Assembly (NCBI GenBank): GCA_020438355.1
Contig: JAGQUT010000002.1
Span: 124,001 to 188,000, forward strand
Direction: 5' to 3'
Length of the DNA stretch: 64,000 nucleotides
Origin: Solirubrobacterales bacterium
Lineage (GTDB): Bacteria; Actinomycetota; Thermoleophilia; Solirubrobacterales; 70-9
The notes beneath the pieces were generated by a model that saw only the letters and a list, made by a program, of their open reading frames with translations, was not told the origin of the DNA and did not search any database. Shown one piece after another: positions 1-64,000 of the stretch. Position numbers and translations under genes: made by a program. Position 1 is the first letter of the stretch; the number at the start of each line of letters is the position of its first letter.

Positions 1-1254
1 CATCCCGGCTCCGAGACCCGGGTATCTTGCCCACTTATCAGCACCGGTCCGCCCAGTCCCCAGTCGGTCGAAAGCCCCGTCGAGCCGTCGGGACACCTGG
101 CGCTGGGCAGGATCCTTCGCGGTTGGGGACGGATTGGCTGCCTCGGATTTGGTGGCCCTCCAGCCCACATCGCGATGCTGCGGGAAATGTGTGTGGTCAG
201 GGAACGCTGGATCGATGAACGCGAATTCGAGCACGCGATCTCGGTCACCAACCTCCTGCCCGGACCGGCCTCCACCCAGCTCGCGATCTATTGCGCCTGG
301 CGGCTGAGGGGTCTGGCCGGCGCCATGGTCGGCGGTCTCGCCTTCATCCTTCCGGGACTGATCCTGATCATCGCCCTGGCCGCGCTATTCCTCGGCTCGC
401 CTCCGGACTGGGTGATCGGCCTGGGCGCCGGCGCGGGCGCCGTCGTGCCAGCGGTGGCGGTACAGGCGGCGCTGGGACTGATCCCGGCGAGCTGGAAGCG
501 GGCCGAAGGCAGGGCTAAATGGCGCTGGTTTGGCTACGTAACGGCGGGGATCGTTTCCACCGTCCTTCTGGGTGCCTGGCTCGTACTTGTTCTCCTCGCC
601 TGCGGCTTCATCGAAATGGCTTCCCAGAAGAAGCTCCCCGGCTGGCTCAAGCCGGGCGACCGTAATGGTGCCTCGGCTCTTTCTCCGTGGCCCTTGCTTC
701 TGGCCGCGGCAGGCACTGGTGGGCTCGCGGCACTCTGCTGGACCGCCTTCAAGGTCGGCGCCCTCTCCTACGGCGGAGGCTTCGTGATCATTCCGATGAT
801 GGAGGCCGATGCCGTGGACCGTTACCACTGGCTCACGGCCGGGGAGTTCCTGAACGCCGTGGCGCTGGGTCAGGCAACGCCGGGGCCTGTCGTCCAGACA
901 GTGGCCGTCGTCGGTTACGGAGCCGACGGACTCACAGGCGCGATCATCGCGGCCGTCGTAGCCTTCGCCCCCTCCTTCTGGTTCATCGCCCTGGGGGCCG
1001 ACCGCTTCGAGAAGCTCAGGACCAATCCGTCTCCTCTCGCCTTTCTCGAAGGTGCCGGACCGGCAGCCATCGGGGCCATCCTGGGTGCCGCCATACCTCT
1101 GACCATGGCTCTTTCCGAGACCTGGCAGTTTTTCGTGCTCGCGGCGGGGGCCATCGCCCTGCTGCTCTGGCACCGCTCCGTGATTCTGGTCATCGTCGGC
1201 GGTGCCGTGGCCGGTACCGCCGCGGTGCTGCTTGGCGCTACCCTGCCCGCCTAG
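1..1254 (+). CDS. chrA: Chromate transporter, ChrA family (5' end outside window)
   Basis: Multi-pass inner-membrane protein of the chromate ion transporter (CHR) family, which exports chromate by an anion-antiport-like mechanism. The frame is open from base 1. No ATG, GTG or TTG occurs in it before the ATG at 175, yet the conserved GFGGPPAHIA motif of the first CHR domain lies upstream of that ATG, so the true start is before the window. A second CHR domain follows, with GALSYGGGF where the family has a GG-rich loop, so this is the long two-domain type. The stop (1252-1254) overlaps the convergent terC stop. The substrate is inferred from the family; no resistance genes flank it. Confidence 0.88.
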   Translation, partial: HPGSETRVSCPLISTGPPSPQSVESPVEPSGHLALGRILRGWGRIGCLGFGGPPAHIAMLREMCVVRERWIDEREFEHAISVTNLLPGPASTQLAIYCAWRLRGLAGAMVGGLAFILPGLILIIALAALFLGSPPDWVIGLGAGAGAVVPAVAVQAALGLIPASWKRAEGRAKWRWFGYVTAGIVSTVLLGAWLVLVLLACGFIEMASQKKLPGWLKPGDRNGASALSPWPLLLAAAGTGGLAALCWTAFKVGALSYGGGFVIIPMMEADAVDRYHWLTAGEFLNAVALGQATPGPVVQTVAVVGYGADGLTGAIIAAVVAFAPSFWFIALGADRFEKLRTNPSPLAFLEGAGPAAIGAILGAAIPLTMALSETWQFFVLAAGAIALLLWHRSVILVIVGGAVAGTAAVLLGATLPA

Positions 1255-2252
1255 CCCTCCGAGGAATCCTTTGGCGGGTGGCCTCTGAGCGAGCCGGCGT
1301 GAGCCTTGACGGAAGGATCGCGCTTCGACTTGATCAGGCTGGCGATGGTCGTGATCGTCAGGACTACGCCGATCACCGCCAGCGAGAAGGTGGTCGAGAT
1401 CTCCGGCACCGCATCGTTCTGCAGGTGACCCCAGTGGAGCCCCAGCTTGAGACCGATGAAGGCGAGCACGATCGCCAGCCCTGTCGAGAGGTAGACCAGC
1501 CTGTCGAGCAGTCCGGTGACCAGGAAGAAGAGTGCCCGCAGCCCGAGGAGGGCGAAGGCGTTGGCCGCGAAGACGATGAAGACCTCGTCGGTTATTCCGA
1601 AGATCGCGGGTATCGAGTCGAGCGCGAAGAGGATGTCGACGCTGCCGATCGCCAGCAGCACCAGGAAAAGCGGCGTGAAGAAGCGCTTGCCGTCGATCCT
1701 GGTCGTCAGCTTGCCCTCGTGGTATTCGTCGGTGACCGGCAGGTGTTTGCGGGCCACGCTCACCACCACGTTGTCCTCGACTGACGGGTCTTCCTCACGA
1801 TGGCGGAAGAGCTGAATCGCCGTGAAGATCAGCAGAAGGCCGAAGAGAAGGAACATGATCGAGAAGGTCTCGAGCAGGGTCGCGCCCAGCATGATGAACA
1901 CGACCCGGAGCAGCAACGCGGCAAAGATGCCGATCAGGAGCACCTTTTGCTGGTGCTCCTGGGGCACCGCGAAGGTGGTCATGATCACCACGAAGACAAA
2001 GAGGTTGTCGACCGAGAGGCTCTTCTCCAGGATGTAGCCGGCGAAGTACTCGCCGCCGAACTCCCAGCCAGCGATCGTTCCGAAGACGATGCCAAAGGCC
2101 ACCGCAATCGCGATGTAGAAGGTCGATGCCAGCGCCGCCTCACGAAATCCGACCGCATGAGGCCGGGCAACCGCATAGCCCAGATCGATCGCAAACAGGG
2201 CGAGAACTACGCCGCAGGTGACAAGCCAGGCAGTGGTGGTGACATCAAGCAT
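1251..2252 (-). CDS. TerC family integral membrane protein
   Basis: 333-residue protein of the TerC/Alx family, polytopic membrane proteins linked to manganese efflux, metal loading of exported proteins and tellurite resistance. The two family hallmarks are visible: SLSVDNLFVFVVIM near residue 75 and SVDILFALDSIPAIFG near residue 195, both with conserved acidic residues in membrane segments. An upstream in-frame start would run through the tRNA-His gene, so I chose the ATG at 2252 (MLDVTTTAW), which starts at the first hydrophobic segment. It lies 72 bp after tRNA-His on the same strand and may share its transcript. Metal specificity cannot be read from sequence. Confidence 0.9.
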   Translation of the reverse strand: MLDVTTTAWLVTCGVVLALFAIDLGYAVARPHAVGFREAALASTFYIAIAVAFGIVFGTIAGWEFGGEYFAGYILEKSLSVDNLFVFVVIMTTFAVPQEHQQKVLLIGIFAALLLRVVFIMLGATLLETFSIMFLLFGLLLIFTAIQLFRHREEDPSVEDNVVVSVARKHLPVTDEYHEGKLTTRIDGKRFFTPLFLVLLAIGSVDILFALDSIPAIFGITDEVFIVFAANAFALLGLRALFFLVTGLLDRLVYLSTGLAIVLAFIGLKLGLHWGHLQNDAVPEISTTFSLAVIGVVLTITTIASLIKSKRDPSVKAHAGSLRGHPPKDSSEG

Positions 2253-2324
2253 GCCCGGAACTCTCTCAGGTTCCGGCTGAAGACTCCCGGCCGCTCTCGC
2301 ACCGTCACCACCCGGAGGAAGAGG

Positions 2325-2398
2325 GGTGAGCGACGGGGATCGAACCCGCGACCGCCTGGACCACAACCAGGAGCTCTACCAACTGAGCTACGCCCACC
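2325..2398 (-). tRNA. tRNA-His (anticodon GTG)
   Basis: Complete cloverleaf on the minus strand. The seven-base acceptor stem GTGGGCG pairs with CGCTCAC, and the anticodon stem CCTGG/CCAGG encloses a seven-base loop with GTG at positions 34-36. The T-arm contains GGTTCGATCCC. The base before the acceptor is G and the discriminator is C, the G-1:C73 pair that marks histidine tRNA. The CCA tail is not encoded. Confidence 0.96.
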
Positions 2399-2476
2399 GC
2401 GCGACGAGGAAATCTACCGGTCGTAGGTTGTGTACGCTGCGCCGGTGTTAGAGCAGTTGAATAAGGGGGAAGCGCA

Positions 2477-3133
2477 GTGACAGTGCGTCGCGAGATGCGT
2501 GGCTTCGCGATCGGATCGTTGCTCTTTGCGCTCGGTGCCGCGCCCGGCTACCTCGGACTGGTCGGGATTACTGCCGACAACCTCACCTACTTCCTTGGCT
2601 CGATCTTTTTCACGATCGCTGGCTTCACCCAGCTTCGCCTGACCGGACGCTGGCAGAAAGGTGGCTGGTCGTCGAAGGACGCATGGGACGACTGGTGGGC
2701 CGCCGCGATCCAGTTCATCGGGACCCTTGCCTTCAACGTCTCAACCCTGGCCGCGCTCCTCAGCGTGGCCGACCCCGGCACCTTCAGCTCGAACGGATGG
2801 CGTCCCGATTTCGTCGGCTCGATCTGCTTCATGGTCGCCTCCGTTCTGGCGGTCAAGGCCACCACCCACCGTGAGTCACTCTGGGATCCCGAAGCCAGGA
2901 ACTGGTGGAACACCTGGCTGAACATGGCGGGTTCCGTGGCCTTCATGATCTCTGCCATTTTCGCCTGGGTGGATCCGTCAACCGGTCAGTCCCTGAACAC
3001 TGACTGGGTCAACCTGGGCACCTTCGTCGGTGCCATCTGCTTCTTCGCGGGAGCCCTGCTTCTTAAGCCCGAGGCGGACAAGGAAGCCAACCCGTCGCTG
3101 AACGGCAACGGACCCCACCCAGACGACGAGTAG
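2477..3133 (+). CDS. Uncharacterised multi-pass membrane protein (YrhK-like)
   Basis: 218-residue protein with about five or six predicted transmembrane segments and many tryptophans in the loops. Segments such as TYFLGSIFFTIAGFTQL resemble the YrhK-type membrane domain, but that assignment is tentative. The GTG start at 2477 is supported by a purine-rich site (AAGGGGGA, about 2463-2470) at normal spacing. The C-terminal 25 residues are polar and disordered-looking. It stands alone between tRNA-His and a convergent exporter gene, so context gives no function. Confidence 0.7.
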   Translation: MTVRREMRGFAIGSLLFALGAAPGYLGLVGITADNLTYFLGSIFFTIAGFTQLRLTGRWQKGGWSSKDAWDDWWAAAIQFIGTLAFNVSTLAALLSVADPGTFSSNGWRPDFVGSICFMVASVLAVKATTHRESLWDPEARNWWNTWLNMAGSVAFMISAIFAWVDPSTGQSLNTDWVNLGTFVGAICFFAGALLLKPEADKEANPSLNGNGPHPDDE

Positions 3134-3140
3134 CGGCCGC

Positions 3141-4040
3141 TCAGGGTTCGATCGGCGCGGGTGCACGGCTGGACCAGAGTGCGCCGGCTGACGCTGCCAC
3201 CACGAGGGCGATGGCAAGGATCTGGGCTGCGGCCAGACCCTGGGAAAGCAGCAGGAAGCCGACCGAGGCGGCGATCGCCGGTTCCAGGCTCATCATCACC
3301 CCGAACACATTCGAGGGGAGTCTTCTCATCGCTTCGATCTCCAGCGACAACGGCAGCGTGGTACTCAGCACCGCGACGGCCGCACCCACCAGAAGGACCG
3401 ACGGATCAAGGAGCTGTGAGCCGCCCGCCGCGACTCCGCCCGGCGCGCAGATGAAGGCCGCTACCACCATCGAGATCGCCAGTCCCTTGCCTCCCGACCA
3501 CTCTTCCCCCACCCGCTTGCCGAGCAGGATGTAGGAGCCCCAGAAGAAGCCCGCGACCAGAGCCAGGACGATGCCCCAGGGGTCCAGACCGTCATGGCCT
3601 ACTCCCCCGGAGAGCAGCAGGATGCCGATCGCAGCCAGACCTGCCCAGGCGAAATCCTGACGTCGGCGAGAGGTCAGTACCGCGACACCGAGCGGGCCGA
3701 TGAACTCGAACGTGACCGCAGTGCCAAGCGGGATCCGGTCGATCGACTCGTAAAAGCAGATGTTCATGCCCGCCAAGGCGACTCCGAAGAGAAGCGCCAG
3801 CTTCAAGCGGGGACGGTCCATCCGGAAGCTCGGTCGCCAGATGATCACCAGCAGGAACGCCGAAACCAGGACCCTCAGAAACACGGCTCCGGCGGCGCCG
3901 ATCTCGTCGAAAAGGTCCGTCGCAAGCGCAGCACCGACCTGAATCGAGAGGATCGCACCAAGCACCATCGCCACAGCCGGCGAGGAATTGGATCCGTGCC
4001 TCGCCGGATCTTTCGGGCTCTCTGGGCGCTCCGCGGACAT
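3141..4040 (-). CDS. EamA/DMT family exporter, RhtA-like
   Basis: 299-residue protein with ten predicted membrane helices in two EamA repeats (about residues 20-150 and 160-290). The segment around FYESIDRIPLGTAVTFEF is the signature of the RhtA branch, which exports threonine and homoserine in E. coli. I therefore call it a likely amino-acid or metabolite exporter of the inner membrane; the substrate is inference. The gene is divergent from the thioesterase at 4119, and a perfect 14-bp palindrome lies between them. Confidence 0.85.
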   Translation of the reverse strand: MSAERPESPKDPARHGSNSSPAVAMVLGAILSIQVGAALATDLFDEIGAAGAVFLRVLVSAFLLVIIWRPSFRMDRPRLKLALLFGVALAGMNICFYESIDRIPLGTAVTFEFIGPLGVAVLTSRRRQDFAWAGLAAIGILLLSGGVGHDGLDPWGIVLALVAGFFWGSYILLGKRVGEEWSGGKGLAISMVVAAFICAPGGVAAGGSQLLDPSVLLVGAAVAVLSTTLPLSLEIEAMRRLPSNVFGVMMSLEPAIAASVGFLLLSQGLAAAQILAIALVVAASAGALWSSRAPAPIEP

Positions 4041-4065
4041 CAGAGCAGTGAATCACCGTCGTGAG

Positions 4066-4079
4066 CGCCACGCGTGGCG
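4066..4079. repeat. 14-bp perfect palindrome in divergent intergenic region
   Basis: CGCCACGCGTGGCG is a perfect palindrome 26 bp upstream of the rhtA-like start and 40 bp upstream of the thioesterase start. Its position would suit an operator serving either gene. GC-rich short palindromes also arise by chance in this genome, so the role is only suggested. Confidence 0.35.
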
Positions 4080-4118
4080 AGCCTCGAAAAGTCGGAGTCC
4101 CTCGGCGATAATCAGCCC

Positions 4119-4553
4119 ATGACCGAACAGCTTCCTGCCCGGGACGGGTATCCGCACTTCCTGACGATCCCAACCCGCTGGAAGGACAACGACATCTACG
4201 GACACGTCAACAACGTCGAGTACTACTCGTACTTCGACACGGTCATCAACCAGTACCTGATCATCAGGGGCGGCCTCGACATCCACACCGGCGACACGAT
4301 CGGGGTCTGCGCTGAATCGCATTGCCGTTTTCTGGCAGCGATCGCGTTCCCCGACACGGTCGAAGCTGGACTTCGGGTAGGCCACCTCGGCAATTCGTCC
4401 GTGAAGTACGAAATCGGGCTCTTCAACACTGAAGGCGAAGCCCTTGCCGAGGGATGGTTCGTTCACGTTTTCGTGGACCGGGACCAGCGACGCCCCACCC
4501 TGATGCCCGAGACCCTGCGCAAGGCCCTCACCGAACTCGAGGTTAGTCAATGA
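4119..4553 (+). CDS. Acyl-CoA thioesterase, 4HBT (hotdog) family
   Basis: 144-residue single hotdog-fold protein of the 4-hydroxybenzoyl-CoA thioesterase/FadM/YbgC group. It carries the motif [21 protein letters not shown] near residue 20, with the catalytic Asp and the HVNN helix start. Such enzymes hydrolyse acyl-CoA thioesters in the cytosol. A GTG at 4074 is in frame but adds a non-conserved leader, so ATG 4119 is preferred. The gene ends in ATGA shared with the downstream alcohol dehydrogenase, which implies translational coupling and a joint role in acyl/alcohol metabolism (inference). Confidence 0.87.
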
Positions 4554-5677
4554 AGACCACGGCGACGGTACTCCGCGAAATGGGGACACCCGGCCCGTTT
4601 GCGGAAACCGAACCTCTCGAGCAGATCCAGCTCGACCTCGAGGCACCAGGACAGAACGAACTGCTGATCCGGATCCGGGCTGCCGGACTCTGCCACTCGG
4701 ACCTGTCGGTCATCACCGGTCAGCGGCCCCGGGTCATGCCGATGGCGCTCGGCCATGAGGCGGCAGGAGAGGTTCTTGAGGCAGGCCCGGGTGACCACGG
4801 ATTCGTCGCGGGCGATCACGTCGTTCTGGCATTCGTACCCGCCTGCGGTGCCTGCCGTTTCTGCGCGGCCGAGAGGCCCGCGCTCTGCGAGCCGGGCGGT
4901 CAGGCCAACGTCGAAGGCACGCTACTCGGTGGTCACATCAGGCTCTTCGAGGAGGGCGGCACCGAGGTTCATCATCACCTCGGGGTCTCCGCCCTCTCCG
5001 ATCACGCGGTGGTCTCGGCCTGTTCAGCGGTGAAGATTCCCGACGATCTGCCTTTCGACATCGCAGCTCTTTTCGGCTGCGCGGTACTAACCGGCGCCGG
5101 AGCCGTGCTCAACACCGGTGCCGACGCCCTGCCGGCGAACTCGATCGCCGTCTTCGGCCTTGGCGGGGTAGGGCTTGCCGCCCTGATTGCTGCGAAGTCA
5201 CAGGACCCCGAGACCCTGGTCGCGGTCGACACGGTCGAGTCCAAGCTTGAACTGGCGCGGGACCTGGGGGCTGACCTTGTCATCCATGCCGGACCCGATG
5301 CGGTGGAAAGCATCAGGGAAGCGACCGGCGGAGTCGACCTTGCTGTCGAGACGGTCGGCAACGAGAACGTCCTGGCCGAGGCATACGCGGCTACCGGCCG
5401 CGGCGGCACGACCGTAACTGCCGGCCTCCCCCATCCCAGCCGCAAGCTGGAGATACCGGCAATATCGCTGGTCGCTGAGGAGAGGTCGCTCAAGGGTTCC
5501 TACCTTGGATCCTGTGTACCCCGTCGTGACATACCCCAGTTCATTCACATGTACAGGGAAGGCCAGCTGCCAGTAGAGAAACTTCTGAGCCACCGACTGA
5601 GCCCCGCAGAGATTAACGAAGGATTCGACCGGCTGGCCCGGGGTGAAGCTGTGCGTCAGGTAGTGATCTTCGACTGA
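4550..5677 (+). CDS. Zinc-dependent alcohol dehydrogenase (MDR superfamily)
   Basis: 375-residue medium-chain dehydrogenase. Catalytic zinc ligands are seen in LCHSDLSV and GHEAAGEV. A four-cysteine structural zinc lobe ([15 protein letters not shown]) lies near residues 95-110, and the Rossmann motif [14 protein letters not shown] near residue 195 binds NAD(P). The family oxidises alcohols or formaldehyde-type adducts reversibly; the layout is close to class III enzymes, but the substrate is not determinable. It starts in the ATGA overlap with the thioesterase and is followed by a strong terminator. Confidence 0.9.
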
Positions 5678-5684
5678 AAACAAA

Positions 5685-5708
5685 AAGGGCCCGCCGGAGC
5701 GGGCCCTT
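5685..5708. terminator. Bidirectional intrinsic terminator
   Basis: Perfect 10-bp stem AAGGGCCCGC/GCGGGCCCTT with a CGGA tetraloop, directly after the alcohol dehydrogenase stop. It also lies just past the stop of the convergent gene at 5728. A-rich sequence precedes it and a T-rich tail follows, so it can serve both strands. Confidence 0.85.
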
Positions 5709-5727
5709 GAAGTTTCATTCGGAGTGA

Positions 5728-6177
5728 TCAGGCGGCCGTGTACTTCTTGTCGGCGCTCTTCTTGACCTTTCCGGATGCAACAGCCTTCTTGGCGAGCCCG
5801 TTTGCGGCGCTGTTCTGGACCCCGATGCCGCGGGCGATGTCGGCAAGCTTCGAACCGGGATTGTCCTTGACGTAAGAAACGAACTGGGCTTCCCGCTCGC
5901 CCCGCTTTGCGCGCTTGGCTCCGGTACCGGCGGTCTTCTCTGAACCGAGAGCCTTCTGGATCCGGGCCTGGGCGTCCTTGATCGCTTTCTCGGCTTCCTT
6001 TGCTTCCTTGCGCGCCTGGGCCTTCTTCTCCTTGTACTCGGACTTGACCCTTGTAGTGGCTTCCTTGGTGGCTTCCTTCACGGCGTCGCGAATGGCACGA
6101 CTTTCCTCAACTGAAAGCTCACGGAGTTTCGAGGCCGAAGTTTCAAGTTGCTGGATTGCGTCTTCAATGCTTGACAT
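5728..6177 (-). CDS. Basic coiled-coil / winged-helix protein, nucleoid-associated candidate
   Basis: 149-residue, lysine-rich protein. Residues 1-80 form a long charged helix with coiled-coil periodicity. A basic linker (about 80-95) leads to a small winged-helix-like domain (SKLADIARGIGVQNSAANGL, about 108-127) followed by a lysine-rich tail. This two-domain plan resembles H-NS/Lsr2-type nucleoid proteins (oligomerisation helix plus small DNA-binding domain), but no sequence family is recognised, so the function is inferred from architecture. The AT-rich upstream region would hold its promoter. Single gene, convergent with the alcohol dehydrogenase. Confidence 0.6.
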   Translation of the reverse strand: MSSIEDAIQQLETSASKLRELSVEESRAIRDAVKEATKEATTRVKSEYKEKKAQARKEAKEAEKAIKDAQARIQKALGSEKTAGTGAKRAKRGEREAQFVSYVKDNPGSKLADIARGIGVQNSAANGLAKKAVASGKVKKSADKKYTAA

Positions 6178-6389
6178 GTTGTCTCCTGCTGGATGCGTTT
6201 GTCATGTGTTGCCAGACAACCTCATGCCTCCGGCCTTAATTGACTATATCCACATTGGATATTCCTTAACTAATTACCTAAGTCAATGTTGATTCTTGTT
6301 CAATATTCTGAACTTGCCCTGAGTTCACAAACCGGTCAGGACAGGGCGTAACGAAGGTGTCGCGTTGCTACCGTGACTCGTCCCCGCCC
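6178..6389. other. AT-rich divergent intergenic region
   Basis: About 210 bp between the divergent basic-protein and MFS genes. Bases 6235-6315 are strikingly AT-rich for this genome (runs such as TTAATTGACTATATCC). They contain several TTGAC/TATAAT-like matches on both strands, so both promoters probably lie here. AT-rich DNA is also what H-NS-like proteins bind, which would allow autoregulation (inference). No ORF or stable RNA was seen. Confidence 0.5.
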
Positions 6390-7657
<1,268 letters not shown>

Positions 7658-7704
7658 GAGAAACTTCAGGTTAGTGAGGAAGTCGCCGGAAATTCCTGAC
7701 GCCA

Positions 7705-9987
7705 CTACTGTGACTCGGCTTCGGCGGCAGCCTCTTCTGCCGCAGCTTCGGCCTCGGCTTCCGCTTCAGCTTCGGCCTTCTCGCGAAGTGCTTCCTTCCG
7801 GACTTCGTAGATCTCGCTCCGGTCAAGCTTCTCGCAGCGGTCCGGATCGAGCTTGCCATTGACCTTGTACACGTAATCCGGTTGCGGGGTGATGTCTTCC
7901 TCGGCAACCACCAGATCGACCGCCGGGTCCCCGTCAATCCAGGCCCGTACCGGATACCAGTAGTCGGCATCGGGCGAGTCCTGTGTGTATTCGCTGGTGA
8001 TGATGTAGTCGTAATCACCCTCGTTGATCTTTTCGACGAATTCGCGACAGTTATCGATCAGACGATAGGTACCGTTCGGTCCCTCCTGGCCGATGTACTG
8101 GACATGGTTGGAGCGGTCGATCCCGTAGAAGCCGTACTGGCCGAAGAACATCTGCCCCGAGCCGGCCAATGCGATGCGTTTGTCCCTCATGTCCCGGGTG
8201 AACTCGAAGGCCTCCTGCGGACCGCCCTCCTGCAGGAAGAGCGTTGTTCGGGTGTAGTGCTTCTCGGCGTAGCCGACCTCTTCTCCCCTGCCCCAGATGG
8301 CCGCCACCAGGGCGATCGCCGCGACGCAGCCGATGATCACTCCCCGAGGAACCTTCGTGTTGTCGTTCAGCCAGCTGAGTCCGACCGGGGCCCAGACAAT
8401 CGCCAGGGTCAGGAAGATTGCTCCCGGCAGGAAGCTCGGATACCACTTGGGTGATGTGAGAACGGTGATCGCGTAGACCACGGTCAGGAAGATCAGGACC
8501 TTTTTCGCCCTTTGCTCCGGCTCCCTCAACTGTCTGATCAGGGGCAGCAGCACGGCGGCGAGCAGCAGACCGGGCAGCAGGTAGCGCGTGTTGGTGAAGA
8601 AGCCGCGGGGCTGGAATTCCTGGCCAGCTGCTGTGAGCGGCGTGAACACGTAGACGACCGCGGTGATCAGGGCGGCTGCAGCGATCACCCTGACGATCTT
8701 GTTTCGGGACTTGATGACCAGCCAGAGGGCGGCCGCCGCGAGCATGATCAGGATCAGCGGGAACAGGATCCCGAACGCATCGTCAAGCCGCGGGAAAAAC
8801 CACCATCGGTAGATGCTCGGTTCCGTTATGTAGTGGGCGACAGAGAACCGTGGCCGCGGATCGAGCGGCATCTGGTCGGGCTGGGGAAGCTTGAGCGGAC
8901 CCCAGCCGATCGCCGGCACCGGGTTGCCACCGGTGTAGAACATCGCCCTCACGTACCAGTAGCCGCCGACGATCAGCATCGGAATACCGAGGCAAAGCGT
9001 CGTGGTCAGTGCCCGCGCCCGGCCGCTGATAAGGATCATTCCGATCAGAATCACACCGACCGGAGCGAGCATCGAGACCTTCATCGAGATCGCGAGTCCG
9101 GCGGCAATGCCGGCGAGGATCAGCGGGCCCTTGTCGAGCAGGGGTGCGTTCGGGTCGGGCTTCTCATCGACCGCGCCTGACTTCGGTGCGTGGCGCTGGT
9201 GGCCGTTGATCAGGAAGGCGACGAAGGCGATCAGGAAGGCGAAGGCGACGATGTCGTTACGGCCTTCGCCGGGCTGGGTCTCGATCATCACCCCGGCCGA
9301 GAGGAGAATCGCGCCGCCGACGAGAGTGGCCGGACCGACTCCGTAGGGGCGGCCGACGCACCAGCAGGCAAGGAGCGCCACGCCAAGCGGGAGCATGTTG
9401 AAGACAGGTGAGAGCCAGTCGCTCTCCATCAGGCCCATCAGGGCACCGTGCATGAGCTCGGAGTTCTGCGGGTAGAACCAGACCGCGAGCCTCAGGGCGT
9501 CCGTGAAATGAAGAGGAATGGTTGAGGCGTCCTGGATGAACCTGGCCGAGGCAGGCATGTGGTACCAGGTGGTGTCGCCACCGAACATGCCTTGATCCAG
9601 GCTGAGCTGGGTCGGGAAGGCCCACTCGGCCACGCACCAGGACGCGACCGCGACACCGACCAGGAATGCCCAGGTCGGCACTGCGGGAGCGGCAATCTGT
9701 TCGACGTTACGGGGTGCGTACCGGTAGGCCAGACCGGCCCCGATCAGGGGGACGACGATGCAGGCTGCCGTAATCCAGACTTCCTTGAGCAGGCCGACCG
9801 AGCCGACTAGCTCCAGGGAGATCGTGACCAGAGCGAAGGCGATCGTCAGCTCGGAGAGTCGGGCCAGCGCACCCGAGAATTCGGGCACGATCCAACGCCG
9901 AAGCCACCAGGATCCGTACCAGGTGGCACCGCAGATAGCGGCGATCTGGAGAACTCCGGCGATGTATGAGGCAAGGGACGGGGTCAA
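7705..9987 (-). CDS. Large polytopic membrane protein, GT-C glycosyltransferase-like
   Basis: 760-residue protein with about 12-14 hydrophobic segments (residues 1-560), an extracytoplasmic-looking C-terminal domain (about 570-720) and a 40-residue Glu/Ala-rich tail. The first large loop contains DQGMFGGDTTWYHMP, an acidic loop motif placed like the catalytic Asp of GT-C enzymes (ArnT/PMT type) that move sugars from polyprenyl carriers at the outer face of the membrane. The start is TTG at 9987, preceded by an AGGA-like site. No glycan genes flank it, so acceptor and donor are unknown. Confidence is high for a membrane protein and moderate for GT-C. Confidence 0.65.
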   Translation of the reverse strand: MTPSLASYIAGVLQIAAICGATWYGSWWLRRWIVPEFSGALARLSELTIAFALVTISLELVGSVGLLKEVWITAACIVVPLIGAGLAYRYAPRNVEQIAAPAVPTWAFLVGVAVASWCVAEWAFPTQLSLDQGMFGGDTTWYHMPASARFIQDASTIPLHFTDALRLAVWFYPQNSELMHGALMGLMESDWLSPVFNMLPLGVALLACWCVGRPYGVGPATLVGGAILLSAGVMIETQPGEGRNDIVAFAFLIAFVAFLINGHQRHAPKSGAVDEKPDPNAPLLDKGPLILAGIAAGLAISMKVSMLAPVGVILIGMILISGRARALTTTLCLGIPMLIVGGYWYVRAMFYTGGNPVPAIGWGPLKLPQPDQMPLDPRPRFSVAHYITEPSIYRWWFFPRLDDAFGILFPLILIMLAAAALWLVIKSRNKIVRVIAAAALITAVVYVFTPLTAAGQEFQPRGFFTNTRYLLPGLLLAAVLLPLIRQLREPEQRAKKVLIFLTVVYAITVLTSPKWYPSFLPGAIFLTLAIVWAPVGLSWLNDNTKVPRGVIIGCVAAIALVAAIWGRGEEVGYAEKHYTRTTLFLQEGGPQEAFEFTRDMRDKRIALAGSGQMFFGQYGFYGIDRSNHVQYIGQEGPNGTYRLIDNCREFVEKINEGDYDYIITSEYTQDSPDADYWYPVRAWIDGDPAVDLVVAEEDITPQPDYVYKVNGKLDPDRCEKLDRSEIYEVRKEALREKAEAEAEAEAEAAAEEAAAEAESQ

Positions 9988-10105
9988 AGCCGTCCTGTAG
10001 ACAGGGTTGGCACCGCGGGAATCCTAATTTATGACCGTGCGGGAAGACCGGCTCCCGCCGATCGGAACGAGAATCCCCGGATGTTGCCGGGTCGATCAGG
10101 CTTGG

Positions 10106-10765
10106 TCAGGCCGGTCCGCCGGCCAGCGGAACCTGGCAGGCAACACCGGTCCCGGCGAGGCCGCAATAGCCGTTGGGGACCTTGTCGAGGTACTGCTGAT
10201 GCGGTCCTTCGGCGTAATAGAAGGGACCGGCTGGCTCGATCTCGGTCGTGATCTCCCCCAGCCCTCTTTCACTCAGCGCCCGCTGGTAGGTGTCGCGTGC
10301 CATCTCTGCGACTTCCTTCTGGCGTTCACCTACCGTGAAGATGGCCGAGCGGTACTGGGTGCCTACATCGTTGCCCTGGCGCATCCCCTGGGTCGGGTCA
10401 TGCTCGGTGAAGAAGACTTCCAGCAGCTTCTCGTAGGGAACCTTTTCAGGATCGAAGGCCACGAGGACCGCTTCGGCGTGACCTGTCTTGCCGGAGCAGA
10501 CCTCTTCGTAGGTCGGAAACGGGGTGAAGCCGTTCTGGTAGCCGACCGCAGTGGTGTAGACGCCATCGAGATTCCAGAAGAGCCGCTCCGCCCCCCAGAA
10601 ACATCCGAGTGCGAAGTAGGCAACTTCGATCCCCTCCGGGAAGGGCTCCTGGATCGGTGACCCCAGAACGGTGTGTCTTTCCGGGATCGGGAAGTCGTAA
10701 TCAGATCGTCCGGGAAGCGCGTCTTCCGGAGCCGGCATCGTTGTCTTGTCGCGACCGAAGAACAT
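10106..10765 (-). CDS. msrA: Peptide-methionine (S)-S-oxide reductase MsrA
   Basis: 219-residue cytosolic repair enzyme that reduces the S-epimer of methionine sulfoxide, in free or protein-bound form, using thioredoxin. The active-site motif [11 protein letters not shown] (catalytic Cys) is near residue 56. The family's TEHDPTQ segment and a C-terminal NGYCG (resolving Cys region) are also visible. An extra 40-residue N-terminal region ([18 protein letters not shown]) is usual for the long MsrA type. trxB, its likely electron source, lies at 27-28 kb. Confidence 0.97.
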
Positions 10766-10804
10766 GTACCGATGGTACTCCGGACGACTCGCGGGCCTCG
10801 CGGA

Positions 10805-12508
10805 TCAGGTCCCGGGGGCAGGCACCTGACTGGACATCTGAAGGTAGCCGGCTGCGCTGGGATGGATCCCGGTGTCACCGCTGATGATCCAAGGTGGGCC
10901 GATTGCCGGACCGGCGCAGAAGGAGAGCGGATGATCGATCTCGAGTTCGTCCTGGGTCAGGGTCGACTGGACACTCGGCCCGTCAACCTCGTAGCCGAGG
11001 AAAGAGCAACTGAAGTCAGATGGGTAGAGGGGCTCCATGTCGATGCCGACGTCAAAGCGCGGCGGCGAAATCACCGTGATGCGATCGGCTGAAACCTGGG
11101 CCGCCTCGTCGCTGATGATCTCGTTGAGCAGTTCGGTCATCGCCTCGAGCTGGGCGGAGCTGTAGGCGAGCGCCGTCGAGGGGATGGCCAGGTGGTACTG
11201 CATGACGACCAGCTTCGAGGTCGTGTTGTTGACGAGAGTCGTGTAGAGGTCGTTCAGGTTCTGATCCAGGTTGACGGCCTCGAATGCCTCCAGCACGCAA
11301 TCCCGGAAGTCCCCGAAAAGGTCCGACTCGAGTGCGCATCCCATGTTGTCGATTCCGAAAAGGACATCCGAGAGCAGCGGGTTGGCTCCCATCGTCATCA
11401 GGATGTAATCCGGGTTCAGTTGCTCGATCGTCTGCCTCGTCGAATCGAACTGGCCTCCGGGCAGCCAGTCGGTTGGCGCGGAACCGGTCACCGCGTAGTT
11501 GCGGTAGTTCGTGATCCCGTAGTCATTGGCCCATTGGGCCGCCCAGGAGATGTTTCGCGAAAGCCCGTAGTCCTGCAGGTAGTTGGGTTTGGATCCGACC
11601 GAACTGTTCCGGTTGGTGGAGTTCGATGAGCAGGCATCGTTGAAAACGGTCGCTCCGGGCCGGCAGTTGATCAACTGGGAGAGGCTCATCTGCTTTCCGG
11701 TGGACCCGAAGTAGCCGAAGCCCGCGGTGACCGAGTCACCCATCGCGGCCACCGAGACAGTTGAGGGCGCCACCTGTCCGACCCGGAAGTGAACCGGCTG
11801 GGTCGTGACAAGCCTGCCCTTGAAGTAGCCGTTCAAAAGCATCCGGTCCGCACCGCTGGCTCCTTCCCGGGGGCGGTAGCCGAAGGTCGAGGAGTTGACG
11901 GCCTGCTGGCTTCCACCGGGGGGCGGCTCGCCAACCCGCCAGGCGATGGTGTCTCCACATACCGGCGCCGCAAACTTGCGGTAGCCCTTCGCCGGTTGAC
12001 GGATGATGATCCTGGGCAACGTCTCGCAGGTCCCGCGGCTCGCACGCCGGAGGCTCTTCTGGATCCGTTTCAGTTTCTCCCTGCGCTCGGTACCGGGCAG
12101 CTTGTAGTTCAGGTTCAGAACGACTCTCTTGCGACTATCGTCTCTCGCAAACGGAAGAGCGATTCGGCGCGGCACGTGTACCCCGAGCACGTAGGTAAAC
12201 CTTTTCCGCTGGTCGGCCAGACGGAGATCGCCGGAATGCGGATAGGTCCAGAAGTTGGTCGACCATCCCTGGCTGGGGCGCGAAATCCTGACCTTGCCGT
12301 TCACCCTGTGGCCCGCCACTTCGAGCGGCAGACTCATCGGGATGAGCAGTCTCCATCTGCCGTCACTCCCGGCCAGCTCGACCGGAGCGCTCAGCCTCGG
12401 CTTCGCCGACGCGTTCTGTGCGAACAAGAAGCCCGCCAGCATGAGTAGCGACACCAGTCCGATGACGACCGCCGCGGTGAAGCCCTGTCTCTCTCCTGAC
12501 GCCCGCAT
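10805..12508 (-). CDS. Secreted SGNH/GDSL-family hydrolase
   Basis: 567-residue exported protein. The N-terminus MRASGERQGF is followed by one hydrophobic segment and an Ala-Ser-Ala-type cleavage site, so it is secreted or anchored outside. The SGNH blocks are visible: VAAMGDSVTAGFG (catalytic Ser), MTMGANPLL (the G-x-N block) and GDTGIHPSAAGY (Asp-x-x-His). The first 270 residues are an extra, cysteine-containing beta-rich-looking region. ATG 12508 replaces an upstream in-frame start because it begins the signal peptide and leaves 61 bp to the divergent gene. Substrate (ester of lipid or glycan) unknown. Confidence 0.83.
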   Translation of the reverse strand: MRASGERQGFTAAVVIGLVSLLMLAGFLFAQNASAKPRLSAPVELAGSDGRWRLLIPMSLPLEVAGHRVNGKVRISRPSQGWSTNFWTYPHSGDLRLADQRKRFTYVLGVHVPRRIALPFARDDSRKRVVLNLNYKLPGTERREKLKRIQKSLRRASRGTCETLPRIIIRQPAKGYRKFAAPVCGDTIAWRVGEPPPGGSQQAVNSSTFGYRPREGASGADRMLLNGYFKGRLVTTQPVHFRVGQVAPSTVSVAAMGDSVTAGFGYFGSTGKQMSLSQLINCRPGATVFNDACSSNSTNRNSSVGSKPNYLQDYGLSRNISWAAQWANDYGITNYRNYAVTGSAPTDWLPGGQFDSTRQTIEQLNPDYILMTMGANPLLSDVLFGIDNMGCALESDLFGDFRDCVLEAFEAVNLDQNLNDLYTTLVNNTTSKLVVMQYHLAIPSTALAYSSAQLEAMTELLNEIISDEAAQVSADRITVISPPRFDVGIDMEPLYPSDFSCSFLGYEVDGPSVQSTLTQDELEIDHPLSFCAGPAIGPPWIISGDTGIHPSAAGYLQMSSQVPAPGT

Positions 12509-12569
12509 TGCACAAACACTAACCCGCGATCGAGCGGGTAAGAGCGGCGACAGGAATAGACTTCCGGAC

Positions 12570-13169
12570 GTGAGCGTCAGGATCATCGAAAACGGAGAGA
12601 TCGGCATCAGCTGGCTGCGAGAAGACGAGCCGATGGCCCGCACCTCCCACGCCCTGACCGACGGCAAGAAGGTCTGGTTCGTCGACCCGGTCGATGAAGA
12701 GACAGCGATCGAACGGGCTCTTTCACTCGGCGAGCCCGCCGTCGTCTTTCAGCTCCTCGACCGCCACAACCGGGACTGTCAGGAAGTCGCGGACCGGCTC
12801 GGTATCGACCTTGTGGCCCTGCCGCTCGAGTTGCGGGGTACGCCGTTTGAGGCGATCGAGGTGGTCGACAACCGCATCTGGAAGGAGCGGGGCCTCTGGT
12901 GGAAGAAGACGAGGACCCTTGTCGTCGCCGAGGCGATCGGGGCCAGCAAGATGTTCAACCCCTCACCAGCAGGAGCCGGCGTTCACATCGGATTGCGCGC
13001 CACCCCACCTCGCAGCCAGCTTGGCACCTACAACCCGCAGCACCTGCTGATGGGCCACGGCGCCCCGATCAACGGTGACCAGGCGACCGTAGCCCTTCAC
13101 GAAGCGATGGACCGTGCCCGCCGGGATTTGCCCGGCGCGGTGCTGAAGATGCCCTTCGCCTTCCGCTAG
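12570..13169 (+). CDS. Hypothetical protein, degenerate metallo-beta-lactamase-like fold
   Basis: 199-residue protein starting at GTG 12570. The order of blocks recalls small actinobacterial metallo-beta-lactamase-fold proteins: KVWFVDPVDEE (strand plus Asp), VVFQLLDRHNRDCQEVADRLG where metal-binding members have T-H-x-H-x-D-H, and GHGAPINGD near the end. Here the metal motif reads LDRHNRD, so most metal ligands are missing and hydrolase activity is doubtful. Its stop overlaps the convergent PPOX gene stop. Fold assignment is inference. Confidence 0.6.
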   Translation: MSVRIIENGEIGISWLREDEPMARTSHALTDGKKVWFVDPVDEETAIERALSLGEPAVVFQLLDRHNRDCQEVADRLGIDLVALPLELRGTPFEAIEVVDNRIWKERGLWWKKTRTLVVAEAIGASKMFNPSPAGAGVHIGLRATPPRSQLGTYNPQHLLMGHGAPINGDQATVALHEAMDRARRDLPGAVLKMPFAFR

Positions 13170-13573
13170 CCCTGCTTGATGTAGGTGACCTTTTCGGGTT
13201 CGAGGGTGAACTTGACCCGGATCTCGTCGGGACCCTTCCAGGGGTAGACGTCCTCGTCGATGTACTTTTTGGCGAGCATGTTGATGTCTTCGTCGGCCCC
13301 GTCGTGGGTGTCTTCTACGAGCCGCGCCCGGATCGAGGTCCACTCGTAGGGATTGCCGTCGGCCATCATGGTGATCGTCGCCTTGCCGGCCTTGCGGAGG
13401 TTGGCGGGCCAGGCGCGACCTTCGGCGCTGTTCAGGGTCACGTTGCCGTTGTCGTCGACATGTGCCCAGACGACAACGGCCTGCACCGAACCGTCCTCGG
13501 TCGGAATCGAAACGACTGCGTAGTTCTTTCCGTCTCTCACGATCTCGAGCGATCGGCCTTCGAGTTCTGCCAT
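13166..13573 (-). CDS. Pyridoxamine 5'-phosphate oxidase-like (PPOX, F420/FMN split-barrel) protein
   Basis: 135-residue split-barrel protein. It begins with MAELEGRSLEIVRDGKNYAVV, has the strand-turn ADGNPYEWTSIRARLVED near the middle and ends KVTYIKQG, the layout of actinobacterial PPOX proteins that bind F420 or FMN and reduce small molecules. The exact cofactor cannot be told. It is convergent with the gene at 12570, sharing stop bases, and lies 25 bp downstream of ltrA on the same strand. Confidence 0.82.
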   Translation of the reverse strand: MAELEGRSLEIVRDGKNYAVVSIPTEDGSVQAVVVWAHVDDNGNVTLNSAEGRAWPANLRKAGKATITMMADGNPYEWTSIRARLVEDTHDGADEDINMLAKKYIDEDVYPWKGPDEIRVKFTLEPEKVTYIKQG

Positions 13574-13598
13574 CTTGAATCTCCTTGACTGGTCGGTG

Positions 13599-14789
13599 TC
13601 AAACCGAATCTACCGGCCCGGATCCCCCGGTTCCATTATCCGCTGAAGCTCTCAACTCCAGGGTGGCCAGGATCACCATTGCCCCTGCTATGGCAGCCGC
13701 CGTTGCAGACGGACTTGTCTCGTTGGCGATTATCGAGATCGCAACCAGGACCAGGCCCGCAATCAACCGTGCCGATACCGCGGAGCGGGCGTTCGACGAG
13801 AACAATCCGATCAGCGCAAGAGCGAACATCGCCAGCGCCATCCCGGCTGGCATGACTACAAGGCTCAGATTTACGGCCTCGCTGGATCCGCCTCCTGCGG
13901 CAAGTGCTGACGCCACTCCCCCACCTGCCTTCTCGATCGCAATCTGGGTGCCGACACCGAAAGCAGCAATGCCTGACCACACCAGCAGATGGCCATAGCC
14001 CCAGATGAACCCTGACCGGCGTGAGCGTCCAAGACCACCTGGTCCGACTCTCTCGAAGTAGATCCACCAAAACGAACCGGCGGCCATGAACGCGAAGGTC
14101 GCGGTCACGGCGGCCTCCAGATCAAGATCGACCTGGGCGGTACCGATCACAACCGCAAGGATCGACTCCCCCAGGACGATGATCGTGAACAGCCCGTACC
14201 TCTCGACGATGTGCTCAGGGTGATACGCCGGCCTCCCGATTGCCTTGACGGCGGCATATGGAGCCAGGATTTCCCCGGCCACGGCCAGGGCCCAGAGGAG
14301 GTACTGAAGGTCCGGTTCGACGAATGCTGAAACGCCCCACAGAACGATCGCCCAGCTGGTTCCGAGGATGTACCGGAAGCTGAACGGCTTTTCGGAAGCA
14401 CTTGCATTCAGCCAGGCCCTTACCCACAGCACGAGGAGTGGAATGCGCAATCCTGCCGATGCGAGTGCGAACAACTCGCCGTGGCCGTCGGCGGCGTCGG
14501 TCACGCCGACAGCCAGCGCAAGGATCCCGAGCATCCCCGCCAGGGTCGCAATCCGCTCGACCGGATCGTCACGGTCGTAAGCGGTCGCCCTCCAGGTGTA
14601 AGCCATCCAGGCCCACCAGATTGGAATGAAAAGACCCAGCGCGATCGCCGCTCCCTTCCAGGTGGGGTCCGAGTGGAGGACGCTCGCCACCCGGGAGATT
14701 GCGACAACGAAACAGAGGTCGAAGAAGAGCTCGAGCGGTGTCGCAGCCCGGGCTCTTTCGACTCCTCCAAGTAGCGCTCCTTTGGTCAT
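13599..14789 (-). CDS. ltrA: Low temperature requirement protein A (LtrA) family membrane protein
   Basis: 396-residue polytopic protein. The N-terminus shows the family signature (TPLELFFDLCFVVAISRV) and the segment WWAWMAYTWRATAYDRDD. About ten hydrophobic helices follow, with the family's RYGLFTIIVLGESILA in the centre. LtrA was named from a Listeria cold-growth mutant; the biochemical role is unknown. It lies 15 bp downstream of the DJ-1-like gene and may be co-transcribed with it and the PPOX gene. Confidence 0.92.
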   Translation of the reverse strand: MTKGALLGGVERARAATPLELFFDLCFVVAISRVASVLHSDPTWKGAAIALGLFIPIWWAWMAYTWRATAYDRDDPVERIATLAGMLGILALAVGVTDAADGHGELFALASAGLRIPLLVLWVRAWLNASASEKPFSFRYILGTSWAIVLWGVSAFVEPDLQYLLWALAVAGEILAPYAAVKAIGRPAYHPEHIVERYGLFTIIVLGESILAVVIGTAQVDLDLEAAVTATFAFMAAGSFWWIYFERVGPGGLGRSRRSGFIWGYGHLLVWSGIAAFGVGTQIAIEKAGGGVASALAAGGGSSEAVNLSLVVMPAGMALAMFALALIGLFSSNARSAVSARLIAGLVLVAISIIANETSPSATAAAIAGAMVILATLELRASADNGTGGSGPVDSV

Positions 14790-14804
14790 CTTCCAGTTGA
14801 CTGA

Positions 14805-15551
14805 CTAGCGGCCGAGTGCGTCGATGATCAGCCGTGCGGCAGCTGCGCCCGAGTACTGCTGCTGTCCGGTGACGAGGTTTCCGTCCCTGATGGCATGGGA
14901 TTTGAACCGTGAGGCCACGATCATGTTCGTTCCCTCGATCGCTGCAGCCTCATCCTCGATGCGGAATGGCTGGATGACCTGTCCTACGTATTCGTCGGCA
15001 AAGTCCTCCTCGGTGTTTGCGAAGCCGGTCCAGGTTCGGCCCTCAACGAGCAGGGAGCCATCGGGTTTCGTTGCGCCAAGAAGTACGCAGGTCGCGTGAC
15101 AGATCGCAGCCGCAACCTTTCCCGGCTGGTCGAAGCTGACAATCAACTCCTCGATCTGGCTGTTGTTTCGAAACGTGTACATCGGCGCCTGGCCACCGAT
15201 CAGCATCACCGCGTCGAACTGATCCGGATCAAGGGAACCAAGTGCCGGAGTGTCTTCCACCAGTCCGGCGTGTTCGGGCGAGTTGATGAATCCGAGCGAA
15301 AGGATGTCGCTCGCCGAGTACCCGGAATCATCCCGTGGGTCGCTCCAACTGTCGGCCTGAAGGGCCCCGCCTTCAGGAGATGCAATCGTGACTTCGTAGC
15401 CTGCCTCGGTGAACTCCCACCACGGATGGACCAGCTCCGACCACCAGAAGCCGACTGGCCAGCCGGTGGTTTCAGAGACGGCCGGATTGGATGCCACCAG
15501 CAGTATGTTGCGGCGTCGCTCTGGCCGGATCACGTCGATATTCGCTGTCAT
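14805..15551 (-). CDS. DJ-1/PfpI (type 1 glutamine amidotransferase-like) protein
   Basis: 248-residue alpha/beta protein of the DJ-1/PfpI/HchA superfamily. The nucleophile elbow VAAAICHATCVLLG carries the reactive Cys, and EGGAL near residue 60 supplies the usual acidic neighbour. HchA-type members act as glyoxalase III, deglycase or chaperone; which applies here is open. It is divergent from a LysR regulator with a perfect palindrome between them, so it is the likely regulatory target (inference). Confidence 0.87.
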   Translation of the reverse strand: MTANIDVIRPERRRNILLVASNPAVSETTGWPVGFWWSELVHPWWEFTEAGYEVTIASPEGGALQADSWSDPRDDSGYSASDILSLGFINSPEHAGLVEDTPALGSLDPDQFDAVMLIGGQAPMYTFRNNSQIEELIVSFDQPGKVAAAICHATCVLLGATKPDGSLLVEGRTWTGFANTEEDFADEYVGQVIQPFRIEDEAAAIEGTNMIVASRFKSHAIRDGNLVTGQQQYSGAAAARLIIDALGR

Positions 15552-15623
15552 GCTGACCTTTCGCTAGTTGGACTGCGAGCGTAGGGCGGCATTCGCGAAA
15601 ACTGAAACAGGACTTTTCCGTGA

Positions 15624-15644
15624 TTCACAAGCCAGGCTTGTGAA
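15624..15644. promoter_or_regulatory. Perfect 9-3-9 palindrome, probable LysR-type operator
   Basis: TTCACAAGC-CAG-GCTTGTGAA is a perfect inverted repeat in the 109-bp gap between the divergent DJ-1-like and LysR genes. It fits the T-N11-A type of site bound by LysR dimers and overlaps the -35 position of the lysR promoter, as expected for autorepression. Confidence 0.75.
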
Positions 15645-15647
15645 GCC

Positions 15648-15653
15648 TAGAAT
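15648..15653 (+). promoter_or_regulatory. -10 box of the lysR promoter (leaderless-type)
   Basis: TAGAAT lies 7 bp before the GTG start of the LysR gene, so the transcript would begin at or next to the start codon. TTCACA at 15624-15629, inside the palindrome, is 18 bp upstream and could act as the -35 box. Confidence 0.6.
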
Positions 15654-15660
15654 CCGGCAT

Positions 15661-16554
15661 GTGGCTTCACTCCCCGACATACGCCAGCTCCGATACTTCG
15701 AGGCAGTCGCCAGACACAGTTCCTTCTCACGGGCAGCGGGGGAACTACACATTTCGCAACAGGCCCTGAGTGAGCAGATCAAGAAGCTGGAGAGTCTTCT
15801 TGGCGTCAGCCTCCTCGAGCGAACCACTCGGGAGGTGACCGTAACCGAGGCTGGAGCAGCACTCCTCGATGAAGTTCCAAAGGTCGTACTGGCGTTGGAG
15901 AGGGCAGTGACACTCACGGGCCTTGCGGCCCAGCGAGAGCGTCCGGTCTCCCTTGCTTACACGCTGACTACAGCGAACGAGATCATCCCCCGACTGCTCC
16001 GGGATTGCGAAAGGGTAGAACCCGAGATCGGGTTCGCCCCGCGGGAGATGTTTGCATCAGACATTCCGGAGGCTCTGCTCAGCATGAAGGTTGACCTGGC
16101 GGTAGTCCCCGGGGCATTTGAGCATCCTGACCTCGAGTCGCAAGTCATCGGGGAAGAGCCACTTGTGTTGGTGGTGTCCAAGGACCATCGTCTGGCGGGA
16201 GCGAACGGCACCCGAATCGGCGACCTCTCTGAAGAGACGTTTCAGATCTGGCCAAGAGAAATGTCACCGGGCTATTTCGATTCAGTCGTCGCGGCGTGCC
16301 AGAACGCCGGTTTCGAGCCGCGTCTCGACGAATCCGGCGGCGGCAGCCAGGTCTGGGCCCGAATCGCCGAGGGTGGAAACGTTGGCTTGATCGCTGCGAC
16401 CCAGGCCAAAGCTCTAAGTAGCGCGCTTTCGGCAGTAGAAGTCTCTGGCGACGCGACGATGGTGATTTCTCTCCTTTCCAGGCGAAACGAGAATCTGCGC
16501 AGAGTCAAGGCCGCCCGGGACCTGATTGTCCGGTCAAAGGCGAAGGGCCGTTGA
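15661..16554 (+). CDS. LysR family transcriptional regulator
   Basis: 297-residue regulator. The N-terminal winged HTH is clear (RQLRYFEAVARHSSFSRAAG, then HISQQALSEQIKKLE, residues 6-50), followed by the two-lobe LysR substrate-binding domain. GTG 15661 is chosen because the HTH begins immediately after it and a -10 box precedes it; a longer in-frame ATG at 15568 would cross the promoter and palindrome. The divergent DJ-1-like gene, and possibly ltrA and PPOX behind it, are the probable targets. Effector unknown. Confidence 0.92.
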   Translation: MASLPDIRQLRYFEAVARHSSFSRAAGELHISQQALSEQIKKLESLLGVSLLERTTREVTVTEAGAALLDEVPKVVLALERAVTLTGLAAQRERPVSLAYTLTTANEIIPRLLRDCERVEPEIGFAPREMFASDIPEALLSMKVDLAVVPGAFEHPDLESQVIGEEPLVLVVSKDHRLAGANGTRIGDLSEETFQIWPREMSPGYFDSVVAACQNAGFEPRLDESGGGSQVWARIAEGGNVGLIAATQAKALSSALSAVEVSGDATMVISLLSRRNENLRRVKAARDLIVRSKAKGR

Positions 16555-16643
16555 GGTCTGGAGGTCGCTGTCTCACACTGAAGCTATTGAGCAGGTCGAA
16601 CCCGCTTGCTAACTTGCCTTCGGTGAGGCGAGCAGGGGTGCCA

Positions 16644-17726
16644 ATGGGAAGTGCAAGGCTGATCAAGGGGCTGGCGGTCAATCGTGGCCGGCCCGACCTT
16701 GCTTCGCTCGAGGCCGAAACCGACCCCGACCGCTTCGTCTGGAAGGTCCTCCCCCATGCGGCCCGCAGTTTCGCCGCCAGCATCGTGGTGCTGCCGGAGG
16801 ATCAGGCCCGGGCTGCCGCGGTTGCCTACCTCTACTGCCGCATGCTCGATACCTACGAAGACCTGCTTCCGGATACCGCCAGTTCGATCGAGGCGATGAC
16901 CGCCTTCGCCGAAAGGTTCCGAAGCCATCTGCCTCTGCCCTCCGCCCCGGAACTCCCGGACGCGGTGGCTGGAAATGACCGTGATCGGGTCTACCTGCTG
17001 CTGATCAGGCGCTGCGATCTGGTCGACGAAGTCTTCGCGTCGCTCTCCCCGGAAGCGCGCGTACAGATTGCCGACCTGGTTGAGGACATGGCCAGCGGGA
17101 TGATCTGGTCGCGGGATGCCTTCGCCCGCCAGGGCGGGGTCCTGGTTGACGAGGATCAGCTGGCTTCCTACTGCCGGAACGTGATCGGCTTCCCTGCCCT
17201 GTTCACCCTCGCCCAGGTTTCGGACCTGGAGTTGCCGGAGCCCGCCCGCGAGGACGCGCTGCTGGTCAGCGAGATGATCCAGCTGGCAAACGTCACCCGT
17301 GACATCGAGCGGGACCTCGAGCGCGGGGTCGGCTACCACCCGGACCTGAAGCCGTACCTGGGCCAACGCCCCGAAGGAGCAAAGGCGCAAGGTGCCGTTC
17401 GGGAAGCTCGTGAGGCTTACATGGCCATGGCCTTCGCCCGGGTTCCCGCCTACCGGCGCCTGTTCGAAGGCATGAAGCTGGGTGGGAGTGCACCGGTCAG
17501 GGCAGCGGCGGTCCTGATGCTTCTGTTCACCGAGCTTCACTACCGGGGCTGTGCCGTTCGCACCGGTAACCCGGCCTGGCGGGGGCCCAGGAGCCGGCTG
17601 GACGTCTGCCTCAGGTCCCTTCCCGCTGCGGTCTCACCCTCATGGGCAACCCACACGGTGCGAAGGGTCGAGCGCGAATTCCTCGCCTCCCTTCATGCGC
17701 TTTCCCACCCGACTGCCCGGGCCTGA
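16644..17726 (+). CDS. Squalene/phytoene synthase family prenyltransferase
   Basis: 360-residue protein with both aspartate-rich regions of head-to-head prenyl synthases: YLYCRMLDTYED near residue 75 and QLANVTRDIERDLERG near residue 215. Such enzymes condense two FPP or GGPP molecules to squalene or phytoene at the membrane. It is longer than typical CrtB by a C-terminal extension of about 70 residues. ATG 16644 follows an AGGGG site; an in-frame earlier ATG overlaps the lysR stop and adds a non-conserved leader. No other carotenoid or hopanoid genes lie nearby, so the product is undecided. Confidence 0.85.
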   Translation: MGSARLIKGLAVNRGRPDLASLEAETDPDRFVWKVLPHAARSFAASIVVLPEDQARAAAVAYLYCRMLDTYEDLLPDTASSIEAMTAFAERFRSHLPLPSAPELPDAVAGNDRDRVYLLLIRRCDLVDEVFASLSPEARVQIADLVEDMASGMIWSRDAFARQGGVLVDEDQLASYCRNVIGFPALFTLAQVSDLELPEPAREDALLVSEMIQLANVTRDIERDLERGVGYHPDLKPYLGQRPEGAKAQGAVREAREAYMAMAFARVPAYRRLFEGMKLGGSAPVRAAAVLMLLFTELHYRGCAVRTGNPAWRGPRSRLDVCLRSLPAAVSPSWATHTVRRVEREFLASLHALSHPTARA

Positions 17727-17789
17727 CCAGAACGGCCTGCGACCCGCCCAAGCCGGCCAATTCAAGATAGACCTGTATCGAACCGTAGA

Positions 17790-17865
17790 GTCGGGGTGCC
17801 CGGATTCGAACCGGGGATCTTTCGCCCCCAAAGCGAACGCGATACCAGGCTTCGCTACACCCCGA
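17790..17865 (-). tRNA. tRNA-Pro (anticodon TGG)
   Basis: Minus-strand cloverleaf with acceptor TCGGGGT/ACCCCGA, anticodon stem TTCGC/GCGAA around loop TTTGGGG (TGG at 34-36), and T-arm CCCGGTTCGAATCCGGG. The CCA end is not encoded. The HTH/endonuclease-like gene lies immediately upstream of it on the same strand. Confidence 0.96.
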
Positions 17866-17876
17866 AGTCGAGGATT

Positions 17877-18515
17877 CTATTCCCACTCGGCCTTAACAAG
17901 GCCCATCCATGCTTCGACTCTTGCACGCAGATACGTGTCGCTGGACCTGACAGTGAGGACTCCGTAGCGAGATCGCCACGACCGTCCGCCAAGTTGACCA
18001 CTGTTGGACTTTCGCTGAAGTGAGATGTCGTGCGGGGAGATGTCGAGATAGATGGCCCAGAATCGACAGACTTCCTGAACGTTTTGATCGACATGATGCT
18101 GGAGCCAATAGCGGGTCGGATTTCTACTCAGTCGCGTGATCCACTTCTGAGCCAACTTCACAACTGCTGGATCTGAGTTGCAGATAGCGACTCCGTTGCG
18201 GTTACGTTTAGATCCCTCACCTATGTACGTGCAAACGAAGTCCCGAAAGGTCGGCTCTTTCATCAACTCTTCGAATTCCTCGATTCCCGCCTGATAGGCA
18301 GCGTCGCGCTTCGCTTTCGCCCGGTCACTGTTTGCTTTCGATGCCTTTAGCCGGCGAGCACTCTGCCGCTCGGTCTCCGGTATCTCGATGTCACCAACCC
18401 AGTAATAGATCGTGGTTTTTGCGATGCTCAGCCGCTCGGCTATTTCGTCGATCGTGAGCTTCTTCTCGACCCTGAGCTGGATCGCCTTCTGCCTGATGTA
18501 CTCCGGATATGCCAT
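17877..18515 (-). CDS. HTH-domain protein with LAGLIDADG-like (homing-endonuclease-like) domain
   Basis: 212-residue protein. Residues 1-45 form a resolvase-like HTH (LTIDEIAERLSIAKTTIYYW). A lysine/arginine-rich helix follows, then a domain with FVCTYIGEGSKRNRNG, AICNSDPAVVKLAQKWI and YGVLTVRSSDTYLRARV. These recur in free-standing bacterial and archaeal proteins related to LAGLIDADG endonucleases. ATG 18515 starts the HTH; a longer frame adds unrelated residues. Base composition looks less GC-rich than the neighbours, it sits beside tRNA-Pro, and its upstream region is full of palindromes, all hinting at horizontal transfer. Endonuclease activity is inference. Confidence 0.68.
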   Translation of the reverse strand: MAYPEYIRQKAIQLRVEKKLTIDEIAERLSIAKTTIYYWVGDIEIPETERQSARRLKASKANSDRAKAKRDAAYQAGIEEFEELMKEPTFRDFVCTYIGEGSKRNRNGVAICNSDPAVVKLAQKWITRLSRNPTRYWLQHHVDQNVQEVCRFWAIYLDISPHDISLQRKSNSGQLGGRSWRSRYGVLTVRSSDTYLRARVEAWMGLVKAEWE

Positions 18516-18548
18516 TGGTTCATGGTCCAGACCAAGGCGGTCGTGAGG

Positions 18549-18597
18549 AGCCCTTTTTTGGGCTTGATCAAGCCGTTTGCAACGGGTTTTTTGCAAA
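18549..18597. repeat. Cluster of three overlapping inverted repeats
   Basis: AGCCC-TTTTTT-GGGCT (18549-18564), the perfect palindrome GGCTTGATCAAGCC (18561-18574) and TTTGCA...TGCAAA (18576-18597) lie in tandem upstream of the HTH/endonuclease-like gene and downstream of the epimerase stop. They could be an operator, a terminator for the epimerase operon, or the recognition site of the HTH protein. Confidence 0.55.
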
Positions 18598-18633
18598 GGC
18601 TTTGCGGAGTCGTTGCTGAGCGGCGGGGAAGGT

Positions 18634-19590
18634 TCAGAGACCCTGGGACAGGCGCCAGGCGTGGAAGGCCTCGCGGGTCGTGTACTTCGGGGTGTAGCCG
18701 AATTCTTCTTTCAGGCGGCGGTTGTCCAGGACCGGCCGGTAGGCGAGGAAATCTGTCTGGGCCGGCCCGTGCGCAGTGAGGTTGAAGAAGTGGCCGATAC
18801 CGAGTCCGGCCTTGATCACCCCGACCGGAACAGTGCGCGTCTTCTTGCCAAGTTCGGCAGCGATCTCGTCGATCGTCATCGCGCCATCACCCGCCACGTT
18901 GAAGATCCCGGTCTTATCGCCCAGCACCGCCTGCCGGATCACTCCGACGACATCCTGGTCCCAGATGAAGACGAATGGAGACTCTGAGCCGCGGATCTTC
19001 AGCGGCCGGTTCGCCTTGAAAAGGGCGGTGATCTGGTTGTCTACCGTTTCGCCGAGGATCGTTCCGATCCTGAGCACGACCTGCTCGAGTTCAGGATTGG
19101 ACTCCCGAAGCACCGCCAGCTGTTCCTCGACCAGGCGCTTGTGGAGGCTGTACGGAAAAGTGTCGTTGCCCCGGACGGGATCGTCTTCGGTCAGCCAGGC
19201 GGGGCTGTCTGCGTGGTAGCCATAGGCGGCTCCACTTGAGGAAACGACGACCCGCTTCACGCCGTGGGCGAGGCAGGCATCGAAGACGTTCTTCGATCCG
19301 TTCACATCGACCTCGAACTCCTGTTCGGTCGTCGTGTCCTTGCCCGGATTGACGATCGACGCCAGGTGGACCACCGTGTCGATCTTGTGTTCACCGATCG
19401 GGCCCGAGACCGAAGAAGGATCGGTCACATCGGCAATGACGTAATCGACCCCTTCAACCCGCCGGTCATCGGTGGGATGGCGAAGATCTCCGGAGATCAC
19501 CAGCTCCACCTCGTCGCTCGTTTCAGCAAGGCCCCGAACAACCGAGTGACCCAGAAAACCATTGCCGCCGGTAACGAAAACCCTCTTCAC
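18634..19590 (-). CDS. NAD(P)-dependent epimerase/dehydratase (extended SDR)
   Basis: 318-residue Rossmann-fold protein. The N-terminal nucleotide motif VTGGNGFLG (residues 6-14), Asp at the end of strand 2, and a catalytic Ser with PYSLHK (Y-x-x-x-K, near residue 148) define an extended short-chain dehydrogenase of the GalE/RmlD type. The sugar or lipid substrate is unknown. It starts in an ATGA overlap with the upstream bile-acid-symporter-like gene and is the last gene of a three-gene operon. Confidence 0.88.
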   Translation of the reverse strand: MKRVFVTGGNGFLGHSVVRGLAETSDEVELVISGDLRHPTDDRRVEGVDYVIADVTDPSSVSGPIGEHKIDTVVHLASIVNPGKDTTTEQEFEVDVNGSKNVFDACLAHGVKRVVVSSSGAAYGYHADSPAWLTEDDPVRGNDTFPYSLHKRLVEEQLAVLRESNPELEQVVLRIGTILGETVDNQITALFKANRPLKIRGSESPFVFIWDQDVVGVIRQAVLGDKTGIFNVAGDGAMTIDEIAAELGKKTRTVPVGVIKAGLGIGHFFNLTAHGPAQTDFLAYRPVLDNRRLKEEFGYTPKYTTREAFHAWRLSQGL

Positions 19591-20555
19591 GCTCTTGCCT
19601 CCATCGTGCTCTCAGATGGATCACCGGTCGGCTTCTTCGCCCACCAGCTCGAAAGGGCCAGCCCCGCGATCAGATCCCAGACCCCCCACCAGGCAGCGAC
19701 GATCGCGACCCCGCCGAGGCCGTCAAAGACGCTAAGTGCAATGCCAAGGCCGAGCGCTGCATTGCGCACACCTACCTCGAACGTAATGGCCCGCCTGTTC
19801 GGCTCCGAAACCTTGAATGAGGCCGCGATTCCATAGCCGAGCAGGAGCGCCAGGGTGTCGTGCAGGAAGACCGCGAGAGCGACCAGGGCGATGTAATCGA
19901 TGAAGACGCCGATATTGGTCGCAAGCGCCCCGATGATGAAAAGGACCAGGAAGATCATGCTGAACTTCTTGACCAGAGGCTGGACCTTCTTGGCGAACTC
20001 GGGCCGGTGACTCGAGATCAGCAGTCCGAGGGTCAGAGGAACGCCGATCAGCAGAACGATGTCCGCCAGCAGTTCCAGTGCGTTGACGTCAACATCCTTG
20101 AGGATCGTTGAAGCCTCGGGGTGAAGGCCGCCCCAGAAAGCGATGTTGATCGGCATCAGGAAGATCGCCAGGAAGTTCGAGAGCGCGGTCATTGACAACG
20201 AAAGCGCCACGTTCCCCCGTGCCCGGTATACAAGGATGTTCGAGATGTTGCCCGGCGGACAACAGGCGACCAGGATCATCCCGAGAGCAATCGACGGCCG
20301 GAAGTTCAGCGCGATCGTCAGCAGGTAGGTGATCGCCGGCAGGCAGATGAACTGGGCGGCCACACCGACCGCCATCGCCTTGGGCATGTGGGCGACGGCG
20401 CGGAAATCGTCCACCTTCATCTCGAGGGCAATGCCGAACATGATCACCGCGATGACGACGCTCAGCAGGATCAGGGTGCCGTCGCTCGTGTTGAGCGAAA
20501 CGCTGTCGATGTCAGAAGCCCCGAAGGGAAGGCCGAGCAGCCCGAGGATGCTCAT
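19587..20555 (-). CDS. Bile acid:sodium symporter (BASS) family transporter
   Basis: 322-residue protein with about nine or ten transmembrane helices. The segment ILVACCPPGNISNILVYRARGNVALS carries the CPPG and N residues of the sodium-binding crossover region of BASS/ASBT proteins, which import organic anions with Na+. It overlaps the FMO gene upstream and the epimerase downstream by 4 bp each (ATGA type), giving a tightly coupled operon that may import and modify a hydrophobic acid. Substrate is inference. Confidence 0.88.
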   Translation of the reverse strand: MSILGLLGLPFGASDIDSVSLNTSDGTLILLSVVIAVIMFGIALEMKVDDFRAVAHMPKAMAVGVAAQFICLPAITYLLTIALNFRPSIALGMILVACCPPGNISNILVYRARGNVALSLSMTALSNFLAIFLMPINIAFWGGLHPEASTILKDVDVNALELLADIVLLIGVPLTLGLLISSHRPEFAKKVQPLVKKFSMIFLVLFIIGALATNIGVFIDYIALVALAVFLHDTLALLLGYGIAASFKVSEPNRRAITFEVGVRNAALGLGIALSVFDGLGGVAIVAAWWGVWDLIAGLALSSWWAKKPTGDPSESTMEARA

Positions 20556-21886
20556 TCGAAGATCTTCAGGTGCTCGTGGATTTCAGCCCGGTAAGCGTCC
20601 TTGTTCACGTAGAACGGAAGGCGGTCAAGCTGGCGATAGTTGTAGCCGGCGAAAAGGTCGGGTTTCGGGCCCTGGATGCGGCGCCACATCTCTTCTGAGC
20701 TGGCCGGGTTCCGCTCCCCCGCCTCGATGAACTCGGAAACGAGATGTGCCTGGTTGTAGCGGCCCTGCCAGCCAAGACCAGTGGCCTCGACCATCCCGAG
20801 CACGAAGACGTTGCGGAACTTCGGGGTGAAGATGTTCAGGTAAAGGTCGGGGCTGTTGCCCTTCCAGTTCAGGTGGCCGGGATCAATGAACGGGTAATGC
20901 AGTTTGTATCCCGTGGCCAGCATGACCAGGTCGTACTGGCCAGTGGATCCATCCTCGAACTCGACGCCGGTCGGGGTAAACCGGCGGATGTTCTTGCGGA
21001 CGTGAATGTCACCGTGACCCGCGTGGTAGAGCACCTGGGTGTTCATCACCGGGTGGGTTTCGTAGATCCTTCCCTCGGGCTCGGGGAAGCCGAGCCTCGC
21101 GGGATCGCCGGTCAGGAACTTGATGATCTTGCCGTCGATCCTCGTCTTCAGGTAGGCCGGCAGGGCTTTGCCCTCGTTCAGCGTGTCGGAGGGCCGTCCG
21201 AAGATGTACTTCGGGAAAAACCAGTAGCCGGACCTGAGGCTCATCTCGATCGAACTGGCGTAGTGAACCGCGTCGACCGCGATGTCGCAGCCGGAATTCC
21301 CGCAGCCGACGATCAGCACTTTCCTGTCGCGAAAGATGTCGGGCCGCTTGTACGAGGCCGTGTGCATGACCTCGCCCTGGAACTCGTCCTGGCCCTCGAA
21401 GGTCGGCACGCTCGGCTCGGAGAGAATGCCGTTGGCGATGATCACCCCGGCGTAACGCCCCATCTCCTCTTTGCCGTCAGTGTCACGGACGGTCACCTTC
21501 CAGGTCGAGTCGGCCGAGTCGGGATCCTCCGGTTCGGCCGCGATGACCTCGGTGTTGAACCGGAAGTTCCGGCGCAGGTCAAAGGTGTCCGCGTAGTCCT
21601 TGAAGTAGGTGTTCATCTCCCAGTGACTGGGGAAGTCGGCGACCTCCTCGCGCATCGGAAACTCGTCGTAGGCGGTGGTCGTCTTCGAGGAGATCAGGTG
21701 AGCTGACTCGTACATCGTCGACTTCTCCGAAGTGATGTCCCAGAGCCCGCCGACGTCCGAATGGATCTCGAATCCGACGAAGGGGATTCCGCGCCGGGAG
21801 AGGTTTCGCGCTGCCGAAAGTCCGGTCGGACCAGCACCGATGAGTGCCCACGGCAGTCGTTCTCTTGCTTCCCCCTCAGGAGCCAC
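20552..21886 (-). CDS. Flavin-containing monooxygenase (FMO-like)
   Basis: 444-residue class B flavoprotein monooxygenase. It shows FAD motif GAGPTGLSAARNL (near residue 16), the FMO fingerprint FQGEVMHTASYK (F-x-G-x-x-x-H-x-x-x-Y, near residue 158), NADPH motif GCGNSGCDIA, and LATGYK. These enzymes use NADPH and O2 to oxygenate soft nucleophiles or ketones. GTG 21886 is preferred because a TAGGAT -10-like box lies just upstream, and the longer ATG form would overlap the divergent DUF1015 gene. First gene of the FMO-BASS-epimerase operon. Confidence 0.88.
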   Translation of the reverse strand: MAPEGEARERLPWALIGAGPTGLSAARNLSRRGIPFVGFEIHSDVGGLWDITSEKSTMYESAHLISSKTTTAYDEFPMREEVADFPSHWEMNTYFKDYADTFDLRRNFRFNTEVIAAEPEDPDSADSTWKVTVRDTDGKEEMGRYAGVIIANGILSEPSVPTFEGQDEFQGEVMHTASYKRPDIFRDRKVLIVGCGNSGCDIAVDAVHYASSIEMSLRSGYWFFPKYIFGRPSDTLNEGKALPAYLKTRIDGKIIKFLTGDPARLGFPEPEGRIYETHPVMNTQVLYHAGHGDIHVRKNIRRFTPTGVEFEDGSTGQYDLVMLATGYKLHYPFIDPGHLNWKGNSPDLYLNIFTPKFRNVFVLGMVEATGLGWQGRYNQAHLVSEFIEAGERNPASSEEMWRRIQGPKPDLFAGYNYRQLDRLPFYVNKDAYRAEIHEHLKIFE

Positions 21887-21948
21887 GATCGCGAATCCTA
21901 TGTCACGGCAGGCCAGACGACGAAAGACCCGGGCGCTACGGTTGAGAC

Positions 21949-23193
21949 ATGGCAGACGTTCGACCAATCCACGCGCTCCATTACGAACTCGCTGCAGTCG
22001 GCGGCCTTGCCGACGTCATCGCCCCGCCTTACGACGTCATCGACGGGAACGAACGGGCGGCCCTTCTTTCTCGCTCTCCATTCAATGTGGTCGAGATCGA
22101 CCTGCCCGAGTCAGCCGGTGGCGACATATACGAACACGCCGAGGGCACCCTCGAGGAATGGATCCTCACCGGCATCCTCCGGCAGGACCGCGAGCCTTCC
22201 CTCTGGGCCCTCAGCCAGGAGTTCACGGGGCCTGACGGAAACATGCGAACTCGAAACAGCATCCTTGCCGCAGTCCGGGTCGAGGACTATGGCCCCGGCC
22301 GGATCAGGCCGCATGAGCGAACCCAGCCCGGACCAAAGCAGGACCGGCTCGACCTGACCCGGGCAACCAGGTTCAACCTCTCTCCCATTTTCTCCATGGC
22401 TGCCAGGAACCCCTGGCCTTCGATCCAGCCCGCCCTGTCAGGAGCTCCGTGGGCCGAAGCGTTGGGGGACGACGGCACTCTCAACCGGGTCTGGAAGGTC
22501 ACCGACCCTGAGATCCACCGGGCTGTGGCCTGGGAGATGAGCGAGTCAGAACTGTTGATCGCTGACGGCCACCACCGGTACGAGACCGCGCGCATCTACC
22601 GGGACGAAGTAGGCGGTGAGGGTGCCCACTGCTACACCCTGATGGCCCTGACCGGGCTCGATGATCCGGGACTCACCGTCTTCCCGACCCATCGCGTCCT
22701 GACCGGCCTGAAAGATCCCGACCTCTTCGATCACCTGATCAGAGGCCTTGAGGACTCCTTCGAGACCGTCGAGGAAGGCAACCCGGACCCTTCGTCTTTC
22801 GGGGAGCCAGGATGCTTCGGACTGATCACGCCGGAGGGAAGCCCGCGAGTGCTGAGGCTGAAAGACCCCTCCCGCCTGGAAGCATTTCTGGAAGGCCGCT
22901 CCCCGGCCTACCGGGAACTTGATGCGGCGATCCTCGAGAAGGTCGTCTTCGCTGGCATCCTCGGTATGAGCGAAGCCGACGTCGAGGCGAAGAGGGGTCT
23001 CGCATATGCCCGGACGATCGAAGACGCGGGTGCCGAAGTCGGTTCCGGGGCCGCCCAGGCCGCCTTCATCCTCCGGCCGACCCCAATCGAACAGGTCCGG
23101 GCGGTGGCCGATGCGGGCGAATCGATGCCGCCGAAGTCGACCTACTTCTTCCCCAAGATCCCGACCGGGATCGTCTTCAACCCCCTGAGCTGA
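21949..23193 (+). CDS. DUF1015 family protein
   Basis: 414-residue cytosolic protein of DUF1015, a widespread but biochemically uncharacterised family. Family signatures are VIAPPYDVID near residue 23, GRIRPHERTQPGPK near residue 118 and IADGHHRYETAR near residue 205, the last resembling a metal/phosphate-binding loop. Some genomes place DUF1015 near serine or one-carbon genes, but here its neighbours are a cobalamin adenosyltransferase and an SDR on the same strand. Divergent from the FMO operon. Confidence 0.92.
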   Translation: MADVRPIHALHYELAAVGGLADVIAPPYDVIDGNERAALLSRSPFNVVEIDLPESAGGDIYEHAEGTLEEWILTGILRQDREPSLWALSQEFTGPDGNMRTRNSILAAVRVEDYGPGRIRPHERTQPGPKQDRLDLTRATRFNLSPIFSMAARNPWPSIQPALSGAPWAEALGDDGTLNRVWKVTDPEIHRAVAWEMSESELLIADGHHRYETARIYRDEVGGEGAHCYTLMALTGLDDPGLTVFPTHRVLTGLKDPDLFDHLIRGLEDSFETVEEGNPDPSSFGEPGCFGLITPEGSPRVLRLKDPSRLEAFLEGRSPAYRELDAAILEKVVFAGILGMSEADVEAKRGLAYARTIEDAGAEVGSGAAQAAFILRPTPIEQVRAVADAGESMPPKSTYFFPKIPTGIVFNPLS

Positions 23194-23224
23194 ACGCCGG
23201 ACCCGATCAATAGGATCAGAAGCA

Positions 23225-23803
23225 GTGAAGATCTATACGAAGAAGGGTGACGACGGGACCACCGGGCTCTGGTACGGAGGACGGGTCGAGAAGTCCGGCC
23301 TGAGGACCGACGCTTACGGAACTCTCGATGAGGCCTGTTCGGCCCTGGGAGTCGCGCGGGCGCTTTGCGACGACAGCCAGGATGAACTCGCGACCGACAT
23401 CCTTGCCCTGCAGAACGAACTCTTCGTCGCTGGCGCCGAACTGGCCACCGCCCCCGAGGCGGCCGATCGCCTGGAGGACGGTGTAAGCCGGATCACCGCC
23501 GGGATGGTTGACGCGCTCGACAGCGAGATCGACAAGTACATGTCGCGGGTCGACCTGCCGCCGAAGTTCGTAATTCCCGGCGGCACCCAGCTTTCAGCCC
23601 AGCTCGATGTGGCCCGCACGATCGTGCGCCGCGCCGAACGGGCCGTGGTCCGGATCAAGCTCGCCGATGAGCTCGCCTCTCCCGAGATACTCCGATTCCT
23701 GAACCGGGCGTCCGACCTCGTCTTCTCGATGGCCCGCTACGCCGACGTCGACTTCCCCGCCCTTTTCGAAGGTCGCCGCAAGTCCGGCGACTCGGAGCAT
23801 TAG
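23225..23803 (+). CDS. Corrinoid (cob(I)yrinate) adenosyltransferase, PduO type
   Basis: 192-residue trimeric-type ATP:cob(I)alamin adenosyltransferase that makes coenzyme B12. The N-terminal ATP loop MKIYTKKGDDGTTGLWYGGR and the C-terminal helix VARTIVRRAERAVV with its conserved Arg and Glu match the PduO/MMAB type. No cobalamin riboswitch or B12-dependent enzyme is visible in the window. It starts 31 bp after DUF1015 and ends 4 bp before the SDR gene, so the three plus-strand genes are probably one operon. Confidence 0.93.
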   Translation: MKIYTKKGDDGTTGLWYGGRVEKSGLRTDAYGTLDEACSALGVARALCDDSQDELATDILALQNELFVAGAELATAPEAADRLEDGVSRITAGMVDALDSEIDKYMSRVDLPPKFVIPGGTQLSAQLDVARTIVRRAERAVVRIKLADELASPEILRFLNRASDLVFSMARYADVDFPALFEGRRKSGDSEH

Positions 23804-23807
23804 CCGC

Positions 23808-24608
23808 ATGGACCTCGGGCTCAAGGGCCGGGTCTGCGTCGTCACCGGAGCCAGCGGCGGGATCGGGCTGGAGGTAACCCGGCAGCTCTGCGACGAGGGA
23901 GCGAAGGTAGTGATGGTTTCCCGTGACCCGGAGCAGCTGGCAGCCATGCGGGAAGTCGTCAGAGCCGAAGGCGGCGAGGTCGAGGTCGTGGTGCAGGACG
24001 TGACCGTCGACTGCGCCGGACAGCACATCATCGCCTCGGCCAAGCAGTCGTTCGGCAAGGTGGACGTCCTGGTCAACAATGCCGGCGTCGCCGAATGGAA
24101 GCCCCTTGAGGAAGCAAGCGAGGATGACTTCCGGTTTCAGTTCGAGATGAGCGTGATCGCACCGCTGAACCTGATGCGGGCAGCAATCCCGGAAATGGCC
24201 GAACAGGGCTGGGGCCGGGTGGTGAACGTCTCTTCGACCGCCGGCAAGCGCCCTTCGTCGATGATGCCCGACTACTCGGTAGGCAAGGCGGCAATGCTCT
24301 CGCTCTCCCGCCAGTTCGCGGAGAGGCATGCGTCCGAAGGGGTGATGGTCAACGCGATCTGTCCGGGACCAACAGCCTCCGATCTCTGGATGGCCGAGGG
24401 CGGCCTCCTGGACCAGGCCAAGGAAGCAGCCGGCCACGAGACCCGGGAGGAAGCTTTAAGGGCGGCTGGCGAGAAGCGGCCCATCGGTCGCCTCGCGACT
24501 CCAGAGGAAATCGCCTCGGCGATCGTCTTCCTCTGTTCTGAGCGGGCTTCCTATGTTTCAGGGGCAGCCTGGGGCATAGACGGGGGCACCGTCCCCGTGA
24601 TCATCTGA
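23808..24608 (+). CDS. Classical SDR family oxidoreductase
   Basis: 266-residue short-chain dehydrogenase. It has cofactor motif VTGASGGIGLE (residue 12), NNAG (near 89), catalytic Ser in VNVSSTAG, and YSVGK (Y-x-x-x-K, near 158). The C-terminus GIDGGTVPVII resembles FabG-type reductases; the substrate is unknown. The last 28 bases of the gene are repeated just after the stop, with one mismatch. Confidence 0.9.
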   Translation: MDLGLKGRVCVVTGASGGIGLEVTRQLCDEGAKVVMVSRDPEQLAAMREVVRAEGGEVEVVVQDVTVDCAGQHIIASAKQSFGKVDVLVNNAGVAEWKPLEEASEDDFRFQFEMSVIAPLNLMRAAIPEMAEQGWGRVVNVSSTAGKRPSSMMPDYSVGKAAMLSLSRQFAERHASEGVMVNAICPGPTASDLWMAEGGLLDQAKEAAGHETREEALRAAGEKRPIGRLATPEEIASAIVFLCSERASYVSGAAWGIDGGTVPVII

Positions 24609-24657
24609 CCCCGTCGTAATCGGGTTCTGCGGGGGCACCGTCCCCGTGATCTTCTGA
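24581..24657. repeat. 28-bp direct repeat covering the SDR stop, possible terminator
   Basis: Bases 24581-24608 (end of the SDR gene including TGA) recur at 24630-24657 with one mismatch; 21 bp separate them. Each copy contains GGGGGCACCGTCCCC, which can form a short GC hairpin. The pair lies in a convergent gap before apt and may be a duplicated terminator or a tandem slip. Confidence 0.75.
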
Positions 24658-24658
24658 G

Positions 24659-25183
24659 TCACTCCTGCGCGGGCAGGTTGACCAGGGCATGCATCGGGTG
24701 GGGCGAGATGTGCCACCTGCCTCCGAGACCGTCGAGTTCGATCAGGAAGGCGCATCCGACGACTTCACCACCGAGCTTCTCGATCGCGTTGATCTTCGCG
24801 AGGGCGGTTCCTCCTGTCGCGATCAGGTCATCGTGGACCAGGACGCGGGCACCGTCGAAGATCGAGTCGGTGTGAACTTCCAGCGAGTCTGAGCCGTACT
24901 CGAGCCGATAATCGACCGAGAGTGTTTCTGAAGGCAACCGGCCCGGTTTGCGAGCGGGCACAAAGCCGATGTCGAGAGTCTGGGCGAGCGCACCGCCGAG
25001 GATGAAACCCCGGGATTCCGCCGCCAGGACCAGATCCGGCTTGAGCGGCCCGGCCCAGTCTGCGAGCTCGCTTACCGCCGAACGGCAGGCTCCGGCATCG
25101 AGCAGCAGCGGGGTGATGTCACGAAAGAGTATCCCCGGTTCCGGGAAATCAGGAACCGGCCTGATCAGCGAGGCGTAATCCAC
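24659..25183 (-). CDS. apt: Adenine phosphoribosyltransferase
   Basis: 174-residue cytosolic salvage enzyme making AMP from adenine and PRPP. The PRPP-binding motif VLVHDDLIATGGTA is near residue 113, and the N-terminus (PVPDFPEPGILFRDITPLL) matches Apt closely. Length is normal. It is 7 bp downstream of the small secreted-protein gene on the same strand. In many genomes apt sits beside relA/secDF, but not here. Confidence 0.96.
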   Translation of the reverse strand: MDYASLIRPVPDFPEPGILFRDITPLLLDAGACRSAVSELADWAGPLKPDLVLAAESRGFILGGALAQTLDIGFVPARKPGRLPSETLSVDYRLEYGSDSLEVHTDSIFDGARVLVHDDLIATGGTALAKINAIEKLGGEVVGCAFLIELDGLGGRWHISPHPMHALVNLPAQE

Positions 25184-25190
25184 GCGGCGC

Positions 25191-25613
25191 TCACTTCCGA
25201 ACAGCGGTGAACTTCTGGTCGGCCTGGCAGAGTCCGCTGACGATCATCCGGCCGGTCACCTTGTTCCCCTTCACCTTGCCGGTCAGCACCCGCCGGTCGT
25301 CCTTGAAGCTGACGTCGGGCGAGCCCTTGAACACTGCGCTGAAGATTCCGTTGCTCTTGATCTTCGAAGTGGCGCTTGGACGCTGGGCCGCGGACGGAAA
25401 GGTGAACGAAACGAGCGTCGAGCCAATCCCGTAGCAGCTTCCCGCGGGATCTCCGCTGAAGTAAGTGACCCGGTTGTTCTTGATCTTCATTACGACTTTG
25501 ACTTTGCCTTCGTCCTTACCGACATAAGTTCCATTCCTGGCGGCCAGCGAAGACGCTGGAGAGAGCAGGCAGGCGACGAAGGCAAGCAAAAGGAGCAGCG
25601 AGAGTCGGCTCAT
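25191..25613 (-). CDS. Small secreted hypothetical protein
   Basis: 140-residue protein with a clear signal peptide (MSRLSLLLLLAFVACLL, cleavage after an Ala-rich site near residue 25). The mature domain is small, basic and probably beta-rich, and contains two cysteines (GSCYGIG and SGLCQ) that could form a disulfide. Only the ATG at 25613 gives a signal peptide; the longer frame overlaps the divergent NUDIX gene. No family recognised. Confidence 0.7.
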   Translation of the reverse strand: MSRLSLLLLLAFVACLLSPASSLAARNGTYVGKDEGKVKVVMKIKNNRVTYFSGDPAGSCYGIGSTLVSFTFPSAAQRPSATSKIKSNGIFSAVFKGSPDVSFKDDRRVLTGKVKGNKVTGRMIVSGLCQADQKFTAVRK

Positions 25614-25665
25614 CGATCGCAGCTTAGCGACGGTTGAGGCCGCAGTCGACGCCGCGGCTGACCTG

Positions 25666-26253
25666 GTGCGGCATGATTCCCCCGTGGACTTCACAGTCGT
25701 CGACCTGCCGGGGCTGCTGCTCGATACCGAGTCCGCGGTCGCGATGCGGGCCCACGGCAATACCGAAGCAGCGGTGCTGATGCCGATAACCGGCTGGCCC
25801 GACGACCCTCATTTGACATTCACGGAGCGACGGGCGGACCTCCGCAAGCACGCCGGGGAGATCTCCTTCCCCGGTGGAACGACCGAGCCAGACGACAGGG
25901 ACCTTGAGGAGACTGCGCTGAGGGAGTCTCACGAGGAAATCGACCTTCGCCCCGATCACGTCGAAGTCGTCGGCGCCGTTCCGCCCGTCGGAACCTTTGC
26001 CACGTCGTTTCGGATCCAGCCGATCGTCGGGCTGGTTTCGGACGATGCCCGACTTGTCGCGAACCCCGATGAAGTGGCCGCAATCCTCAGTTTTGGCTTC
26101 GACGACCTTGTCGAGGCGTACGCCATGCGCCGGCTTGTGCGCCGGGGGGTTCCGATCAGAACCCCCACCTTCGAGCTGGGCCGTCACCTGATCTGGGGGG
26201 CGACCGCCAGGATCCTGACTGACTTCTTCCACCGGATCGGAGCGATGAAGTAA
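25666..26253 (+). CDS. NUDIX hydrolase, CoA pyrophosphatase (NudL/YeaB) type
   Basis: 195-residue NUDIX protein. The NUDIX box runs GGTTEPDDRDLEETALRE then SHEEIDL (residues about 64-87), and the preceding LRKHAGEISFPGG is the extra motif of CoA-specific NUDIX enzymes, which cleave CoA or acyl-CoA to 4'-phosphopantetheine and ADP. The start is GTG 25666. It ends in TAATG, overlapping the aminotransferase start, so the two are translationally coupled. Confidence 0.88.
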   Translation: MRHDSPVDFTVVDLPGLLLDTESAVAMRAHGNTEAAVLMPITGWPDDPHLTFTERRADLRKHAGEISFPGGTTEPDDRDLEETALRESHEEIDLRPDHVEVVGAVPPVGTFATSFRIQPIVGLVSDDARLVANPDEVAAILSFGFDDLVEAYAMRRLVRRGVPIRTPTFELGRHLIWGATARILTDFFHRIGAMK

Positions 26254-27041
26254 TGGCCGAGCCACTCAAGTTCAGTGTTGACGGGCAGATTCTCGGCCCT
26301 GGCGAAGCCTTCCTGCCCCTCCCCGATGACGGTCTCCTCCGCGGCGATGGGGTGTTCGAGGTGCTTCGCCTCTACGGGGGACGCCCGTTTGCTCTCGATC
26401 TTCACCTCGACCGGATGGCCCGATCCGCCGAGTCGATCGAGCTGCCCCTGAAGCGAAGCGCACTCGAACACGACGTCGACAGTCTGCTCTTGAGCCTCGA
26501 GCACCCTGACAGCCTGCTGAGGCTTGTCCAGACCAGGGCCGGCCGGCGAATCGTCACGATCGAACCATTGCCGGTCCATTCCCCGGCCATCACCCTGGCA
26601 ACCGTGACCTACGCCCCGACCGTGGTACTCAACGGTGTCAAGTCGCTCTCTTACGCGGCGAACATGCAGGTGACCCGTATGGCAAAAGCCGCAGGAGCCG
26701 AAGAGGCGCTCTTCGTGCGGCCCGACGGCGTCGTCCTGGAGGCCCCGACCTCATCGATCTTCTGGGCCACGCTCGATGGAACCCTCCGGACACCGTCGCT
26801 CGAAGCCGGCGTCCTCGACTCGATCACCAGACGCAAGATCGTCGAACGGATCGAAGTGGAGGAAGGCGAATTCAGACTGGATGACCTGCTTGCCTCAACG
26901 GAAGCCTTTCTGGCGTCGACCACCCGCGAAGTCCAGCCGATCTCATCGATTGACGGAACGAACCTGCCATCGGTCCCCGGCGAGCTAACGCTCAGAGCCC
27001 AGAAGGCGTTCAGCGTTGCGTTGGCAGAGGATCTGCCCTAG
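26253..27041 (+). CDS. Class IV aminotransferase (BCAT/ADC-lyase family)
   Basis: 262-residue PLP enzyme of fold type IV. The N-terminal LLRGDGVFEVLRLYGGRPF and LHLDRM segments, the probable PLP lysine in NGVKSLSYAANMQV (near residue 132) and the phosphate loop around LEAPTSSIFWA identify the family. Branched-chain aminotransferase, D-amino-acid aminotransferase and 4-amino-4-deoxychorismate lyase are all possible. The short length and R-G-D-G-V-F motif favour an ADC-lyase/BCAT-like enzyme. Coupled to the NUDIX gene by a TAATG overlap. Confidence 0.85.
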   Translation: MAEPLKFSVDGQILGPGEAFLPLPDDGLLRGDGVFEVLRLYGGRPFALDLHLDRMARSAESIELPLKRSALEHDVDSLLLSLEHPDSLLRLVQTRAGRRIVTIEPLPVHSPAITLATVTYAPTVVLNGVKSLSYAANMQVTRMAKAAGAEEALFVRPDGVVLEAPTSSIFWATLDGTLRTPSLEAGVLDSITRRKIVERIEVEEGEFRLDDLLASTEAFLASTTREVQPISSIDGTNLPSVPGELTLRAQKAFSVALAEDLP

Positions 27042-27053
27042 CCGACCTATGGA

Positions 27054-27125
27054 GCCCCTCCCAACCATCCGCATTTTCGAGTGGGAGGGGCGGGTTGAGA
27101 TTGAAGCGCCGGCGAAGACCGGCGC
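27054..27125. terminator. Double-hairpin terminator in convergent gap
   Basis: Two stable stems fill the gap between the convergent aminotransferase and trxB genes. GCCCCTCCCA pairs with TGGGAGGGGC (27054-27063 / 27082-27091), and GCGCCGG-CGAAGA-CCGGCGC spans 27106-27125. Neither has a long T run, so termination may be of the T-less actinobacterial kind. Confidence 0.65.
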
Positions 27126-27139
27126 GACTGCAGGTACTC

Positions 27140-28084
27140 CTAGAAGGTGGCGTCACGGAGGTACCACTCTGCGTCGAGGGCACCCTTGCAGCCGGAGCCC
27201 GCGGCGGTGATGGCCTGGCGGTAGGTGTGGTCGACGAGATCGCCGATCGCGAACACGCCTTCGAGATTCGTCTTCGTGGAAGGTTCTTCGGTCATCACGT
27301 AACCCTCTTCGTTCGTGTCTACCTGACCGACGACCAGCTCGGACCGCGGGATGTGGCCGATCGCGACAAAGACGCCGTCGACCGGCACTTCCTCGACCTC
27401 GCCATTCTCCGAATGCTTGAGCCTCACCTTTTCCAGTGCGCCATCATCACCGGGCAGGAACGCCTCGGGGGCCCAGGGAGTCTTGAGCTGGATGTTTGGC
27501 TGGCTTTCGGCCCGCTCCTGCATGATCTTCGAAGCGCGAAACTCGTCTCGGCGGTGAACGAGGTCAAGGCTCGAAGCAAACTTGGAGATGAAGACGGCGT
27601 CCTCCATCGCAGAGTCACCGCCACCAATCACCATTGTCGAGCGATCCTTGAAGAAAGCTCCGTCGCAGACGCCGCAGGTCGAGACTCCCCGGCCAGCCAA
27701 TTCCATCTCACCGGGAATGCCGAGGCGCTTGGGCTCGGCGCCCATCGCGAGGATCACGGTCTTGGTGTGGTGAACCTCATCGCCGAGAAAGACTTTGTGG
27801 ATGCCGCCATCGGTCAGTTCCACCCGGTCCACGTCATCGGTGACAAAGCGGGTGCCGAAACGTTCCGCCTGATCGCGGAAGCGGGTCATCATCTCGGGAC
27901 CCATGATGCCCTCCGGAAAACCGGGGAAGTTCTCGACGTCAGTCGTGTTCTGAAGCTGGCCGCCCCACTGGAAACCCTCGAACACGAGCGGACTGAGCTC
28001 CGCCCTCGCGGCGTAGAGCGCGGCGGTGTAGCCGGCAGGCCCGCCACCGATGATGATCATGTTCTCGACTTGGGTTTCACTCAT
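27140..28084 (-). CDS. trxB: Thioredoxin-disulfide reductase
   Basis: 314-residue low-molecular-weight flavoprotein that reduces thioredoxin with NADPH. It shows FAD motif IIGGGPAGYTAALYAARA (residue 10), redox pair CGVC in STCGVCDGAFF (near 140; most relatives have CATC or CAVC), NADPH motif GGGDSAMEDAVF, and FAIGDLVDH near the C-terminus. No thioredoxin gene lies in the window. MsrA at 10 kb is a downstream user of this electron route. Confidence 0.96.
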   Translation of the reverse strand: MSETQVENMIIIGGGPAGYTAALYAARAELSPLVFEGFQWGGQLQNTTDVENFPGFPEGIMGPEMMTRFRDQAERFGTRFVTDDVDRVELTDGGIHKVFLGDEVHHTKTVILAMGAEPKRLGIPGEMELAGRGVSTCGVCDGAFFKDRSTMVIGGGDSAMEDAVFISKFASSLDLVHRRDEFRASKIMQERAESQPNIQLKTPWAPEAFLPGDDGALEKVRLKHSENGEVEEVPVDGVFVAIGHIPRSELVVGQVDTNEEGYVMTEEPSTKTNLEGVFAIGDLVDHTYRQAITAAGSGCKGALDAEWYLRDATF

Positions 28085-28119
28085 TTCCGTACCTGATTTC
28101 GTGTTCCGGTCTCTTTACT

Positions 28120-28135
28120 TTACTTTCTGAAGTAA
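28120..28135. promoter_or_regulatory. Palindrome upstream of trxB
   Basis: TTACTT-TCTG-AAGTAA is a perfect 6-4-6 inverted repeat in an AT-rich patch, 36 bp before the trxB start. It could be an operator for trxB or part of a weak terminator of the upstream YbhN-like gene. Confidence 0.4.
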
Positions 28136-28163
28136 GTGTAGCGCCAGCCGGTCATTTCCACTT

Positions 28164-29291
28164 TCAGAGGATCTCCTCGATCAGACCTGGCTTCGGCGGA
28201 CGGTCGATTGGCAGGCCGTCCCGTTTCCAGCGCTTGACCGTTTTCCGGAGCTGGAAGAAGGCTGCGACGCCAGGTGGTATCGGCAGCCAGAACGCGACCA
28301 GGCGGTAGATCAGTACTGCCGCGAAGACCTGCTCCTCTGGGAATCCGAACAGCACGAAGGTTCCGATCATTCCCGCATCGACGGCGCCGACTCCGGCCGG
28401 GACGAAGGGGATCAGGTTGGCGACCATCCCGATGAAGAACCCCATCACCACGACCCCGAATGGGATCGCGATCCCGAAAGCCTTGAATGATGCCCACAGG
28501 ATCCCGATGTTCGCAGCCCAGAAACCGATCGCGCCGACCACGGCCAATCCGGCGCGGGAAGGGTTCGCCACCAGCTTCAGCGCCGTCCGGGTTCCGTCGG
28601 CGACGGTCGCAGGAACCGTCGAGAGCCTGGCCAGGAACTTGACGCCCGAGTGCCGACGAGAGAACGAGTCGATCCGGCGCTCGATGTCGGCCGGTACCAG
28701 GGCAAGCGCCCCACCCAGAATCATCACGATCAGGGCGATCGCCGCCGGCACGAAGGTGAGCGAGACCGTGGTCGACCCGCTCAACACTCCGGTGCCCAGC
28801 AGGATTCCGAACACGAAGACGGCCAGCGGGTAGAACAGATAGTGGAGGACGATGAAGGCGATCATCCTCGTGCCGACGTTGCGACGCTCCATGCCACCCT
28901 GCCTTAGCGCCCAGTACGTGAGTACGACGCCACCCGCGCCACCGGCGGAGAACAGCAGGGTCGCTGCGAACCCGGCCATGTTTATCTCGTAGGCCTCCCG
29001 CCAGGTGATCGGGAAGCTCTCCCCTCCCACCACCGCCCGAAACAGGGCTATGTATGTGATGAAGGAGAGGATGCAGAAGCCGATCGCGATGCCGACATAG
29101 ACCGGGTTGGCCTCACCGAGCATTCCGATCGCGTCGCCGAAGCCCGCGAGCTTTGGCAGCAGGAAGTAGATCGCGACGACCAGCAGGATGATCAGCGCGA
29201 AAGTCTGGATCACACCCTTCGTCGTGAAAACCGGAAGGCCGTCGCCTTCCTCGAGCTCCTCTTCAGGTCGCCGCTCGGGGGAGTCGGTCAT
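28164..29291 (-). CDS. YbhN/UPF0104 family (lysylphosphatidylglycerol synthase TM-like) protein
   Basis: 375-residue inner-membrane protein with about eight helices, matching the flippase-like TM domain of MprF without the catalytic soluble part. Motifs such as GVGAVDAGMIGTFVLFGF near residue 300 (P-x-G-x-G-x-x-D/E type) are typical. Proposed roles of relatives are lipid translocation or glycolipid export. It overlaps the PAP2 gene upstream by 4 bp (ATGA), which suggests a shared role in envelope lipid handling. Confidence 0.83.
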   Translation of the reverse strand: MTDSPERRPEEELEEGDGLPVFTTKGVIQTFALIILLVVAIYFLLPKLAGFGDAIGMLGEANPVYVGIAIGFCILSFITYIALFRAVVGGESFPITWREAYEINMAGFAATLLFSAGGAGGVVLTYWALRQGGMERRNVGTRMIAFIVLHYLFYPLAVFVFGILLGTGVLSGSTTVSLTFVPAAIALIVMILGGALALVPADIERRIDSFSRRHSGVKFLARLSTVPATVADGTRTALKLVANPSRAGLAVVGAIGFWAANIGILWASFKAFGIAIPFGVVVMGFFIGMVANLIPFVPAGVGAVDAGMIGTFVLFGFPEEQVFAAVLIYRLVAFWLPIPPGVAAFFQLRKTVKRWKRDGLPIDRPPKPGLIEEIL

Positions 29292-30262
29292 CCGCCGGCT
29301 GCGAGGGCCTCGAGTCTTTGGAGCCGGCGATTGACCATATGGACGATCGGCCGAGCCAGTGGCTCACCCTTGCGGGCAAGCAGCACCACTCCGGCCCCGG
29401 CCAGCAGGTCGGTCACATAGTGCTCCCCCAGATATATGAGCGCGAATCCAAGCGACAGGGCGTAGGCCCAGCCCAGGGTCCCCTCGACTTTGCCCCCGGC
29501 GTCGCTCAACAGGATCGCCGCCATCAGCGCCGTTGCGAAGTGAAGGGACGGCATCGCCGCCCATGGATTCGACCCCAGCGTTCCGAAGATCCTCGTCCAG
29601 GCGGGACCCAAGAGCTTCTCTCCGTACTCAAGCATCACCCTTTTCACGTGCTCGTCCGCGATCTTCGGGTCTATGTACCCATTCTCGGCCGCCCACCACG
29701 GGGGAGCGGTCGGAATCGCGAAATACATCGCGCAGCCGATATCGAACGTGGCGGCCAGCTGTCGGGCCGACTGGGGGAATTTCTCGTTGTTCCGGATCAG
29801 GATCCAGAAAATCGCAGCGTACGGCTGGACGAACCAGAACCAGTGGGTCCAGGCGGCGAATTTGGTCAGATCGTTGCCGAAGCGACCCTGGTGCAGCCTT
29901 TTCTGCAGTCGGGCGTTGGGAAGCACACCGCGGCCGATCCAGCGGTCGATCTTGATCGGATACTCCACATAAAGGCGCTCGCGAAGGCGCTTCGGATTGT
30001 CGTAAGGCAGTTCGTGGCAAACCGCGAATGCCCACATCTGTGCAGCAAAGAGTCCGAGGTCACGACGCCGGGACCTGGGCCACAGAACCGCAATGGCAAG
30101 CGGCGCAGAGACGGTTGAAGCGACGGTGACGGCGGTCGGGATCTTCAGCTGTCGTCGCACGTGAGGGACGATTACGGCGGCCGCCATCGCACCCACGGCA
30201 GCGAGTCTGATGGCAGTCCTTTTGGTGGACCGCCGGGGCTTCAAAGAGGTCGGCAATCTCAT
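29288..30262 (-). CDS. PAP2 superfamily membrane protein, Aur1/inositol-phosphotransferase-like
   Basis: 324-residue membrane enzyme. The PAP2 motifs are AMPSLHFATAL (P-S-x-H, near residue 238) and GEHYVTDLLAG (H-x-x-x-D, near residue 290). The preceding YFAIPTAPPWWA segment is typical of the Aur1/Ipt1 branch, which transfers phospho-head groups between lipids rather than simply removing phosphate. ATG 30262 gives a basic N-terminus then helix 1; a much longer in-frame start would cross the divergent coxB-like gene. Coupled to the YbhN-like gene. Confidence 0.8.
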   Translation of the reverse strand: MRLPTSLKPRRSTKRTAIRLAAVGAMAAAVIVPHVRRQLKIPTAVTVASTVSAPLAIAVLWPRSRRRDLGLFAAQMWAFAVCHELPYDNPKRLRERLYVEYPIKIDRWIGRGVLPNARLQKRLHQGRFGNDLTKFAAWTHWFWFVQPYAAIFWILIRNNEKFPQSARQLAATFDIGCAMYFAIPTAPPWWAAENGYIDPKIADEHVKRVMLEYGEKLLGPAWTRIFGTLGSNPWAAMPSLHFATALMAAILLSDAGGKVEGTLGWAYALSLGFALIYLGEHYVTDLLAGAGVVLLARKGEPLARPIVHMVNRRLQRLEALAAGG

Positions 30263-30317
30263 CCCGAATCGGAAGCGTATGCGACGGCGCGGCGCGGCCT
30301 CCGCTCCTGCGATTAGA

Positions 30318-31202
30318 ATGGCCCGCGTCTTGCTGCCTCGATCCAGAAAACCAGTGTCTCTGTTCATCTCTCTGGCCGGCGTACTCCTCGCCTTCGCGCT
30401 GAATGCGTCCCCGGCCATGGCTCTGTCGCTGAATCCGGATGCCGCCTCGCCCGGAATCGAGGACGGAAATACCCTGCATTGGATCCTGTTCGTGGTGATC
30501 CTCGTGGTGATCGTCGCGGTCAACCTCGCGATCCTCAGGGCCGCCCGTCCCCGCACTCGCGCCGTCAGCCCCAAGCAGGGCCGCAACGTGTCCCAGGTCA
30601 AGCTCGCGGTCGGCCTGAGCGTTTTCGCTCTTGCCCTCTTCGTGGTCGCAACGATCTTCTCCGACAAGTCACGGGAGATTCCGGCAGTCAACGCCGAGCC
30701 GGTCGCCGGACAGGTCAAGGGTGAGCCGCTCCAGATCAGGGCCACCGGATCGCAGTGGCTTTGGCGCTTCGACTACCCGAACGCCTCCTTCAGTTACCGC
30801 AGGCTTGTCGTGCCCGCTGGCGTGACGGTCCAGCTCGACCTCGAGTCCACCGACGTCGTCCACGGCTGGAACCTCCCTGAGCTCACCGGCAAGGCACAGG
30901 CGATCCCTGGCAAGACGAACAGCATCTACTTCCGTGCCGATGAGCCCGGCATCTACGAGAACCGCTCATCGATGCTCTCCGGCCAGGGCTACGACACGAT
31001 GGGGATCGAAGTCCACGTCGTACCGCCCGCCGAGTACGAAGCCGCTATCGACCTCCTCCGCAAGGAGATCCAGTTCGCGCAGGACAAGGTTGAAGCCGAG
31101 TTCGAGTTGGAACGCAAGAAATCGGAAATCTCCGAGATGCAGGCCGAGAAGACCGAGAATCAAATCCAGAACAACCAGATCGAAAGCGCTGCCTCAGAAT
31201 GA
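30318..31202 (+). CDS. Cytochrome c oxidase subunit II-like protein lacking CuA ligands
   Basis: 294-residue protein: signal/anchor segment, second membrane helix (about 50-75 and 100-125), cupredoxin domain (about 140-245) and a charged coiled-coil tail (about 250-294). The cupredoxin keeps VVHGWNLPEL (one His), but the CuA loop reads YENRSSMLSGQGYDTM. Both bridging Cys are Ser, the Glu is Met and the second His is Tyr; only the final Met remains. It cannot bind CuA and in this loop resembles quinol-oxidase CyoA. GTG 30354 is an alternative start with a neater signal peptide. First gene of the 30.3-34.3 kb operon; its stop overlaps the next gene (ATGA). Confidence 0.87.
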   Translation: MARVLLPRSRKPVSLFISLAGVLLAFALNASPAMALSLNPDAASPGIEDGNTLHWILFVVILVVIVAVNLAILRAARPRTRAVSPKQGRNVSQVKLAVGLSVFALALFVVATIFSDKSREIPAVNAEPVAGQVKGEPLQIRATGSQWLWRFDYPNASFSYRRLVVPAGVTVQLDLESTDVVHGWNLPELTGKAQAIPGKTNSIYFRADEPGIYENRSSMLSGQGYDTMGIEVHVVPPAEYEAAIDLLRKEIQFAQDKVEAEFELERKKSEISEMQAEKTENQIQNNQIESAASE

Positions 31203-32902
31203 GCCGCACCACCAGCTACCCCCAGTCGATGCCGCCCACCCGGCCCGAGATCTCGTCGGACGGTCCGAAGCCGCGCCAGGCCCGCTGGGCTGAACTCGCC
31301 TCCAGCGCCGATCACAAGGACGTCGGACGGATCCTCATCTCGTCCGCCTTCGGTTCCGTTTTCCTCGCCGCACTCGAACTTCTCCTGCTGAGGCTTCAGC
31401 TTGCGGTTCCCTCCAACGTCTTCCTTGACGGCATCACTTTCGACCGGCTCCTCTCCGTATATGGAGAGACCGCCATCTTCCTGGTCGCGATGCCGCTGAT
31501 CATCGGCCTCCTCTACTACGTGGTGCCGCTTCAGATCGGTGCCCGCACCACCGCGATTCCCCGGGTCGGCCAGATCGGTCTCTGGATGTTCATCTTTGGA
31601 GGCATCCTGCTTTACGGGTCGTTCCTGTTCACGCCCCCGGAAGCCGGAATCAACCCGCTGCCCCCCTTCTCTGACGCGACCTTCTCGCCCAATAACGGTG
31701 TCGACGTCTGGATTACCTCGACCGGACTGGTCACCCTCGGCCTGCTGATGGTCGCGATCGACCTGCTGACCACGCTCCATAACCTTCGCGCCCCGGGCAT
31801 GGCCTGGCGCCGCGCGCCGCTCTTCACCTGGGCCGGAGCCATCGTCACCTGGCTCTTCGTCGTCGTCGCCCCGATCTTCCTCGCGGCCATCACGATGCTG
31901 ATGATCGATCGTCTCGGCGGCGGTGGCTTCTTCGCCGGCGACTCCGGCGGATCCCCGATCCTCTGGCAGCACCTCTCCTACATCTTCTTCACCGCCATCT
32001 ACATGTCGGCCGCGATCACCTTCCTTGCCGCGATCGGCGAAATCGTCCAGACCTTCACCGGCAGGGAGCTGCCCCGCAAGTCGGTCACCCGTTCGATGAT
32101 TGCGATCGCCATCATCGGCACCCTGGCCTGGAGCCAGAACATGCTGACCGCCCCGATCCCGAGCGGCTGGAAGTACTTCGGCATGTTCATGGCAATCGCC
32201 CTGATCGTGCCCTTCGGCCTGATCTTCTACAACCTGATCTCGACCGTCAGCAAGAGCGACTTCCACATGCGGGCTCCGCTTCGTTTCGCTCTCGGAGCCC
32301 TGTCGCTCGCATCGATCGGCCTGGCCGCGGAGATCGCCCAGTCGACAATCGCAGTCGCCACCCAGCTCTCGCAGACCTATGACGCCTGGGCGGCTACACA
32401 CTTCGCGCTGATCGGCTTCGTGGTCTTCGGCGGCTTCGCCGCGGTCACATACTGGTACCCCAAGATGACCGGTCAGCAGCTGAACGAGGACCGGGCGAAC
32501 AAGTCCTTCGGCCTGATGTTCGTCGGAACCCTGATCGCGGTTCTGCCGCTGTTCCTTGCCGGAGTAGCCGGGCAGGTCACCGACTCGTACCGGTACTTCA
32601 GCTTCGAAGACTTCGAGGTCTACAACCTGATCGCCGCGGTCGGCACCCTGATCCTGTTCGTCGGGATCGTGCTCGCCGTCGGGAACCTCATCATGAGCCG
32701 CCACGAAGAGCCGGCTGCCACTCCCGATCCGTATCGGGGCGACTCGCTCGAGTGGCTGGCACTGTCGCCGCCCCCGGCGCACAACTTCGACGTCCTGCCG
32801 GACGTCCGCAGCACCCGACCGATGCGTGACATTCGCGAGGCGATCGTTCGCCGCGACAATGAGACCGCAGAGGCCGAAAGTGCGGCTCAGCCGGTAGCCT
32901 GA
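31199..32902 (+). CDS. Haem-copper oxidase subunit I-like protein with lost haem/CuB ligands
   Basis: 567 residues and about 12-13 helices, clearly homologous to CoxA: SSADHKDVGR at the start, PLQIGARTTAIPRVG, LRAPGMAWRRAPLFTW, GGSPILWQHL and YWYPKMTGQ. The redox ligands are gone. The helix II His (T-x-H-G in CoxA) is Tyr in LLSVYGETAIF. The helix VI His is Thr in HLSYIFFTAIYM. The two helix VII His are Gln-Asn in AWSQNMLT. In helix X (DAWAATHFALIGF) at most one of two His remains. It should not reduce O2. It is coupled to the CuA-less subunit II and followed by ctaB. The intact CoxA at 40-42 kb serves as internal comparison. Confidence 0.88.
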   Translation: MSRTTSYPQSMPPTRPEISSDGPKPRQARWAELASSADHKDVGRILISSAFGSVFLAALELLLLRLQLAVPSNVFLDGITFDRLLSVYGETAIFLVAMPLIIGLLYYVVPLQIGARTTAIPRVGQIGLWMFIFGGILLYGSFLFTPPEAGINPLPPFSDATFSPNNGVDVWITSTGLVTLGLLMVAIDLLTTLHNLRAPGMAWRRAPLFTWAGAIVTWLFVVVAPIFLAAITMLMIDRLGGGGFFAGDSGGSPILWQHLSYIFFTAIYMSAAITFLAAIGEIVQTFTGRELPRKSVTRSMIAIAIIGTLAWSQNMLTAPIPSGWKYFGMFMAIALIVPFGLIFYNLISTVSKSDFHMRAPLRFALGALSLASIGLAAEIAQSTIAVATQLSQTYDAWAATHFALIGFVVFGGFAAVTYWYPKMTGQQLNEDRANKSFGLMFVGTLIAVLPLFLAGVAGQVTDSYRYFSFEDFEVYNLIAAVGTLILFVGIVLAVGNLIMSRHEEPAATPDPYRGDSLEWLALSPPPAHNFDVLPDVRSTRPMRDIREAIVRRDNETAEAESAAQPVA

Positions 32903-32907
32903 ATGTC

Positions 32908-33852
32908 ATGAACTCCGGTGCCGACGCGCGCTCAGCGCGTCACCGGCCGACCGCGCGGCCCGCGCAGTCCGGCCTGCAGCTTGATCTGATCCCGCTCGTG
33001 CGGGATTACATCTCGCTGACCAAGCCGCGGATCATCAGCCTGTTGCTGCTGACCACGGTGGCGACCATGTTCGTCGCCGACCCCGCCGGCCCGGCCCTCT
33101 CGACGATCCTCTGGACCATGCTGGGCGGCTACCTTGCCGCAGGCGGATCCGGTGCGATCAACCACTACATCGACCGGAACAGGGACGCACAGAACCAGCG
33201 GACCAAGGACCGGCCCCTGGCTGACGGACGGGTGAAGCCGATTCACGGCCTCATCTTCGGTATTGCACTCGGTGCCATCTCCTTCATTCAGCTCTGGCTG
33301 ACCGTCAACTTCCTCGCAGCTGCCCTGGCGATGGTCGGACTGTTCGGCTACGTCTTCCTCTACACGCTGTGGCTCAAGCCGCTTACCCCGCAGAACATCG
33401 TGATCGGCGGCAGCGCGGGGGCCGTTCCGCCGCTGGTCGGCTGGGCAGCCGCGACCGGGAGCCTGACCCTGGACGCGATGTGGCCCTTCCTGATCATCTT
33501 CTTCTGGACACCCCCCCATTTCTGGGCGCTATCGCTGATGATCAAGGACGATTACGCGAAGACCGGGGTCCCGATGCTCCCTGTGGTCAAGGGCGAAGAA
33601 GCGACCAGACAGTCGATCCTCATCTACACGATCTTCATGGTCGGATTCACCGTAGGCCCGTACTGCACCGGCCTGCTAGGGCCGCTCTACCTGGCCGCCT
33701 CGGTCGTGCTCGGACTGATCTACACCGGCTTCTCCTTCGCGCTCTGGCGAAAGCCCGGCCCGCGCATCACGCTGCAGGCATACCTTTACTCCCTGGCCTA
33801 CCTGGCCCTGCTGTTCATTTCCATGGCAGTAGCCGCAGTAGCCGCCGCTTAA
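32908..33852 (+). CDS. ctaB: Protohaem IX farnesyltransferase (haem O synthase)
   Basis: 314-residue UbiA-superfamily membrane enzyme that farnesylates haem b to haem O, the first step to haem A for aa3 oxidase. The prenyl-diphosphate motif INHYIDRNRDAQN (N-x-x-x-D-x-x-x-D type, near residue 90) and TKPRIISLLLLTT at helix 1 are typical. ATG 32908 follows the coxA-like stop by 5 bp. Its product would supply CtaA (35.6 kb) and the canonical oxidase facing this operon. Confidence 0.94.
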   Translation: MNSGADARSARHRPTARPAQSGLQLDLIPLVRDYISLTKPRIISLLLLTTVATMFVADPAGPALSTILWTMLGGYLAAGGSGAINHYIDRNRDAQNQRTKDRPLADGRVKPIHGLIFGIALGAISFIQLWLTVNFLAAALAMVGLFGYVFLYTLWLKPLTPQNIVIGGSAGAVPPLVGWAAATGSLTLDAMWPFLIIFFWTPPHFWALSLMIKDDYAKTGVPMLPVVKGEEATRQSILIYTIFMVGFTVGPYCTGLLGPLYLAASVVLGLIYTGFSFALWRKPGPRITLQAYLYSLAYLALLFISMAVAAVAAA

Positions 33853-33870
33853 GATAGAAATACAGTCCTA

Positions 33871-33984
33871 ATGGACCGGAATACTTCCAAGAAGAACTTC
33901 ACCACGGGCATGCTGCTCGGATCCACCTCGGCAGCGATCTTCGCCCTGACCTTCGTCCTCGCGGTTCTGTACATCGCCAACTAG
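33871..33984 (+). CDS. 37-residue single-helix membrane protein
   Basis: Short gene ATG 33871 to TAG 33984: a polar N-terminus (MDRNTSKKNFTTG) followed by one hydrophobic helix ending VLYIAN. It lies 18 bp after ctaB and 8 bp before the next small membrane protein, in a gap that would otherwise be unexplained. Tiny single-helix subunits are common in haem-copper oxidases, so it may be an accessory subunit of the oxidase-like complex (inference). Confidence 0.6.
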   Translation: MDRNTSKKNFTTGMLLGSTSAAIFALTFVLAVLYIAN

Positions 33985-33992
33985 GAACGACC

Positions 33993-34277
33993 ATGAGCCA
34001 GATCACCAAGCCGACCGAAACGATCCAGCTTCCCGCTCCGTCCTTTGCGCCGGCGGTTTTCGCCCTTGGCGTGGTCGGACTCGTCGCCGGGCTTTACGCC
34101 AACGACTTCATGTTCCCGGCCTGGTTCTACGCCTTCGTCGGCTTCTTCTTCTGCCTCTTCTCCCTCCGCAGCATGATCAAGAAAGGTCGTCGCGCCTTCT
34201 ACTCGCTGCCCCGCGAGCAGGAAGACGCCCGCGCCGAGCTTCCGGTCGAGAGCTTCACCGCCCCTACCGCCGAGTAG
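33993..34277 (+). CDS. Small two-helix membrane protein of the oxidase-like operon
   Basis: 94-residue protein with two predicted transmembrane helices (about residues 18-36 and 42-60), a basic loop (MIKKGRRAFYS) and an acidic C-terminus. The start is preceded by a TAGGAACG-type site. The layout resembles small subunit IV-type proteins of bacterial oxidases, but no family signature is certain. Last gene of the ctaB operon. Confidence 0.6.
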   Translation: MSQITKPTETIQLPAPSFAPAVFALGVVGLVAGLYANDFMFPAWFYAFVGFFFCLFSLRSMIKKGRRAFYSLPREQEDARAELPVESFTAPTAE

Positions 34278-34286
34278 CAATCAAGT

Positions 34287-34308
34287 AGTCGGCGAGCTTC
34301 GCCCCGCC
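34287..34308. repeat. Single copy of the 44.8-kb inverted-repeat end sequence
   Basis: AGTCGGCGAGCTTCGCCCCG plus CC matches the first 22 bases of the 25-bp ends of the element at 44785-44986. It contains the mini-hairpin GGCGA-GCT-TCGCC and lies in the convergent gap between the small membrane protein and the CBS gene, where a terminator is expected. Confidence 0.8.
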
Positions 34309-34309
34309 G

Positions 34310-34729
34310 CTAGACCGGCTGGCTGTTTGTGGCTCCAGCCTGGCTGGAGGTCGCTCCGTCGCTGGTCCAGACGCGCATGATGTCGCGCATGCTGAGGACG
34401 CCGACCAGTTCACCGTCCCGGTAAACGGTCAGGTGCCGGATGCCACGCTTTGACATCTCCGTGGCGGCCCTTTCGAGACTCCATTCGGGAGACGCGGTAA
34501 TCACCCTTTCACTCATGTGATCACAGACCTTCTCCCGGTCGGGGTCAAGGCCATTACCTACCGCCTTGAGGACGTCACGCTCGGTCAGGATCTGTGGACC
34601 GGGCCACTCTTCGTGCTCGACTATCGCGGCACCGACGGACCGGTCAGCCATCTTCCTGGCGGCCTCGCGGAGGGTGTGGTCCGGCCCGACCCGCAACACG
34701 ACATCCGACATCCCGACACTTACGCGCAT
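34310..34729 (-). CDS. CBS-domain pair protein
   Basis: 139-residue protein made of two CBS motifs (about residues 5-60 and 70-125; GPQILTERDVLKAV and GELVGVLSMRDIM close each repeat). CBS pairs bind adenosyl ligands such as AMP, ATP or NAD and act as energy or redox sensors. No effector domain is attached. It is divergent from the cytochrome c gene in the respiratory region. A second CBS protein is at 50.5 kb. Confidence 0.88.
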   Translation of the reverse strand: MRVSVGMSDVVLRVGPDHTLREAARKMADRSVGAAIVEHEEWPGPQILTERDVLKAVGNGLDPDREKVCDHMSERVITASPEWSLERAATEMSKRGIRHLTVYRDGELVGVLSMRDIMRVWTSDGATSSQAGATNSQPV

Positions 34730-34846
34730 CCGATCCCTTCCAGGAGTTTGTAACGATCGTTGCCAGCGTACCTGATCGTGCGAGTTGTCTCAAATGGGTT
34801 CGGCCGGTCGCAGGGGACGACGAGGCAACGGTGCCGCTCTGGTCTA

Positions 34847-34852
34847 TAGAAT
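34847..34852 (+). promoter_or_regulatory. -10 element of the cytochrome c promoter
   Basis: TAGAAT (within TATAGAATGGCC) lies 21 bp before the cytochrome c start. The same ten bases TAGAATGGCC occur at 30314-30323 at the head of the coxB-like operon, suggesting a common promoter type. No clear -35 box was seen in either. Confidence 0.45.
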
Positions 34853-34873
34853 GGCCGGGCCTCACCGAACGCC

Positions 34874-35590
34874 ATGAAGAAGAACAAGTTGTCGACCAAG
34901 CTGCCCGTCCTCCTCGCCTCCGTTGCCATCCTTGGCGCGGTCATCGCCGGTTGTGGTTCGTCCTCATCGAACTCCGACCCGGAGGAGCTCGGGTTTCAGG
35001 ATCGTGGCCGTCAGCTCTTCAACGCCAACTGCGGAACCTGCCACGTCCTTGCCCATGCGGCGAGCACCGGGGTCCAGGGTCCGAACCTTGACGACGCCTT
35101 TGCTGCAGCCCGGCTCGCCGGCATGGATGACGACACCATTCAGGGTGTGGTTCGCGCCCAGGTGATCCGCCCGCAGGAAGTCCAGCCCGGCTACCCGGGA
35201 ATCGCGATGCCGGCAAACATCCTCGAAGGCAATGACCTTGAAGATGTCGCCGCCTACGTCGCTGCCGTCGCGGGTGTCCCCGGTATCCAGCCCCCCGAAG
35301 CTCCTGGCGAGGGTCCCGGCGCCCAGGTTTACGCCAACAATGGCTGTGGAAGCTGCCATGTTCTCGCGGCCGCCCAGTCGGCCGGCAACCTCGGGCCGAA
35401 TCTCGACGAGGTCATCCCCGACATGACCGAGGCCGAGATCCGCCAGTCGATCGTGAACCCCGGCGCCGTCATCGCCCCGGGTTACCCGAACGCAATGCCC
35501 TCCGACTACGGCACCAAGATCAGCCCCGAGGAGCTGAATCAGCTGATCGACTTCCTCGTCACATCAGCTGCGGCTGATGGCCAGAGCTGA
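34874..35590 (+). CDS. Dihaem class I cytochrome c lipoprotein
   Basis: 238-residue exported protein. The signal peptide ends in a lipobox (VIAGC, Cys27), so it is anchored as a lipoprotein outside the membrane. Two cytochrome c domains follow, each with a C-x-x-C-H haem site (CGTCHVL near 55, CGSCHVL near 160) and a downstream Met ligand (GIAMPANI, NAMPSDYG). It is well placed to carry electrons to the canonical aa3 oxidase, or to pair with the oxidase-like operon. Its 3' end overlaps ctaA by 14 bp. Confidence 0.92.
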   Translation: MKKNKLSTKLPVLLASVAILGAVIAGCGSSSSNSDPEELGFQDRGRQLFNANCGTCHVLAHAASTGVQGPNLDDAFAAARLAGMDDDTIQGVVRAQVIRPQEVQPGYPGIAMPANILEGNDLEDVAAYVAAVAGVPGIQPPEAPGEGPGAQVYANNGCGSCHVLAAAQSAGNLGPNLDEVIPDMTEAEIRQSIVNPGAVIAPGYPNAMPSDYGTKISPEELNQLIDFLVTSAAADGQS

Positions 35591-36554
35591 TTCCCGCCTG
35601 CTGGACCGCATCCGGCAGTTCAGCATTTCGCCTGAGCGCTATCAGGTCATAACCCTGATCGCGCTCATCACGCTGGTGGGGATCGTCTTCACCGGTGCGG
35701 GCGTCCGACTCACCGCCTCCGGACTTGGATGCCCGGACTGGCCCAAGTGTTATGGCGGCTACGTAGCCCCGGCCCAGATCAACGCCTGGATCGAGTACGG
35801 GAACCGGCTCCTGACCGGGATCGTCTCCATCGCGGTCATTGCGGCCTGCCTGCTTGCCTTCTTCCGCCGCCCGTACCGCAAGCACCTCGTCTGGATCGGT
35901 GCGCTCCTTCCGCTCGGAGTCATCGGCCAGATCGTGCTCGGAGCCTTCGTCGTCTACTACCACCTGCCTCCCGAGCTGGTCATCTTCCACTTCATCCTGT
36001 CGATGATCCTGATCGATGCGGCCTTCGCTCTCTGCTGGTGCTCCAGGTACGAGCCGGGAGAGCGCAGGTACTCGACGGACTGGGTCAGCACCTGGGCCGT
36101 ACGGGCGTTGATCCCGGTCGGCCAGTTGACCATCTTCCTCGGCACGATCACCACCGCCTCCGGGCCCCATCCGGGGGACCACAACGAAGAACTGGTGAGA
36201 AGATTCGACTTCAAGGGAGTCGACACTCTCGAGTGGATCGTCCAGCGCCACGCCGCAATGGCCGTAATCTTCGCTCTCTCTGTCGTAGCCGTGATCTTTA
36301 TCGTGCGCCGCAAGGGCGGCGACTCCAGGGCCCAGAAGCCCCTATTCGTGACCCTCGGCATGATCTGCCTCCAGATCGGCATCGGGATCCTTCAGTGGCA
36401 GCTTCACCTGCCGGCCTGGCTGGTCTGGTGCCACGTCGCCCTCGCAACGCTTCTCTGGGTCGCGGTTCTCTGGTCGGTGGCCACCGCCGGGCAGATCACT
36501 CCAGGCACCAAGGGCGCGCTCCGTCGCCACCCGGACCCGGCCGTCTCGAATTAG
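35577..36554 (+). CDS. ctaA: Haem A synthase (COX15/CtaA family)
   Basis: 325-residue membrane enzyme with eight predicted helices that oxidises haem O to haem A. Family motifs are GLGCPDWPKCYGGYVAP near residue 50, EYGNRLLTGIVS (E-x-x-x-R), YYHLPPELVIFHF, ASGPHPGDHN and QRHAAMAV, which supply the haem-binding His residues. It begins inside the cytochrome c gene (14-bp overlap), implying coupling. With ctaB it provides haem A for the canonical oxidase. Confidence 0.94.
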   Translation: MARADSRLLDRIRQFSISPERYQVITLIALITLVGIVFTGAGVRLTASGLGCPDWPKCYGGYVAPAQINAWIEYGNRLLTGIVSIAVIAACLLAFFRRPYRKHLVWIGALLPLGVIGQIVLGAFVVYYHLPPELVIFHFILSMILIDAAFALCWCSRYEPGERRYSTDWVSTWAVRALIPVGQLTIFLGTITTASGPHPGDHNEELVRRFDFKGVDTLEWIVQRHAAMAVIFALSVVAVIFIVRRKGGDSRAQKPLFVTLGMICLQIGIGILQWQLHLPAWLVWCHVALATLLWVAVLWSVATAGQITPGTKGALRRHPDPAVSN

Positions 36555-36594
36555 GCGTCCCGACCGCTCGTGACAATGAAGTCTGGAGCGCTAG

Positions 36595-37944
36595 ATGGCC
36601 ATAACTTCAAAGTCAAAGCTTCTTGAACATGGGCTGGTCGATCTCCGGCGGCTGGCCCTGGAGATCGCAGAGGACGGCCTGACGGCCGCGGACGGCGGGC
36701 AGGCGGTACGAGAGTCGATCCGGCTGGTCGAGGATGGTGTCGAGGTTGAAGACGAGTTCTTCCGACTGGAGGACGAGAACCGGCTGATCATCCTCGGTGC
36801 CGGCAAGGCGACGCTTCCTGTGGCCCTGGCGCTCGAAGAGACCCTCGGCGAGAGGATCGACTTGGGGGCGATCGTCCTTCGTCGAGGTGTGGAGGCGGAT
36901 TCCGGGCGCCTCAAGGTGCTCCACTCCGACCACCCGATCCCATCCCCTGATTCGGTCAGGGCAGCAGAAAGGATCGTCGAGATCACCAATCAGGCTGAAT
37001 CCGGAGATCTGGTCATCACCTGCTTCACCGGAGGAAGGTCCGCCCTCCTCTGCCTCCCCCCGGAAGGCGTTTCCTTCGAAGAGAAACGGCGCTTGAACGA
37101 GTTGCTGGTCTCCTCCGGAATGACTATCAGCGAGATCAACACCGTCAGGAAGCACGTCTCCCGAATCAAGGGGGGCAGGCTTGCCTCGCGGATGTCACCG
37201 GCGCGAATCATCAATCTCACGATCTCCGATGTAGCCGGGGACCAGCTCGACGTACTTGCCGACCTCACCACTCAGGACAGCTCGACTCCCGAGGATGCGA
37301 TCGACGTGCTCGAGAGGCACGACCTGCTGGAACGGGTCCCGGCTTCGGTCCTTGAACATCTCGAGGGTGACGGCGCGGCTTCACCGGACCTCGGCTCGAT
37401 CCGGATCTCCAATTTCATGCTCGTCAACGGCCAGCGGGTCTGCGACGCAATGGTCGAAACCGCCAGGGACCGCGGTCTGGACCCGATCGTCCTCAGCACG
37501 ACGCTAGAGGGTGACGCCGCCTGGATCGGTGAGCATGTGGCATCCCGGGCCCTGGAAGAACTGGGGGCTGGCAACAGTGGCACCGTCCTGATCGGTTGTG
37601 GCGGTGAGGCAACCGTAGTCCTGGGCGACGGAGTTTTCGGGGAGGGAGGACCAAATCAGGAAGCCGCGCTCGCGGCAGGCCTCGCCCTCGTGGGCGAACC
37701 GGTCGCAGCCGTCTTCCTCGACACCGACGGATCGGATGGCGGCACCGAGGCCGCAGGGGCGGTCTGCGATGGCGAAACTGCCGGCAGGGCCGCCAGGCTG
37801 AGCCTGGACATCCCGGGAAGTCTCGAATCTCACCGCTCAGGAGAGGCCCTGAGAGTCCTTGACGACCTTCTGGTGACTGGACCCACCGGAACCAACGTGA
37901 ACGACCTCTACGTCGCTGTGATCTGCGACAGAACGGATATCTGA
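36595..37944 (+). CDS. Glycerate 2-kinase (GckA/MOFRL type)
   Basis: 449-residue protein with the N-terminal DUF4147 domain (LIILGAGKATLPVALALEE near residue 65; VITCFTGGRSALLCLPPEG near 140; ISEINTVRKHVSRIKGGRLA near 180) and the C-terminal MOFRL domain (GDGVFGEGGPNQEAALAAG, LDTDGSDGGTEAAGAV). It phosphorylates D-glycerate to 2-phosphoglycerate in glyoxylate or serine-cycle metabolism. It is followed 3 bp later by a cupin gene, so the two are likely co-transcribed. Unrelated to the flanking oxidase genes. Confidence 0.92.
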   Translation: MAITSKSKLLEHGLVDLRRLALEIAEDGLTAADGGQAVRESIRLVEDGVEVEDEFFRLEDENRLIILGAGKATLPVALALEETLGERIDLGAIVLRRGVEADSGRLKVLHSDHPIPSPDSVRAAERIVEITNQAESGDLVITCFTGGRSALLCLPPEGVSFEEKRRLNELLVSSGMTISEINTVRKHVSRIKGGRLASRMSPARIINLTISDVAGDQLDVLADLTTQDSSTPEDAIDVLERHDLLERVPASVLEHLEGDGAASPDLGSIRISNFMLVNGQRVCDAMVETARDRGLDPIVLSTTLEGDAAWIGEHVASRALEELGAGNSGTVLIGCGGEATVVLGDGVFGEGGPNQEAALAAGLALVGEPVAAVFLDTDGSDGGTEAAGAVCDGETAGRAARLSLDIPGSLESHRSGEALRVLDDLLVTGPTGTNVNDLYVAVICDRTDI

Positions 37945-37947
37945 ATC

Positions 37948-38274
37948 ATGAACCGACACCCCGTGCTCGAGGATCTGACTCCAGATCCGCCTGAGCCCGA
38001 CCAGATTGTCTCCGGGACCCCTGAAATATCCGAGTTGACCCTCCTGGAAGCCTCAGACGGCTCCGTCGCCGGTCTCTGGCAGCTAACGCCCGGCGTGGTG
38101 ACGGACACCGAAGTCGAAGAGTCATTCATGGTCATCACCGGCAACGGCAGGGTGCTGTTCGAGGATGGCAGCGAGCTGAAACTGGCCCCCGGCGTCATCC
38201 ATCACTTCGAAGGTGGCGAAAAGACCACCTGGGAGATCGATGAGACGCTGCTGAAGGCCTACTGGATCAGGTAG
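37948..38274 (+). CDS. Cupin-domain protein
   Basis: 108-residue single-domain cupin. The segments EESFMVITGNGRVLFEDG and LAPGVIHHFEGGEKTTWEI correspond to the two cupin motifs of DUF861/EutQ-like proteins. The usual metal ligands are partly replaced, as often in this subgroup. Probably a small-molecule binding or isomerase-like protein, co-transcribed with glycerate 2-kinase; the ligand is unknown. Confidence 0.82.
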   Translation: MNRHPVLEDLTPDPPEPDQIVSGTPEISELTLLEASDGSVAGLWQLTPGVVTDTEVEESFMVITGNGRVLFEDGSELKLAPGVIHHFEGGEKTTWEIDETLLKAYWIR

Positions 38275-38279
38275 CGACG

Positions 38280-38573
38280 CTACTCGTCTTCGTCCGGGCT
38301 GCCCAGCTGGTGCCTGAGACCCTTGAAAATCGGCACCGCGAGGATCCCGAGAAGGATCAGGGTCCAGAGAACTGACGCCAGCGGCGAGATCAGCTTGGCC
38401 ACCGCCCCGATCGAAACGGCGGCGATGATCACGACAACGAGCCAGCTGAAGGCCGCTCCCTCGGACTCCAGCGGATTGCCTAGGTTCAGTCCGAACTTCT
38501 CGTCCCGCGCGGGAACCGGCGACTCCTCCACCTCCGTGGATTCTTCTCCCTCCCGGACCTCGGGATCGCTCAT
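38280..38573 (-). CDS. Small membrane protein of the canonical aa3 operon
   Basis: 97-residue protein with an acidic N-terminal half (MSDPEVREGEESTEVEE) and two hydrophobic helices (about 43-64 and 68-84). It follows coxC by 8 bp and is the last gene of the minus-strand oxidase operon, the place of subunit IV in other operons. ATG 38573 is preferred because the longer form would overlap coxC. No sequence family recognised with certainty. Confidence 0.65.
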   Translation of the reverse strand: MSDPEVREGEESTEVEESPVPARDEKFGLNLGNPLESEGAAFSWLVVVIIAAVSIGAVAKLISPLASVLWTLILLGILAVPIFKGLRHQLGSPDEDE

Positions 38574-38581
38574 GTCCGGCC

Positions 38582-39208
38582 TCAGATGATGTAGATCGCC
38601 AGGAACACGATGATCCACATGATGTCGACGAAGTGCCAGTAGATGCCTGGTACCTCGACACCGAGGTGGTCCTTCTGTTCCGGACCGAAGTGGCCGCGGT
38701 AGGCGCGAATGTTGGCGAAGGTCAAGAGCAGCAGGCCAACGAAGACGTGGGCGCCGTGGAGCCCGGTGAGGCTGAAGAAGATCGAACCGAAGGCACCGTC
38801 ACGCGGCGTGAAGCCGATGTGGATGTACTCGTTGATCTGGATGAAGAGGAAGGTCGCGCCGAGGAGCCAGGTCGTGGTCAGGCCGAGCTTCAGACCGCGA
38901 TGGTTGTTGTGCTTGATCGCCTCGAGCGCGTAGTGGATCGTGAACGAGGAGGAAACCAGGATGCAGGTGTTGATGCCGGCGATCAGGACCGGGAGCTCGA
39001 CGCCCTCCGGCGGCCAGGAGGCCGGATCGGCGACGACCCGCAGGAAGAAGTAGGCGGCGAAGAAGGCGCCGAACAGCATCACCTCGGAAAGGATGAAAAG
39101 CAGGATGCCGAGGATCGTGCGGTCGATGCGGGCGCTCTGATGCGCCTCGGGCGGGCCGTGATGGTGGTCGTCGACGTGACCGTGGGCGGCGATGCTTGCG
39201 CTTTCCAT
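38582..39208 (-). CDS. coxC: Cytochrome c oxidase subunit III
   Basis: 208-residue protein with five predicted membrane helices. Signatures are TILGILLFILSEVMLFGAFFAAYFFLR (split here by a loop), RDGAFGSIFFSLTGLHGAHV and the C-terminal YWHFVDIMWIIVFLAIYI. It is the short, five-helix form found in actinobacteria. It lies between the small membrane protein and the universal-stress-like gene in the coxB-coxA operon. Confidence 0.95.
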   Translation of the reverse strand: MESASIAAHGHVDDHHHGPPEAHQSARIDRTILGILLFILSEVMLFGAFFAAYFFLRVVADPASWPPEGVELPVLIAGINTCILVSSSFTIHYALEAIKHNNHRGLKLGLTTTWLLGATFLFIQINEYIHIGFTPRDGAFGSIFFSLTGLHGAHVFVGLLLLTFANIRAYRGHFGPEQKDHLGVEVPGIYWHFVDIMWIIVFLAIYII

Positions 39209-39210
39209 CT

Positions 39211-40116
39211 CTATGCCTCGTTCTCTTCCGCGGTTGAATCTTCAGCGCCAGCGGCTTCGGGAGCCTCGCCCTCGGCGACCACGGCAGCGACGGCCTCCGG
39301 CGGGCGGCCGGCCTCGTGGTGGACCACGGGCTTCTCGGTGATCTCGCGCACCCGGCCGATCAGGTCTTCCTTCAGCCAGTGGGACTCTTCACCGCTCAGG
39401 GTCGAAATCAGGATCTCGTCAACCCGGTAATGCTCGATCGCGTTCTTCACTGCGTCGAACGGGTCCGGGCTCATCGGCTGGCCCGTGGCGTCGATGTCGG
39501 CGTGGTAGAGCTTGGCCATGACGGTCGCCAGGTTCCGGGCAACGGTGGCCTCGGAAACATCGTCGGCGGCCGGAGCGATGATCGTGTACCGGTGGGGACG
39601 CTCGCCGGAGCGGTCGAGCAGACGCTCCTGAAGGTCCTCGGAGGTAAGGGTCCGGTTGGCGACGACCAGGGTGTGGGTCACGTTCAGGCTGATCGAGTCG
39701 TCCTCGATCCGAACCGGAATGTGGGTGATGTTGGTCACGTCGCCGTAGGTGATCTCGGCCCAGGAGAGCAGGTCGCGCCTGGTCAGGCCGAAACGGAAGT
39801 CATAGGTGCAGGAAAGCAGAACCTCGCCCGGGCGATGGCTGCGAATCGCGTCGCCGAGGGCCAGGTCGTACTCGGGGTCGAGCACTTCGCCGATCGCCTC
39901 GATGCCGAACTCGTCGAGCACGGCGAGGGTCACGTCAACCCGGGCCCGGGCCGCTTCCGCCCTTTCCTCGGGATCGAAGAGCTGACCGACCGAAGGCTGA
40001 TTCTGCGGGGCGACGACCACCACGTAGGAGGCGTCGGCCGCCTTTTCGCGGGCCGCCTCGAGCAGCTTGCGGCCGCCGGCGACCTCGTTCAGGAAAATCA
40101 GAAGGGGCTTGCTCAT
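39211..40116 (-). CDS. Tandem universal stress protein-like protein
   Basis: 301-residue cytosolic protein with two alpha/beta domains of the UspA fold (about residues 1-135 and 145-270) and an Ala/Glu-rich tail. Strand starts MSKPLLIFLNEVAGG and HRYTIIAPAADD, and the paired VDEILISTLSGEESHWL near the end, fit the fold; the classic ATP loop (G-x-x-G-x9-G-S/T) is not clear. ATG 40116 overlaps the coxA stop (ATGA), so it is made together with the oxidase. The role is unknown; sensing or assembly is inference. Confidence 0.75.
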   Translation of the reverse strand: MSKPLLIFLNEVAGGRKLLEAAREKAADASYVVVVAPQNQPSVGQLFDPEERAEAARARVDVTLAVLDEFGIEAIGEVLDPEYDLALGDAIRSHRPGEVLLSCTYDFRFGLTRRDLLSWAEITYGDVTNITHIPVRIEDDSISLNVTHTLVVANRTLTSEDLQERLLDRSGERPHRYTIIAPAADDVSEATVARNLATVMAKLYHADIDATGQPMSPDPFDAVKNAIEHYRVDEILISTLSGEESHWLKEDLIGRVREITEKPVVHHEAGRPPEAVAAVVAEGEAPEAAGAEDSTAEENEA

Positions 40117-42026
40117 GACGGCGCAGTCACCGTGCTGGGCTGGGTTTCGGGCACTTCCGCCCCTTCGCCTTCGCCGCCCATGATCGCGTGACGCGCACCC
40201 GGCGTGCCGTACTCGTAGGGACCGCCGACGACCCGCGGGATCTCGTCGAAGTTGAAGACCGGCGGCGGCGAAGAGACCTGCCACTCGATCGAGTTCGCGC
40301 GCCACGGGTTGTTGCCCGCCTTCGGGCCGAACCGCCAGCTGACGATCATGTTGTAGAGGAAGATCAGCTGGACCGCACCGAGCACGAAGGCCGAGACGGA
40401 AATCAGCAGGTTCCAGTTGCCGTACTGCGTCGCGTAATCGGCGACACGGCGGGGCATGCCATCCATCCCGATCCAGTGCATCGGGACGAAGGTCATCCAG
40501 GTACCGACCAGCGTGCCCCAGAAGTGGATCCGGCCGAGTCGCTCGTCATACATGCGTCCGGTCATCTTCGGGAACCAGTGATAGATGCCGGCGAAGATGG
40601 TGAATACCGAGCCGCCGAAGAGCACGAAGTGGATGTGGGCGACGATGAAGTAGGTGTCCGAGACGTGGATGTCGAGCGGGATCATGGCGGTCATCACGCC
40701 GGAGATTCCGCCGACGGTGAAGGTGATGATGAAGGCCAGCGAGAACAGCATCGCCGTCGAATAGGTGTGGATCTTCCCGTAGAAGAGCGTGCCCAGCCAG
40801 GAGAAGACCTTGATGCCGGTCGGTACCGCGATCAACATCGTGGTGATCATGATCGGCACTCGCAGCCAGCTGAACATGCCGGCGACGAACATGTGGTGCG
40901 CCCAGACCGAGTAGGAGAGCACGACGATGCCGATCAGGGCGAGGGCCATGAGCCGGTAGCCGAAGACCGGCTTTCGGGCATGGGTGGAAATGATCTCGGA
41001 GATGATCCCGAAGCCGGGCAACATCATGATGTAGACGGCTGGGTGCGAATAGAACCAGAAGATGTGCTGGTAGGAGATGACGTCGCCGCCCTCGAGGAAG
41101 TTGAAGAAGTTCATCCCGAGGATGCGGTCGAAGAAGACCATGAACTGGGCACCGGCCACAAACGGGGTGGCACCGACGACCAGCAGCGAGGTCGAAAGGT
41201 TGGCCCAGACCAGCAGCGGCATGCGCCACAGGTTCATTCCGGGCGCACGCATGGTGATGATCGTGACCAGGAAGTTGAGAGCGGTTGCAATGGATGACGC
41301 ACCCGCGAACTGCACGCCTATGTTGAAGAAGGATTGCCCTAATGGGGCGCCGGTAGAGAGTGGCGCGTAGCCGGTCCAGCCAGCGTCAAAGGCGCCGCCG
41401 GGAACCAGGAAGCTGGCCAGGAAGATGATGCCTGCGATCGGCAGGAGCCAGAACGAGAGGGCGTTCAGTCTCGGGAACGCCATGTCCGGCGCGCCGATCA
41501 TCAGCGGAAGTACGTAGTTGGCGAGTCCTGCGAAGACCGGAATGATGAAAAGGAAGATCATCACCACGGCGTGAGTCGAGAAAAGGCCGTTGTAGGTGTT
41601 GGCGGCGACGATCTGGCCGCCGGGCTGCGCCAGCTCGGCGCGGATCAGGAGGGCAAGCAGACCACCGATCAGGAAGAAGATCATGGTGGTGACGACGTAC
41701 TGGGTGCCGATCACCTTGTGGTCGGTGTTGAACTTGAAGTAGTCCTTCCAGCTGAAAGCGCCATGTCCCGAGTGATCTTCAGGGATCGTCGGCTTGCCGG
41801 CTGCCCAGCGGAACCAGTAGTCAAAGGCACCAAAACCGAACAGGAAGCCGAACGGGGCGGTGATCAGCGGGACGATTACGTGCGGGTAACCGGTCTGCTC
41901 GGTCTGGTACAGGTCCAGGCCGGAGATCGCGCGAAGCGCGATAACGAGAACAAATCCGAAAGCCGCGCCAAGGACGGTGCCGATTGCCGCTCGGTACCAA
42001 CCCGGCTGCCTGATTGCCGCTGCCAT
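40113..42026 (-). CDS. coxA: Cytochrome c oxidase subunit I (A2-type)
   Basis: 637-residue catalytic subunit of aa3 oxidase. All ligands are present: helix II His (FSTHAVVM), helix VI SHPAVYIM (YSHP pattern of A2 enzymes in place of HPEVY), helix VII WAHHMFVAG for CuB, and helix X VAHIHFVLFGG for both haems. An extra N-terminal region of about 100 residues has two additional helices (residues about 10-30 and 48-70) before the usual DHKVIGTQY. It transfers electrons from CuA to O2 and pumps protons. It follows coxB and overlaps the universal-stress-like gene. Confidence 0.96.
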   Translation of the reverse strand: MAAAIRQPGWYRAAIGTVLGAAFGFVLVIALRAISGLDLYQTEQTGYPHVIVPLITAPFGFLFGFGAFDYWFRWAAGKPTIPEDHSGHGAFSWKDYFKFNTDHKVIGTQYVVTTMIFFLIGGLLALLIRAELAQPGGQIVAANTYNGLFSTHAVVMIFLFIIPVFAGLANYVLPLMIGAPDMAFPRLNALSFWLLPIAGIIFLASFLVPGGAFDAGWTGYAPLSTGAPLGQSFFNIGVQFAGASSIATALNFLVTIITMRAPGMNLWRMPLLVWANLSTSLLVVGATPFVAGAQFMVFFDRILGMNFFNFLEGGDVISYQHIFWFYSHPAVYIMMLPGFGIISEIISTHARKPVFGYRLMALALIGIVVLSYSVWAHHMFVAGMFSWLRVPIMITTMLIAVPTGIKVFSWLGTLFYGKIHTYSTAMLFSLAFIITFTVGGISGVMTAMIPLDIHVSDTYFIVAHIHFVLFGGSVFTIFAGIYHWFPKMTGRMYDERLGRIHFWGTLVGTWMTFVPMHWIGMDGMPRRVADYATQYGNWNLLISVSAFVLGAVQLIFLYNMIVSWRFGPKAGNNPWRANSIEWQVSSPPPVFNFDEIPRVVGGPYEYGTPGARHAIMGGEGEGAEVPETQPSTVTAPS

Positions 42027-42063
42027 TACATGACCTCCATCATCGGGTTACGGAGCGAGGACG

Positions 42064-42879
42064 TCATTCTTCAATGACCCCGCTTCCTTCAATGCCCCCG
42101 GACTGCTCTTCTTTTTTCGCCTGGGCTTCGCGGTACTGATCGCCGGTCAGCAACAGGTCCTCAGGAACCTCAGTCGTCTGCTTCTTCAGCCAGGCTTCAT
42201 ATTCTTCCTGGGACTGGACGACTACGAGCGCACGCATCGTCGTGTGTCCGACGCCGCAGAGTTCGACGCAGATCAGAGGGTATGTCCCTTCCTTGTCCGG
42301 CGTGACGATCACTTCAGTTGCCAGACCCGGCACGGCGTCCATCTTGATGCGCCAATCGGGGACCCAGAAGGAGTGGATCACGTCCTGGGCCTGAAGATCA
42401 ACGATCAGCTGGCGATTGACGGGAACGTGAAGGATGCCCTCGGACCACTTGTTGCCGTCTTCGGGGTAACCGAAGGTCCAGGCGAACTGCTGGGCGTACG
42501 CGTTGACCCGTACCGCGTTGTCGTCCTTCTTCTCGATGTCGTTCAGGACGGCCCACGAGTAACCGCCGAGGCCGAGGACGATGATCACCGGAATGATTGT
42601 CCAGATGATCTCCAGCTTGGTGTTGCCGTGGATCGGGAGCCCGTCACTCTCGTCTCCTGGCTTGGCCCTCCACTTGATCAGTGCGTAGCCAAGCGCGACG
42701 CAGACGATCGCGAAGACGAAGGAGGAAATTACGACGGTCACATCCAGCAGCGTGTCGATCGGTCCGGCTTCGACGGAAGCGTCATCGCCGAACCAGTTGA
42801 ACTGCAGCAGGATCACGGACTGGATTACGCCAAGGACGATCGTGGCGAGCACCATTTTCAAAATCGGGAGACGAGTCAT
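42064..42879 (-). CDS. coxB: Cytochrome c oxidase subunit II
   Basis: 271-residue subunit with two N-terminal helices and a cupredoxin domain. The CuA site is intact: DVIHSFWVPDW (His) and LICVELCGVGHTTM (Cys, Glu, Cys, His, Met). It accepts electrons from cytochrome c at the outer face of the membrane. First gene of the minus-strand oxidase operon, 37 bp before coxA. No fused cytochrome c domain, so the dihaem lipoprotein at 34.9 kb is a natural donor. Confidence 0.95.
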   Translation of the reverse strand: MTRLPILKMVLATIVLGVIQSVILLQFNWFGDDASVEAGPIDTLLDVTVVISSFVFAIVCVALGYALIKWRAKPGDESDGLPIHGNTKLEIIWTIIPVIIVLGLGGYSWAVLNDIEKKDDNAVRVNAYAQQFAWTFGYPEDGNKWSEGILHVPVNRQLIVDLQAQDVIHSFWVPDWRIKMDAVPGLATEVIVTPDKEGTYPLICVELCGVGHTTMRALVVVQSQEEYEAWLKKQTTEVPEDLLLTGDQYREAQAKKEEQSGGIEGSGVIEE

Positions 42880-42932
42880 GAGGCGAGAGCCATTCTATTG
42901 AAGCGGCAGACGAAAGGTCCGTGACCCTCGCG

Positions 42933-44486
42933 TCAGTCCCGGCCAACTTTCCGAACTTCGCCTGCTGATGCGGAAATCACATCCCTCGCTACGCCCTGCC
43001 AACTCCAATTCCTATCTGCGGACTCGGCAATGTTTTGGCCGATTCGCGCTCGATCGTCGGCCTCCAGAGCCAGCCAACGGTTGACCTTCCCGGCCAGCTC
43101 CACCACCGCGCCAGGCCCCAGTGGCAGGCCGATCATCGATTTCACCTCCGGAACTTCCTCGGCCAGGGTGGCCGTGACCTCGGCGAGACCGGAGTGCTCG
43201 GCGCAGACCGGCAACACCCCGGAGGCGGCGGCTTCGGCAGCCACCATCCCGAAGGCCTCGGGGAAAGTCGACGGCACGATCATCGAGTCGGCGGCGGGCA
43301 CAACTCTTGCCACTTCCTCATGTTCCAGACGACCTGCGAACGAGATAGATCCCCTGGCCGCCTGACCTGCTTCTACATAACCGGAAGGCGGGTTCGCGAA
43401 GAACGCGCCAAGGTAGGCAAGCGGCTCCTGCTCCCCGCCCTCAAGCCCCCGGCCCACCGCCGCGATCTCACGAGCAGCCTCCAGGTCACCGTCGGTCACA
43501 GCGGTAACCAGCGCCCGCAGGCCCATCTCGTAGGCGCCGAATCCAACTAGCAACAGCGTCGCACCCGGGTTCTGGCGGTGGATGAGCGGCCACGCGGCGA
43601 CGATCAGGTCGACGCCCTTCGAGACGATCAGCTTGCCGACGAATATGACCCTCGGGCCCTCGGAAGCCCCGAAACGGTCGAGCGCCTCGACTGCTTCGTC
43701 CGCGTCCCGCCCGAAAGTCGTCGAAGGCGGCTCGTTCTCTATCTCCTCGCGAAGCGAAGCGATCCGTGCCGCGTGGTCACCCGCGGCAAGGGGAGCGAAA
43801 GCCTCCGTGTCGACCCCGGGAGGGCCGAAGCCGGTCTTTTCTTCGAGGCCGAGACCAGGAAGCGCCTCCCACATCGAGGCAGCGGTGTGATGGGAGCCGA
43901 CCAGGATCGCCGCGGCTGGCTCCACCCCTTCAGCGGCCCAAGGCACGAACCTGGGATTGGGCTTGACCGTGTACTCGAGGTCGGACCCATGGTTCTTGAC
44001 CGCGTAGGGACGAATCCCAGACCGCGCGAGAATCGCCGGACCCATGATCAGGTGGTTGGCCAGCGCCGCCTCGACACCGCCCACTTCGCGGTCAACGGCC
44101 TGAACCGCAGCTACGTTGGTCCCCACGTAGAAGTCGATCTGCTCGTCGGTCAGGCGCGGGAAGGCCCGGGCCTCGAACCCCTCGTAAGGATCCTCCACAT
44201 AAACGGGCAGCAGGTTGCCGATCGGCGGACGGTAGACCGTGACCGAACCCTCACCCTCCCGTGCCGCTCGCAGCTGCTCGATGGAAAGATCACCGATCGA
44301 GTCGGGTCCGGTGGCATCGGGCCATGTCCCGACCGCGTTTACCCAGTCGAGGCTCTCGGCTTCACGGTCCTGGCAAAGCAGATGGACCTCGTGCCCGAGA
44401 CCGGCAAGGGCGATGGCGAGATTTGCGTTGTAAATGTTGCTTCCGGTCCCGCGCAGCAGGTAGCCGTGAAAGATGAGGATCTTCAT
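42933..44486 (-). CDS. Glycosyltransferase family 4 protein
   Basis: 517-residue GT-B enzyme. The N-terminal lobe begins FHGYLLRGTGSNIYNANLA, and the C-terminal lobe has VIFVGKLIVSKGVDLIVAAW (Rossmann start) and the nucleotide-sugar motif PSTFPEAFGMVAAEAAASG (E-x7-E). It is longer than common GT4 enzymes because of inserts around residues 230-290 and 330-380. It retains nucleotide-sugar retaining-transferase features; the acceptor is unknown. Divergent from the zinc-ribbon gene. Confidence 0.88.
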   Translation of the reverse strand: MKILIFHGYLLRGTGSNIYNANLAIALAGLGHEVHLLCQDREAESLDWVNAVGTWPDATGPDSIGDLSIEQLRAAREGEGSVTVYRPPIGNLLPVYVEDPYEGFEARAFPRLTDEQIDFYVGTNVAAVQAVDREVGGVEAALANHLIMGPAILARSGIRPYAVKNHGSDLEYTVKPNPRFVPWAAEGVEPAAAILVGSHHTAASMWEALPGLGLEEKTGFGPPGVDTEAFAPLAAGDHAARIASLREEIENEPPSTTFGRDADEAVEALDRFGASEGPRVIFVGKLIVSKGVDLIVAAWPLIHRQNPGATLLLVGFGAYEMGLRALVTAVTDGDLEAAREIAAVGRGLEGGEQEPLAYLGAFFANPPSGYVEAGQAARGSISFAGRLEHEEVARVVPAADSMIVPSTFPEAFGMVAAEAAASGVLPVCAEHSGLAEVTATLAEEVPEVKSMIGLPLGPGAVVELAGKVNRWLALEADDRARIGQNIAESADRNWSWQGVARDVISASAGEVRKVGRD

Positions 44487-44507
44487 TGCCGGTTATTCTC
44501 CACGTTG

Positions 44508-44780
44508 ATGACGACTGAAAACGCAACCACCGATCCGATCTACCGTCTTCGTGCCCCCGCTTCGGGCCGCGAGGCAATAGCCCCAGTCCGGGACGGCGTC
44601 GTCTACAGGGACGCCGAGACCGGCGAGGAACTCGAGCCCGTCGCCGCCGTTCTGCCGGTCACCGGAGAAGGTTCGAGCCTCCCCCGCACCCCGGTAAACC
44701 TGCGGGTCTGCCGCCGCTGCGAACAGCTCACCCCCCGGGACCTCGCCACCTGCGAGTTCTGCGGCCTCCCCGCGGCTTAA
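44508..44780 (+). CDS. Small zinc-ribbon protein
   Basis: 90-residue protein. The C-terminal third reads LRVCRRCEQLTPRDLATCEFCGLPAA, a four-cysteine zinc ribbon (C-x2-C ... C-x2-C). The first 60 residues are polar and probably beta-rich (YRLRAPASGREAIAPVRDG). ATG 44508 leaves 21 bp to the divergent glycosyltransferase start; the longer open frame upstream is antisense to that gene. Function unknown. Confidence 0.65.
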   Translation: MTTENATTDPIYRLRAPASGREAIAPVRDGVVYRDAETGEELEPVAAVLPVTGEGSSLPRTPVNLRVCRRCEQLTPRDLATCEFCGLPAA

Positions 44781-44784
44781 CTGC

Positions 44785-44986
44785 AGTCGGCGAGCTTCGC
44801 CCCGCCTCCCAGTAGCACCCGCCCGATCACTACATCCATGAATGGATGATCGGGCTACATCGGTCACGGCTCTGGGAGCCGTGGGGCCGGGTGGCCTGGC
44901 GAGGGACTAAGCGGAGCCGGCCCATCCATTCTTGGATGTTCTGGGCCGGCGGGTTGAATATGGAGGCGGGGCGAAGCTCGCCGACT
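44785..44986. repeat. 202-bp structured element with perfect 25-bp terminal inverted repeats
   Basis: The ends (44785-44809 and 44962-44986) are exact reverse complements over 25 bp. Inside are further perfect stems: GCCCGATCA/TGATCGGGC (44821-44855, enclosing ATCCAT-GA-ATGGAT), CACGGCTC-TGG-GAGCCGTG (about 44865-44883) and GCCGGCCCA/TGGGCCGGC (about 44915-44950, enclosing ATCCA-TTCT-TGGAT). No open reading frame lies inside. It fills the convergent gap between the zinc-ribbon and secreted-protein genes. It may be a MITE-like element, a REP-type extragenic repeat, or a structured RNA/terminator; a third end copy is at 34287. Confidence 0.85.
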
Positions 44987-45001
44987 TACTTATGAGGCTG
45001 C

Positions 45002-45856
45002 CTACCGGGCCACGACAGTGGCCTTGTAGAGCAGCCTTCCGCCGTCGTAGTAGCAGCCGTAGCGCTTGGTCGAGTTGACCTTCTGCTGTGGCCTTGACTT
45101 CTGGAGCGCCTCGTTCGGCCGGTCGAAGGCATCGGTCTTGATGATGCATTTCCCAGGAGCCCGGCTTCCTCTCCAAGTGTTGAACCGTTGGGCCCTCGCG
45201 CAGGTGGCAGGGACCGCATAGTTTCCGGTCGCGTCCTGGTTGCACGCCCTCGGAACCCAGAACGCCGGTGCCCAGGTCGGAATCGTCAGCGCGACGATGT
45301 CCCCGCGGATCACGTTCAGCGGCCTGATCGCGAACTTGACCTCGGTGCCGAAATAGGAATTCAGGGTCTGGGTGCCGCTGGCCCTGATCAGGCGGTAGCG
45401 GGGCGGAAATTTTGGACCGTTGTTCACCTGACGGAGGATCGAGATCCGTGCCCTCGACGGGGAACCGAACAGCCGGTTGAAGTAAGGACGCTGGGCGGCG
45501 CCGTATCGCCGGCTTGCCTTGCGGGTCGGATTCGAAAGCTGGATCGACCAGGCGACCACCTTGCCCCGGTTGAAGGGGACGACGAAGTTCCTGCCGTTAG
45601 CCCCCCGCTGTAAGACCTGGAACCCGGTCACCTTTCCCTCGGCGATGCAGGCCCGTGATGTCGCGCGGGTCCCGCAGTTGGGAGTGACCTTGTTCTTGGT
45701 CGCCCCGAGGAGGACGCGGCGGTTGCTCTTTCCGTCCGCCTGACCGAAAACTCCAACGAAAGCAAGGCAGGCGAACAGACCCAGAATGGCTGCGGTGAGC
45801 GCGCCGAGGCGAAAGACCGGGCGGCTCACAATCGGTTGTGAACGGTTTTCGGCCAT
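45002..45856 (-). CDS. Secreted hypothetical protein, paralogue of 46793-47641
   Basis: 284-residue protein with an N-terminal signal/anchor segment (about 15-40) and a beta-rich-looking mature region with six or more cysteines. It shares with the gene at 46793 the blocks GRNFVVPF, VAWSIQLSNPTR, ISILRQV, VALTIPTWAPAFW, TWRGSR and the C-terminal RYGCYYDGGRLLY. No known domain. The family appears to be a local expansion (two intact genes and one remnant within 2.7 kb); surface role is inferred from the signal peptide. Confidence 0.72.
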   Translation of the reverse strand: MAENRSQPIVSRPVFRLGALTAAILGLFACLAFVGVFGQADGKSNRRVLLGATKNKVTPNCGTRATSRACIAEGKVTGFQVLQRGANGRNFVVPFNRGKVVAWSIQLSNPTRKASRRYGAAQRPYFNRLFGSPSRARISILRQVNNGPKFPPRYRLIRASGTQTLNSYFGTEVKFAIRPLNVIRGDIVALTIPTWAPAFWVPRACNQDATGNYAVPATCARAQRFNTWRGSRAPGKCIIKTDAFDRPNEALQKSRPQQKVNSTKRYGCYYDGGRLLYKATVVAR

Positions 45857-45945
45857 ATCGGAACTAACACCGAGGCTACGCCACAGGTGCGGAAGGTCAA
45901 GCGAAAGGCAACCTCGGGAAATACTTCCCGCAGATCAAAAACCGG

Positions 45946-46036
45946 TTAACGGCCGACGATGGTCGCCGAGTAGAGCAGTACGTTTCCGCCGTAAAGCAGC
46001 GTACTTGCGGATCGAGTCGATGCCGGTCTGAGCCGG
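45946..46036 (-). pseudogene. Frameshifted remnant of a third secreted paralogue
   Basis: Reading the minus strand, GDPAQTGIDSIRKYAA is followed, after a frame change, by YGGNVLLYSATIVGR and TAA. This matches the C-terminus of the neighbouring paralogue (PQTRINSTRRYGCYYGSNVLLYSALIVGR, compared in parts). The Y-G-C-Y-Y codons are damaged, which breaks the frame. No upstream part of the gene was found. The rest of the 326-bp gap 45857-46182 holds only this remnant and the hairpin at 46132. Confidence 0.8.
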
Positions 46037-46131
46037 GTCACCCAAATATGGAGCCACGCTTGACTGTTTCGATATCTCTAAAGCCACAGCCACTACTTGC
46101 TCAACCGCAAACCGACGTTGGCATTACGAAA

Positions 46132-46167
46132 CCGCGAAGGACCGCACCCAGGGTCGGTCCTTCGCGG
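46132..46167 (-). terminator. Strong hairpin, probable terminator of the RTX-like gene
   Basis: Perfect 13-bp stem CCGCGAAGGACCG/CGGTCCTTCGCGG with a 10-base loop, 16 bp downstream of the RTX-like stop on the minus strand. The strand downstream reads TTTCG, a weak T tract. Confidence 0.7.
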
Positions 46168-46182
46168 CCGAGGGGTCGCAGG

Positions 46183-46695
46183 CTACAAAATGTTGACCTC
46201 TTCGCACCCTTGAACAGAATCCACTGAGTTGACGTAACAGACGTCGTACCCAGCGTTTCCGTAAACCTCGTCTCTCACCCCGTCTCCATGAGCGAAGATT
46301 TGGTCGTTGTCATCATTGCCGTAAAGGTCGTCTGAACCGCCCTCTCCATAGATCCGATCGTTCCCGGGGCCCCCGTAGACTTCGTCGTTACCTGCGCCTC
46401 CGGAAAGCACAAAAACGATGGGGTCAGGCCCGATGCCGCCGATACCTTCCGTGCAGCTGGAGTAACTCCCGCTGTCATTGCCGGGTCCTCCGTAAACCGT
46501 GTCGGCACCATCGAAACCGTATATTCGGTCAGGAGCCCCGAATCCACTGATTGTGTCTGCGCTGCTGGTCCCGCCCAGGCACTCCCGGTCATTGGTGCCA
46601 TCGATCACAGCAGCATTCGCCGCGGTCGAGAACAAACACGTCAGAGCCAGAAAACCGACCACGATCGCAACGGCAGCCTTGTGAAGCGACTTCAT
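46183..46695 (-). CDS. Small secreted RTX-like calcium-binding protein
   Basis: 170-residue exported protein with a signal peptide (residues 1-28, A-N-A cleavage) and hemolysin-type nonapeptide repeats. Examples are GADTVYGGPGNDSG, GNDEVYGGPGNDRIYGEGG and SDDLYGNDDND, of the G-G-x-G-x-D pattern that binds Ca2+ in a beta-roll. A terminal region with two Cys (VCYVNSVDSVQGCEEV) caps it. It is much shorter than RTX toxins and has no enzymatic domain, so it is more likely a surface or adhesive protein. The signal peptide suggests Sec rather than type I export. Confidence 0.85.
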   Translation of the reverse strand: MKSLHKAAVAIVVGFLALTCLFSTAANAAVIDGTNDRECLGGTSSADTISGFGAPDRIYGFDGADTVYGGPGNDSGSYSSCTEGIGGIGPDPIVFVLSGGAGNDEVYGGPGNDRIYGEGGSDDLYGNDDNDQIFAHGDGVRDEVYGNAGYDVCYVNSVDSVQGCEEVNIL

Positions 46696-46792
46696 AATCC
46701 TCCTCCTTGAGGTCCTTAGGTTACTGCCCGGCAGAGTACATGAGGGCGAAACTAGGAGGTTGACGGAACCACGGGTTCAGCCGAAATCCGCG

Positions 46793-47641
46793 TCAGCGTC
46801 CGACAATCAACGCTGAGTAAAGCAGCACGTTGCTGCCGTAGTAGCAACCATAACGCCGAGTTGAGTTGATCCGAGTTTGAGGCGCAGATTTCTCAAGTTG
46901 ATCGGTGATGTTGCCGCTAGCGTCGGTGAGCCCGCAAGTCGGGGGATCATCCTGTGGCACCCTGCTGCCGCGCCAGGTAAACGACTCTTCGGCTCTATCG
47001 CAGGCGACCGGGTTCAGAATCCCGGGTTCGAAAGCGGTGCTGTTGCAGGCCTTGGGCTTCCAGAGCGCTGGTGCCCAAGTCGGAATGGTTAGCGCAACCA
47101 CGTTGCCCTCGAAGACGTTCAGCGGCGGCTCAACCGCGAATGTCACCTTGGAACCGAAGTACGGGTTCAGGATCTTGACCTCGGACTTCCTCACCAGTTT
47201 GAACTTCGGCCCACCCTTTTTTCGCTTTTCGACTTGTCGCAGAATCGACACACCTGCCTGGGAAGGCGTACCGAACAACGCGTTGAAGAACGGAAGCTGA
47301 GCTCCGTTGCTATCGACATCTACCCGAGTTGGCCTGGACAATGAAATCGACCAGGCGACCAACTTGCCGTTGAAGGGCACCACGAAGTTCCTGCCTGGGT
47401 AGCGGGCCGAAAGCGACTGAAAAGCCGTGATCTTGCCCTCGACGGTGCAGTCACGGCTGAAGTCCTTGCCGCAGTTGGGCTTGAGCGTGTTTATGTTCCG
47501 TGCGCCGAGCTCGATCCGCTTGGTGGATTTCGCTTCAGCAAGCGGGCTGGTGGCCAGCAGCAGGGCGGCTGCGAGGGCGGCAAGGAGCATCAGGATCCGG
47601 GCGGCCCGGAGGCCGTCTGTTGTGAGGGGGGAGCGAAGCAT
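46793..47641 (-). CDS. Secreted hypothetical protein, paralogue of 45002-45856
   Basis: 282-residue protein with a signal peptide (hydrophobic run ILMLLAALAAALLLA, cleavage near LAEA-KS). Conserved blocks shared with the 45-kb paralogue include KPNCGKDF, GRNFVVPFNGKLVAWS, VSILRQVEK, VALTIPTWAPALW, TWRGSR and RYGCYYGSNVLLYS. Eight or so cysteines suggest disulfides. ATG 47641 is chosen; a TTG ten codons upstream is possible. No recognised domain or function. Confidence 0.72.
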   Translation of the reverse strand: MLRSPLTTDGLRAARILMLLAALAAALLLATSPLAEAKSTKRIELGARNINTLKPNCGKDFSRDCTVEGKITAFQSLSARYPGRNFVVPFNGKLVAWSISLSRPTRVDVDSNGAQLPFFNALFGTPSQAGVSILRQVEKRKKGGPKFKLVRKSEVKILNPYFGSKVTFAVEPPLNVFEGNVVALTIPTWAPALWKPKACNSTAFEPGILNPVACDRAEESFTWRGSRVPQDDPPTCGLTDASGNITDQLEKSAPQTRINSTRRYGCYYGSNVLLYSALIVGR

Positions 47642-47702
47642 CGAATACTGGAACACGGTTGGGTGCCTCAATGTTGCGCTTCGGTGCCCTTTCGGGCTCC
47701 GG

Positions 47703-47921
47703 CTACTTGTAGCGGTAGGTGATGCGGCCGCGGGTCAGGTCGTAGGGCGATAGCTCGATCTTGACCCTGTCCCCGGGCAGGATGCGGATGTAGTGACGGC
47801 GCATCTTGCCGGAGATGTGACCCAGCACTTCATGGTCGTTGTCAAGCTTGACGCGGAACATCGTATTCGGGAGGGCTTCGGTGATTTCGCCCTCCATCTC
47901 GATCTTTTCTTCTTTAGCCAT
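47703..47921 (-). CDS. infA: Translation initiation factor IF-1
   Basis: 72-residue S1/OB-fold protein that binds the 30S A site with IF-2 and IF-3. The sequence from [17 protein letters not shown] to [15 protein letters not shown] is the standard IF-1 pattern, and its length is exactly that of the family. It lies 19 bp downstream of cca, not in the usual rpmJ-rpsM ribosomal cluster. Confidence 0.98.
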
Positions 47922-47940
47922 GCGAAGGTGAGGCTACTAC

Positions 47941-49386
47941 TCACCCGGCTTCGAGGAAGCGCCGGGCATGCACTACAGCTTCGTTTGCATCATTGATCTC
48001 ACCGGCGAAGCGGGCTGCCGAGAGCTCCTTCATCACTTCGCCGATCCGCGGACCAGTGTCAATGCCGAGTGCTTCAGCCAGTTCGTTTCCGGGCAGGAAC
48101 TGGGCTGGCGGCCCGTTCCGGTCCCAGTCGAGGGCGTGGCCGACCATCTCCATGGCCAGTTCCATGTGCCCCTGGACCATCTCCTCGCTGGCGATCGAGG
48201 CGCTTCCCCTTGCCGCCATCCGGTCGGCCACCGTGAGCAATGTCACATCCAGCGAGACCGGATCGGTGTGGTCGAGGTACTGGAATATCTGGCGCCGATC
48301 CAGCGGCCTCGATGTCACAAGGAAGCCGAGAATCAGGTGGTGACGGGTCAGGTCCGCCATGTAGCCGATCAGTTTTCTGCTGGCGCGCAGTTCCCGGAAC
48401 CTTCTTTCGATCTGCTCGGCCCCGATCCGGTCGTGCCCCCGAAAGGAGATGAACCCCCCGTCCTCGCTTCTGGTCTGCGGCTTGGCGCAGTCGTGGAAAA
48501 GTGCGCCGAGTCTCAGGGCCGTGCCTCTGGTGGCCCCGTCGCCCAGCGGTCTGGCCAGATACTCGGAGACCTCGGGGGCCCGGTCGCCGGTGAAACGTTC
48601 CAGGTCCGATTCGATCCGCAGGACTCCTTCGACGACTTCCATCGTGTGCCCGTAAACGTCCAAATGATGATTGGGTCCCTGGACCACGTCATGAAGGTCG
48701 CCGATCTCGGGCAGCAACCAGTCGAACAGCCCGAGCCGGTCCATGGCGGCGAAACCCTCCAGGGGGTTCCTGCCCCCGACCAGCAGGAGCAACTCGGCCA
48801 GAGTCCTCTCCCCCGCCGGCTCACCGGCCCTCGGTGACTCCTGCCGGGCCAGCGTCACAGTTTCTTCGTTGATCTTCCAGCCGAACTGGGAGACGAGTCT
48901 CGCCGCCCTCATCAGGCGGAGCGGATCGTCGCTGAACGACGTGGGACCGCAAGCTCTGATGACACCGGCTTTGAGGTCTTCCAGGCCCCCAAGCGGATCC
49001 AGCACTCCCCCGCTGGAGAGGTCGGCGGCGATGGCCCCGACCGTGAAATCCCGGAGCGCCAGATCCTGCCCGATCGTCCCGGCCCGGAGCTCGGCCAGAT
49101 CCACCTGCCAGGCGTCTTCCCTGTCCTTGACCCTCCAGGCCGGAAACTCGTCGGACAGCTCGAAGGCAACCCCGCCCAGTTCCCTGGCGATGGCGCGTGC
49201 AGGTTCCTCAGGAGGGCCCAACACCGCAACATCGAGGTCGTTGACTTCCCGCCCCAGGGCGATGTCACGCATCGCCCCTCCGACCAGCCAGGCCGGAGTC
49301 CCGGCGAGCACTTCGCGGACCACGTCCACCCTTGGTGCGGCGAGGGCTCGGGGACCGAGCTGGTCCAGAGCCAGCACGTCGGTCAT
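47941..49386 (-). CDS. cca: CCA-adding tRNA nucleotidyltransferase with HD domain
   Basis: 481-residue class II nucleotidyltransferase. The head domain carries WLVGGAMRDIALGREVNDLDVAV (G-G-x-x-R-D and the catalytic D-x-D), and the metal/nucleotide region RDFTVGAIAADL follows. The C-terminal half has an HD motif (LGALFHDCAKPQTR). It adds or repairs the 3' CCA of tRNAs, needed here because the three tRNA genes do not encode CCA. Poly(A) polymerase activity cannot be excluded. It lies 4 bp downstream of alr. Confidence 0.93.
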   Translation of the reverse strand: MTDVLALDQLGPRALAAPRVDVVREVLAGTPAWLVGGAMRDIALGREVNDLDVAVLGPPEEPARAIARELGGVAFELSDEFPAWRVKDREDAWQVDLAELRAGTIGQDLALRDFTVGAIAADLSSGGVLDPLGGLEDLKAGVIRACGPTSFSDDPLRLMRAARLVSQFGWKINEETVTLARQESPRAGEPAGERTLAELLLLVGGRNPLEGFAAMDRLGLFDWLLPEIGDLHDVVQGPNHHLDVYGHTMEVVEGVLRIESDLERFTGDRAPEVSEYLARPLGDGATRGTALRLGALFHDCAKPQTRSEDGGFISFRGHDRIGAEQIERRFRELRASRKLIGYMADLTRHHLILGFLVTSRPLDRRQIFQYLDHTDPVSLDVTLLTVADRMAARGSASIASEEMVQGHMELAMEMVGHALDWDRNGPPAQFLPGNELAEALGIDTGPRIGEVMKELSAARFAGEINDANEAVVHARRFLEAG

Positions 49387-49390
49387 GGGC

Positions 49391-50509
49391 TCAGTCGTCC
49401 CGGCCCACGCGGGGCACGCGAGGCGAAATGCCGCAGGTCACCTCGTAGTTGATGGTGTCGAGCGGTTCCGCGACCCGTTCAGCCAGGATCAATTCGTCCC
49501 CCTGGCTGCCGATCAGGGTGACCTCGTCACCGACCCGCACCTCCGAGTCCGGACCCACGTCTACCGTGATGTTGTCCATCGAGACGGTGCCACTGATCGG
49601 GTAGCGGCGACCTCTGATCAGCACCTCACCCTTGTTGGACAGACCACGCCGCACGCCGTCCCCGTAGCCGATCGGAATCGCCGCAACCCTTGTCGGCCGA
49701 TCGGCGGTCCAGGTGCGTCCATAGCCGGCACTCGCACCAGCCTCGAAATCCTTCACCGAGGCAACCCAGGAGTGCAGCGAAAGGACTGGGCGCAGATCAT
49801 GGTCTGCGGGGTCGTTGCCGAAGGGATCCATCCCGTAGACCGCAACACCGGGCCTGACCATGTCGAAATGACAGGAAGGGTCGGCGATCAGGGCGGCGCT
49901 GTTCGCGGCGTGAAGCTTGACCTCGGGAAACTCGCGGCGGGCGCGCTCGCCCAGTTCAGCCAGCCGGTCGCGCTGCAGGTCACGGAAGGTCGAGTCTTCC
50001 TCGTCAGCGGTTGCGAAGTGTGTCCAGATTGCGGCCAGGCGAAGGTTCGGGTGGGAACTGGCGGTGCGCGCGAGTTCGAGTACCAGGTCGGGGTCGGTTG
50101 TCCCGAGTCTGCCCATGCCGGTGTCGTATTTGACGTGGACTCCCACCACCAGCCCGGATGCGGCAGCCTGATCGGCGAGGCTCGCGATGAAACCGGGCTC
50201 CCAGGCGGATACGTCCGCGCCCGCCGAGATAGCCATCTCGATCTCCCGGGGTGCGAGAGCACCGAGGACCAGAAGTGGAATGTCGGGGGCGACGCTCCGG
50301 GCGAGCGCTGCCTCGCTGGCGGTGGCGAACGCAATGCGGTCCGCACCAGACTCTGCGACGGCCGAAACGCAGTGGAGGGCGCCGTGGCCGTAGGCGTCCG
50401 CTTTCAGGACCGGACACAGCTCGACGCCCTCGGCCAGGCGGGATTTCAGCACGCGACAGTTGTGCCGCAGCGCGCCGAGGTCTATTCGGGCTTCCGCCCG
50501 CTCGTACAT
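49391..50509 (-). CDS. alr: Alanine racemase
   Basis: 372-residue PLP enzyme that makes D-alanine for peptidoglycan. The N-terminal PLP lysine motif PVLKADAYGHGA (near residue 36), the barrel segments typical of fold type III, and the C-terminal GTVSMDNITVDVG with the catalytic Tyr region (SAGYGRTW near 250) are visible. The start codon overlaps the upstream CBS gene stop (TGATG), so the pair is translationally coupled. Confidence 0.96.
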   Translation of the reverse strand: MYERAEARIDLGALRHNCRVLKSRLAEGVELCPVLKADAYGHGALHCVSAVAESGADRIAFATASEAALARSVAPDIPLLVLGALAPREIEMAISAGADVSAWEPGFIASLADQAAASGLVVGVHVKYDTGMGRLGTTDPDLVLELARTASSHPNLRLAAIWTHFATADEEDSTFRDLQRDRLAELGERARREFPEVKLHAANSAALIADPSCHFDMVRPGVAVYGMDPFGNDPADHDLRPVLSLHSWVASVKDFEAGASAGYGRTWTADRPTRVAAIPIGYGDGVRRGLSNKGEVLIRGRRYPISGTVSMDNITVDVGPDSEVRVGDEVTLIGSQGDELILAERVAEPLDTINYEVTCGISPRVPRVGRDD

Positions 50510-50970
50510 CAGGCCCCGGTGAGGGCGGCCAGAACGTCAACCCGGGTGACCACGCCGACCAGTCGGCCCTCGTCATCGACTACCGGCAGGCGATTGTGCT
50601 TCTTCTCGGAAATCAGGCGGCCGGCATGTTCGGCAGGCTCGTCCGGTCCGACTGTGATCGGATCGGCGGTCATCATGTCTGCCGCTGTGGCGGCGAAAGC
50701 CTTCTTGGCTCGCTCTTCCCAGTGTTTGGTCGACTCGAGAAACACGACGCCGCCCATGATGTTCACGTAGTGAGGAAGGTGGAAATCGGAATCCTCGTTC
50801 GAGATCACCAGATCCGAGTCGGTAATGATCCCCAGAACCTTCTTCGCCTCGTCCACAACCGGCACACCCGGAAGGTCGTTGGTCTGGAGAGTCTCGATCA
50901 CATCCTGGATCGGGTCATCCGGCGAAACGGTGGCGGGCTCGCGATCCATGATTTCGGCGACAGTCGGCAT
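50509..50970 (-). CDS. CBS-domain pair protein
   Basis: 153-residue protein of two CBS repeats. The first runs MDREPATVSPDDPIQDVIETL to LGIITDSDLV, and the second MTADPITVGPDEPAEHAGRLI to LVGVVTRVDVL; a 40-residue linker with EESTKHWEERAKKAF-like helix separates them. Likely a nucleotide-binding sensor. It is coupled to alr in the cell-wall/housekeeping block; the partner is unknown. Confidence 0.9.
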   Translation of the reverse strand: MPTVAEIMDREPATVSPDDPIQDVIETLQTNDLPGVPVVDEAKKVLGIITDSDLVISNEDSDFHLPHYVNIMGGVVFLESTKHWEERAKKAFAATAADMMTADPITVGPDEPAEHAGRLISEKKHNRLPVVDDEGRLVGVVTRVDVLAALTGA

Positions 50971-51063
50971 CGGCGCAGATTATTCCATCCACCCCGGTCA
51001 ACCGGTGCGAGTCTGATCGAGATCGACTTTTTCGTTCCATACGACACACTTCGGGCACTTCGA

Positions 51064-52584
51064 TCACCCGGCCGGAGGGATCATCGCCCTGGGGATGGCC
51101 CTGATCACGTCAGTCGCGATCACGCCGTCCCGGTTGCCGACCTCGACCGCCGCGATCTCCCCCGCCGCTGCGTGTGCCAGAACAGCGGCGGCGGCCGCTT
51201 CGAATCCGTCGAGCCCCCGGGCAAGAAAGGCCCCGACAATTCCTGCCAGTACATCCCCCGTCCCGGCCGTAGCGAGCGATGGCGCGGGGAGCGTGTTGAC
51301 CGCGACCCTGGTTCCGTCGGTGACGATCGTGTCATCACCCTTGAGGACGACGACCGCACCTGCCCTGTTCGAGAGTTCCTTCGCCGAAGCGAGACGGTGG
51401 GCGGCAATCTCGGCCGACTCCTGCCCCAGGAGCCTTCCGGCTTCCCCGTCGTGAGGCGTCAGGACCGTGGTCCCCTCGCGGGATTTCAGTGTTCCGGCGT
51501 CCGAGCCGATCAGGGTCAGGGCATCCGCGTCAACGACCATTGGTGATTCGGCGCCGGAGATGACCTCCCGGACCAGATCGCCAGTGGCTGCTGCTCGGCC
51601 GATCCCTGATCCCAGAACCACGGATGCGGCCCCTTGGAGATGTTCGACGATCGAGGGTGCCTGCGCGCCTTCAAAAGCGGTCGCTCCCTCGCCGAAGCCT
51701 TTGGTCATCACTTCGGTCAGCTTGGCCTCGAAGACGTCCTCGAGCCCTCCAGGTACGGCCGCTGTGGCATAGCCAGCTCCTGCCCTGATCGATGCCTCGG
51801 CGGCCAGACAGACAGCCCCAGTCAGACCGCGGGAACCACCCACGATCGACACCCGCCCTGAGGTGAACTTGTTCGAATCGGCAGAGCGCCGGGGAAGCAA
51901 CCCGAGCACCGAAGGCCGGATCGCCCCTCCAGCCTCGGGAGCAGGTGCCTCGGGCGGTATGCCGATCGGAATGACTTCCACGACCCCGCAAAGGTGCTTG
52001 GCGGGAGCGATCAGGTGGCCCAGCTTTCGCTGGTGGAAAGTGGCCGTTCGCTCCGCCCTGACCGCCTTTTCCGAGGCCTCGCCGGTCGAGGCGTTGACCC
52101 CGGATGGCACGTCACTTGCGACCACGGGAAGCCCCGAATCGTTGATCGACTGGATGGTTCCGGCTAGCGGATCGCGTGGCTCGCCATCGAACCCGGTCCC
52201 GAGCATCGCGTCGATCACCACCCCCTCAAGGGAAGAAACCGGCACCGGCCCGTTGTGAATCTCGGCGATGCCCTGCGGCAGACGGTCGAGATTGGCCTGC
52301 GAATCAGGACTGAGGCCTTCGCGGTCCGAGAAAAGGATCACCCGCACGTCGAATCCGGACTCGGCCAGGTGCCTCGCCGCGACCAGCCCGTCGCCACCGT
52401 TGTTTCCCTTGCCACAAACCACGGTCACCGGCCGCCCGACCGCCAGCTCGGACGTGCAGCGGGCCAGGCCGCGCCCCGCGGCTTCCATCAGCTCGAGGGA
52501 GGGAATGCCCTTCTCTTCGATCGCCCAGCGGTCGGCAGCAGCCATTCCCGCAGCGTCGTAGACGGGGTCAATCCAGCTCTCCAC
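51064..52584 (-). CDS. nnr: Bifunctional NAD(P)H-hydrate epimerase/dehydratase
   Basis: 506-residue repair enzyme. The N-terminal YjeF_N epimerase domain has VVCGKGNNGGDGLVAARHLAE near residue 60. The C-terminal ribokinase-like ADP-dependent dehydratase has VLTPHDGEAGRLLG near 370 and SLATAGTGDVLAGIVGAFLA near 430, with the catalytic Asp. Together they convert hydrated NAD(P)H back to NAD(P)H. The GTG start overlaps the acpS stop (TAGTG). The acpS-nnr-alr order is typical of actinobacteria. Confidence 0.95.
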   Translation of the reverse strand: MESWIDPVYDAAGMAAADRWAIEEKGIPSLELMEAAGRGLARCTSELAVGRPVTVVCGKGNNGGDGLVAARHLAESGFDVRVILFSDREGLSPDSQANLDRLPQGIAEIHNGPVPVSSLEGVVIDAMLGTGFDGEPRDPLAGTIQSINDSGLPVVASDVPSGVNASTGEASEKAVRAERTATFHQRKLGHLIAPAKHLCGVVEVIPIGIPPEAPAPEAGGAIRPSVLGLLPRRSADSNKFTSGRVSIVGGSRGLTGAVCLAAEASIRAGAGYATAAVPGGLEDVFEAKLTEVMTKGFGEGATAFEGAQAPSIVEHLQGAASVVLGSGIGRAAATGDLVREVISGAESPMVVDADALTLIGSDAGTLKSREGTTVLTPHDGEAGRLLGQESAEIAAHRLASAKELSNRAGAVVVLKGDDTIVTDGTRVAVNTLPAPSLATAGTGDVLAGIVGAFLARGLDGFEAAAAAVLAHAAAGEIAAVEVGNRDGVIATDVIRAIPRAMIPPAG

Positions 52585-52985
52585 TAACCCTCTGCCTTCC
52601 CCGGATCTGCGGCCATCCGGTCGGCGACAGCTACGGCACCGGCGATCTCCCGTGAATGTGTGAGGCTGACCCGCACCTTGAGTCCCTTGGCATTCGCCTG
52701 GCTCAGAACCGCTCCGTTCAAACGCACCTGCGGCGCTGGGTCCTCGCTATTACCGGAGATGATCTCGATCTCCCGGAGGCTGGCACCAGGAGGCAGAGCG
52801 AGCGCTTTCACCACTGCCTCCTTGGCTGCGAATCGGGCAGCGAGGTGTCGGCCGGGCCGGCCCATCGACCTGGCGTAGCCGAGCTCGCCCTGGGTGAAAA
52901 GGCGATCGGCGAGGCGGGGATGGCGATCGAGGGCCCGCTCCACACGGGCCACCTCGATCAGGTCCATCCCGACCCCGGTCGACAC
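52584..52985 (-). CDS. acpS: Holo-[acyl-carrier-protein] synthase
   Basis: 133-residue phosphopantetheinyl transferase that loads CoA-derived pantetheine onto ACP. The motif GVGMDLIEVARVERA (Asp metal ligand) is at the N-terminus and FAAKEAVVKAL (Glu and Lys) near residue 55, as in all AcpS enzymes. Normal length. It is followed by nnr with overlapping stop and start codons. Confidence 0.96.
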   Translation of the reverse strand: MSTGVGMDLIEVARVERALDRHPRLADRLFTQGELGYARSMGRPGRHLAARFAAKEAVVKALALPPGASLREIEIISGNSEDPAPQVRLNGAVLSQANAKGLKVRVSLTHSREIAGAVAVADRMAADPGKAEG

Positions 52986-53005
52986 TTCCGGTTTTTCCTG
53001 CGCTT

Positions 53006-54625
53006 CTACTGGTTCAGCCCCATGTTGAATTCGAAGGTGCCGTCCTCGTCGCTGGAGCCGGCAGCCATGAACTGGAACTTCTGCATGATCTTCGCGATCT
53101 CCCTGGCGTCGGGCTGTCCGGCGCCTGCCGAGAGAACCAGCTTCGCAATGTTGTCGGGGTTGGCGAACATGTCGAGACCATCGTCCGGAGTCGAGGCATC
53201 GGCTGCCTTGTAGGCGTCACTGTCGGCCAGGGTCTTGCCGGTGCCGGTCAGGGCGTTCAGTGATGCCTTCATCCCGACGCCAATGACCATCCGGTCCCCC
53301 TTGACGCCGATCACGACGGGTCGCCCGGGAAGTTCCGGAGTCAGCACGCGGAAGCCGGCGACGTTACCCGGGAGGGGACGCACGCTGGCATCGCCCGCGA
53401 GACCGATCAGCGAGGAGATCCCGCGCAGCGAACTCTCGATCGGCTCGATGTTGTTGCTGGTCGCTACGAGCGCGCCACCGAGGTTCTTCTCGGTAGTGCC
53501 GTTGACGAAGAAGGCGACCGTGTCGAGAGACTCGACGATCCCCATCAGATCGATCTGGCGGGAGGCCTCGTTCATCAGCTGGTCGATCTGACCGGGCTCG
53601 AGGAGGCCCGGGATCCCTTCCTTGTTGAGCGCGTTGATGATCGTCGTTGCGTTTTTTCCGACGTCACCCGATCCGAGCGCGACCATGGTGTCGGCCGGGA
53701 AGGTTTCGATCAGGGCCGAGGGGTCACCGCTGGTCAGGTCAGACCCGGCGTTGGTGTAGCCCTTCATCGACATCTCATCGGCGGTCGGCACCATGCTCAT
53801 CACCGTGCCGCTGCCCTCGAGGTCCATTCCCATCGCGGAGTAGAGGCCGCTCAGGTCAATTCCCTGTTCCTTGAGGGCGGCCAGGTAGGGATCGTTGGCG
53901 GTGAAGACACTCATCAGGGCTCCGTCGGCCACGTGATCCTTGAGATCGGAGAAGACCTGGGTGTCGGCGAGGTTGTCGCCCTTGGAGGCGTCGACCGCAG
54001 CCTTGAACTCGGCTTCGCTGGATCCGATCACGACGTTGTCATCGACGATGCCGACCGCCGTTCCGTCATCGGCCGAGACCTTGTACGAGAAGCCCTCGTA
54101 CTCACCCTCTCCCGAGATTCCGTCACTCTCGGCCTGCTTGTCGATGAACGACTGCGCGGCGTCGGGGTCGGTCGTCTGGACGACCAGACCGAACTTCTCG
54201 CCGGCATCGGCGGAATCCATGGTCTGGCCCAGATCACCCTCAGTCGAGGTGAAGGAGGAAAGCCCGTCGGTCTCGGGGGCGAGTGCCGACGGATCAAAAC
54301 TGACGAACACCCCCGCGTCCTGCCCGAGCCAGGGCTGGATGTCAGCGTCGAAATCGACGTCGCCGCTGGCGTTGATGTTCTCCTTGATCAGGTCGCCGAC
54401 GTTGACCCCGGCAAGGGTTTCGGTCATCGCGTCGACGTTCGAGGCAACCTCGCTGTCTGGCTGGACTGACCCTTCGACAAAAACGGTCGAGTCGGCCGGA
54501 GCGAACTTCGCGAGTTCGGTGGCACCCGAATCATCGGAACTGCCTCCGCAGGCGCTGATGGCAAGAGCTGCGAGGCCGGTGGCAAGAATGGCTGGAATTG
54601 AATACTTCGTGAAGTAACTGGACAT
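53006..54625 (-). CDS. DUF3352 family lipoprotein
   Basis: 539-residue exported protein. The signal peptide ends in a lipobox (AISAC, Cys near residue 26) followed by a Ser/Gly/Asp linker. The mature protein is acidic and repeats the pattern of DUF3352: KFAPADSTVFVEGSVQPDS at the start, then sections VGIVDDNVVIGSS and VIGVKGDRMVIGVGMKA. The family is actinobacterial and uncharacterised. It lies between glmS and acpS on the same strand; the glmS terminator probably separates it from the upstream genes. Confidence 0.87.
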   Translation of the reverse strand: MSSYFTKYSIPAILATGLAALAISACGGSSDDSGATELAKFAPADSTVFVEGSVQPDSEVASNVDAMTETLAGVNVGDLIKENINASGDVDFDADIQPWLGQDAGVFVSFDPSALAPETDGLSSFTSTEGDLGQTMDSADAGEKFGLVVQTTDPDAAQSFIDKQAESDGISGEGEYEGFSYKVSADDGTAVGIVDDNVVIGSSEAEFKAAVDASKGDNLADTQVFSDLKDHVADGALMSVFTANDPYLAALKEQGIDLSGLYSAMGMDLEGSGTVMSMVPTADEMSMKGYTNAGSDLTSGDPSALIETFPADTMVALGSGDVGKNATTIINALNKEGIPGLLEPGQIDQLMNEASRQIDLMGIVESLDTVAFFVNGTTEKNLGGALVATSNNIEPIESSLRGISSLIGLAGDASVRPLPGNVAGFRVLTPELPGRPVVIGVKGDRMVIGVGMKASLNALTGTGKTLADSDAYKAADASTPDDGLDMFANPDNIAKLVLSAGAGQPDAREIAKIMQKFQFMAAGSSDEDGTFEFNMGLNQ

Positions 54626-54701
54626 GGTCCGATCCTAACGGGACCAATTGCGAACACATTGCGGTTCCAGCGCGAACAGCCGGTATCCCAGTTACAGGGC
54701 C

Positions 54702-54720
54702 AAAAAGGGCGCGAACGCCC
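54702..54720 (-). terminator. Intrinsic terminator of glmS
   Basis: On the minus strand GGGCG-TTCG-CGCCC is followed at once by TTTTTGG, a classic stem with a UUCG-type loop and T run, 8 bp after the glmS stop. Confidence 0.88.
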
Positions 54721-54728
54721 GAGGTCCG

Positions 54729-56588
54729 CTACTCGACGGTGACGGTTTTCGCGAGGTTTCGGGGCTGATCCACGTTGAGTCCGTTCAGGCGGGCGACGTG
54801 GTAGGCAAGCAGCTGAAGCGGCAGGATCGCGACCAGGGGCTGGAGCACCCAGTCGGTCCGAGGAACCGCAATCGTCTCCTCGGAGACCTTCGAAACGCGG
54901 TCATCACCCTCGGTCGCTACGGCGATCACGTCGGCACCGCGGGCCTTCACTTCCTCCATGTTCGAAAGGACCTTGTCGAGGATCGGGCTGTCGGTTGCGA
55001 CGCAGACGACTGGCGTGGACTCGTCAAGCAGGGCGATCGGGCCGTGCTTCATCTCGCCGGCGGCGTATGCGTCGGTCGGGATATAGGAGACCTCCTTGAG
55101 CTTGAGCGCGCCCTCGAGGCAAACGGGCAGACCAATGTGGCGCCCGAGGTACAGGAAGAACTTCTGGTCGTAATGAAGCTTCGCGATCTCGAGCATCCGT
55201 TCCGACTCGGAGTCGATCGTCGCTTCCATCTTTTCCGGAATCGCGCGCAACTCGTTGATCAGGCGACTGACCTCGGAGAATCCGAGAGTCCCCCGGAGCT
55301 CAGCGAGCCGCAGGGCGACGAGGTACATGGCCGCAACTTGGGCGACAAAAGTCTTGGTTGCCGCGACCCCGATCTCGAGGCCGGCCCTGGTGAAGAGCAC
55401 GGCATCCGAATCCCGGGTTGCCTGGCTTCCCATGATGTTGGTGATCGCCAGTACCTTGGCTCCGCGATCACGGGCGAGGCGCATCGCGGCCAGCGTGTCT
55501 GCGGTCTCACCGGACTGGGTGATGCCGATGACGAGGTCGTCCTCGCCGATCACCGGGTCGCGGTAGCGGTACTCGGAGGCGATGTCCATCTCGACCGGCA
55601 CCCTGGCCCAGCGCTCGATTGCGTAACGGCCGACCAGACCGGCGTGGTAGCTGGTGCCACAGGCGACGATCACGATCCGTTTCGCCTTCCGGAAGACGTC
55701 ATCCCCGAAACCGATGTCCGAAAGGTCGACGCTGTCATGTTCGGTCAGGCGGTCGAGAATTGTCTCGGCGATCGCCTCGGGCTGCTCGTGGATCTCCTTC
55801 ATCATGAAGGTGTCGTAGCCGGCCTTCTCGGCCTGTTCGTCATCCCACTCGACCTCTTCGGTGGTCCTCTCGACGGCTTCACCTTCGGCCGTGGTGACGG
55901 TGACTCCGTCCGGCCTGATGGTGACGATCTCGCCGTTGTCGATGGTCAGCACGACCCGGGTTTCGTTGAGGAAGGCCGGGATCGCCGAGGCGATGAAGTT
56001 CTCTCCCTCTCCGATACCGACGATCAAGGGGGTTTCCTTGCGCGCACCCACCAGAACGCCGGGCGCGTCGGCGTGCATCGCGACGATCGAGTAGTGGCCG
56101 CGCAGGTCTGCGTATGCCTTCCGTACGGCCTCGGTGAGGTCACCGTCGAAGTACCGGCTGATCAGGTGGGCGACCACCTCGGCATCGGTTTCCGAAGTGA
56201 AGGTGACGCCCTCCTCCTGGAGCCATTCCTTCAGCCGGACGTAGTTCTCGACGATTCCGTTGAGAACGATCTGGACCTTGCCGGATTCATCGGTGTGTGG
56301 ATGGGCGTTCTCCTCGGTCACGCGACCGTGGGTGGCCCAGCGCGTGTGAGCGATCCCCGTGAAGCTGCCATCCCCGGCGGCTTCGTCGGCCACGGGTAGT
56401 CCGGGGTCCTTCAGGGCACCCTTTAGGCCTTCCAGGTTTCCGACGGCGCGAACGTTCTTGACTCCGTCTCCCGGGACGAGCATGGCCACTCCGGCCGAGT
56501 CATAGCCCCGGTACTCGAGTTTCTCGAGCCCGGCCACGAGGATTTCCTCCGCGGGGCGACCCCCGACGTATCCGATGATTCCGCACAT
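54729..56588 (-). CDS. glmS: Glutamine-fructose-6-phosphate aminotransferase (isomerising)
   Basis: 619-residue enzyme making glucosamine-6-phosphate for peptidoglycan. The N-terminal Ntn glutaminase starts MCGIIGYVGG (Cys2 nucleophile) and contains IAHTRWATHGRV. Two SIS sugar-isomerase domains follow (IVACGTSYHAGLVGRYAIE near 300; GRHIGLPVCLEGALKLKEVSYI near 475), and the end LNVDQPRNLAKTVTVE is typical. It lies 62 bp downstream of glmM; no glmS ribozyme was recognised in that gap. Confidence 0.97.
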   Translation of the reverse strand: MCGIIGYVGGRPAEEILVAGLEKLEYRGYDSAGVAMLVPGDGVKNVRAVGNLEGLKGALKDPGLPVADEAAGDGSFTGIAHTRWATHGRVTEENAHPHTDESGKVQIVLNGIVENYVRLKEWLQEEGVTFTSETDAEVVAHLISRYFDGDLTEAVRKAYADLRGHYSIVAMHADAPGVLVGARKETPLIVGIGEGENFIASAIPAFLNETRVVLTIDNGEIVTIRPDGVTVTTAEGEAVERTTEEVEWDDEQAEKAGYDTFMMKEIHEQPEAIAETILDRLTEHDSVDLSDIGFGDDVFRKAKRIVIVACGTSYHAGLVGRYAIERWARVPVEMDIASEYRYRDPVIGEDDLVIGITQSGETADTLAAMRLARDRGAKVLAITNIMGSQATRDSDAVLFTRAGLEIGVAATKTFVAQVAAMYLVALRLAELRGTLGFSEVSRLINELRAIPEKMEATIDSESERMLEIAKLHYDQKFFLYLGRHIGLPVCLEGALKLKEVSYIPTDAYAAGEMKHGPIALLDESTPVVCVATDSPILDKVLSNMEEVKARGADVIAVATEGDDRVSKVSEETIAVPRTDWVLQPLVAILPLQLLAYHVARLNGLNVDQPRNLAKTVTVE

Positions 56589-56650
56589 GAGTTTCTAAGG
56601 CTACTCGTGACGGTCCCGTGCCGAAGAGACGGGCGTCACGGAGAAGATTT

Positions 56651-57982
56651 TCAGCCGAGTTCCGCCCGGACGAGCCCGGCGAGGGATTCGCAGATCTGCT
56701 CGGCCCGTTCCTGGCTGGGTGCCTCGGCCATCACCCGGACCAGCGGTTCGGTTCCGGAAGGGCGCAGGAGCACCCTGCCCTCGCCTTCAAGTTCTGCGTT
56801 GAGCCGGTCGACTTCGGTCCAGACCGGCTCCGCACCGGCGATTGCATCCCGGTCGGCCACTTCCACGTTCACAAGTTTCTGGGGAAGTTTCTCCATTACC
56901 CGGCTGGCTGCCAGGTCGCAACCACCCAGGGCCTCGAGCAGCATCAGCGCCGCGGCAATGCCGTCACCGGTCGGGGCGTAATCGGTGGAAATGATGTGGC
57001 CGGACTGCTCCCCGCCGAGCGCCCAGTTCCGGTCACGCAGGGCTTCAAGCACGTAGCGGTCCCCGACACTGGTGACCGCCACTTCCACCCCGTTCTCCTT
57101 CATCGCCTGGTGAAACCCGTAATTGCTCATCACGGTCACAGCGACGCCACCGGCCAGAGTGCCGGCAGAATGGCGGGCGACCGCGACCAGGCTGATGATC
57201 TCGTCGCCGTCGAATGGCTTCCCTTCGGCATCTACGGCAAGCACACGGTCGCCGTCGCCATCGAAGGCAAAGCCGAGCGAAGCATCGGAGGCAGCAACTG
57301 CTTCCGAAAGCAGGGTGAGATCTGTTGAACCACAGCCATCATTGATGTTCCTGCCGTCGGGTTCGACCGCGAGAAGTTCAACCTTGGCGCCCAGCCGCTG
57401 AAATATCTGCCCGGCAACCCTGTAGGTGGCACCGTTGGCACAATCGAGAACGACCTTCAGGCCCGAGAGGTCAAGGCGAAAGTGGCTTTCGAGGGCACGT
57501 AGATAGTCCTCTTCCGCACCCCTTAGTTCCTGAATCCGCCCCGGAACTTCTGCCGGAGCGGGAGGCTCATAGATCAGTGCTTCCACACCGGCCTCGGTCG
57601 CATCGTCGAGTTTCCCGCCGTCCCCGCCAAACAGCTTTATGCCGTTGTCACGGAAGGGGTTATGCGAGGCTGACACGACAGCAGCCATGTCGAATCCGTG
57701 GTGCCTGGAAAGTAGAGCGGCCGCAGGGGTCGGCAGGACTCCGCCCAGGTAGACCTCGCCTCCAGCTTCGGCGATTCCGGCAGCCAGCGCGGCTTCCAGC
57801 ATCGGTCCCGACTCGCGCGTATCCCGGATGATCAGCACGCGTGGGTGCTCGACGCCGCGTGAGTTCCTCAGAGATGAGGTCCCGGCCCGGCCGATCGCCA
57901 GGGCGAGAGAAGCATCCAGGGTTTCGCCGACCCGGCCTCGAACTCCGTCGGTACCGAAGAGTGTGCGGGTCGGAGTCGACAC
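56651..57982 (-). CDS. glmM: Phosphoglucosamine mutase
   Basis: 443-residue phosphohexomutase converting glucosamine-6-P to glucosamine-1-P. The N-terminal LFGTDGVRGRVGE, the active-site serine loop VVSASHNPFRDNGIK (near residue 100), the metal loop FDGDGDRVLAVD and the C-terminal LLRPSGTEPLVRVMAEA phosphate loop are present. GTG 57982 is preferred: the longer ATG form would overlap rpsI by 77 bp and adds 31 non-conserved residues. It follows rpsI by 16 bp. Confidence 0.96.
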   Translation of the reverse strand: MSTPTRTLFGTDGVRGRVGETLDASLALAIGRAGTSSLRNSRGVEHPRVLIIRDTRESGPMLEAALAAGIAEAGGEVYLGGVLPTPAAALLSRHHGFDMAAVVSASHNPFRDNGIKLFGGDGGKLDDATEAGVEALIYEPPAPAEVPGRIQELRGAEEDYLRALESHFRLDLSGLKVVLDCANGATYRVAGQIFQRLGAKVELLAVEPDGRNINDGCGSTDLTLLSEAVAASDASLGFAFDGDGDRVLAVDAEGKPFDGDEIISLVAVARHSAGTLAGGVAVTVMSNYGFHQAMKENGVEVAVTSVGDRYVLEALRDRNWALGGEQSGHIISTDYAPTGDGIAAALMLLEALGGCDLAASRVMEKLPQKLVNVEVADRDAIAGAEPVWTEVDRLNAELEGEGRVLLRPSGTEPLVRVMAEAPSQERAEQICESLAGLVRAELG

Positions 57983-57998
57983 GCCTGCTTGTCCGGTC

Positions 57999-58790
57999 CT
58001 AGCGCTTCGAGAACTGCGGCCGCTTGCGGGCCTTCTTGAGACCGGCCTTGCGACGTTCCTTGGCGCGGGCGTCACGGGTAAGGAACCCGCGGCGCTTCAG
58101 CTCGGGACGAAGCTCGGGATCGACCTCGGTCAGAGCGCGGGCGATACCGTGCCTGACCGCTCCGGCCTGGCCGGAGATGCCGCCACCGTGAACGCGGATC
58201 TTGATGTTCACGTTGGTCTCGTAACCGGTCGCGACCAGAGGTGAGTGGACGATCGTGCGATGGCGGGCCCGGGGGAAGTACTCGTCGAGCTCGCGGTCGT
58301 TGATCGTGATGTTTCCGTCACCCGGAAGGATGATGACGCGGGCAACCGAGCGCTTCCGCTTGCCTGTAGCCGTGTAGCGGGCGTCCTTGGCGAGCTTGAT
58401 CGGTGCGGGCCTGGCGACGGGAGCGTCAGCTTCTTCGGCTTCGGCTGCCTCGCGGGCGGCACGTTCCTCTTCTTCTGCTTCGCGGGCGGCGAGCTCTTCG
58501 GCGCTCAGCTCCACCTCGGGCTCGGGCTCTACCAGCGGTTCGAGATCGGCACCCGGGGGCAAGTCCGACTTCGGCCTGGATTCCTCGGCGGCGACGATCT
58601 CCTCGGCGGCCTCTGTCGCGGCCTCCTCGACGTCGACCTCGCCGGTTCCCTCGGCGCCTTCGACTTCAGCCTCGACGGTCTCCTCGACAACAGCGGTCTC
58701 TTCGACCACTTCCTCTGCGGCCGGAGTCTCCTCCACGGCCTCGGGAGTCTCCTCGGGGGTCACGTCTTCGGTGTTTTCTTCTTCGCTCAA
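57999..58790 (-). CDS. rpsI: 30S ribosomal protein S9 with long acidic N-terminal extension
   Basis: 263-residue protein, about twice normal S9. Residues from about 130 are classical S9: [52 protein letters not shown] and the C-terminal [12 protein letters not shown] whose last residues reach the P-site tRNA. The first 125 residues are almost entirely Glu, Ala, Val, Thr and Pro with no stop or frameshift, so the extension is real coding in the same frame. It begins 11 bp after rplM. Some actinobacteria have shorter acidic S9 leaders. Confidence 0.95.
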
Positions 58791-58801
58791 GTTCGTCTAG
58801 C

Positions 58802-59236
58802 TCAGTTCTGGATTTCCAAGGGCTTCGGCTGCTGGGCCTGGTGGGGGTGCTCCGGACCGGCGTGTACCTTCAGCTTCAGCAGCTGCTGCCGGGAGAGCTT
58901 GTTGCGGGGCATCATTCCCTTGACCGCCTTGCGGATCACCTCTTCCGGCTGCTTCTCGAGCATCTCGGCGAGGGTTCGGGACTTGATGCCGCCCGGGTAG
59001 CCACTGTGCCGCCAGTAAGTCTTCTGGTTCAGCTTGTCGCCGGTCACCTTGATCTTCTCGGCGTTGATCACGACGACGAAGTCGCCGGTGTCGATGTGCG
59101 GCGTGTAGTCGGGCTTGCGCTTGCCGCGCAGCGTGTCTGCGAGCTGGGTCGCGAGGCGGCCAAGGGTCTGGCCCTCGGCATCGACGACGTACCAGTCTCT
59201 CTGGCGATTGGCGGGTGTGGCTACGTGAGTCTTCAT
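58802..59236 (-). CDS. rplM: 50S ribosomal protein L13
   Basis: 144-residue 23S rRNA-binding protein. Segments [50 protein letters not shown] and [12 protein letters not shown] are the family pattern. ATG 59236 is used rather than an upstream in-frame ATG because L13 homologues begin here. First gene of the rplM-rpsI-glmM-glmS operon; its promoter should lie in 59237-59330. Confidence 0.97.
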
Positions 59237-59357
59237 GGCAAAAGGGCATGGCGGCGTTACGGCGCCGACACGCGGACACGGCATCATACGGAACGCCGCC
59301 GGTATCTGCCTCCTGGCTTTGTTGACGGGCGTCACTTACGTTGTCTTAGCGTTTGCT

Positions 59358-59363
59358 TATACT
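59358..59363 (+). promoter_or_regulatory. -10 box of the riboswitch/M23 promoter
   Basis: TATACT sits just before the c-di-AMP riboswitch, with a TTACGT-like sequence 16 bp upstream. It would start transcription at about 59370, the expected 5' end of the aptamer. Confidence 0.55.
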
Positions 59364-59364
59364 G

Positions 59365-59513
59365 CGCCCAGCTATAGCCGAACCCCTCCTTTCCAAGGGA
59401 GGGGGCGGAGGAACCAACGGGAGATCTTTCTCCCAGGGGCGAATCGGAGGCAATCACTGCTCCGTAGCGCAACTCTTTCAGCGCGAGCCCGCCAGCTAAC
59501 TCCGTAGGCGTCT
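59365..59513 (+). promoter_or_regulatory. c-di-AMP riboswitch (ydaO/yuaA type)
   Basis: The leader of the M23 peptidase gene contains the conserved strings of this class in order: AGCCGAACCCCT, a variable stem, GGCGGAGGAACCAA, another stem, CAGGGGCGAATCGGAGGCAA, a long arm, and GCCAGCTAACTCCGTAGGCGT before the ribosome-binding site. In actinobacteria the class controls secreted cell-wall hydrolases and turns them off when c-di-AMP is high. The 3' part is next to the Shine-Dalgarno (GGAAAGAG), so translational or terminator control is possible. Limits are approximate. Confidence 0.9.
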
Positions 59514-59521
59514 GGAAAGAG

Positions 59522-60745
59522 ATGAAGCCGAGACGATCGAAAAATTTCTCGCTAGCCGCCTTTGCGGCGGTGCTGGCCTGCCTGGTTCCGGCCGTGGCCT
59601 TCTCGACGAACGCCTCAGGCGCCGTCACCTCCGGCGGCGGCCTCGTCATACCCGGAATACCCAAGATTTCAGATGTGATCTGCCTGACCGGCTGCTCGAA
59701 GATCAGGGAAGTGTCGGTCGGCGGCTCGGTCCAAGTCACAGGGACCGAGATGAAGTCGGTCTCCTACGTGGCATTCCGGAGCAAGAACCGGAACATCCGG
59801 GTCGAGCCCGACGTCGTTACTGATTCGCGGGTTGAGGCCACGGTTCCGAAGGGCGCAATATCCGGTCGGGTGCGCGTCGTCTCGAGCACCGGATCGATCT
59901 CCGATCCTTCCCGCCAGCTCATTACCGTCAGCCAGCAGGAGTTCGTCCGAACCGGGAAACTGACCATCGTCGATGCGAGCACCACCCCCAAGACTGCCTT
60001 CCAGTACGGGGTGCGCCGGCCTGTCCTCAGCTACATCGTCAACGGCTCCACCCCCCGGGTCGACCTGAGAGTCGACGTCGTCAACTCCAAGGGCGACGTG
60101 ATCCGCAGCCGTTTCCTGAACGACGTTCCCACCGGTACCTCCCAGAAGGTCGGCTGGAGCGGCCTGGTTTCCAGAGGCAGGACTGCCCCCAACGGCGCCT
60201 ACCGGTTCGTCGTCCGTGGGAATGACGGGACCGCCGCCTCACTCTCCCCCCGGCTCAAGCGCGAGCGGCGCAAGGCAAGGGCATCCCGCGCCCGCACAGG
60301 CAAGCCCGCCGACCCGTTCACCTTCCGGATGTTCGCCTACATGTTCCCTCTCCGGGGACCGCATTCATACGGTGACGGCATCGGCGCCGGCAGGGGCCAT
60401 CAGGGGGCTGACGTTCTCGCCAGATGCGGGCAGCCCCTCGTCGCGGCCAGGGCCGGAACCGTCTACTACAACGATTACCAGGCAGGCGGCGCGGGCAACT
60501 ATCTGGTGATCAACCTCAAGGGAGCCGGCGGGCGCAGCCACGTCTACATGCATCTGCCGGTCCGTTCGCCGCTCAAGGTCGGCTCCACCGTTCGGACCGG
60601 TCAGCGCATCGGATCTGTCGGAACCACCGGCCGCAGCACCGCCTGCCACCTCCATTTCGAGGTCTGGTCAGGCCCGGGCTGGTATCAGGGAGGAACCTTC
60701 CTCGACCCGATGCCGATGCTCAAGGCCTGGGACCGCTACAGCTGA
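59522..60745 (+). CDS. Secreted M23 family metallopeptidase (cell-wall hydrolase)
   Basis: 407-residue exported protein. A signal peptide (residues 1-33) is followed by an IPT/TIG-like domain (about 50-140), a FlgD-Ig-like domain (GDVIRSRFLNDVPTGT to GAYRFVVRGNDG, about 175-235) and a C-terminal M23 (LytM) domain. The zinc motif is seen as RGHQGADV (H-x3-D) and CHLHFEV (H-x-H). M23 enzymes cut peptidoglycan cross-links, usually as endopeptidases. Control by the c-di-AMP riboswitch ties its activity to cell-wall/osmotic state. Confidence 0.93.
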   Translation: MKPRRSKNFSLAAFAAVLACLVPAVAFSTNASGAVTSGGGLVIPGIPKISDVICLTGCSKIREVSVGGSVQVTGTEMKSVSYVAFRSKNRNIRVEPDVVTDSRVEATVPKGAISGRVRVVSSTGSISDPSRQLITVSQQEFVRTGKLTIVDASTTPKTAFQYGVRRPVLSYIVNGSTPRVDLRVDVVNSKGDVIRSRFLNDVPTGTSQKVGWSGLVSRGRTAPNGAYRFVVRGNDGTAASLSPRLKRERRKARASRARTGKPADPFTFRMFAYMFPLRGPHSYGDGIGAGRGHQGADVLARCGQPLVAARAGTVYYNDYQAGGAGNYLVINLKGAGGRSHVYMHLPVRSPLKVGSTVRTGQRIGSVGTTGRSTACHLHFEVWSGPGWYQGGTFLDPMPMLKAWDRYS

Positions 60746-60779
60746 GCAAGGCTTTAGGAGCCGTCGCTATCCTCGGCCC

Positions 60780-60950
60780 ATGTGCATGCAGTGCGTGACA
60801 GGTGCCGCCGTAGCGGCCGGAGCGACAGCGACCGGCCTTCGCGCCTGGCTGCACGCCCGCGGGCCCAGCTGGATGACCGCCAAGCGGATGAAGATCGCCA
60901 CGGCCTGCCTGCTGACCCTCGGCGTAATTGCCGCAGGCATCCAGCCCTGA
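60780..60950 (+). CDS. 56-residue small membrane protein with N-terminal CxxC
   Basis: Short gene from ATG 60780 to TGA 60950. It begins MCMQCVTGAAVAAGA (C-x2-C), has a basic middle (WMTAKRMKI) and ends with a hydrophobic helix (TACLLTLGVIAAGIQP). It lies 34 bp after the M23 gene and 16 bp before the convergent YibE/F stop, filling the only gap there. The CxxC could bind metal or be lipid-modified. No family recognised. Confidence 0.55.
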   Translation: MCMQCVTGAAVAAGATATGLRAWLHARGPSWMTAKRMKIATACLLTLGVIAAGIQP

Positions 60951-60966
60951 CCGGCTGGCAGAACCT

Positions 60967-62133
60967 TCAGTGATGGTGGCCGTGCGAGGCCTCGGCCGCC
61001 AGTTCAGCCCGATCCAGGGACCTTGACATCAGCGCTGCCAGCAGGGTGGTGATCGGGACGGCAGCGATCAGACCGATCGAACCGACCAGGGTCGCGACGA
61101 TCTCCTTGGCGACGATCTCCATGTTGACCGCCCTGGTGAATCCGACCTCGCCTGAACCGAGAATCAGCAACACCGGCAGCGACGATCCAACGTAGGCGAG
61201 CACGAGGGTGTTGACCGTGGCACTGACGTGGTCACGCCCGACCTCGATCGCCCGCCGGTAGAGCCGGCCGATCGACTGCTTCGGGTTCGCGGCCCGGAGG
61301 GCGATAACCGTCGATGCCTGGCTGATCGTGACGTCGTCCAGGACGCCCAGGGCACCGATGATTATTCCGGCGATCACCAGCCCGCTGATCGAGATCCCGG
61401 AATCACTGGCGGAAAGGAGCGTGGCCTCCTCGGAAGTGAAGCCGGTGAGGTTTGCGGCAGAAGTGAAAATGACCGCAAGGAGGCCGACGAGCAGGAGGCT
61501 GACCGAGGTACCGAGGATCGCGGCGATGCTCTTGGGTCCGACCCCATGAGCCAGGGTGATGGTGACCAGCATCACCGCCATCGAACCGGCCAGGGCGACC
61601 GCCAGCGGCGGCTGCTTGTCAAGGATCGCGGGAATGATGAAGAGCAGGACGATCGCGAGGCTCGCTGCGAGCCCGACCAGCGAGAGGGCACCCCGCAGCC
61701 TCCCGAACAGGATCACCAGAAAGGTGAAGGCGACGGCCAGGATCAACAGCGGCGGACCCCGCTCGTAGTCGATCAGGGAGTAGATGGTCGGCCCGCCATT
61801 CGTCTGGATCGCAGCAACCTTGATGTCGTCCCCGGGATCCACGACAGAATCAGCTGAGCGGCTGGTCACGTCCAGCGTCGCCAGATCCCCCTCGTTCGGC
61901 CCGCTCTTCAGCCGGATCGAGGCTTCCAGGCAGGTCGCATCCTCGATCGGGACGGTGCACTCCACCTTCTGGACACTTTCCACTTCGGCCTTCTCGGTCG
62001 GGGTCGGAGTGCCGAACTTCAGATCCGACTCCCGCTCTCCGTCAGGCCACAGGAGCACCAGTGCAATCAGCGTCACCGCCGCAAGGGCTACGACAACAAG
62101 GCGGTAATTGTTGAGGGAACCCGCAGGGCGCAT
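60967..62133 (-). CDS. YibE/F family membrane protein
   Basis: 388-residue polytopic protein. One N-terminal helix, an extracytoplasmic region of about 100 residues and eight or so helices (about 128-370) match the YibE/F family. Family blocks include YERGPPLLILAVAFTFLVILFGR, GLVIAGIIIGALGVLDDVTISQAS and VGRDHVSATVNTLVLAYVGSSLPV. The family is uncharacterised and often linked to small-molecule export. A His-rich C-terminal end (HGHHH) could bind metal, of note beside a zinc-regulated locus. Confidence 0.9.
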   Translation of the reverse strand: MRPAGSLNNYRLVVVALAAVTLIALVLLWPDGERESDLKFGTPTPTEKAEVESVQKVECTVPIEDATCLEASIRLKSGPNEGDLATLDVTSRSADSVVDPGDDIKVAAIQTNGGPTIYSLIDYERGPPLLILAVAFTFLVILFGRLRGALSLVGLAASLAIVLLFIIPAILDKQPPLAVALAGSMAVMLVTITLAHGVGPKSIAAILGTSVSLLLVGLLAVIFTSAANLTGFTSEEATLLSASDSGISISGLVIAGIIIGALGVLDDVTISQASTVIALRAANPKQSIGRLYRRAIEVGRDHVSATVNTLVLAYVGSSLPVLLILGSGEVGFTRAVNMEIVAKEIVATLVGSIGLIAAVPITTLLAALMSRSLDRAELAAEASHGHHH

Positions 62134-62193
62134 CAGGGAAGCTTCTCAGTCAGACCGGCGTGAGAAACGTCCCTGATGGCCTGGCCAACCCAT

Positions 62194-63429
<1,236 letters not shown>

Positions 63430-63448
63430 TGTTCTCCTGGGATCAAAT

Positions 63449-63463
63449 TGAGAATGGTTCTCA
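63449..63463. promoter_or_regulatory. Zur-like operator 1
   Basis: TGAGAATGGTTCTCA is a perfect 6-3-6 palindrome that fits the actinobacterial Zur core TGAAAATGATTTTCA closely. It lies 20 bp before the COG0523 GTPase start in an AT-rich divergent gap, where a repressor would block transcription. Confidence 0.8.
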
Positions 63464-63488
63464 TTTACTATCATGATCCAGCAGATGT

Positions 63489-63509
63489 TGAGAATGAGAT
63501 TTGTTCTCA
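63489..63509. promoter_or_regulatory. Zur-like operator 2
   Basis: TGAGAATGAGATTTGTTCTCA contains TGAGAA/TTCTCA arms, and AATGAGA-TTTGT-TCTCATT forms a perfect 7-5-7 repeat overlapping it. It is 40 bp before the permease start and 26 bp from operator 1, so each divergent gene has its own site. Confidence 0.65.
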
Positions 63510-63548
63510 TTTCGTGCTATTGATTACCCCCTACCGACCGGAGAACCG

Positions 63549-64000
63549 ATGTTTGAAGCCTTTTCCCTGCCCTTCTTTCAGAAAGGGCTGATCGAAATCC
63601 TGATCCTCGCCATACCCGCCGGATTGATCGGCAGCTGGGTCGTACTCAGAAGCCTCGCCTTCTTCTCCCATGCGATCGGCACGGCATCCTTTCCCGGGCT
63701 GGTTCTGGCCGACGGCATCGGATTCTCGCCCGCCCTCGGGGCATTCGGGGCGGCCGGATTCTTTGCCGGACTGACCGCGCTCCTGGGCAGGTCACGCCGG
63801 GCTTCCAACGACAGCGTCACGGCATTGGTCCTGGTCGGATGCCTTGCCTTCGGTGTGATCCTGGCAAGCGACGTCTTCGGTTCAACCGCCAGCGTTGACA
63901 CCCTGTTGTTCGGGTCCCTGCTTTCGATCGGCACTTCGGACATCCTGCTTGCCGCCGCGGCCGCGGTGCTTGCGGTAGCCACCACTGTGCTTCTCGGCCA
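63549..64000 (+). CDS. znuB: Metal ABC transporter permease, ZnuB/MntB family (3' end outside window)
   Basis: The first 150 residues are visible, then the frame runs off the right edge. MFEAFSLPFFQKGLIEILIL begins a polytopic permease; SHAIGTASFPGLVLADG (the conserved S-H-A-x-x-x-x-x-x-P-G loop) near residue 38 and FGSLLSIG near 128 identify the ABC-3 family for Zn2+ or Mn2+ uptake. GGAGA precedes ATG 63549. The Zur-like boxes favour zinc. The ATPase and binding protein are presumably beyond the window. Confidence 0.9.
   Translation, partial: MFEAFSLPFFQKGLIEILILAIPAGLIGSWVVLRSLAFFSHAIGTASFPGLVLADGIGFSPALGAFGAAGFFAGLTALLGRSRRASNDSVTALVLVGCLAFGVILASDVFGSTASVDTLLFGSLLSIGTSDILLAAAAAVLAVATTVLLG

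What the first reader, a model, noticed from the sequence alone, without database searches (positions are those of the whole stretch)
31199..32902. Subunit I-like haem-copper oxidase protein stripped of its redox ligands
The protein aligns along its whole length with CoxA (shared RAPGM, PILWQHL and PKMTG blocks), yet the helix II His is Tyr, the helix VI His is Thr and the helix VII His-His is Gln-Asn. In helix X, ungapped alignment from PKMTG leaves one His, at the low-spin haem position; alignment from FGG leaves none. An intact CoxA in the same window rules out a genome-wide oddity. The frame is undamaged and coupled to other genes, so it is maintained. A non-catalytic oxidase-fold protein would be a new function for this superfamily: proton channel, assembly factor, or haem/quinone carrier.
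Basis: partly seen in the sequence, partly recalled or inferred. Interest (0 to 1): 0.88.

Follow-up and report, generated by a model that had tools for sequence, protein, structure and literature searches.

The report
Metal-free cytochrome oxidase pair, kept intact
This bacterium and its whole family keep, next to a normal respiratory oxidase, a second oxidase whose two core proteins have lost nearly every metal- and heme-binding residue yet are still preserved by selection, so a respiratory enzyme has apparently become a purely structural or helper complex.

Summary
Window 31199-32902 (+) encodes a full-length subunit I (CoxA*) in which five of six heme/CuB histidines and the active-site Tyr are gone; only the helix X low-spin His remains. 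D- and K-channel residues and both heme-propionate arginines are lost too.

All 35 orthologues sampled in its Solirubrobacterales family share the loss; positional orthologues in two sister families keep every ligand in both subunits. CoxA and CoxB states never disagree between loci. Purifying selection persists (dN/dS 0.11-0.19, near the neighbouring heme O synthase gene). A second, recent loss lies inside a genus whose other species are intact. A separate class of Actinomycetota carries its own ligand-less CoxA between ctaB and a normal oxidase operon. A ligand-less COX1 kept with ctaB is already reported in Acetobacter (PMC10715153).

Best reading: a cofactor-free pseudo-oxidase acting as a structural or assembly scaffold near heme O/A synthesis and the real oxidase. 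Non-catalytic status is strongly supported; the partner is inferred. Proton-channel and heme-carrier readings are disfavoured. New variant of a known kind.

The parts
30318..31202 (+). CoxB*: subunit II-like protein with the CuA site lost (Cys, Cys, Glu and one His replaced; one His and the Met kept); start codon approximate (open frame from 30165)
   Evidence: PF00116 E 3.9e-15; below the TIGR02866 CoxB cut-off, 124.2 against 147.7 bits; CuA residues by alignment; cupredoxin fold predicted
31199..32902 (+). CoxA*: subunit I-like protein without heme a3/CuB ligands, with one of two low-spin heme ligands
   Evidence: COX1 E 2.7e-77; half the score of the TIGR02891 CtaD cut-off, 336.6 against 670.75; ligands; fold; dN/dS
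32908..33852 (+). ctaB, heme O synthase, 5 nt behind CoxA*
   Evidence: NF003349 heme o synthase, 339.4 bits against cut-off 246; single match in the genome
33993..34277 (+). small protein, two predicted membrane helices by eye; at the position of a small membrane protein in intact f2 operons; possible subunit IV-like part
   Evidence: no Pfam family above cut-off; conserved next to ctaB in the genus and some f1 genera; dN/dS 0.07-0.19 among close species
34874..35590 (+). diheme c-type cytochrome (context)
   Evidence: PF00034, PF13442, two stretches each
35577..36554 (+). ctaA, heme A synthase (context; directly behind coxA* in several f1 and f4 genera)
   Evidence: PF02628 E 1.9e-28; single copy in the genome; order
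42064..42879 (-). canonical coxB with CuA intact (comparison)
   Evidence: sequence and alignment
40113..42026 (-). canonical coxA with all ligands (comparison)
   Evidence: COX1 E 6.7e-150; HHYHHHH
38582..39208 (-). coxC, the only subunit III gene of the genome
   Evidence: PF00510 E 7.1e-41; one match in G000

Best explanation
CoxA* and CoxB* are subunits I and II of what was a second aa3-type cytochrome c oxidase. They have lost all redox cofactor sites (heme a pair, heme a3-CuB, CuA) and both proton channels, but kept the fold, the pairing and the operon with heme O synthase. SHOWN: ligand loss in both subunits together, retention across a family, purifying selection, recurrence in other lineages, predicted oxidase fold. 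INFERRED: the two still assemble into a cofactor-free complex in the membrane, which works as a non-redox scaffold: a dummy oxidase core that docks or stabilises the heme O/A synthases and/or assembly intermediates of the single real aa3 oxidase, much as CydB is a cofactor-free partner of CydA. That it is a selected, non-catalytic pseudo-oxidase: about 0.9. The specific scaffold role near CtaB/CtaA and the real oxidase: about 0.4, which is the confidence given here.
For: Five of six His, the Tyr, both proton channels and propionate Arg lost in 35/35. CoxB* loses CuA in every locus where CoxA* loses its ligands: 37 lost/lost, 18 intact/intact, 0 mixed. dN/dS 0.11-0.19, no stops. AlphaFold2 keeps the oxidase fold, TM about 0.85 to CtaD of the actinobacterial III2-IV2 supercomplex. 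Tight coupling to ctaB, in some genera to ctaA. Independent ligand-less CoxA next to ctaB in another actinobacterial class and, by literature, in Acetobacter, where stabilising CtaB was proposed (PMC10715153). Paracoccus subunit I lacking heme still builds a four-subunit complex (PMC5249081). CydB precedent (PMC8951039).
Against: Linkage to ctaB is ancestral: intact orthologues have the same order, so it is weak evidence of a new role. No interaction, expression or deletion data. G018, a 97% complete relative, lacks CoxA*, CoxB*, CtaB and COX3 yet keeps canonical coxA-coxB, so the pair is dispensable somewhere, unless the assembly lacks that stretch. New invariant residues (Q313-N314, R83, E378, D462) could mean a different, unguessed activity.
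Confidence: 0.4

Rival explanations
1. Respiratory supercomplex subunit: CoxA*/CoxB* form a heteromer with canonical aa3 or with bc1 and stabilise the supercomplex, with no part in heme supply.
For: Best structural matches are supercomplex CtaD chains, though those are simply the nearest actinobacterial structures. Canonical and degenerate operons lie close together. One COX3 for two cores. A structural role was proposed for a deranged bc1 complex in acidophilic Acetobacteraceae (PMC10715153).
Against: The same single COX3 is found where the second oxidase is intact. No interface evidence.
Confidence: 0.25
2. A new non-redox membrane function, such as a sensor or a lipid/quinone-binding protein, using the former heme cavity and the CoxB* outer domain as receptor.
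For: New family-wide invariants at former catalytic sites: Gln-Asn at the CuB His pair, Asp for the propionate Arg (33 of 35), Glu378, Arg83. In E. coli CydB a quinone fills the place of the hemes (PMC8951039).
Confidence: 0.15
3. Decaying relic: the second oxidase became useless and the frames are open only because too little time has passed, or because ctaB translation needs an open upstream frame.
For: Canonical oxidase present; faster evolution than intact CoxA; G018 lacks the pair; the single G198 copy changed fast (130 against 18 replacements).
Against: 12 genera without stops; dN/dS 0.11-0.19 and 0.16-0.27; invariant new residues; small genomes that would be expected to delete useless genes. 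Translational coupling would not conserve amino acids.
Confidence: 0.06
4. Proton or ion channel in the oxidase fold.
For: 12-helix fold kept.
Against: D-channel Asp 0/35 and K-channel Lys 0/35.
Confidence: 0.03
5. Heme carrier or heme a donor using the remaining low-spin site.
For: Helix X low-spin His kept in 22 of 35; the G198, L232 and L234 copies keep the full low-spin pair.
Against: The helix II His is lost in the whole window family, and the helix X His too in many genera.
Confidence: 0.06

Closest known systems
Deranged COX1-like (CtaD) protein of Acetobacter kept with ctaB (PMC10715153, citing Matsutani et al. 2014)
   Same: Oxidase subunit I lacking the cofactor-binding residues, retained in a cluster with ctaB; a structural role was suggested.
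   Different: Alphaproteobacteria that lost the aa3 oxidase; here the family keeps a working aa3 oxidase, subunit II is degenerate as well, and selection and repeated loss are measured.
A-type aa3 cytochrome c oxidase subunits I and II (CtaD/CtaC)
   Same: Fold, length, gene pairing, C-terminal LEW..SPP..NFD motif; intact positional orthologues in sister families.
   Different: No heme a3/CuB site, no bis-His heme a, no CuA, no D/K channels; far below the curated family cut-offs.
CydB of cytochrome bd (PMC8951039)
   Same: Works-like analogue: a cofactor-free homologue of a heme-bearing oxidase subunit that serves structure.
   Different: Unrelated fold; CydB is an obligate partner inside one enzyme.
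Quinol oxidase subunit II without CuA (CyoA/QoxA; PMC9145763 on B. subtilis aa3)
   Same: Subunit II that lost CuA.
   Different: There subunit I stays a full oxidase. CoxB* scores far below CyoA and QoxA cut-offs.
Ligand-less CoxA in the ctaB-coxA*-coxC*-coxB-coxA-coxC operon of other Actinomycetota (L224-L232, L234, L137)
   Same: Ligand-less CoxA beside ctaB and near an intact oxidase.
   Different: Very divergent; helix VII His pair mostly deleted; it has its own weak COX3 relative and no CoxB* of its own.

Membership tests
A-type heme-copper oxygen reductase, subunit I | 12-helix COX1 fold | tested here: met
   Pfam COX1 full length; pTM 0.83, TM about 0.85 to known CtaD
A-type heme-copper oxygen reductase, subunit I | six His ligands of heme a, heme a3 and CuB | tested here: not met
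   one of six left in the window protein
A-type heme-copper oxygen reductase, subunit I | active-site Tyr in helix VI | tested here: not met
   Met in the window protein; no Tyr in any of 35
A-type heme-copper oxygen reductase, subunit I | D- and K-channel key residues | tested here: not met
   Asp 0/35, Lys 0/35
A-type heme-copper oxygen reductase, subunit I | curated CtaD_CoxA score (TIGR02891) | tested here: not met
   336.6 against 670.75 bits; note that the intact window CoxA also falls just short at 661
Cytochrome c oxidase subunit II with CuA | CuA ligands (2 Cys, 2 His, Met, Glu backbone) | tested here: not met
   Both Cys, Glu and one His lost; one His and Met kept
Cytochrome c oxidase subunit II with CuA | membrane helices plus cupredoxin domain | tested here: met
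   PF00116; model pLDDT 84 matching subunit II chains
Ligand-less COX1-like protein kept with ctaB (Acetobacter type) | cofactor ligands lost in an open frame | tested here: met
Ligand-less COX1-like protein kept with ctaB (Acetobacter type) | retained in one cluster with ctaB | tested here: met
Ligand-less COX1-like protein kept with ctaB (Acetobacter type) | common descent with the Acetobacter protein after ligand loss | not testable with these tools
   no named Acetobacter genome could be fetched; descent from intact Solirubrobacterales oxidases is shown instead
Pseudogene | broken frame or dN/dS near 1 | tested here: not met
   no stops in family copies; dN/dS 0.11-0.19

The most novel reading that the evidence does not exclude
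Cofactor-free heme-copper oxidase complexes are a recurrent class of respiratory pseudoenzyme. They arose at least twice in Solirubrobacterales, again in another actinobacterial class and in Acetobacter, each time from an oxidase encoded beside heme O synthase, and their common job is to organise heme A supply or assembly for the cell's working terminal oxidase.
Probability: 0.3. Interest if true: 0.82.

Novelty: new variant of a known kind. Interest (0 to 1): 0.63.

Why it matters
Heme-copper oxidases are treated as defined by their ligands, and annotation counts such genes as terminal oxidases. Here a complete I-II pair has been stripped of its redox sites yet is under purifying selection in a whole family, and the same change is caught early inside one genus (G198 beside intact G197 and G199). 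That gives a natural series for asking which non-redox function of the oxidase fold is worth keeping, and it bears on how heme A reaches subunit I, an open question in oxidase biogenesis. It also warns that COX1/COX2 counts in genomes can overstate oxygen reductases.

Tried and rejected
Sequencing error or assembly artefact: rejected, the state recurs in 35 assemblies. Relocated ligands: rejected, no new conserved His/Cys/Met set in the membrane. Unrelated lateral gene: rejected, same gene neighbourhood as the intact orthologues. Independent loss in f4: not established. f1 and f4 group together (100/100, on long branches), share the HSS.YM CuA pattern, and a canonical CoxA tree does not reject their kinship (p-AU 0.416), so I count them as probably one loss. 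A first quick tree also placed L106 and L137 with the degenerate rows; with G197 and G199 added, L106 moved into its own otherwise intact genus. YN00 failed on most pairs, so NG86 dN/dS is reported. Most literature searches gave nothing on ligand-less oxidases until led to PMC10715153.

Full report
WHAT IS THERE. Window 31199-32902 (+) is an undamaged 567-codon frame that matches COX1 over its whole length (E 2.7e-77) and the intact CoxA of the same window at 28% identity. The pairwise and the multiple alignment agree on the ligand columns: helix II His to Tyr; helix VI His to Thr; helix VII His-His to Gln-Asn; helix X a3 His to Ala; helix X low-spin His kept. Lost as well are the helix VI tyrosine, the D-channel Asp and Asn, the K-channel Lys and both propionate Arg.

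THE PARTNER. The upstream gene overlaps CoxA* by four bases and is a subunit II (PF00116, E 3.9e-15). Its CuA site has Ser for both Cys, Tyr for one His and another residue for the Glu; one His and the Met remain. The canonical operon on the other strand (coxB 42064-42879, coxA, coxC) is intact, and the genome holds two COX1 and one COX3. So a whole second oxidase core, not one protein, has lost its metals. CoxA* is followed 5 bases later by ctaB (heme O synthase), then a small membrane protein, and after a convergent CBS gene by a diheme cytochrome c and ctaA.

DISTRIBUTION. All 35 f1 copies examined are ligand-less, across 12 genera, with Gln-Asn invariant in helix VII and other positions drifting. 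In families f2 and f3 the gene in the same neighbourhood (trxB, a membrane protein, often PAP2, coxB, coxA, ctaB, CBS) is an intact oxidase in 20 of 20 copies, and the further copies read are intact apart from the one described next. Genus g15 of family f4 is ligand-less too (5 of 5), although four of five keep the helix VI His. CoxA and CoxB states never disagree: 37 lost/lost and 18 intact/intact loci, plus the g44 trio below.

RECENT LOSS. In genus g44 of f2, G197 and G199 are intact in both subunits, while G198 has Gln, Ser, Arg and Gln at the CuB and a3 positions, keeps both low-spin heme a His, and has lost the CuA Cys. Canonical CoxA of G198 and G197 is 97.2% identical and CtaB 92%, but the second CoxA only 67%: 130 lineage-specific replacements in G198 against 18 in G197, with no stop and a pairwise dN/dS of 0.19. 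The tree nests G198 within g44 at full support. This is a loss independent of f1. It rests on one MAG, but the canonical and degenerate operons lie on the same contig.

SECOND CLASS. A search with a divergent degenerate copy (in L137) found ligand-less CoxA in five other actinobacterial families (f30, f45, f69, f76, f79), all outside the window's class. They sit in one arrangement: ctaB, coxA*, a weak COX3 relative, an unknown membrane protein, then ordinary coxB-coxA-coxC, with ctaA divergent from ctaB in most. The helix VI His is lost in all, and the helix VII His-His falls in a deletion or is replaced. Two of them (L232, L234) still have both helix X His and the helix II His, that is, both heme positions but no CuB ligands. 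So stages of loss exist; the order CuB first, then heme a3, then low-spin heme is my inference from these stages.

SELECTION. For pairs at least 86% identical within the window genus, NG86 dN/dS is 0.11-0.19 for CoxA*, 0.16-0.27 for CoxB*, 0.10-0.13 for CtaB and 0.05-0.10 for intact CoxA. dS is high, so these ratios are if anything overestimates. The protein is constrained about as much as a neighbouring enzyme. New invariant or nearly invariant residues (R83, Q313, N314, L375, E378, D462, H528, D535) point to a changed, not absent, set of constraints.

STRUCTURE. AlphaFold2 on the family alignment gives an oxidase fold (pLDDT 77, pTM 0.83), closest to the CtaD of the Corynebacterium III2-IV2 supercomplex (TM about 0.85, 30% identity). 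CoxB* gives membrane helices and a cupredoxin domain (pLDDT 84) matching subunit II. Sequence conservation gives no sign of relocated ligands.

HOW IT MAY WORK. Paracoccus subunit I that fails to receive heme still assembles into a four-subunit complex (PMC5249081), so a cofactor-free core can exist. CydB is a known cofactor-free homologue of a heme subunit (PMC8951039). The Acetobacter case, a COX1-like protein lacking all ligands kept in a cluster with ctaB, was proposed to stabilise CtaB (PMC10715153). Putting these together I favour a non-redox scaffold near CtaB/CtaA and the working oxidase. The weakness is that ctaB linkage is ancestral here. G018 is a possible natural test: canonical coxA-coxB remain, but CoxA*, CoxB*, CtaB and COX3 are not found, and unrelated genes follow its coxA. 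Either that block was lost together or the assembly lacks it; I cannot tell which.

VERDICT. Observation confirmed and extended to the whole I-II pair. New variant of a known kind.

Noticed in passing
L224 7123-8907, L225 7358-9052, L226 8163-9890, L227 7922-9556, L228-L232, L234 4402-6048, L137 1433-3232: A separate, very divergent family of ligand-less CoxA in other Actinomycetota, always between ctaB and a weak COX3 relative, an unknown membrane protein and a normal coxB-coxA-coxC set.
   Followed up: partly
L106/L152/L233 (G198) compared with L182 (G197) and L183 (G199): Loss of CuB, heme a3 and CuA ligands within one genus, caught while relatives are intact: canonical CoxA 97% identical, second CoxA 67%.
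   Followed up: yes
L067 (G018:C2:70000-82000): A 97% complete family member lacks CoxA*, CoxB*, CtaB and COX3 but keeps canonical coxA-coxB; unrelated genes follow coxA. Deletion or missing assembly.
   Followed up: partly
window 39211-40305 (-): A protein of universal-stress-protein appearance (not run against Pfam) sits between canonical coxA and coxC; relatives lie behind coxA in other genomes too (cluster 14).
   Followed up: no
window 45002-45856 and 46793-47671 (-); L067 10668-11408 (-): Two neighbouring secreted-looking proteins related to each other by eye, with a relative near canonical coxB in another genus; no function assigned.
   Followed up: no
window 46183-46695 (-): Small secreted-looking protein with GGxGND-type repeats between those two genes.
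   Followed up: no
L070 3799-5790 and L072 3526-5421: A further full-ligand COX1 of another type occurs sporadically, including in an f1 member (G034), so ligand-less CoxA* can coexist with two intact oxidases.
   Followed up: no
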